Shown piece after piece: positions 1-22,865 of a DNA stretch of 22,865 nucleotides (position 1 is its first letter; each line of letters opens with the position of its first letter). Source of the DNA: a virus; IMG/VR virus record IMGVR_UViG_3300044611_001959, positions 1-22,865 of that record; one strand, 5' to 3'. The position numbers were made by a program, and so were the translations under genes. Below the pieces are notes generated by a model. It was not told where the DNA came from, ran no database searches, and saw nothing but the letters and a program-made list of their open reading frames with translations.

Positions 1-2229
1 CTTCACGATGCGCAGGTTGCGCACGCCGGCCACCTTGAGCAGCGCCTTCTCATGCACCGGCACGCGCTCTTCGAAGGTGCCCAGCACGGCCTTCTCGGCC
101 AGCGTGGCCTTCAGCGCAAAGCCCGACAGCGCATCGACGCCGATCTGCCCCAGGGCGTCGGCCGCGACCTTCGATTCGGGCGTGTGCGAGGCCAGGTCGA
201 AGCTGATGTGCAGGATGCGCTGCATGATCGCGTCGGACGCCGCCACCGGCGCGTTCTGGCTGATCGTCAGCGCGCCGCGGAAGGGCGGCTCATAGGTCTC
301 GTTGCCGCTGTTCTTCACGCCGCGCGAATACACGCTGCGGCCGTTGTAGAGCGGCTTCAGTTCGTCCCAGTCGAAGCCCTTCTGCTTGTTCCTGTCCTCT
401 TCGGTGCGGTCGCCCTCGATCAGCACCACCGGCAGGCCCGACACCTGGCTGAAATTGCGCGCCCGGGCGGCCATGGTCGACTTGCTCGGGTCGAAGCCCT
501 CGTAGTCGCTGCGGCCGGCCAGGCGCCAGAGGAACTCGATCAGTGTCGACTTGCCGGCGCCCGGCTCGCCCACCAGCTCGATGAAGGGGTAACTCTTGTG
601 CTTCTGGCGGATCTGTTCGGCGAACAGCGAGCCGAGCCAGAAGGCCAGCGCCGCAATGCCCTTGTGGTGGTAGCACTGCCACAGCAGGCTCACCCACTCG
701 GTGCTGAATTCCTTCAGGTCGGCGTTGATCGCCAGATCCACCGACCGGTTCAGGCTCTTGATCGACAGCCGGCCGATGTCGAAGAAGTCCTCGTCGTTCA
801 GCGGCACCAGCTTGCCGGCCTTCACCGCGACGTCATTGAACACCCAGGCGCCGTGGTCGCGGCTGTAGCCGATGTAGTCGATGGTCTCGACCGTCTTGAT
901 GCGCGCCAGCCAGCGCTTCAGCATCGCGTCGAGCTGGTGCGCGTTGCCGGTGAACACCGCGCCGGCGGCGATGCCGAGCAGGCGCTTCTTGAACTCGCTG
1001 GCGCTGGCCAGCTGCCCGCCGGTGAAGGTGTTGTTGACCGACGGCCCGTCGTGCGGAAAGTCGATGCGGAAGTAGTACCAGCTCTCGTCGGTCAGCAGGT
1101 TGGCCTGGTAGTACAGCGCCGTGGGATAGCAGTTGGCGATTTCGGTGACTAGGCCGGCCTCCAGCAGCGCCTTGTCGCGGATCTCGTTCTTGTCGAGGTC
1201 GGGGAACTGGTTTTCCAGTTCTGTGCTCGACTTGTTCATCTTTTCCAGATCGAGCTTGAACCACCAGAGCTTGTTGTCGAACTCGAAGCTGAACGACTGC
1301 CAGCCGTGCCGGGAATACATCAGCCGCGCCTTTTCCGGTGCGCTCTCGGCCAGCAGCAGCGCGCCCTGGTAGCGGTAGTCCTCGACGTCCTTCTTTTCCA
1401 GCCGGCCGCGCTGGTGCATGTCGTTCCAGTCGAGCTTGGCTTTGCCCTCGAAGGCGATCACCGCCGCCGTCGCCTCCCAGCCCTGCTCGCGGCTCTTCTT
1501 CACCCACTGCCTGGCATAGCGCCGGCCGGCGCGGTCGCCGTCCAGCCCCCACACCAGCTTCGGCCGGGCGACGCCGTTTGCCTCGCACCCCGCGGCCAGC
1601 TCGGTCAGGCTGGTGCCGGGGTAGTTGTTGCAGCTCATCGCCGCCACCGCCGCCACGTCGTGATGCAGCCAGGCAATGGCGTCGAAGATGCCCTCGACGA
1701 TCCACAGCTCGGCGGGTATTTCTCCGATCAGCGCGAAAGGCGGCTGCCACCAGGTGCCGGCGTACTTGCCGCGGAAAGTCGCCTTGCGATCGCCGAAGCG
1801 GTCCGGCCGGTCGATGATGCGTTCCCACCATGCGTCGCCCGTGAGGGGGAAGCGCACCGTCGCCGAGCCGAGCTTCTTCTCCGGGTCGTAGTAGCTCTCT
1901 TGCTTGTACCAGCCGGCGATCTTCGCCAGGTCGAAGCCGCGTGCATCTCGCAGGTAGGCGTCGGCCGCCGCGTTCGGCGCCGCCGGCGTCGCCTTGTAGC
2001 GATCGCCCCAGCTCTCGAACAGGTCGGAGTAGATCTCCTTGACGTGGAACTCGACGCCGCACTTGTTGGCCCGGCCGCAACGCAGCACCCAGGGGTGCTC
2101 GGCGCTGGTGAACATTTCCTTCTTGTCGCAGCTCGGGCACTTGCCCTTGGTCAGCCAGGTGCCGGAAGGCTTGAAGCCGTAGTCCCGCTCGAGCCGGGAG
2201 GTAATGTCGCTGTGCAGTTGATGGTTCAT
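1..2229 (-). CDS. TOPRIM primase-helicase, C-terminus beyond the window
   Basis: The frame is open from an ATG at 2229 to the window edge with no stop, giving 743 residues so far. An N-terminal zinc ribbon is seen as C31-x2-C34 and C51-x5-C57. A TOPRIM domain follows, with the catalytic glutamate E179 in a VEG motif and the metal-binding pair D230/D232 in LDGDRAG. A P-loop ATPase has Walker A GEPGAGKST at 554-562 and a VVLIEGD strand near residue 600 as likely Walker B. This order is that of phage primase-helicases that synthesise RNA primers and unwind DNA at the fork. No clear ribosome site precedes the ATG, but no better in-frame start exists upstream. It is last in the early operon after the Ogr-like gene. 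In P2 the replication protein is the rolling-circle nuclease A, so this phage probably replicates differently. Domain reading is firm; the subfamily is not. Confidence 0.88.
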   Translation of the reverse strand, partial: MNHQLHSDITSRLERDYGFKPSGTWLTKGKCPSCDKKEMFTSAEHPWVLRCGRANKCGVEFHVKEIYSDLFESWGDRYKATPAAPNAAADAYLRDARGFDLAKIAGWYKQESYYDPEKKLGSATVRFPLTGDAWWERIIDRPDRFGDRKATFRGKYAGTWWQPPFALIGEIPAELWIVEGIFDAIAWLHHDVAAVAAMSCNNYPGTSLTELAAGCEANGVARPKLVWGLDGDRAGRRYARQWVKKSREQGWEATAAVIAFEGKAKLDWNDMHQRGRLEKKDVEDYRYQGALLLAESAPEKARLMYSRHGWQSFSFEFDNKLWWFKLDLEKMNKSSTELENQFPDLDKNEIRDKALLEAGLVTEIANCYPTALYYQANLLTDESWYYFRIDFPHDGPSVNNTFTGGQLASASEFKKRLLGIAAGAVFTGNAHQLDAMLKRWLARIKTVETIDYIGYSRDHGAWVFNDVAVKAGKLVPLNDEDFFDIGRLSIKSLNRSVDLAINADLKEFSTEWVSLLWQCYHHKGIAALAFWLGSLFAEQIRQKHKSYPFIELVGEPGAGKSTLIEFLWRLAGRSDYEGFDPSKSTMAARARNFSQVSGLPVVLIEGDRTEEDRNKQKGFDWDELKPLYNGRSVYSRGVKNSGNETYEPPFRGALTISQNAPVAASDAIMQRILHISFDLASHTPESKVAADALGQIGVDALSGFALKATLAEKAVLGTFEERVPVHEKALLKVAGVRNLRIVK

Positions 2230-2255
2230 CGAAATTTGGGCAAAAAGAGTCCTCG

Positions 2256-2273
2256 CATGCCGAATCCGGCATG
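2256..2273 (-). promoter_or_regulatory. Perfect hairpin between ogr-like and primase genes
   Basis: Arms CATGCCG and CGGCATG with a four-base loop form a perfect 7-bp stem in the 84-base gap between the Ogr-like gene and the primase. On the minus strand it is followed nine bases later by five Ts and then the primase start. It could attenuate transcription into the primase gene or mask its translation start. The T-run is too far from the stem for a classic terminator. Confidence 0.4.
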
Positions 2274-2313
2274 ACGGTGTAATCAGTGGGGAAAGATCAG
2301 CCGGGCGGGCTGT

Positions 2314-2604
2314 TTAGCTGCTGTCGAGAGCCATGGCGCGGGGGTGTGGGCAGTCCAGCGCCAGGCCGAGCTGCTTGCTGTCGGGTTTGTGGTACGCCGG
2401 CGAGCGCGGGGATAGGGGGATGTAGACCTTCGGGTTCGGCGTCATCGATGGCGCGATGGTGCGCACCGCCGCCGTGTGAGCCACCCAGGTGTGGGCGCAC
2501 TCGATGTTCGAGCATTGGAGCTGATGTTCCTGCACCGACTCGCTCATCGGCCGGCTGGTGCGGATCGTGGCCCAATGCTGGCAGTGAGGGCACTTGATGC
2601 GCAT
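2314..2604 (-). CDS. ogr: Ogr/Delta-type zinc-finger late transcription activator
   Basis: This 96-residue protein begins with C5-x2-C8, then 22 residues, then C31-x4-C36. That is exactly the C-x2-C-x22-C-x4-C zinc motif of P2 Ogr, P4 Delta and 186 B. These proteins bind a dyad near -55 of late promoters and recruit RNA polymerase through the alpha subunit C-terminal domain. Length is close to the 72-82 residues of Ogr/B with an extra proline-rich tail from about residue 55 onward. The ATG overlaps the stop of the 27-residue membrane ORF (ATGA), so translation is coupled. Sitting in the early operon behind the repressed promoter, it would tie late expression to induction. A matching candidate target lies upstream of the sheath gene at 11567-11589. 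Confidence 0.85.
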   Translation of the reverse strand: MRIKCPHCQHWATIRTSRPMSESVQEHQLQCSNIECAHTWVAHTAAVRTIAPSMTPNPKVYIPLSPRSPAYHKPDSKQLGLALDCPHPRAMALDSS

Positions 2605-2687
2605 CAGCTCAGCGCCCCGATCAGAAGGGCGGCGCCGATGGCCAGCACGGCCAGCACGATCAATGTCGTCACGAAGGCGCGGATCAT
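2604..2687 (-). CDS. 27-residue single-span membrane peptide
   Basis: A tiny frame starts at an ATG overlapping the stop of the YdaT-like gene (ATGA) and ends in an ATGA overlap with the Ogr-like gene. The overlaps on both sides are the main argument that it is translated. After Met-Ile-Arg the peptide is almost entirely Val, Leu, Ile, Ala and Gly over residues 5-26, which predicts one transmembrane helix. No family is recognised. It may be a small inner-membrane protein of the phage (for example an exclusion or regulatory peptide) or merely a device to couple Ogr translation. Function is unknown. Confidence 0.6.
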   Translation of the reverse strand: MIRAFVTTLIVLAVLAIGAALLIGALS

Positions 2688-3274
2688 TTCGTTACCCCCT
2701 TGGCCTTGCGCCGCAGCAGCCGGCTCATCAGGGCCAGCGCCCGCTGCCCGGCCGCCGCCAGCCGCGACAGCTTCACCTTGGCCGCCTCCGGCTCGCCCGT
2801 GTCGACGCCGTCCAGCAGTGCCGACATCGCCACCTCGGCCGCCGCCGCCGTGGTCACGATCTCGCGAAAGTGCATCACCACCACGGCCGTCTGGTCGCCG
2901 CTCGCGGCGGCCGCGTCGAAGCCGATCGACTGCGCGCTCAATTCCACCGGCTCCAGCAGCGCATTGACCAGCGCCAGCCGGCGCTCCATCGGCAGCGCCG
3001 CCAGGATCGACCACAGGAAGTTGATTGGCAGCAGGTTCTTGTCCTTGGTCGAATCGTCGAGCCAGCGGAAAACGCGGTCGGCATTGACCCGCATCCGTTC
3101 GAACGCGTCGCGGGTCGGCGGGTCGAAATGGATCCCGGCGAGGTGGTCGAAGCCGAGCCGATCATGGGTGCTGACGATCACGTCGGCCACCGTCTCGCGG
3201 CTCCAGCGGTTGTCGCGGCGCCAGGCCTCGGCGTGGTCGCGGATGATGGCGATGGGGGTGCGGGACGTGGTCAT
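2684..3274 (-). CDS. YdaT-like phage regulatory protein (tentative)
   Basis: The protein has 196 residues and lies in the early operon, its ATG overlapping the stop of the upstream gene (ATGA). The central part, about residues 60-110, contains a VFRWLDD segment followed by an LP.ERRLAL stretch. This recalls the Rac-prophage YdaT family, DNA-binding regulators that are toxic on overexpression. The C-terminal 80 residues are Ala-rich, helical and end in a basic tail (RRKAKGVTK). Position between the small early proteins and Ogr fits a control gene of CII or YdaT kind. The family link rests on memory of the motif pattern and is only moderately sure; the gene itself is firm from codon use and coupling. 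Confidence 0.7.
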   Translation of the reverse strand: MTTSRTPIAIIRDHAEAWRRDNRWSRETVADVIVSTHDRLGFDHLAGIHFDPPTRDAFERMRVNADRVFRWLDDSTKDKNLLPINFLWSILAALPMERRLALVNALLEPVELSAQSIGFDAAAASGDQTAVVVMHFREIVTTAAAAEVAMSALLDGVDTGEPEAAKVKLSRLAAAGQRALALMSRLLRRKAKGVTK

Positions 3275-3576
3275 GCCGTGGCCACCTCGGGGTCGGCATG
3301 GTTGGCACGGGCAAAGCGCTGGTCGGCCTCATTCCAGTAAATCCGGTATTCCCACAGCTTGTCGGGCGCCGCGCCGGCATCCCATTCCGCCATGTTCTCC
3401 GGCTCGTTGAGCAGATCGGCGAGGATCTGCATCTGGCTGCGCGTGACGTTGTTGCGCTCCATGCTGTAGCCGGTGCGCTGGGCCGCCCCTTTACCCTGGC
3501 GATCCATCAGCACGCCACGGGTGCTGACGAAGAATCTGGCACGTTCGTGCGTGTTGTGCTGCATGACGGTACCCAT
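3271..3576 (-). CDS. Hypothetical early phage protein, 101 residues
   Basis: No family is recognised. The protein is hydrophilic, with no membrane span or signal peptide, and has a Trp/Tyr-rich stretch (about residues 64-82, LWEYRIYWNEAD). A second in-frame ATG four codons inside (at 3564) could be the true start. The first start has a weak AGG eight bases upstream. Only eight bases separate it from the ribbon-helix-helix-like gene ahead, and its stop overlaps the ATG of the YdaT-like gene behind, so it belongs to the early operon. It could be a small replication or anti-host factor, but nothing in the sequence decides this. Confidence 0.7.
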   Translation of the reverse strand: MGTVMQHNTHERARFFVSTRGVLMDRQGKGAAQRTGYSMERNNVTRSQMQILADLLNEPENMAEWDAGAAPDKLWEYRIYWNEADQRFARANHADPEVATA

Positions 3577-3584
3577 TTGGCGAC

Positions 3585-3785
3585 CTATGCTGTCGTCAAC
3601 GGTGGCGTCGCTATGACGAAAGGCAGCCCCTTCAAATAGGCCTCCCTCGCCAACGCCGACCGGCTCACGTTCCGTTCGGCCGCGATGCGAGCCGCATCTT
3701 TCAATTCGCCGGGCATCAGCCGCAGCGCGATCGGCTTCGTTTTGACGATTCCCGCGGGGTTGCGGGAGTTGTGCGGCTTCTGCAT
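3585..3785 (-). CDS. Small ribbon-helix-helix-like protein, first gene of early operon
   Basis: This 66-residue basic protein has a short strand-like stretch (KPIALRL, about residues 17-23) followed by two predicted helices. This is the layout of Arc/CopG/MetJ-type dimeric DNA-binding proteins. It starts at an ATG with an AAGGTGA ribosome site seven bases upstream. It is the first gene after the leftward promoter, the place where P2-like phages put Cox or a Cro-like protein. It may therefore control the switch or excision. No catalytic motif is present. The fold call is by pattern only; an unrelated small helical protein remains possible. Confidence 0.72.
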   Translation of the reverse strand: MQKPHNSRNPAGIVKTKPIALRLMPGELKDAARIAAERNVSRSALAREAYLKGLPFVIATPPLTTA

Positions 3786-3811
3786 AGTGTCACCTTGAGG
3801 AAGTGTTACAC
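3786..3811. promoter_or_regulatory. Direct repeat AGTGTYAC, operator candidate
   Basis: AGTGTCAC at 3786-3793 and AGTGTTACAC at 3802-3811 lie 16 bases apart start to start, immediately upstream of the small early gene and over the predicted start point of its promoter. The second copy recurs as a perfect palindrome at 4324-4336. A regulator bound here would block leftward transcription. Confidence 0.5.
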
Positions 3812-3812
3812 G

Positions 3813-3842
3813 ATTTTAGGTAGCTGTTTAGCTACTTGTCAA
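3813..3842 (-). promoter_or_regulatory. Leftward early promoter
   Basis: On the minus strand a perfect -35 box TTGACA (3842-3837) is followed after 18 bases by TAAAAT (3818-3813), five of six matches to the -10 consensus. The start point would be near 3806, about 20 bases before the ATG of the first early gene. It faces away from the repressor gene and is overlapped by operator-like repeats, as expected for a temperate-phage lytic promoter. Confidence 0.75.
3820..3835. promoter_or_regulatory. Inverted repeat GTAGCT-N4-AGCTAC, repressor operator candidate
   Basis: A perfect inverted repeat with six-base arms and a four-base centre (GTTT) lies wholly between the -35 and -10 boxes of the leftward promoter. 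It also lies just upstream of the repressor start at 3858. A dimeric helix-turn-helix repressor bound here would cover the promoter. Which protein binds is inferred. Confidence 0.6.
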
Positions 3843-3857
3843 GGGAAATTTTGCCGA

Positions 3858-4205
3858 ATGGCGACTATTGGGGAAAGACTCAAGGCGGAGCGGGTGCGCC
3901 TGAAATACAGCCAGGAGGCGTTCGGCGATGCCGCCGGCGTGGGTAAGCATTCTCAAATTCGCTATGAAAAAGGGGAGCGGTCGCCGGATGGCGACTATCT
4001 CGCGGCGATCGCCAACCTCGAAGTCGACGTGTTGTTCATCATCACCGGGCATCGCCAGCCCTACCTTGCTGAGTCGGAAGATCTGCGAGACACCTACCTG
4101 ACGCCCGCGCGTCGCCTCGCTGGTGATATTGCCGGCATGAACCTCAGCCCCGATGATGCCGAACTGTTGCTCACCATTGCGCAGCGACTCCGCCCACCGG
4201 GCTAG
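3858..4205 (+). CDS. XRE-family (Cro/CI-type) phage repressor
   Basis: This 115-residue protein opens with a helix-turn-helix of XRE type at about residues 5-60. The motif runs GERLKAER, then SQEAFGDAAGV as the turn, and a YEKGERSP hallmark, followed by the typical DVLFIITG strand near 65. There is no LexA-like protease domain, so it is the short P2 C-type repressor rather than a lambda CI type. The ATG at 3858 was chosen because the HTH starts directly after it and because a longer frame from 3771 would run back through the promoter into the divergent gene. It is transcribed opposite to the early operon, with the operator-like repeats between them. Probable role: keep the early promoter silent and maintain lysogeny. 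Confidence 0.88.
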   Translation: MATIGERLKAERVRLKYSQEAFGDAAGVGKHSQIRYEKGERSPDGDYLAAIANLEVDVLFIITGHRQPYLAESEDLRDTYLTPARRLAGDIAGMNLSPDDAELLLTIAQRLRPPG

Positions 4206-4261
4206 GCCGGCTATTTCACGTTCGATCAACATACCGGCCATAATGACAAGCCGTTGACAGC

Positions 4262-4302
4262 GAACGACGCGGAAAAACGTCGTTCCGGTCGGTATTTCCG
4301 CG
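4262..4302 (+). repeat. Two interlocking inverted repeats, possible pseudoknot
   Basis: GAACGACG (4262-4269) pairs perfectly with CGTCGTTC (4278-4285). CGCGGAAA (4268-4275), which lies mostly in the first loop, pairs perfectly with TTTCCGCG (4295-4302). The two stems are either alternatives or, with the shared two bases given to one of them, an H-type pseudoknot. It lies 57 bases after the repressor stop. No T-run follows, so it is not an ordinary terminator. Confidence 0.5.
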
Positions 4303-4323
4303 TTAGCCAAGTCACTACCTGCG

Positions 4324-4336
4324 CAGTGTTACACTG
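4324..4336 (+). promoter_or_regulatory. Perfect palindrome CAGTGTTACACTG with extended -10
   Basis: A 13-bp perfect palindrome shares AGTGTTACAC with the divergent operator region at 3802-3811. Inside it TG-t-TACACT (4327-4335) fits an extended -10 element, which would start transcription near 4342, about 20 bases before the ATG at 4363. No good -35 is seen. Binding here would shut off the secreted-protein pair. Confidence 0.5.
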
Positions 4337-4362
4337 TCGCATGTCATACCGTGGGGGACGGC

Positions 4363-4605
4363 ATGCGCATACGATCGATCCTGCTCCTTGCCATATTTCT
4401 GTCGACCGCTGTTGCTGCGCGTCAGGCGTACCCGGCGAACAAGCCCTGCAGTGGAAAGAAGGGCGGCATCTCGCATTGCATGGGCCAGTTCTTCATCTGC
4501 CGCGACGGCACCACCAGCCAGTCGAAGAAGGATTGCCGATCGTTCGGCGGCGTGCACGATCAACGACCGGAGCCGGCGCCGAAGGAAAAGGGGAAGCGCA
4601 AATGA
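4363..4605 (+). CDS. Small secreted four-cysteine protein
   Basis: This 80-residue protein has a clear Sec signal peptide: basic start MRIR, hydrophobic core at 6-17 and a likely AVA-A cut near residue 18. The mature part is small and basic, with cysteines at 29, 39, 46 and 58 that could form two disulfides in the periplasm. It carries a CSGKKGGISHC stretch and a QSKKDC stretch that I recall from small uncharacterised bacterial proteins. The C-terminus is Lys/Pro-rich. ATG 4363 is preferred over GTG 4351 because GGGGGA just upstream then serves as ribosome site. It overlaps the next gene (ATGA). It is not needed for virion building, and its plus-strand place beside the repressor suggests a lysogenic-conversion gene. 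Function is unknown. Confidence 0.72.
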   Translation: MRIRSILLLAIFLSTAVAARQAYPANKPCSGKKGGISHCMGQFFICRDGTTSQSKKDCRSFGGVHDQRPEPAPKEKGKRK

Positions 4606-4916
4606 ATGCACGATGGATACTGCTGCTGGCGTTTGCGATGGTTGCTTGTGCCGACGACCCATTGCCGCCGCGCACCGCCGCGGTCAAGGCCGCCGACTAT
4701 GGCGACGCATGGCCGCTGTTGGCCCTGCAGGCGACCCTCGGTTGCGACCCGCCCTCGATCGTCTACATCGAGTTGAACGGCAAGCGCTACGGGCTCAACG
4801 GCAAGGCGCTGAGCGCAGGCATGCCGCGCGGCGATGAGATTTCGAAGTCCGGGAACGCCGCCGCGCTCACCGTGTTTATACAGCCCGCGCTGGCGCTGTG
4901 TCCTGGTCGATACTGA
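4602..4916 (+). CDS. DUF2511-like putative lipoprotein
   Basis: This 104-residue protein begins with a signal sequence ending in MVAC, with C16 as a possible lipidated residue. The methionine three before the cysteine makes the lipobox imperfect, so a plain Sec signal is also possible. The mature part has the pattern of DUF2511 (YebY-like) periplasmic proteins: YGDAWPL, a cysteine in LGCDPP, then an ELNGKRYGLNGKA strand pair. C48 and C100 may pair. The ATG overlaps the stop of the four-cysteine gene (ATGA), so the two are co-translated and both exported. Together they look like envelope-directed cargo of the prophage. The family call is moderate and the role unknown. Confidence 0.65.
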   Translation: MNARWILLLAFAMVACADDPLPPRTAAVKAADYGDAWPLLALQATLGCDPPSIVYIELNGKRYGLNGKALSAGMPRGDEISKSGNAAALTVFIQPALALCPGRY

Positions 4917-4943
4917 TCGCCGTCCCGCCAGCGCCGACTTTTT
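4887..4943 (+). terminator. Possible terminator after the cargo genes
   Basis: GCGCTGGCG (4887-4895) pairs perfectly with CGCCAGCGC (4926-4934), followed by CGAC and five Ts (4939-4943). The 30-base loop is long for an intrinsic terminator. It lies at the point where plus-strand cargo genes meet the end of the minus-strand tail operon, where a stop is expected. The T-run overlaps the gpD stop codon. Confidence 0.4.
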
Positions 4944-6306
4944 ACCCTGGAATCTCCGTCGCCCGGATCTCCAGTTCAACCGTCGTCGTGTAGCCCGCGT
5001 CCGTCACGTTGTGCACCACACGGCTGACGATCCAGTCCGTGCCGTCGATCGATGGCTTCCAGCCGCGCACCGTGGCGGGCAGCTCGGGGATCAGATCCGG
5101 GCGGCCGCTGGCCAGCGTGATCGAGAAGGTTGCCACGCCGCGCTGCAGGCGTCGCCATTCGGCCCGTGCGCCGCGGCGGGCATTTTCCCTGGTGGCATAG
5201 ACGTGCCGCAGCGTCTTGATGTTGTCGGCGCCGTGCTCGATGGCGACGTGCGGCGCGCCGCTTGCTGAGCGTGCCTGTGCGGCGGCGGCGTCTCGCGCGG
5301 CGAGGCCGGCGGCGTTGTTCTGTTCCTTCGCTTCATCGGCGCGGCCGTAGCTCACCTTTCCCGACGTCTTGAGGTTGCGGTCGTCGTAGGCGACCTCGAC
5401 GCCCGCATAGCGGGTGCGGAAGGCCGTGTTCTTTGCGCGCCGCTTCCATTCCTTTTTGGCGTGGCGAAGGGCCGCATGGCGGCTCTTGGCGGGCCGACCG
5501 CCCAGCAGCAGGTACTCGGCCTTGGGCTCCGGCGTCGGCGCCGCCACGGGCGTCCTGCGCGTGCTCTCGGCGGCGTCCTCGTTCTTGCCCCAGACGATCT
5601 CGCCCTTTTCGCCCTTGGCGATGTCGTACCAGGTGGCGCGCACATGGGTGTAGCTCTCGCGGTCGGCGATGGCGAAGCGGTGGCTGTCGCCGCTGCTGCG
5701 TTCGATCAGCACGACGGGGAAGGGCTTGCCGCTGGCCGAGGTGCCGCGCCCGGCGTGGATGAACAGCAGCCGGCCGTTCTTCACCGCGGCGATGGCGTCG
5801 AACTGGCGCGCCAGGCGCGTCAGCAGGTTGGCCGACGATTCATTGGTCTGGTCGATGTGGTCGACAACGATTTCGGCCAGCGACATCGAGACGGACGGAA
5901 TCAGGTCGTTCTCGGTGGCGATGGTGCGCACAATGTCGCGAATCATCTTGCCGTGAAACGAGCGCTCGCGCTGGGTGGTCAGCCCGCTGCGCAGATCCGC
6001 GCTGCGCGCCCGCACGGTGAGCTTGTCCGGCGCGCCGCTGTGCTCGAGCTCGTCGACGGTGTAGCTGCCCTTGTCCACCAGTGTGGCGCCGGCCTCGGAC
6101 GCCCATCCCAGGGCGAGGCGGATCAGCGCGCCGCGCGGCGGCAGATCCAGCTTGCCGTCGCTGTCGTCCAGATCGATGTCGAGCTGGTCGGCTTCGAAGC
6201 CGCGATTGTCGGTGAGGGTGAGGCTCACCAGGCGGTCGGCGATCCTGGCCGTGATGTCGGCGCCATCGACGGAGAGCGTCCAGGCCGGGCGCGAATGTGC
6301 GTCCAT
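4942..6306 (-). CDS. D: Tail/late control protein gpD
   Basis: This 454-residue protein is of the phage late control D family (P2 gpD, Mu gp44-like hub). gpD forms the central baseplate hub at the tip of the tail tube, against which the tape measure and the gpV spike sit. It opens with the family's short strand-rich domain (about 8-95, with a DLDDSDGKLDLPPRG segment) and ends in a domain with PDLIPELPATVRGW and DWIVSRVVHNVTDAGYTTTVELE, typical of the family. It is longer than P2 gpD (about 387), partly through an Ala/Arg-rich low-complexity stretch near residues 325-350. It is the last gene of the late operon; its ATG follows gpU by 13 bases, as in P2. Confidence 0.93.
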   Translation of the reverse strand: MDAHSRPAWTLSVDGADITARIADRLVSLTLTDNRGFEADQLDIDLDDSDGKLDLPPRGALIRLALGWASEAGATLVDKGSYTVDELEHSGAPDKLTVRARSADLRSGLTTQRERSFHGKMIRDIVRTIATENDLIPSVSMSLAEIVVDHIDQTNESSANLLTRLARQFDAIAAVKNGRLLFIHAGRGTSASGKPFPVVLIERSSGDSHRFAIADRESYTHVRATWYDIAKGEKGEIVWGKNEDAAESTRRTPVAAPTPEPKAEYLLLGGRPAKSRHAALRHAKKEWKRRAKNTAFRTRYAGVEVAYDDRNLKTSGKVSYGRADEAKEQNNAAGLAARDAAAAQARSASGAPHVAIEHGADNIKTLRHVYATRENARRGARAEWRRLQRGVATFSITLASGRPDLIPELPATVRGWKPSIDGTDWIVSRVVHNVTDAGYTTTVELEIRATEIPG

Positions 6307-6319
6307 CAGGCGGCTGGCA

Positions 6320-6862
6320 TCAGATCAGCGCCATCAAGCCCTGGCTGATGGACCCCAGCATGTCGATCGCGTCGTCGTCGACGCGGCTGAGCTTGAGGCT
6401 GAAATCGATCTTGCGCGCCGCGCCATCGGCGAAGAACACGCTCGCCGTCTCCGACATGTCCTCGACCACGAAATGGCCGTAGAAGGTGCCGTCGCCCTGG
6501 ATCAACGGCCAGGCCTTGCCGGTCTCGGCCATCGCCGCCAAGAGCTGCAGCGACACCTTGCCGCCGGTGATCTCGGGGTACAGCGTGCCCGACAGCGTGA
6601 TGGTGTCGTCGCCCGGGCCGGTGAATTGTCGCGCCGCGCGGCGGCCGACGCGCGAGCTGGACGGGTGCCGCCACTGCCGCTGCCGCTGCAATTGCTGGTA
6701 GGGCACCGTGTGCAGGCCGAAGACGAACAGCCCCAGGGCCATCATCATCGACATCGGCGGCAGGATGGAGCGGAGCGCGCCGACCGCAGCCGAGACCGCG
6801 GCGTTGCCGGCAAGGTTCTGCAGCGATTCGCCGGGCAGCAAAATACCTTCGAAGGTCGGCAT
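6320..6862 (-). CDS. U: Tail terminator protein gpU
   Basis: Residues from about 38 onward match P2 gpU, beginning MMALGLFVFGLHTVPYQQLQ and carrying the W-x-H-P-S-S-R-V-G-R motif near 68-77. gpU binds the end of the tail tube during assembly. From the ATG at 6862 the protein has 180 residues, with a 36-residue N-terminal extension not usual in the family (P2 U is about 159). Neither this ATG nor the internal Met codons near residue 37 has a strong ribosome site. The upstream ATG was kept because it follows the tape-measure stop by two bases. It lies between T and D exactly as in P2. Confidence 0.9.
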   Translation of the reverse strand: MPTFEGILLPGESLQNLAGNAAVSAAVGALRSILPPMSMMMALGLFVFGLHTVPYQQLQRQRQWRHPSSSRVGRRAARQFTGPGDDTITLSGTLYPEITGGKVSLQLLAAMAETGKAWPLIQGDGTFYGHFVVEDMSETASVFFADGAARKIDFSLKLSRVDDDAIDMLGSISQGLMALI

Positions 6863-6864
6863 GG

Positions 6865-9366
6865 CTACTCGGCGTCGGTCAGTCGGCTGCGGTGTCGCGC
6901 GGCGCGCTGGGCGTCGAGCTGCTGGATCTGGCGCGCCACTTCGCGGCCGATGTCCTCGGGCGATTGGCCGGGAGCGCCGGTGATCTGGAAAATATAGGTG
7001 TTGCCACCACCGCCGGCCGTGCCACCGGCTTGAGACAGTGCCGGGCGGGTGTCGATGCGCGGCAAGTCGCCGGCCAGCGCCGCACCGCCGATCAGGATGC
7101 CGGCGCCGGCAGCGGTAAGTTGCTTCGCGGCGGCCGCCATCGCGCCCAAGGGGCCTTTGCGCGCCGCCTCGATGCCTTGCTCGAGGCCGGCCATGGTGTA
7201 GCCGCCGATCTCGGCGAACACGGCCGACGGCGAGCGGATGCCGAGCTTGTCCTTGAGCCAGCCCACGGTGCTGTCGGCAAGGCCCGTCATCAGCGATTTG
7301 AGAGCTTCCCAGCGGGAGTTGATCCCACTCATGATGCCGTCCACGATCGCCGCACCGGCGGCCATGAAGCGGCCGGGCAGGGTGCCGAACCAAGTCACCG
7401 TCTCGCCGAATTTCGTCTTGATGATCTCGACCAGGTCGAACAGCGCCGCGCCCAGTGTCGTCTTGTGGCCGAGCAGTTTCGACACCAGCCAGTCGATGCC
7501 GGCATTGAGCAGCGTGCCGGCCGCGTAGCCGGCGGCGAAGGCAGCGGCCACCTTGGCGATGGGGCTGACGAAGGCCCACAGCGCCGCCATCGTGCCGCCG
7601 GCGGATGCGCCGATGGCCGCCAGGCCGAACTTGAACAGGGCAATGGGCGCGAGCAGGCCGCCCACCGCCACCAGCAGCACGCCGATCACCGTCACCGCCA
7701 GCGACAGCCACTTCACCGTTGTCATGATGCCGCTGGCCAGCGCCGGATTTTCCTTGGCCCAGTCGCGCACCGCCTGCAGGATGGCCAGCGTCTTTTCCAT
7801 GGTCGCCACCAGCGCCGGCTTGAGGTGTTCACCGAGGTCGCTGGACAGGTTGAACATCGCGTTCTTCGCCATCGTCATCCTGGCGTTGATGGTGTCCTTG
7901 CGTGCGTCGGCTTCGCGCTGCATCGATCCCTTGGCGCGCGCCTCGTTCACCAGCGTCAGTTGCCGGCGGTATTCGTCCAGGTTCTCCGCCAGCTTCGCGG
8001 CATCGTCGCCATATTCCTTGCCGAACAGCCGCGTCGCGGCTTCGAGCTGCTTCTCCTGCGGCAGCGCCTTGATCGCCTCCAGCACCTTGATGATCGTGCC
8101 CGTGGCGTTCTGCGACATGCCGAGCTGCAGGCTCTTGGCGTCGAGCTTCAGCATCTCCAGACCGCCCCTGAAGCGTTTGGTCTGCATCGTCGCTATCGAC
8201 AGCTCGCGGATCATCGCGTTCGACGCGCTGGCGGCCACCTCGGGCACGGCGCCCAGGCTGAGGAAGGTGCTGCCCAGGGCGGCGGCCTCGCGGAAGTTCA
8301 TCTTCACCATCGCGGCCGTACCGGCGATACGCTGCATCACGTCGATGATGTCGCCGCCCTTGGCCAGCGCGTTGTCGTCGAGCCAGTTGATGGTATCGCC
8401 CAAGGCCTTGATGTCCTTGATCGGGATCTTGTAGAGCTGCGAGATCTTGCCGATGCTGTCGCCCACCCGATCCACCGGCAGATCGAAGGCGTGCGCCATC
8501 ACGGCCGTGGTTTGCGCGTAGATCAGCAGGTTTTCCTTGCCCTGGATGCCCATGCGTGCGCCGGCCTCGACGATCTTGGCGATTTCCACCGTCGTCATCG
8601 GGATCCGCTCGGACATCGTCTTGATGGCGGTGCCCATTTCGAAGTAGGTCTTCGTCAGTCGGCCGTTGTCGTCGCGTGCGCCATTCACCTGGCGCGCCAC
8701 GCCCAGCATTGCGTCCTCGAAGGTGGCGTAATCCTTGGCCGCCTTGACCGCCGGCAGGCCCAGCGCGGCGCCTGTGCCGGCCGTGGCCATGCCCACCTCG
8801 CGCAGCTTCGCGGCGCCGGCCATGGATCGGTCGTAGTTCGCCTTTGCCGCGTGCATTCTGGCCAGCACCTTGTTCTGGTCCTGCAGCGCGCCGGAGAGTT
8901 TCACCACCGAGCGCGCCGCCTCGATCTGCCGCGTAGCCAGATCCCGGCAGTGGTTGGCCAGGTTGCCGGTGTCGATGCCGCCGGCCTTCATCTGCGCGAA
9001 GAGTCGCTGCTGCTTGTCCATCAGCCCGGCGTGGCGGTGCTTGAGGGTGTCGGACTCGGCCTGGGCATCCTTCAGCGCCTTGATCATCGCCCGCGTCGGC
9101 TCCGGCGTCTTGGCCATCTGCGCTTGCAGGTGCTTCACCTGTTCCTGCACGCCCTTGAAGGCGTTGGCGGTGATCGCTGCCGCCTTGTCGGCGTCCTTGA
9201 AGGCGGCGATGGCCTTCTGCTGGCCCTCGATGTCCTTGAGCTGGTCCTTCGCCGCGCGCAGCGCCCGGGCGGCGTCGCCGCTGCCCTTGGTGATGGCTTT
9301 CAGCGGGCCGGTGACCTTGTCGATCGCGGCCAGCAGGACTTCGAGGCGGAGCTTTTCCGTACTCAT
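6865..9366 (-). CDS. T: Tail tape measure protein gpT
   Basis: This 833-residue protein is the size of P2 gpT (about 815). The first 170 residues are helical and Lys/Ala/Gln-rich, likely coiled coil. Next comes the conserved tape-measure domain (about 190-420) with ATFEDAMLGVARQVNGARD, as in the TP901-type family. A strongly hydrophobic double span follows at about 550-585, then a small-residue-rich region with GIRSPSAVFAEIGGYTMAGL near 740. gpT sets tail length and is probably threaded into the host membrane on injection. The ATG overlaps the stop of the E' frame (ATGA), matching the P2 order E-E'-T. Confidence 0.95.
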   Translation of the reverse strand: MSTEKLRLEVLLAAIDKVTGPLKAITKGSGDAARALRAAKDQLKDIEGQQKAIAAFKDADKAAAITANAFKGVQEQVKHLQAQMAKTPEPTRAMIKALKDAQAESDTLKHRHAGLMDKQQRLFAQMKAGGIDTGNLANHCRDLATRQIEAARSVVKLSGALQDQNKVLARMHAAKANYDRSMAGAAKLREVGMATAGTGAALGLPAVKAAKDYATFEDAMLGVARQVNGARDDNGRLTKTYFEMGTAIKTMSERIPMTTVEIAKIVEAGARMGIQGKENLLIYAQTTAVMAHAFDLPVDRVGDSIGKISQLYKIPIKDIKALGDTINWLDDNALAKGGDIIDVMQRIAGTAAMVKMNFREAAALGSTFLSLGAVPEVAASASNAMIRELSIATMQTKRFRGGLEMLKLDAKSLQLGMSQNATGTIIKVLEAIKALPQEKQLEAATRLFGKEYGDDAAKLAENLDEYRRQLTLVNEARAKGSMQREADARKDTINARMTMAKNAMFNLSSDLGEHLKPALVATMEKTLAILQAVRDWAKENPALASGIMTTVKWLSLAVTVIGVLLVAVGGLLAPIALFKFGLAAIGASAGGTMAALWAFVSPIAKVAAAFAAGYAAGTLLNAGIDWLVSKLLGHKTTLGAALFDLVEIIKTKFGETVTWFGTLPGRFMAAGAAIVDGIMSGINSRWEALKSLMTGLADSTVGWLKDKLGIRSPSAVFAEIGGYTMAGLEQGIEAARKGPLGAMAAAAKQLTAAGAGILIGGAALAGDLPRIDTRPALSQAGGTAGGGGNTYIFQITGAPGQSPEDIGREVARQIQQLDAQRAARHRSRLTDAE

Positions 9367-9536
9367 TCGTCAGCTCCGGAGCGCACCCTCGCCCGCTCGC
9401 GCCAGCCGGCCAGTTCGGTCAGGCTCATGCTGTCCATGGCGGACGGGGGCCAGTGAAAGACGGCCGCGATGTCCGCCATGGCGTTCTCGACCGAGTCGGG
9501 CAGCGGCGCCGTTATGCCAGCGCCGACTTCGGCAGC
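9363..9536 (-). CDS. E': gpE' frameshift extension (part of gpE+E')
   Basis: This frame encodes 57 residues added to the first 83 of gpE by a -1 slip at TTTTTTG (9542-9536), making a 140-residue fusion (P2 E+E' is about 142). The segment MADIAAVFHWPPSAMDSMSL followed by WRERARVR is the hallmark of the P2 GpE' family. It has no start of its own with a ribosome site. As in most long-tailed phages, the slip product and the shorter protein act together as chaperones that fold the tape measure around the tail tube. It ends overlapping the T start. Confidence 0.85.
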   Translation of the reverse strand, partial: AAEVGAGITAPLPDSVENAMADIAAVFHWPPSAMDSMSLTELAGWRERARVRSGADE

Positions 9537-9784
9537 AAAAAACCGGCCACCGCACTTCCGCACTGGGTCAGGTCGGCCGGGTCCATGGCGGCGACGTTGG
9601 CCTCCGTCAGGGTCGGCGTGGTGATGCGCGGCAACACCCGGGTCAGCGCCGCCACGTCCATCTGCAGCAGGTCGGTCAAGGTCACGCCGCGCAGTTCGCC
9701 GGAGGCCGGCTTGCGCAGATCGATCGAGGTGATCTCGGTCTCGCCTTGCTTGATCGGGGTGTCGAGGATGATGGTGGTGTTCAT
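9512..9784 (-). CDS. E: Tail assembly chaperone gpE
   Basis: This 90-residue protein matches the P2 gpE family in size and pattern (P2 E is about 91). It shows the TITSIDLRKPASGELRG segment near the N-terminus, then LLQMDVAALTRVLPRITTP. It begins nine bases after the tube gene with a strong AAGGGGAA ribosome site. The TTT TTG codons for Phe82-Leu83 form the slippery site, leaving only seven residues before the zero-frame TAA. The unshifted product is the more abundant chaperone for tail assembly. Confidence 0.92.
   Translation of the reverse strand: MNTTIILDTPIKQGETEITSIDLRKPASGELRGVTLTDLLQMDVAALTRVLPRITTPTLTEANVAAMDPADLTQCGSAVAGFLLPKSALA
9536..9542 (-). promoter_or_regulatory. Programmed -1 frameshift site TTTTTTG
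   Basis: Read in the gpE frame the bases fall as GGT TTT TTG, so T-TTT-TTG has the X-XXY-YYZ form. This is the same heptamer as described for phage P2 gene E. Slipping back one base leads directly into the E' frame, which is open for 57 codons. Confidence 0.88.
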
Positions 9785-9793
9785 GGCTTCCCC

Positions 9794-10306
9794 TTACGCC
9801 AAGCCAATGGCTTTGCGCTGGTCGGCCAGCAGGTCGACGTCGTTGACCTTCTCGATCATGTTCAGCAGATCGATCTCGATCACCGCCTTGTTGTCGAGCG
9901 ACAGCTTGTAGTAGGTCAGCGTGCTCTTGACCACCGTCTTGCCCTTGTCGCCGCCCTTGGCATCGCCCAGGTCCAGCTCTTCGTGGCGGCCGCGCACGAC
10001 GATCTCGACCGCCTGCACCACGCCCGTGTCGTCGCGCTGGTAGGCGCCGGCGAAGCGCAGGCCGATGCCGGCGGCCTTGGTGCAACCGTATTGCTTCAAC
10101 ACCTGTTCCATGATCCCGGCGCAGCTGAATTCCATCTCGATGCCTTCCTGGCCAAGATCGACCTTCACCGGGCCGTTCATGCCGCCGCCGCGAAAGTCGT
10201 CCATCTTGCGCTTGAGCTTGGGCAGTTTCACTTCCTCGGCGACGCCCATGTAGCTGGCGCCTTCGTTGAAGAGGTTGAAGTTCTTGAGGACGCTGGGTAG
10301 TGCCAT
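9794..10306 (-). CDS. FII: Major tail tube protein gpFII
   Basis: This 170-residue protein matches P2 FII in size (about 172) and pattern: ALPSVLKNFNLFNEG at the start, a VAEEVKLPKLKRKMDDFRGGGM loop, GPVKVDLGQEGIEMEF strands and DLLNMIEKVNDVDLL near the end. It polymerises as stacked hexamers into the inner tube through which DNA passes. A CAGGAG ribosome site lies upstream of the ATG. It lies 36 bases after the sheath gene, the normal P2 order. Confidence 0.96.
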   Translation of the reverse strand: MALPSVLKNFNLFNEGASYMGVAEEVKLPKLKRKMDDFRGGGMNGPVKVDLGQEGIEMEFSCAGIMEQVLKQYGCTKAAGIGLRFAGAYQRDDTGVVQAVEIVVRGRHEELDLGDAKGGDKGKTVVKSTLTYYKLSLDNKAVIEIDLLNMIEKVNDVDLLADQRKAIGLA

Positions 10307-10342
10307 GGTCGTTCTCCTGGTTGGAAGGGGTTAGCCGCCGAC

Positions 10343-11497
10343 TCAGCCGCCAATGGCGGCGGCGAAATCGACGAGGTAGCGATCGGTGATCAGCTGGCGG
10401 AACATCAGGTTCTCCAGCGGCGGCACCGGCGTGTAGTCGTAGTCGATGTAGAGCTTGCCGTCCTTCAGCGTGACCGGGCTGTTCACGTCTTCGGCGTACC
10501 AGCACTTGCCGTCAATGAGGTAGCCCAGCGCCTTCAGCTCGCGGAACTTGGCGTTGACGCCATCGATGATGTCCTTCGCCAGCGATGGGTTGAGCGGCAG
10601 GTCGACCGCCCACATGTGGGCCTCGGCGATGGTGTCGGCCAGCACCTGCGCGGTGCGGGTGTAGTTCTCGAAGGCGAACAGCGGGTCGATCGAGCAAGTG
10701 CGCGAGCCCCAGAAGCGGAAGCCGCGCTCGCGGATCAGCGTGGTGATCTCGTTGCCGTTGAGGTAGCCGGCGTCGGTGGCCGGGTCCTGCAGGTCCCAGA
10801 ACACATCCTTGGTGATGCCGGTGACGTCGTTGATCGGCATGTTCGACAGCGTCTTGTGCCAGCCGATCTGTTCGTCGAGCTTGGCGCGCAGGCCGATGGC
10901 CTTGGCCGTCGCCCACACGGTGTCCGCCCCCTTGAGAAAGTCCGGCCAGATCACCATGATCTCGCGCTGGCCGAAGGTCTCGCGGTAGGTGTTGGCGTCT
11001 TCCTTGGTCGCCGCGCCGGAGGCCGAGACGTAGGCGAAGGCGCGCAGCTGCTGGGCGATGCCGGCCAGCGCCGTGGCCACCGTAACCGTATCGAGCCCTG
11101 GGCAGGCCAGGATGCGCGGCTTGACGCCGAGCTTGGCCTTGGCCGTGAGCAGCGCCTTCATGCCGGTGTAGGCGCCGCCGACCGTGACGGTGCCGATGAC
11201 GTTGACACTGGTGGCCGCTTCGTCGGCGCCGGGTGCGACGCGCACCACGACGCACATCGCGTTGCCCTCGCCGCCGATGGCTTCGAGCACCTTCTTCAGC
11301 GTGCCGGCCACGCCCGCCTTGGCAATCGCCGCATTGACGCTGGTGACCAGCACCGGGGTGTCGAGCGGGAAAGCGACCGCGTCGGCATCGGCGGCCGTGG
11401 CGACCAGGCCGATGATGGCGGTGGAAACGGTGCGGATCGGACGGATTCCGTCCGAGGCTTCGATGACGCGTACGCCGTGGTGGTAATCGACTGGCAT
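10343..11497 (-). CDS. FI: Contractile tail sheath protein gpFI
   Basis: This 384-residue protein is a P2 FI-type sheath (P2 about 396). It opens with [27 protein letters not shown], typical of the family. It has YTGMKALL near 110, a [18 protein letters not shown] strand block near 190-210 and the conserved [10 protein letters not shown] near 265. The C-terminus carries [18 protein letters not shown], which forms the inter-subunit strand handshake of the sheath. It contracts to drive the tube through the host envelope. The ribosome site GAGGAG lies eight bases before the ATG. It is the first gene behind the candidate late promoter at 11522-11589. Confidence 0.97.
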
Positions 11498-11521
11498 GGC
11501 AGGAACTCCTCAGGTGGCTAC

Positions 11522-11589
11522 GGGATGGATGATGGCGCGCACGCGCGGGAAAGTCCGTGGCGCGCGGTTGTAGGGCGAGTGATTACAAC
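11522..11589 (-). promoter_or_regulatory. Candidate Ogr-dependent late promoter (P2 F-type position)
   Basis: The 97-base gap upstream of the sheath gene holds a perfect inverted repeat, GTTGTA (11567-11572) and TACAAC (11584-11589), separated by 11 bases. On the minus strand CATCAT at 11534-11529 can serve as a -10, placing the start near 11522, so the dyad centre (11578) falls near -56. P2-type activators bind a TGT...ACA dyad centred near -55. Here TGT and ACA are 13 bases apart, whereas the published P2 spacing is 12. There is no good -35, as expected of activated late promoters. Confidence 0.5.
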
Positions 11590-11594
11590 GGCAT

Positions 11595-12047
11595 TCATCG
11601 GTGGGCGATGGCATCGACCAGGCCAATGATCGCGGCCTCGAGCATGGCTGGGCTGGGCACCTCGTCGAAGCGCGCCGTCCAGCCGTTGATGACCAGGTCG
11701 CCGGCGACCATTTCCGAGCAGATCACGCCGCCGCGATTGCGCGTCGACTTTCCCAGCGCGTGGTACAGCGGCCGCAGCGCGAACATCAGGTAATCGGTAA
11801 AACCGTAGGTGGCCTCGTCGGTCTCCAGCCGGTGTTCGAGGAAGTCGCGCGAGATCGCCACAGGGCATTCGGCGAGGATCACATTGGCCGGGTCGTACAT
11901 GCCCGGCCACACCCGCCGCCGGCGCAACAGGTTCATGTCCCAGAAATGTTGCCCGTCCGTGAAGCCCACGTGGTAGCAGGTGGACCCGGTGAACAGCTTC
12001 GTCAGCAGAGAGGACGGCTGCTTGCCGTAGATGAAGGCGATCTTCAT
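11595..12047 (-). CDS. Permuted papain-like (NlpC/P60 superfamily-type) protein
   Basis: This 150-residue protein has two motifs in the order typical of circularly permuted papain-like enzymes (YiiX/YebB type). A His motif CYHVGFTDG has H26, and a late Cys motif GGVICSEMV has C110 followed by Ser-Glu. D37 or E60 could be the third residue. Such proteins are amidases or acyl-cleaving enzymes of cell wall or lipids. It has no signal or membrane span. The ATG at 12047 overlaps the stop of the DUF4376 gene (ATGA) and has GAGGAA upstream. It lies between the tail-fibre cluster and the sheath gene, where P2 has no such gene. It may act on host surface polymers or on a virion protein. The enzymatic role is inferred. 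Confidence 0.65.
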   Translation of the reverse strand: MKIAFIYGKQPSSLLTKLFTGSTCYHVGFTDGQHFWDMNLLRRRRVWPGMYDPANVILAECPVAISRDFLEHRLETDEATYGFTDYLMFALRPLYHALGKSTRNRGGVICSEMVAGDLVINGWTARFDEVPSPAMLEAAIIGLVDAIAHR

Positions 12048-12613
12048 GGTTGAGGTTCCTCGAACACCGCTGGCCAACCAGCACGCCAGTCATAAGCAGC
12101 CGGATCGGCACAGGCCGCCAGGGCCGCCTTGTGCACCTCGGCCGCGGTGAAGATGGCGGTGTCGGAAAGCGCCGCCGCCATGAACACCTGGCCAGCCAGC
12201 GCCGGCGTCATGGCCACAAAGCTGCCGTCCATCGTCTTCCACTGCAGCCCCGCGGGAATGTTCGCCCCGAGCTGCACCAGCCCGAGCTGCTGGATACGTG
12301 ACAATTCGTCGGAGTGGAACCACTTGCCCGAGGCGAGATAGCCGCCATCGCGCGTGAGCCGATCGCGCTCGATCTTGATCCAGCTCCAGATCATCGCCTC
12401 GACCTGCTCGCGTGGCTTGGGCTCGGCGGTGAAGGTGCCGTCGCCGTTGTCATGCACAAAATGGAAGCGATCGTCGGGGCGCGTGTCGTTCGGTTCGTCG
12501 ACGATGCCGAGCTCGGCCAGCATCTCGGATGAAATGGGCCAGGGATAAAACACCCCATCGGCGGTGACGCCGTTGCGGATGTCGGGAATGGGCTGACCGT
12601 TGCGTTTGAACAT
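12044..12613 (-). CDS. DUF4376 tail-fibre-associated protein
   Basis: This 189-residue protein has a short N-terminal domain (about 1-60) ending in DNGDGTFTAEPKP. A DUF4376-type C-terminal domain follows at about 85-175: LTRDGGYLASGKWFHSDELSR, LGANIPAGLQWKTMDGSFV and MTPALAGQVFMAAALSD. DUF4376 proteins lie next to tail fibre genes in many phages and often replace the chaperone gpG; they are thought to assist or cap the fibre. It begins three bases after the receptor-binding protein gene and overlaps the papain-like gene. Position supports a role with the fibre; biochemical activity is not known to me. Confidence 0.8.
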   Translation of the reverse strand: MFKRNGQPIPDIRNGVTADGVFYPWPISSEMLAELGIVDEPNDTRPDDRFHFVHDNGDGTFTAEPKPREQVEAMIWSWIKIERDRLTRDGGYLASGKWFHSDELSRIQQLGLVQLGANIPAGLQWKTMDGSFVAMTPALAGQVFMAAALSDTAIFTAAEVHKAALAACADPAAYDWRAGWPAVFEEPQP

Positions 12614-12616
12614 GGG

Positions 12617-14959
12617 TTACCTCGCGTTGGCGTAGCGGGATGGGAATTCAGCGAAGGCGGCGAAGATGTAGTTCGAGCCGGAGGTGTTGTTGCCGGACCA
12701 GTTGTTGCGACACTTGAACCCGTTGCTGGTGAAGTCGAAGGCCAGATTCCCGGGCGACTCGGCGTTCGCAGCGTCCGCCTGCAGGCTGTCGCCGACCACG
12801 TTGGAGGTATTTCGCGCCACATCATGGATCCACCATGAAGTGGCGTTCGGCGAGGACTGTTTCACCAACACGTATCGCGGCTGGAATCCGCAATACACAT
12901 AAGCCCCGTCAGCAGAGCCATTCCCGACATAGGCGCCGAACTTGCTGTAGGCTGGAATTTCAGCAAAGCAGTAGAAGACCCAATCTCCGGGCATGCTTGA
13001 TCCAACGCTGAACACCGAAGACGTAGGCGCTTGCCGCCACACATTCGAGGCTCCATCAGTGCGCTTTGCCACCGCATCGAATTGGTAGTAGTCGGAGGCC
13101 CAGGTAAAGCCGGGGTGATCGAAAGCAATAGACCACGCACCGACGCCGTTGCGGCGCTTGGCGATGATCAACTTGGGCGCGGCCGCCAGACCGTGGCCGA
13201 TGGTCTGGTTTGATCCCGCCCCCAGCGATGCGGTAACAATCGAGAACCCGGACAGAACGTTCGCACTGACCTGCGCTGCGATGCTGCCGGCGTTGTTCGC
13301 CACGGGAGCGCCGCCGGCCTTCCAGAGCCAGGATACGTATGCCTTGTTGAGCACGTTCAACACGGATCCGGCGGCAAGAACGGTAAAGCCGTTTGCGTCG
13401 AACGACTGCATCGCTTCGGTGTTTTCAACGGCCGTCGAGTTTGAGCGAACCCGTTGCGTCGGGCCGCGAACAGTGTCGTGCAATGAGTGGTCAGACGCAG
13501 CGTCGGTTCGGTTCTTTGCCCAAACAAGGTCCGGCTGAAACTGTGACCCGGTCACAGCCTTGGTGGTGTTGCCGTCGCCGAGATAGGTAATGGCGTCGAC
13601 GTGCTTTCTCGGCAGAACTATTAACGGCTCCGGCTCGTTGGCCGCGCACAGCGCCTTATGCCCGGCCGGGATGCTGTTGTTGTTGAAGGGCTGCTGTCCG
13701 AAATTGACCGTGGCCGTGGCCGACGTGTCAACCTCCGTGAATGGCAGCCGGTTGGTCACTGCCGTCGCGATCACGCCCTGCGATACGAAAGCCCCGGCAC
13801 CTCCGGTCTGCTTGAGAAATTCGATGGTCCCCGCGTCGCAATCGACGGCCACGCCGATCACATCGCTGGTGGCGAAGGCGGCACCGTAGGCAGAGGAGCT
13901 CCCGCCAATTAATTTCATCCCATTTGCCAGATATATAACGGTGCCGGCGTACGAACCCGATGCCCCTTGGGATTGCCCGTCGTCGATCCCGATATAGATG
14001 CTGGTTCCCAAGGCGGTCGCAGTGACCTCCCAATACCATTTTCCGGAACTGCCGACAGAAAGCGTTCCATAGCCCGCACCACCTGGTCCGGCGACCACCT
14101 TGAGGGCGCCATCCGAAATCGTAACCGGCACATTGGCCCGCGTCGTCAGTGCGTTGAGAGCGCAGTATCGGTTCGTCGGCGTGTCCAGCATCCAATCGCA
14201 GCTCGCGCCTGCTGTGACGCTGATGTTGTTCGGGGTCCAGTCGTTATTGTTTCCAGACCGGTCCTTTCCAAGCGCGGCGCTGGTCGCGGCCGACCCATCG
14301 CTGAAATCAAGGAAAGAGCCGTTTGCGCCGTACCCTAGCTGATAAAGAGTCGGCTCCCAGTGGCCCTTTTCTGGGCAGCGGCGGCCCGCATCAGCCGGCA
14401 CAAGCTGCTGCCCATCGACTTGGCGAAACTCGGAAAAAACCATGTCAGCATGATCGCTCGCACCGAAAGACCGGCGGCCAATATTGATCGGCATCCCCGT
14501 GACGTTGAAGCTCTTGAAGGTGTAGTTTTGCGCGACGGTGCCGGACAGCGCAATCTCTTCATCGCCCCAATACAGACGGACCCGCTGACTTGCCGTGGCG
14601 AGCGTAGTATCTATGCCCAACATGAGCATTCCGTGAGCTGCCGGGTCTCTAAACTTTCGCGTAGAAATGAAAGTGTTTACACCCTCGAACTGAAAAGAGA
14701 AAGTTCCGTCCGAGTTGTAGCGCAGCCAGTCTTCATTATTGCCTAGAGTTCCTGCACTGATGACGAACTGGTAATTGATCAGATCGCACAACCGGCACCA
14801 CAGAATGAAGGTGACTTTTTGATTGCTAGTTGGCGCCACCTGAACACGGGACCAGTAGGCATTCGCAGTTCGGCGGTTTCGCACCGAATGCCCGATCTTG
14901 TGATGCGACTCCCAATGCCCTCCGGACATCAGGAAGGGGTGCGGGGCGCCAGGAATCAC
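12617..14959 (-). CDS. Large tail receptor-binding / distal fibre protein
   Basis: This 780-residue protein begins at a GTG whose GTGA overlaps the stop of the tail fibre gene; a small lectin-like domain follows. Residues about 150-200 contain SEFRQVDGQQLVPADAG and, further on, LGKDRSGNNNDWTPNNISVTAG, segments common in phage adhesins. A SPRY-like beta domain (about 275-400, GKWYWEVTATALGTSIYIGI) comes next. The C-terminal third is of DUF7483 type, with repeated SIVTASLGAGSNQTIGHGL, APKLIIAKRR and FVYVLVKQSS-like strands (actual PRYVLVKQSS). It probably contacts the host surface and decides host range. Base composition is visibly more AT-rich than the flanking tail genes, especially near 14560-14850, suggesting exchange of this module. 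Confidence 0.85.
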   Translation of the reverse strand: MIPGAPHPFLMSGGHWESHHKIGHSVRNRRTANAYWSRVQVAPTSNQKVTFILWCRLCDLINYQFVISAGTLGNNEDWLRYNSDGTFSFQFEGVNTFISTRKFRDPAAHGMLMLGIDTTLATASQRVRLYWGDEEIALSGTVAQNYTFKSFNVTGMPINIGRRSFGASDHADMVFSEFRQVDGQQLVPADAGRRCPEKGHWEPTLYQLGYGANGSFLDFSDGSAATSAALGKDRSGNNNDWTPNNISVTAGASCDWMLDTPTNRYCALNALTTRANVPVTISDGALKVVAGPGGAGYGTLSVGSSGKWYWEVTATALGTSIYIGIDDGQSQGASGSYAGTVIYLANGMKLIGGSSSAYGAAFATSDVIGVAVDCDAGTIEFLKQTGGAGAFVSQGVIATAVTNRLPFTEVDTSATATVNFGQQPFNNNSIPAGHKALCAANEPEPLIVLPRKHVDAITYLGDGNTTKAVTGSQFQPDLVWAKNRTDAASDHSLHDTVRGPTQRVRSNSTAVENTEAMQSFDANGFTVLAAGSVLNVLNKAYVSWLWKAGGAPVANNAGSIAAQVSANVLSGFSIVTASLGAGSNQTIGHGLAAAPKLIIAKRRNGVGAWSIAFDHPGFTWASDYYQFDAVAKRTDGASNVWRQAPTSSVFSVGSSMPGDWVFYCFAEIPAYSKFGAYVGNGSADGAYVYCGFQPRYVLVKQSSPNATSWWIHDVARNTSNVVGDSLQADAANAESPGNLAFDFTSNGFKCRNNWSGNNTSGSNYIFAAFAEFPSRYANAR

Positions 14960-15816
14960 TTGACGTCGCTCCGCACGGTGAAACTGATCTCGGCCGCCGA
15001 GTCGATGCTGTAAATGATCTCGTCGTAGGCGGCGAGTGCCTGCGTCTGCGCGGGAATCTGCGACGGGCCGCCGACATATTTCCAGTTGCTGCCGAAGGCC
15101 CAGTTGCGCAGCGTTGCGCCGTCCTGGCGCACCCTGATCTTGCCGCTCTGACCCGCCACCGCGCTGCTGTAGCCGTTGGCGAAGGTGATGTTGCCGGTCG
15201 CCTGGCCGGCGAAGTTGATCGAATCGTCGAAATTGAAATTGCAATTGCCGGTGGTCGCCGGCAGCGCGGCGACGGCGCCCCGCTGGCCCTTGGTCCAGGA
15301 CTGGGCGACGCCGAGCTGGGCATAGGCGGCGAGGCCGATGGCGGTGATGGCGGCCGCGACAAAGGCCGTGGACGCCGCTTGCGTCGTAAGGGTTCCGGGA
15401 GCGGCGGTGGGTACGGTCGGCACTCCGGTCAACGCCGGCGACGCCAGCGGCGCCTTGGCGGCCAGCAGGCCGGTGAGCGTGGCCGCGAAGTTCGCGTCGT
15501 TGCCCAGGGCGGCGGCCAGTTCGGCGAGCGTGTCCAGGGCGGCCGGCGAGCTGTTGACCAGCGCCGTCACCGCGGCGGCGATCAGGGCGTTGGCCTCGGC
15601 CTCGATCAGGTACTGCGGGTGCGGATCGCCGGCGGCCTCGTGGCCGGCCAGACCGGTACCGAGCGATTCGAGCGCGGCCTTCAGGTAGCGGGTACGGGCA
15701 CCGAGCTGCTTGGCCTGCACGTTGTCGATGCCCTCTTCGCCGCCCAGCACTGGGTCGGTGACTTCAAACCGGTACAGGCCTTCGATCCATTCGACGGTTT
15801 CGGTCAGGTTAGCCAT
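14956..15816 (-). CDS. H: Tail fibre protein gpH-like
   Basis: This 286-residue protein begins like P2-type fibre proteins (NLTETVEWIEGLYRFEVTDPVLGG, then NVQAKQLGARTRYLK), which attach to the baseplate through gpI. Residues about 60-70 carry HEAAGDPHPQYL, a fibre-repeat motif. A long Ala-rich, likely trimeric coiled stretch (75-160) with PLASPALTGVPTVPTAAPG follows; this is typical tail-fibre repeat sequence. The C-terminal 110 residues are beta-rich and resemble phage fibre tip domains. It is much shorter than P2 gpH (about 669), and the receptor-binding role has probably moved to the next gene, to which it is joined by a GTGA overlap. Confidence 0.87.
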   Translation of the reverse strand: MANLTETVEWIEGLYRFEVTDPVLGGEEGIDNVQAKQLGARTRYLKAALESLGTGLAGHEAAGDPHPQYLIEAEANALIAAAVTALVNSSPAALDTLAELAAALGNDANFAATLTGLLAAKAPLASPALTGVPTVPTAAPGTLTTQAASTAFVAAAITAIGLAAYAQLGVAQSWTKGQRGAVAALPATTGNCNFNFDDSINFAGQATGNITFANGYSSAVAGQSGKIRVRQDGATLRNWAFGSNWKYVGGPSQIPAQTQALAAYDEIIYSIDSAAEISFTVRSDVK

Positions 15817-15825
15817 GTTTTTTCC

Positions 15826-16395
15826 TCAAGTGATGATTCCGCGCACGTAGCTGCCGTCGCGATGCGCCACGCCGTTGTGACGCAGCGCGGCGCGGCTGTA
15901 GTCCAGGGCGACCAGATGCACGCAGTTGCGTTTCGATTTGGCCAGCATCTGGCGGATCTGTTCGGCCTGGTCCAGGGTGATCGGGCGCTTCAGAACAATG
16001 CGGTAGGTGGCCCAGGCATCGGGCCCCATGCGGCGGCGCAATCCGTTGCGGATTGACGTGCCGTCGCGACGGATGTAGTCGGCGCGTTCCACAATATCGG
16101 CGTCGCCCTGGCCGACGACGGTCAGCGCCCGGCGGATCGCGGACGGTGTGCCTTTACGCTTGTGGATCGTCCTCGCCTCGGCGATGGCGGCCCGCTTCAT
16201 TTCGTCCGGCCAGGTCGGATCCCATTCGTCGACCGACAGCGCCCAGGCGAGGTACGGCAGCACGGCGACCGGACAGGTGGCGGCATTCCATAGCGCCCGC
16301 ACATGCTGCGGCGGATTGAATCGACCGATGGACTCGGACAGCGCCCGTTCCAGCGTGCTGGCGTTCGCCGGCAGAAGGTGGGCTGGCGCGGTCAT
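15826..16395 (-). CDS. I: Baseplate protein gpI
   Basis: This 189-residue protein matches P2 gpI (about 176). It shows LLPANASTLERALSESIGR, then LWNAATCPVAVLPYLAWALSVDEWDPTWP, the strongest family signature, and KRKGTPSAIRRAL near residue 85. gpI joins the baseplate wedge to the tail fibre. The ATG at 16395 overlaps the gpJ stop (ATGA); a longer frame reaching upstream into gpJ is an artefact of GC-rich sequence. The tail fibre gene follows after nine bases. Confidence 0.95.
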   Translation of the reverse strand: MTAPAHLLPANASTLERALSESIGRFNPPQHVRALWNAATCPVAVLPYLAWALSVDEWDPTWPDEMKRAAIAEARTIHKRKGTPSAIRRALTVVGQGDADIVERADYIRRDGTSIRNGLRRRMGPDAWATYRIVLKRPITLDQAEQIRQMLAKSKRNCVHLVALDYSRAALRHNGVAHRDGSYVRGIIT

Positions 16396-17291
16396 GCTTC
16401 GACGCCGGCGATGCGCACGGCAATCGCCGTGCAATAGGGAGCCTGGCCGAGTCCGCAAACGACGTCGGCCAGCGGTTGATTGATGATGTTCTTCTTCACG
16501 CCGGGCCGCTGCGCCGCGGCGGTGATGGCTGACAGCGTGACCTCGCGATCGAGCGTGTGCGAGGCGGCGGCCAGCGTTGCCAGTTCCGCCTGGGCGGCCG
16601 CCAGCGCCGCTTCGCCGGCCGGCCCGGGATAGACGATCAGGTCGACGTCGATGCTGTAATTGACGATCGCGGCCGCCGCGACCAGCACTTCTTCGGACAG
16701 CGGGCGGATCGTCTCGTCGTCGAGCGCGGCCAGCACGGTGGCGATAAGGCCGGCGTCCGGCGTGCCGTCGCCCGTCTTCGCCAGGACATACACGGTGGTG
16801 GTGCCGGGCTGCGGACTGGTCACCGAGGCGGCCTTGACCTGGCCGGACGCTGACAGGGCATGAAAGCGGAAAGCTTCGGTGGGGCCCGCGACGGAATACG
16901 ACTCGGGCTTGAGGGCGAGCCGGGCGCGGAAATCGGCGTCGCTTTCCCACACGGCGACGACAGGCGGTACGGCGATCGGATCGGCCGGCGTGATCAGCAG
17001 GCGCGTCTCGCCGTCGTAGTAGGTGACGCCGATATGATCGAGGTCGCTGCCGGTCGCATAGGCCAGCAGCAGGTCCCTGGCTTCGTCGTTGAAGCGTGCG
17101 CGCAGCAGCGTCTCGCGGTACGCCGCCACCTGCAGGATCTTGAGCGCCGGTTCCGATTCAAGCTCGATCGTGTCGGCGATCGCCGGGTAGCGGGCAATCA
17201 GGTCGGCCTGCATTTCGGCGAGCACGGCTTCGAAGCCGATGGCCTCGAGCACGGCGGGCGCCGGCAACAACGAAAGATCGATGTCCGCCAT
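16392..17291 (-). CDS. J: Baseplate wedge protein gpJ
   Basis: This 299-residue protein is close to P2 gpJ (about 302) and belongs to the Baseplate_J family. It starts DLSLLPAPAVLEAIGFEAVLAE and has LESEPALKILQVAAYRETLLRAR (45-67), DLLLAYATGSDLDHIG (73-88) and SADFRARLALKPESYSVAGPTEAFRFHALSA-like segments (read in pieces from about 115). The C-terminus holds GVKKNIINQPLADV. gpJ forms the wedge ring of the baseplate. The ATG overlaps the gpW stop (ATGA), and gpI overlaps its end. Confidence 0.96.
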   Translation of the reverse strand: MADIDLSLLPAPAVLEAIGFEAVLAEMQADLIARYPAIADTIELESEPALKILQVAAYRETLLRARFNDEARDLLLAYATGSDLDHIGVTYYDGETRLLITPADPIAVPPVVAVWESDADFRARLALKPESYSVAGPTEAFRFHALSASGQVKAASVTSPQPGTTTVYVLAKTGDGTPDAGLIATVLAALDDETIRPLSEEVLVAAAAIVNYSIDVDLIVYPGPAGEAALAAAQAELATLAAASHTLDREVTLSAITAAAQRPGVKKNIINQPLADVVCGLGQAPYCTAIAVRIAGVEA

Positions 17292-17632
17292 CAGACCATC
17301 ACCGAGAGACTGACGGCGTTGCCGGTGCGCGGGCCGGAACGGCGCACACCGTCCATGTCGATGACGGCGCGGCCGCTCGCATCGAGCGAGAACCCGATCC
17401 GGGTCAGCGCGACGCGCGGTTCCCAGCGGGCCACGGCCATGACGGTGGCGGCTTTCAGCCGCAGCTGGGTCGCGGGATGTGCCGGCTGGTCGATCAGGTC
17501 GGGGACCATCGAGCCGTAATCGCGGCGCATCACGCGACTACCGAGCGGCGTCGAGAGGATGTCGCGGATCGACTGCCGGATGTGGGGCAGATCGTCCAGG
17601 GCGCGCCCGGTGGCGGCGTTCATTCCGCTCAC
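17291..17632 (-). CDS. W: Baseplate protein gpW (T4 gp25-like)
   Basis: This 113-residue protein has the GPW/gp25 domain: HIRQSIRDILSTPLGSRVMRRDYGS near residues 17-41, with the RDYGS signature. T4 gp25 and P2 gpW start sheath assembly at the baseplate and carry a lysozyme-like fold without strong activity. P2 W has about 115 residues. The start is a GTG at 17632, matching homologues that begin with M-x-G-M; an ATG three codons later (17623) is the alternative. It lies 76 bases after gpV, the largest gap in this stretch, and overlaps gpJ. Confidence 0.93.
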   Translation of the reverse strand: MSGMNAATGRALDDLPHIRQSIRDILSTPLGSRVMRRDYGSMVPDLIDQPAHPATQLRLKAATVMAVARWEPRVALTRIGFSLDASGRAVIDMDGVRRSGPRTGNAVSLSVMV

Positions 17633-17708
17633 GTGGTGTGCCCCCGGTCGCTACGCGCCCGCCCGCCGTGGGGGCTGTCGCCTGGCTTGAGGCGGCTCTG
17701 CGCCTGGC
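17633..17708 (-). other. Spacer between gpV and gpW with GC-rich stems
   Basis: GCCCCC (17640-17645) can pair with GGGGGC (17670-17675) across 24 bases, and CGCCT (17679-17683) with AGGCG (17690-17694) across six. There is no T-run and no promoter-like box. It may be chance in such GC-rich sequence. Confidence 0.25.
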
Positions 17709-18341
17709 TCACTGCGGGCCTCCGGTGTTGCCGCCGCCGGGGACGACCCCGGTGTGCGTGTGCGTGGCGAGGACGATGCCGTTGCTGCTGAGCTGGCCAG
17801 CCGTCTGCACGAAGTCGCCGGTGATGATGTTGGCGTTGGCGCCGCCGGTACCGGCGATGCCGTTGCCGTAGGTCAGCAGGTCGGCGACGGTGCAGGTGCC
17901 ATCGATCTGCACGTCGCCGGTGATGTGCGTCGCCGGCGTGTCGAGGGTGACCGAGACTGCGGCCTGGATCGTCGCGGTCTGGATGCCGGTGGCGGTCAAG
18001 GCGCCGCTGGCGTGGTCGTAGGCAATGCGCGCGCCGTCCGGATACGTGGCGACGTGTTCGCTGGCGCTGGCGCTCGGCGCGGCGTGAGCGTCGCAGAACA
18101 GCCCAATCAGTACCACGCCGGCGGCCGGATCGCCGCTGGGCGACAGGATGAGAACTTGTTCGCCGACGGTCGGCGGCTCCCAGGTGCGGGTATTGCCGGC
18201 GCGGCGGTCAATCCATGGCAGCCACTGGCTTTCCAGCTTGCCGCTGGCGACGCGGCAACGCGCGGCGGCGTGATCGACGGCGATCACGGTGCCGATGCGG
18301 ATCAGGTTCTCGATCAGGCGGGAGAGGTGGGCGACATTCAT
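17709..18341 (-). CDS. V: Baseplate spike protein gpV
   Basis: This 210-residue protein is the size of P2 gpV (about 211). An OB-fold domain occupies about 10-90 (IGTVIAVDHAAARCRVASGKL, then PTVGEQVLILSPSGDP). A beta-helix-like stretch follows, and the end carries ATHTHTGVVPGGGNTGGPQ. The H-x-H pair at the tip is the iron-binding site seen in the P2 and phi92 spikes. The trimer punctures the outer membrane on sheath contraction. The 65-base gap before it is where P2 has its V late promoter, but no clear TGT...ACA dyad is visible there. Confidence 0.95.
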   Translation of the reverse strand: MNVAHLSRLIENLIRIGTVIAVDHAAARCRVASGKLESQWLPWIDRRAGNTRTWEPPTVGEQVLILSPSGDPAAGVVLIGLFCDAHAAPSASASEHVATYPDGARIAYDHASGALTATGIQTATIQAAVSVTLDTPATHITGDVQIDGTCTVADLLTYGNGIAGTGGANANIITGDFVQTAGQLSSNGIVLATHTHTGVVPGGGNTGGPQ

Positions 18342-18406
18342 GGGGTGACTATGCCGCGCGCGCGGGCGCTGTCGTGGCGGCGGTCGATCTATCCGGCATC
18401 GCTACA

Positions 18407-18868
18407 TCACCGCGCAAGCTGATTGAGCACGACATCGCCCACGGCCTCGATTTCGGGTTGCGTGAAACCCAGCAGTTGCCGCGCCGGGTAGTCCACCTCG
18501 GGGCCGCCGCGCCGGTTGACCCTGTCGCGCAGACCGTGTTGATGCACCTGGGCCATGCGCTGCACCTGGTCGGCGAAGGTGACCACCGCCATCTCCGGCG
18601 TCGCCTCGGTCTTCATCCAGCGCGCGGTGCGCAGCCGGCTGAACATCTGTCGCGCGGCCTTGGCCTTGATCGCGCCGGCCTTGCGGCGCAGGCGCGGCTT
18701 TCTCGGCGCGTAGGGGCTGCCGTCCGGGTTGAGCTGCGCGGCGATGCGGCGGGCTTGAGAGGCGCGCAGATCGGCGGCGATATGCCGGGCCAGCGTGCGC
18801 CGTTCGGCAGGCGCCAGCCGCGTCAGCAGGGCGCCACACCAGGCATCGAGCGGAGCCAGCTCGTTCAT
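18407..18868 (-). CDS. S: Tail completion protein gpS (virion morphogenesis)
   Basis: This 153-residue protein matches P2 gpS (about 150). It begins LAPLDAWCGALLTRLAPAERR, followed by the family's conserved RIAAQLNPDGSPYAPRKPR (about 41-59), and then a core with MFSRLRTARWMKTEATPEMAVV. It helps finish the tail so that it can join the head. The ATG at 18868, seven bases after the gpR stop, was chosen because the longer frame upstream lies inside gpR and does not look like the family. Confidence 0.93.
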   Translation of the reverse strand: MNELAPLDAWCGALLTRLAPAERRTLARHIAADLRASQARRIAAQLNPDGSPYAPRKPRLRRKAGAIKAKAARQMFSRLRTARWMKTEATPEMAVVTFADQVQRMAQVHQHGLRDRVNRRGGPEVDYPARQLLGFTQPEIEAVGDVVLNQLAR

Positions 18869-18875
18869 GGCGCGT

Positions 18876-19337
18876 TCATGGCGCGACCGCGACGCCGCCG
18901 CCGTACATGGTCCAGCCGGTCGGCCCGGTGAGATCATCGAGCGCGGGCGGCGCGACGTGGGTGGCGGTGTAACCGCTGCCCGCGGCGGTGACCACCACGG
19001 CCTCGGTCAGCGACAGCGTGAGCTGCAGGTCGACCTTGTCGTGGTCGATCAGCTCGGCCTCGAACTTGATCGTCTCGGGGATCCGGTCCGGGTGCTGCAT
19101 CAGGTCCGGCTGGTTGGCCGCGATCCACGCGATCAGCGGCACGATCAAGGTGTCGGCGTGGTCGCTGAAGTCGGTGAAGATCAGCACCAGGTCGTAGCGA
19201 TACTCGAAGGACATGCCGCCGCCCAAGCGCGCGGCAATCGCGCCGCGTTCGATGAACACCTGCAGCTTGTCCGGGTTGGCCTTGAGGCAAGGCACGGCAT
19301 CCGCCAGATGCGCGCGCAGATCCTGCGGCTTTTTCAT
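18876..19337 (-). CDS. R: Tail completion protein gpR
   Basis: This 153-residue protein matches P2 gpR (about 155). It starts MKKPQDLRAHLADAVPCLKANPDKLQVFIERG, typical of the family, and contains FEYRYDLVLIFTDFSDHADTLIVPLIAWI (about 43-71) and QPDLMQHPDRIPETIKFEAELI. It acts with gpS at the neck end of the tail. The ATG overlaps the Rz stop (ATGA), joining the lysis genes to tail completion as in P2. Confidence 0.95.
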   Translation of the reverse strand: MKKPQDLRAHLADAVPCLKANPDKLQVFIERGAIAARLGGGMSFEYRYDLVLIFTDFSDHADTLIVPLIAWIAANQPDLMQHPDRIPETIKFEAELIDHDKVDLQLTLSLTEAVVVTAAGSGYTATHVAPPALDDLTGPTGWTMYGGGVAVAP

Positions 19338-19828
19338 GGCGCGAAGGCCTCGCGCACCGCGTTCTGCAGCTCGATCAGTTGCTCTTCGGTTTCACGGCAT
19401 TGCTTTGCTTCGCGCCCGTGCTGTGCTGCAATGTCTGAGAGGACAACCTCGCTGGGGGCTTCATCAGCGGCTCCATCTGGGGCGGGTAGCTCGCCTCGGT
19501 TGGCGCCGTTCCACAAGCGGACAAAACCAGCAGGCACAGCGCAACGATGATCGGCTTCTTCGGTGACATAGACAGGGACCTCCTTGATGATGGTTTCGCC
19601 GGCCTCGCGCACGACCGTGACACGGTCGATGTAGCGGGTAACGACGGTGGCGATCTTGTCGGCCACGCGCACTTTTCGTTCGGCGATGGCCTTGTCGCGC
19701 CGGGCGTCGGCCAGATCCCACTCGTCCTGGACGTGGGCCGCGCCCTTGAACCAGGCGACCGCGCACGCGGCGGCCACCAGCAGGGCCATGGCGAGCCAGC
19801 GATACGGCGCGGGGATCAGGCCCGGCAT
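19334..19828 (-). CDS. lysB: Rz-type inner-membrane spanin
   Basis: This 164-residue protein has one N-terminal membrane span (about 11-28, WLAMALLVAAACAVAWFKG). A charged, helical periplasmic domain (about 35-80) follows, rich in Asp, Arg, Lys and Glu. This is the layout of i-spanins (P2 LysB, lambda Rz). It bridges to the outer-membrane lipoprotein encoded inside it and fuses the two membranes at the end of lysis. The start at 19828 overlaps the endolysin stop (ATGA). A long frame open further upstream is only a shadow of the endolysin gene. The C-terminus ends overlapping gpR. Confidence 0.85.
   Translation of the reverse strand: MPGLIPAPYRWLAMALLVAAACAVAWFKGAAHVQDEWDLADARRDKAIAERKVRVADKIATVVTRYIDRVTVVREAGETIIKEVPVYVTEEADHRCAVPAGFVRLWNGANRGELPAPDGAADEAPSEVVLSDIAAQHGREAKQCRETEEQLIELQNAVREAFAP
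19375..19569 (-). CDS. lysC: Rz1-type outer-membrane spanin lipoprotein, embedded in Rz
   Basis: This 64-residue frame lies wholly inside the Rz gene in another frame. It begins MSPKKP, has a hydrophobic core and an LVLSAC lipobox with C19 as the lipidated residue, leaving a mature part of about 46 residues with prolines (PTEASYPPQ). The ATG at 19569 has a consensus AGGAGG nine bases upstream, which decides the start over an upstream Met at 19623. This nested layout is that of lambda Rz/Rz1 and P2 LysB/LysC. With Rz it makes the spanin complex across the periplasm. Confidence 0.88.
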   Translation of the reverse strand: MSPKKPIIVALCLLVLSACGTAPTEASYPPQMEPLMKPPARLSSQTLQHSTGAKQSNAVKPKSN

Positions 19829-20649
19829 CACGCCGCCTCGGCCGGCGCCGCGGCCAGTGCTTGCGCATGCCGGCCATAGGCGGCGGCCAGCCGGGCGTCG
19901 TAGAGATTGTCCTTGTAGGCCGGGCCGTTGTAGAGCTTGGCGAACTCGCCCCACTTGCGCGCCTTCAGCGCCTTGTGCAAGGCCGGGTCGAGCTCGATGA
20001 AGCGGACGAACGAAGCGAGCTGAACGGTCTCGGTACTCGACATCGCGTCGACGAACTGAAGGGCGCTGCTGAAGCCGAGCGCTTCCCAGTGGTAGCCCAT
20101 GATCTGAAATTGGCCCCAGCTTGCCGACTCGATCGCGGGGACGTCGGCGATCTGGCGCGCCATCTTGAGCCGGTACCACTCCTGCGCGCCGCCGTGGTAG
20201 CCGCCGCGCGCCGGATTGACCAGGTTCGGGTAGCGGCACGCGAGATCCTTGGCATCGAGCCCAGCCTCTTCTAGGCGTCGATACATGACGTGGCGTTCGA
20301 ACAGCACCACCGGGGTGCCGTCGTCGAGGAAGCCGTGGCCGCGGCTCTCGACTTCGTTGACCGCCATGATCGCGGCGACCTCGACGTCGAGGATCTTCGC
20401 GGCGTCCTCGATGTCGGCCTGGCGCAGCAGTCGCGGGTCGACGCGGCCAGAGAGCAGCGCGGCCTGAGTCTTCGGTCCGGCGATGCCATCGGCGACCAGT
20501 CCGACATCGCGCTGGAAGTCGCGCACCGCCGCTTCGGTCTCGGCGTCGAACCATCCGTCGCGCTTGACCGGATGGTTGAAGGCGTCCAACCGGTATTGCA
20601 GCTCCTTCACCTCGGCGCCGGTGTCACCCTTGCGCAGTGTCTTGATCAT
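19828..20649 (-). CDS. Endolysin: peptidoglycan-binding domain plus N-acetylmuramidase
   Basis: This 273-residue protein has a PG_binding_1 domain at about 5-65 (LRKGDTGAEVKELQYRL, then DGIAGPKTQAALL). An N-acetylmuramidase domain (PF11860 type) follows at about 85-260. The likely catalytic glutamate is E101 in NEVESRGHGF, followed by LFERHVMYR and ESASWGQFQIMGYHW. It cuts the glycan strands of the cell wall. No signal peptide is seen, so export needs the holin. The ATG at 20649 has GAAAGGGGA as ribosome site and lies 26 bases inside the preceding membrane-protein gene. It replaces the P2 K endolysin by a different enzyme type. Confidence 0.93.
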   Translation of the reverse strand: MIKTLRKGDTGAEVKELQYRLDAFNHPVKRDGWFDAETEAAVRDFQRDVGLVADGIAGPKTQAALLSGRVDPRLLRQADIEDAAKILDVEVAAIMAVNEVESRGHGFLDDGTPVVLFERHVMYRRLEEAGLDAKDLACRYPNLVNPARGGYHGGAQEWYRLKMARQIADVPAIESASWGQFQIMGYHWEALGFSSALQFVDAMSSTETVQLASFVRFIELDPALHKALKARKWGEFAKLYNGPAYKDNLYDARLAAAYGRHAQALAAAPAEAA

Positions 20650-20968
20650 GATGGATCCCCTTTCGTAGCCAGCGGTAAACGCAGTTGTCGTATTCGGCCG
20701 TGTGGAAAATCTCGACCACGTTGCCGCGCGCGGCCAGCAGGGCGACGGCCAGCACGGCATGCAGGGCGACGCTGGCCGGATCGGGCGGCGAGAGATGGCC
20801 GGCGATGGCCAGGATCGTCACCCAGCCGGCGGCGACCGCGACCACGTAGGCGACCAGGGACGCCACCGGGCGGTACCGGGCGCCGCGCCGGCGGTAGAAC
20901 ACCAGCCGCAGGACGATCACGGCGCAGATCGCCGCGTCGATCGCAATGAGCGCCGCTGGGTAGCTCAT
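20624..20968 (-). CDS. Phage holin family 3-type membrane protein
   Basis: This 114-residue protein has three predicted membrane spans, at about 5-24, 36-57 and 67-83, and a basic tail with ARGNVVEIFHTAEY. That C-terminal pattern and size match the holin 3 (PF05449-like) group found just before endolysins in Burkholderia and Pseudomonas P2-like prophages. It may form the lysis hole or time it. Its ATG overlaps the stop of the preceding membrane protein (ATGA) and its end overlaps the endolysin start, placing both membrane proteins in the lysis cassette. Confidence 0.82.
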   Translation of the reverse strand: MSYPAALIAIDAAICAVIVLRLVFYRRRGARYRPVASLVAYVVAVAAGWVTILAIAGHLSPPDPASVALHAVLAVALLAARGNVVEIFHTAEYDNCVYRWLRKGIHHDQDTAQG

Positions 20969-21333
20969 GGTCGTGGCCTCCGCAGCAGTTCCATCAGGCT
21001 GCCGACGTTCTGCCCGAGCAGCCAGATCAGCAGCTTCACCGCAGTGGTGGCCACCACCAGGGCGCCGACGCCGGGGCTGACTGCGACGCCGCCGAACAGC
21101 GCGGACTCGATCACCTTGACGCCGGTGCTCGCGCCGAGCAGCCCCGCAAAGAAGGACGGCAGGAAGAAGCCGATCTTCTTCGCCGCGGTCAGTTCGTCGC
21201 TGGCCATGACGAACACCACGGCGCCGGAGAATGCCCCGAGCACCACCGCGGCATCGACGCCCGGCAGCAAGGCGAGGATGGCCACACCGGTGAGGGAGAC
21301 GGCGGCGGTGGTCGTGGCGGCGGGTTCGGCCAT
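20965..21333 (-). CDS. Putative holin / lysis membrane protein (P2 Y position)
   Basis: This 122-residue protein has an N-terminal Ala/Thr stretch. It then has hydrophobic segments at about 12-46 (possibly two spans), 55-70 and 85-107, and a short basic C-terminus (RRPRP). The middle has VFVMASDELTAAKKIGFFLPSFFAG, typical of a putative phage holin family found after gpX. It takes the place of the P2 holin Y. Two membrane proteins in succession are common in these phages, one as holin and one as its antagonist or helper; the sequence does not say which. It starts four bases after the gpX stop. Confidence 0.8.
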   Translation of the reverse strand: MAEPAATTTAAVSLTGVAILALLPGVDAAVVLGAFSGAVVFVMASDELTAAKKIGFFLPSFFAGLLGASTGVKVIESALFGGVAVSPGVGALVVATTAVKLLIWLLGQNVGSLMELLRRPRP

Positions 21334-21337
21334 CGGT

Positions 21338-21544
21338 TCAGTCCCAGAGTTGAAGAAGAGAGGTCTGCGCCGCGGCTGGCGACTGGTCCGGCAGCATCAC
21401 CGTGGTGCCCATCGGCAGCACGGGACCGAGCGCCGCCAGACCGGGGTTGGCTTCGAGCGCGGCTTCGACCACGCCGGCGGTGCGCCCGAGATGGCGCTGG
21501 CAGATCAGGTCCAGGGTGTCGCCCTGTTGCGCGGCGACGTTCAT
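21338..21544 (-). CDS. X: Tail protein gpX
   Basis: This 68-residue protein matches P2 gpX (about 67). It is built as one LysM-like unit: QGDTLDLICQRHLGRTAGVVEAALEANPGL in pieces from residue 7, then PVLPMGTTVMLPD. The family links tail assembly to structural or peptidoglycan-facing parts of the tail tip. Its ATG overlaps the stop of gpL (ATGA), the standard L-X order of P2. Confidence 0.92.
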   Translation of the reverse strand: MNVAAQQGDTLDLICQRHLGRTAGVVEAALEANPGLAALGPVLPMGTTVMLPDQSPAAAQTSLLQLWD

Positions 21545-22011
21545 ATCAATTCCACAGTGCTGCGCCCGAGACCCTGGATGTCGCTGATCGCCCAGCGGGC
21601 GTCGCGGCGCAAGTCGTCGAGCGGGTTCTCCAACACGTCGGCCTTGCGGTCGCCGCGCGCCGTGGTGTCGACGTCGCGATAGCGTTCGATCAGGAACGCC
21701 TTGGCCAGGCAGCCGACCGCGCGGCGGTAGCGATGAACGTTGACCGTCTCGTCGCTGATGGTCTCGGCAGCCACGTCGGCCAGCGTGTTCTTGCCGGCGG
21801 CGATCTGTGCCGCACGCCAGACGGCCAGCTCGGCATTGACCGACGCCATGGCCTCGACCAGAGCGTCGAGCAGGCGCGGGGCGGTGATGGTGCTGTCGAT
21901 CCGGTGCGACTCGCGGATCTTCTCCGGATCGATCGACGGCCAGAATGGCGAGGCGGGAATGACTCCGGCATCGGCCGGATCGGCGGCGGGAACCTGAACG
22001 GAAAAGCTCAT
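21541..22011 (-). CDS. L: Head completion/stabilisation protein gpL
   Basis: This 156-residue protein matches P2 gpL (about 169). It has FWPSIDPEKIRESHRIDSTIT (about 23-43), LLDALVEAMASVNAELAVWR and the late HRYRRAVGCLAKAFLIERYRD segment (about 92-113), all typical of the family. gpL closes the portal neck of the filled head. It is the only head gene in the window. In P2 it follows the small terminase M directly; here two other genes lie in front. Confidence 0.94.
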   Translation of the reverse strand: MSFSVQVPAADPADAGVIPASPFWPSIDPEKIRESHRIDSTITAPRLLDALVEAMASVNAELAVWRAAQIAAGKNTLADVAAETISDETVNVHRYRRAVGCLAKAFLIERYRDVDTTARGDRKADVLENPLDDLRRDARWAISDIQGLGRSTVELI

Positions 22012-22322
22012 GGCGGTTCCTTGAAACGTGTGGGCCGCACGGCGAGTGTCCCTTCGTCGGCGCCGGCGTTGGGGGCGTCGGTTTCCCAGCGCCAGGCCCA
22101 GGTGCCGGGCGCGTTGAGCAGGATGTCGGCGTGAAAGAGCCCGGTGGCGTCCCGGATCACTTCGCCGCTGGCGCCGTAGGTGTAGGTCTGCACCTGGTTG
22201 TTCGGGCTCTTCACCTTGAGCCGCAGCACCCCGGGATCGGCGGGCGCGGCGGGCGCGGCGGTGCTGTCGGTGATGGCCACGGACAGGCGCGCGGTTTCGC
22301 CGACCAGGTAGTCATTGGACAC
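22008..22322 (-). CDS. Small beta-rich phage protein of unknown role
   Basis: This 104-residue protein starts at a GTG (22322) with GAGGTG about six bases upstream. Its stop overlaps the gpL start (ATGA). The sequence suggests a single beta-sandwich of immunoglobulin type: alternating strands in ETARLSVAIT, VLRLKVKSPNNQVQTYTYG and a closing GTWAWRWETD followed by GTLAVRPTRF. It is probably a virion or capsid-decoration protein, but no family is recognised. It is not present at this place in P2. It is translationally linked to the repeat protein, whose stop it overlaps. Confidence 0.7.
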   Translation of the reverse strand: MSNDYLVGETARLSVAITDSTAAPAAPADPGVLRLKVKSPNNQVQTYTYGASGEVIRDATGLFHADILLNAPGTWAWRWETDAPNAGADEGTLAVRPTRFKEPP

Positions 22323-22865
22323 GGCGCACCTCGGCGATGAGCCGCAGGGGGTGAGTCGCGACCGACTGCACGCGCGCGGCGCGGGCGATCGTGGCGCGAC
22401 AACGGGCGCGGGCGGCGAGGCTTGAAGAAACGCGGCAGGCACGGGCGATGTCCGTCCGCAGCACGCTGGCACGACGCGCAGATCCGGCGAAGCGCAGGGC
22501 GACGATCTTTTCCCGGGTGGTCAGCGCGCCGCCGGCCAGCGTGGCCACGGTGGCGGCGCCGGCCAGCAGGATCTGCGCATCGAGTGCGCCGGTGGCCAGC
22601 GCGTTGTCGAGCGCGCTGCCGGACAGCGGGATGTGGGTGGACAAACTACCGACAGCGACTGCGGTGGCGGCGGCATCGCCGGCCAAGCGGACCGGCACGG
22701 TGATGAGCCCGTGCGCGCTGGCCAGCGCGAGCGCCTGTCCGGAAAGCAGTATCTCGGCGTCGAGCGTGGCGAAACTCGCGGTCTCGCCGCGCGCCAGGCC
22801 GGCGAGGCGGATTTGTGCGGTGAGGCTGCCGGCCGCTTGCGCCAGCGATACGGCCGCGCCGTCGA
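22312..22865 (-). CDS. Virion repeat protein with 20-residue repeats, N-terminus beyond window
   Basis: The frame is open from the right edge and ends at 22312, giving 183 residues here; the GTG at 22698 inside it is not the start because the repeat pattern continues upstream. Units of exactly 20 residues recur, each opening with I/V-x-L-A/S-G then Ala-rich sequence and a G-x-L turn (QIRLAG, EILLSG, PVRLAG, HIPLSG, QILLAG). At least five copies are clear; two further Arg-rich ones (IARAC, IARAA) also keep the 20 spacing. Such repeats suggest a solenoid or fibrous beta structure. It lies upstream of gpL, where P2 has terminase M. The role is inferred to be structural. Confidence 0.65.
   Translation of the reverse strand, partial: DGAAVSLAQAAGSLTAQIRLAGLARGETASFATLDAEILLSGQALALASAHGLITVPVRLAGDAAATAVAVGSLSTHIPLSGSALDNALATGALDAQILLAGAATVATLAGGALTTREKIVALRFAGSARRASVLRTDIARACRVSSSLAARARCRATIARAARVQSVATHPLRLIAEVRRVQ

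What the first reader, a model, noticed from the sequence alone, without database searches (positions are those of the whole stretch)
4363..4916. Two coupled exported proteins as likely lysogenic-conversion cargo
A four-cysteine secreted protein and a DUF2511-like putative lipoprotein overlap by ATGA. They sit on the plus strand beside the repressor, opposite to all virion genes, and end at a probable terminator. They play no evident part in virion building. Possible roles are envelope stress tuning or exclusion of other phages.
Basis: inference. Interest (0 to 1): 0.6.

Follow-up and report, generated by a model that had tools for sequence, protein, structure and literature searches.

The report
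Two exported-protein genes beside prophage repressor
A P2-like prophage carries, directly behind the gene that keeps it dormant, two overlapping genes for small proteins sent to the bacterial surface layers; unrelated phages have put members of the same two families in the same spot, so the pair is probably made by the dormant phage for its host's benefit, perhaps to fend off other phages.

Summary
Two plus-strand genes (4363-4605, 4602-4916) overlap by ATGA, follow the repressor (3858-4205) and converge on the late tail genes. The first encodes an exported four-cysteine YdcA-like protein (PRK10040/phrog_6000). The second encodes a DUF2511 protein with a lipobox.

Comparison supports the 'lysogenic cargo' reading. 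Two other phage contigs keep repressor-YdcA-DUF2511 in order; in one, all three reading frames overlap. DUF2511 alone sits directly behind the repressor in PSP3-type phages (cI-DUF2511-int) and in a Pseudomonas luteola prophage. YdcA alone sits there in Haemophilus phage HP2, inside the annotated lysogeny operon, and in other P2-like and Mu-like phages. Phage 186 has no cargo there. Related phages fill the slot with exported nuclease, OB-fold, toxin-antitoxin or candidate-defence genes. Both genes look under purifying selection. An 11-bp palindrome at the lytic promoter recurs in the pair's conserved leader.

Transcription in lysogens is inferred, not shown. Function is unproven: phage exclusion is slightly favoured over envelope or antimicrobial protection, since DUF2511 includes copper-operon YebY and is related to lantibiotic-immunity MlbQ. 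New member of a known kind, repressor-operon cargo. The useful part is the recurrence of the same two exported families in one slot.

The parts
4363..4605 (+). YdcA-like (PRK10040/phrog_6000) exported protein, 80 aa, four conserved cysteines
4602..4916 (+). DUF2511 (YebY/MlbQ-like) protein with lipobox, 104 aa; overlaps the previous gene by ATGA; conserved C48 and C100
3858..4205 (+). Phage repressor (HTH_3, DicA/RstR-like), first gene of the presumed lysogeny operon
3585..3785 (-). Arc-like regulator, first gene of the presumed lytic transcript
   Evidence: phrog_3431, 1.3e-10
3813..3842 (-). Lytic promoter-like site, TTGACA-18-TAAAAT, 11 of 12 matches
3820..3835 (.). Inverted repeat GTAGC-N6-GCTAC between the -35 and -10 of the lytic promoter; candidate repressor operator
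   Evidence: sequence; inference
3803..3811 (.). Palindrome GTGTTACAC at the predicted start of the lytic transcript
4325..4335 (.). Second copy, perfect palindrome AGTGTTACACT, 27 bp upstream of the YdcA start codon
4326..4362 (+). Conserved leader of the pair, 35 of 37 bases identical to L002
4887..4943 (+). Terminator-like stem and T-run at the end of the DUF2511 gene (weak evidence)
4942..6306 (-). gpD baseplate hub (late tail gene) converging on the pair; marks the far edge of the cargo slot

Best explanation
The pair is lysogenic cargo in the slot between a P2-like repressor and the convergent tail operon. It is most likely transcribed behind the repressor (with or without its own conserved leader) while the prophage is dormant. 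The first protein is exported to the periplasm and the second is lipid-anchored, probably in the outer membrane because the residue after the lipid-bearing cysteine is not aspartate. They are made at one place by coupled translation and plausibly act together in the envelope. The likeliest purpose is to protect the lysogen from other phages at the envelope (superinfection exclusion), as other repressor-linked cargo does. Shown: anatomy, families, conservation, recurrence in the slot. Inferred: expression in lysogens (about 0.8) and the exclusion role (about 0.5 given expression).
For: Same gene order repressor-YdcA-DUF2511-(gpD convergent) in L088, where repressor/YdcA overlap as GTGTTGA and YdcA/DUF2511 as ATGA; repressor-YdcA-DUF2511 also in L002. 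DUF2511 directly behind cI and before int in five opened phage records, 8 bp after cI in PSP3. DUF2511 between repressor and gpD in a P. luteola plasmid prophage. YdcA directly behind cI in HP2, whose record names pL as the promoter of the lysogeny-maintenance genes; behind the repressor in L055, one gene further on in Mu-like L066 and two further on in L053. Phage 186 pL drives the lysogenic operon and has no gene between cI and int, so the slot is optional cargo. Slot neighbours in relatives match PADLOC candidate defence models: PDC-M53A 8.9e-33 and PDC-S48 in L055, PDC-S48 3.8e-8 in L140; BrnT/BrnA in Acica. Precedents: Ltp, an exclusion lipoprotein of the lysogeny module transcribed in the prophage (PMC3952083); bstA transcribed from the cI promoter (PMC7067206; its anti-phage role is from memory). 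Purifying selection.
Against: No expression data exist for this phage. The window has 157 bp between repressor and YdcA with its own palindrome, so the pair may be regulated apart from the repressor. No PADLOC model matches either protein. No experiment known to me links YdcA or DUF2511 to phage exclusion. Known DUF2511 relatives point elsewhere: YebY to copper, MlbQ to lantibiotic immunity. Many phage YdcA genes lie among tail or early genes, not next to repressors.
Confidence: 0.42

Rival explanations
1. Lysogeny-expressed fitness cargo not aimed at phages: the DUF2511 lipoprotein binds or keeps off an envelope-acting compound (as MlbQ does for a lantibiotic) or handles copper (as suggested for YebY), with YdcA as periplasmic partner.
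For: The DUF2511 profile matches the MlbQ structure 2mvo over residues 26-100 with both cysteines aligned (E 0.00045), and 2mvo is the top, though non-significant, fold hit. MlbQ confers resistance to NAI-107 (PMC4828448). YebY is encoded with the copper genes pcoC and yebZ (PMC3548706).
Against: No copC/copD-like neighbour in the window or its relatives; slot relatives carry candidate defence and toxin-antitoxin genes instead.
Confidence: 0.3
2. The pair is not simply lysogenic: its own leader palindrome makes it respond to the switch proteins, so that it is repressed in stable lysogens and expressed during establishment or induction, e.g. to block competing phages during the lytic cycle.
For: AGTGTTACAC occurs at the lytic promoter start and again in the pair's leader, and GTGTTACAC is found only in this clade among 1.73 Mb of loci held; the leader is 35/37 identical to L002.
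Against: In L088 the second palindrome is absent and the pair overlaps the repressor gene, which leaves read-through from the repressor as the simplest source. Eganvirus and HP2 homologues have no late-gene linkage.
Confidence: 0.15
3. Passenger genes of no current use, picked up from host DNA and drifting.
For: Host yebY lies at the edge of several P2-like and lambdoid prophage contigs, a possible source of capture.
Against: dN/dS about 0.3, intact frames and conserved order across three diverged phages; independent recurrence in one slot.
Confidence: 0.08

Closest known systems
Salmonella phage PSP3 gp28 and its Eganvirus relatives (cI-DUF2511-int)
   Same: DUF2511 gene directly behind the immunity repressor on the same strand, in a P2-like phage.
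   Different: No YdcA partner, no lipobox (plain signal peptide), integrase follows; about a third identical over the matching core.
P2-like prophage on Pseudomonas luteola plasmid NZ_CP044087
   Same: Repressor (+), DUF2511 (+), gpD (-): the window's layout.
   Different: No YdcA; the DUF2511 domain hangs on a zinc-ribbon-like stretch and a hydrophobic, TM-like segment instead of a lipid.
Haemophilus phage HP2 cI-YdcA-orf1(S)-int
   Same: YdcA-like gene (unannotated) directly behind cI in the pL lysogeny operon, followed by another protein with a signal-like N-terminus.
   Different: Partner is an OB-fold tRNA_anti-like protein, not DUF2511.
MlbQ (2mvo) and E. coli YebY (7n0j)
   Same: DUF2511-type domain with two conserved cysteines; MlbQ is also a lipoprotein.
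   Different: Cellular genes in lantibiotic and copper clusters; sequence similarity to the window protein is remote.
Ltp of Streptococcus phage TP-J34
   Same: Small lipoprotein encoded in the lysogeny module and expressed in the prophage (PMC3952083).
   Different: Gram-positive host; no similarity to YdcA or DUF2511 was found or looked for here; its exclusion activity is proven, ours is not.

Membership tests
DUF2511 (PF10709) | Score over Pfam's curated cut-off | tested here: met
   21.2 against 21 bits, only just; residues 28-71
DUF2511 (PF10709) | WPL motif, LNG motif and two conserved cysteines | tested here: met
   W37-P38-L39, L65-N66-G67, C48 and C100 aligned across ten sequences (one chromosomal homologue reads VNG)
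DUF2511 (PF10709) | YebY/MlbQ fold | tested here: inconclusive
   Model confidence too low (pLDDT 55); MlbQ is rank 1 but at E 3.1
YebY of the copper AZY operon | Adjacent copC/copD-type genes | tested here: not met
   Neighbours are the repressor and gpD
YdcA (PRK10040) | Score over an NCBIfam equivalog cut-off | tested here: not met
   73.9 bits against 93 (NF007463), E 6.5e-21: a homologue, not an equivalog
YdcA (PRK10040) | Core PCx(4)GG[IV]SHC..F[IV]C..G..S.SK..C behind a signal peptide | tested here: met
   Alignment of 28; phrog_6000 8.7e-19
Repressor-operon lysogenic conversion genes | Directly behind the repressor on its strand, not conserved in all relatives | tested here: met
   Window, L002, L088; empty in 186, other cargo in HP1, L140, L141, AP3, Acica
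Repressor-operon lysogenic conversion genes | Transcribed in the lysogen | not testable with these tools
   No RNA data for this phage
Superinfection-exclusion lipoproteins (Ltp, Cor, Llp type) | Blocks infection by other phages | not testable with these tools
   Needs plating tests

The most novel reading that the evidence does not exclude
YdcA and DUF2511 form a two-part envelope exclusion system of temperate proteobacterial phages: a periplasmic cysteine-rich module and a membrane-tethered DUF2511 module that together stop incoming phage DNA or block a receptor. The repressor slot of P2-like phages would then be a shared exchange site for such exported modules (YdcA, DUF2511, SNase, OB-fold).
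Probability: 0.2. Interest if true: 0.75.

Novelty: new member of a known kind. Interest (0 to 1): 0.45.

Why it matters
It gives a concrete, small and testable reading for two uncharacterised exported families, one of them present in E. coli as YdcA. If the slot behind the repressor selects for exported guard proteins, it becomes a simple rule for finding new exclusion or envelope-protection genes in Gram-negative temperate phages, where such genes are often left unannotated (as in HP2).

Tried and rejected
Copper role by neighbourhood: no copC/copD-like gene near the pair. Known defence model: PADLOC finds none for the pair. Wide presence of DUF2511 in sampled host chromosomes: 0 of 14, 1 of 399 and 1 of 369 genomes; the Burkholderiales hit L130 lies in a frame that looks like argJ and was dropped. 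First genome contigs and viral scans with the DUF2511 protein found nothing. DUF2511 hits in L205 and in G008 and G016-G018 are host yebY at prophage edges, not phage cargo; those in L216, L217 and L219 were not resolved. YdcA fold: model of middling confidence (pLDDT 71), no significant PDB fold match; a weak profile match to a Legionella Dot/Icm core protein (7muc_AN, whole-sequence E 0.00018, best domain 0.0045) is kept as a lead only. The 2022 and 2025 AZY operon papers are not held, so their findings on YebY were not used as evidence.

Full report
What is there. The window is a 22.9-kb virus record with P2-type tail genes on the minus strand: gpD at 4942-6306 and, by its sequence and place, the tape measure at 6865-9366. 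Towards low coordinates lie an Ogr-type activator (2314-2604), a CII-like activator (2684-3274) and an Arc-like regulator (3585-3785), all minus. The repressor (3858-4205) and the two genes in question are on the plus strand.

Identity. ORF1 is a YdcA-like protein: PRK10040 models down to 6.5e-21 (below their equivalog cut-offs) and phrog_6000 at 8.7e-19, with no Pfam family. Its four cysteines are invariant in 28 homologues. ORF2 is a marginal Pfam DUF2511 member, better supported by phrog_2950, by profile comparison with a chromosomal DUF2511 protein (probability 96%, E 1.7e-9) and by a match to solved MlbQ (E 0.00045). The window protein, L002 and L088 all place a lipobox cysteine at the end of the hydrophobic stretch. 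The domain is tethered differently elsewhere: a plain signal peptide in PSP3 phages and a zinc-ribbon-like stretch plus hydrophobic segment in P. luteola.

The genes are kept. Between the window and L002 dN/dS is 0.34 (YdcA) and 0.31 (DUF2511), against 0.24 for the repressor. The pair occurs in the same order in L002 and in the more distant L088 (YdcA 42%, DUF2511 55% identical). In L088 the repressor's last codons overlap the YdcA start (GTGTTGA) and YdcA overlaps DUF2511 (ATGA), so the three genes look like one transcript there.

The slot. DUF2511 follows cI and precedes int in all five phage records opened (PSP3, SI22, Midge, 613R3, RCIP0057); five further records in the same hit list (duplicates, SEN1, SW9) were not opened. 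In phage 186, the type of this group, cI adjoins int and the record states that pL transcribes the lysogenic operon. In the P. luteola plasmid prophage the order is repressor, DUF2511, convergent gpD. YdcA follows cI in HP2, in the operon of pL, which that record describes as driving the lysogeny-maintenance genes; HP1 has other small genes at that place. YdcA also follows the repressor in L055 and lies one or two genes behind it in Mu-like L066 and L053, and behind an HTH gene in Legionella erythra L098. Near relatives by gpD hold other cargo: exported SNase plus a zinc-ribbon OB-fold protein (L141), BRCT-type and other genes (L140). Burkholderia AP3 has a hydrolase and a glycosyltransferase; Acidovorax Acica has a protein with two hydrophobic segments and BrnT/BrnA. 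Two slots carry PADLOC candidate-defence matches. YdcA is also placed before exported nuclease genes, or fused to one (L098, L129, L105). YdcA is not confined to the slot: many phage copies lie among tail or early genes.

Regulation. A strong minus-strand promoter-like site lies at 3842-3813. GTGTTACAC sits at its expected start point and again 28 bp before the YdcA start codon; the expected number in the window is about 0.02, and in 1.73 Mb of loci it occurs only in this clade. The pair's 37-bp leader differs from L002 at 2 positions although 29-53% of synonymous sites in the neighbouring genes differ. L088 keeps the first copy but not the second. The Arc-like protein is more alike between the window and L088 in its N-terminal strand region (TKPIALRLMPGEL) than the repressors are in their HTH, so my guess is that the Arc-like protein binds this site and shuts off the cargo on induction, by analogy with Cox/Apl of P2-like phages, which repress the lysogenic promoter (PMC7498355). 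This is inference.

Function. The placement argues for benefit to the lysogen. Cargo in equivalent positions includes the exclusion lipoprotein Ltp (PMC3952083) and bstA, transcribed from the cI promoter (PMC7067206). On that analogy, and on the candidate-defence company in the slot, I rate phage exclusion highest. MlbQ-like protection from an envelope-acting compound comes close behind, and copper handling is a weaker form of that rival. None of these was tested.

Limits. The host is unknown. Structure models were poor. Recurrence counts are of opened records, not a random sample, and the YdcA set was gathered with words from ORF1 itself.

Noticed in passing
L103 1732-2652, L105 5986-6921, L111 5941-6876: YdcA-like domain fused in front of a secreted DNA/RNA non-specific endonuclease (Pfam shown for L105, PF01223, 1.8e-36) in methanotroph MAGs; in L098, L117 and L129 YdcA is followed by a separate SNase-like exported protein.
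   Followed up: partly
L082 3001-3165 (AY027935.1 2492-2656): Haemophilus phage HP2 has an unannotated YdcA-like gene between cI and orf1(S).
   Followed up: yes
L205 7802-8137, also records of L017, L033, L035, L038: Several P2-like and lambdoid prophage contigs end beside host yebY (DUF2511), a possible route by which phages picked up the gene.
   Followed up: no
L095, L099, L101, L108 and similar loci: YdcA-like proteins of Alcaligenaceae carry a second C-terminal module, roughly C.C.SG.YCTGPRGG.YC.T.SG.K.Y, with no Pfam match (tested for L095).
   Followed up: no
7muc_AN (PDB): The YdcA profile weakly matches a small cysteine-rich protein of the Legionella Dot/Icm core complex (whole-sequence E 0.00018, best domain 0.0045).
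   Followed up: partly
L002 from 5579: Behind DUF2511 this contig continues on the plus strand with an open frame that reads by eye like a ParB N-terminal domain, instead of gpD: probably more cargo.
   Followed up: no
window 11595-12077 (-): 160-aa open frame between tail genes with no Pfam match; its HVGF and CSEM motifs recall NlpC/P60-type amidases (by eye only).
   Followed up: no
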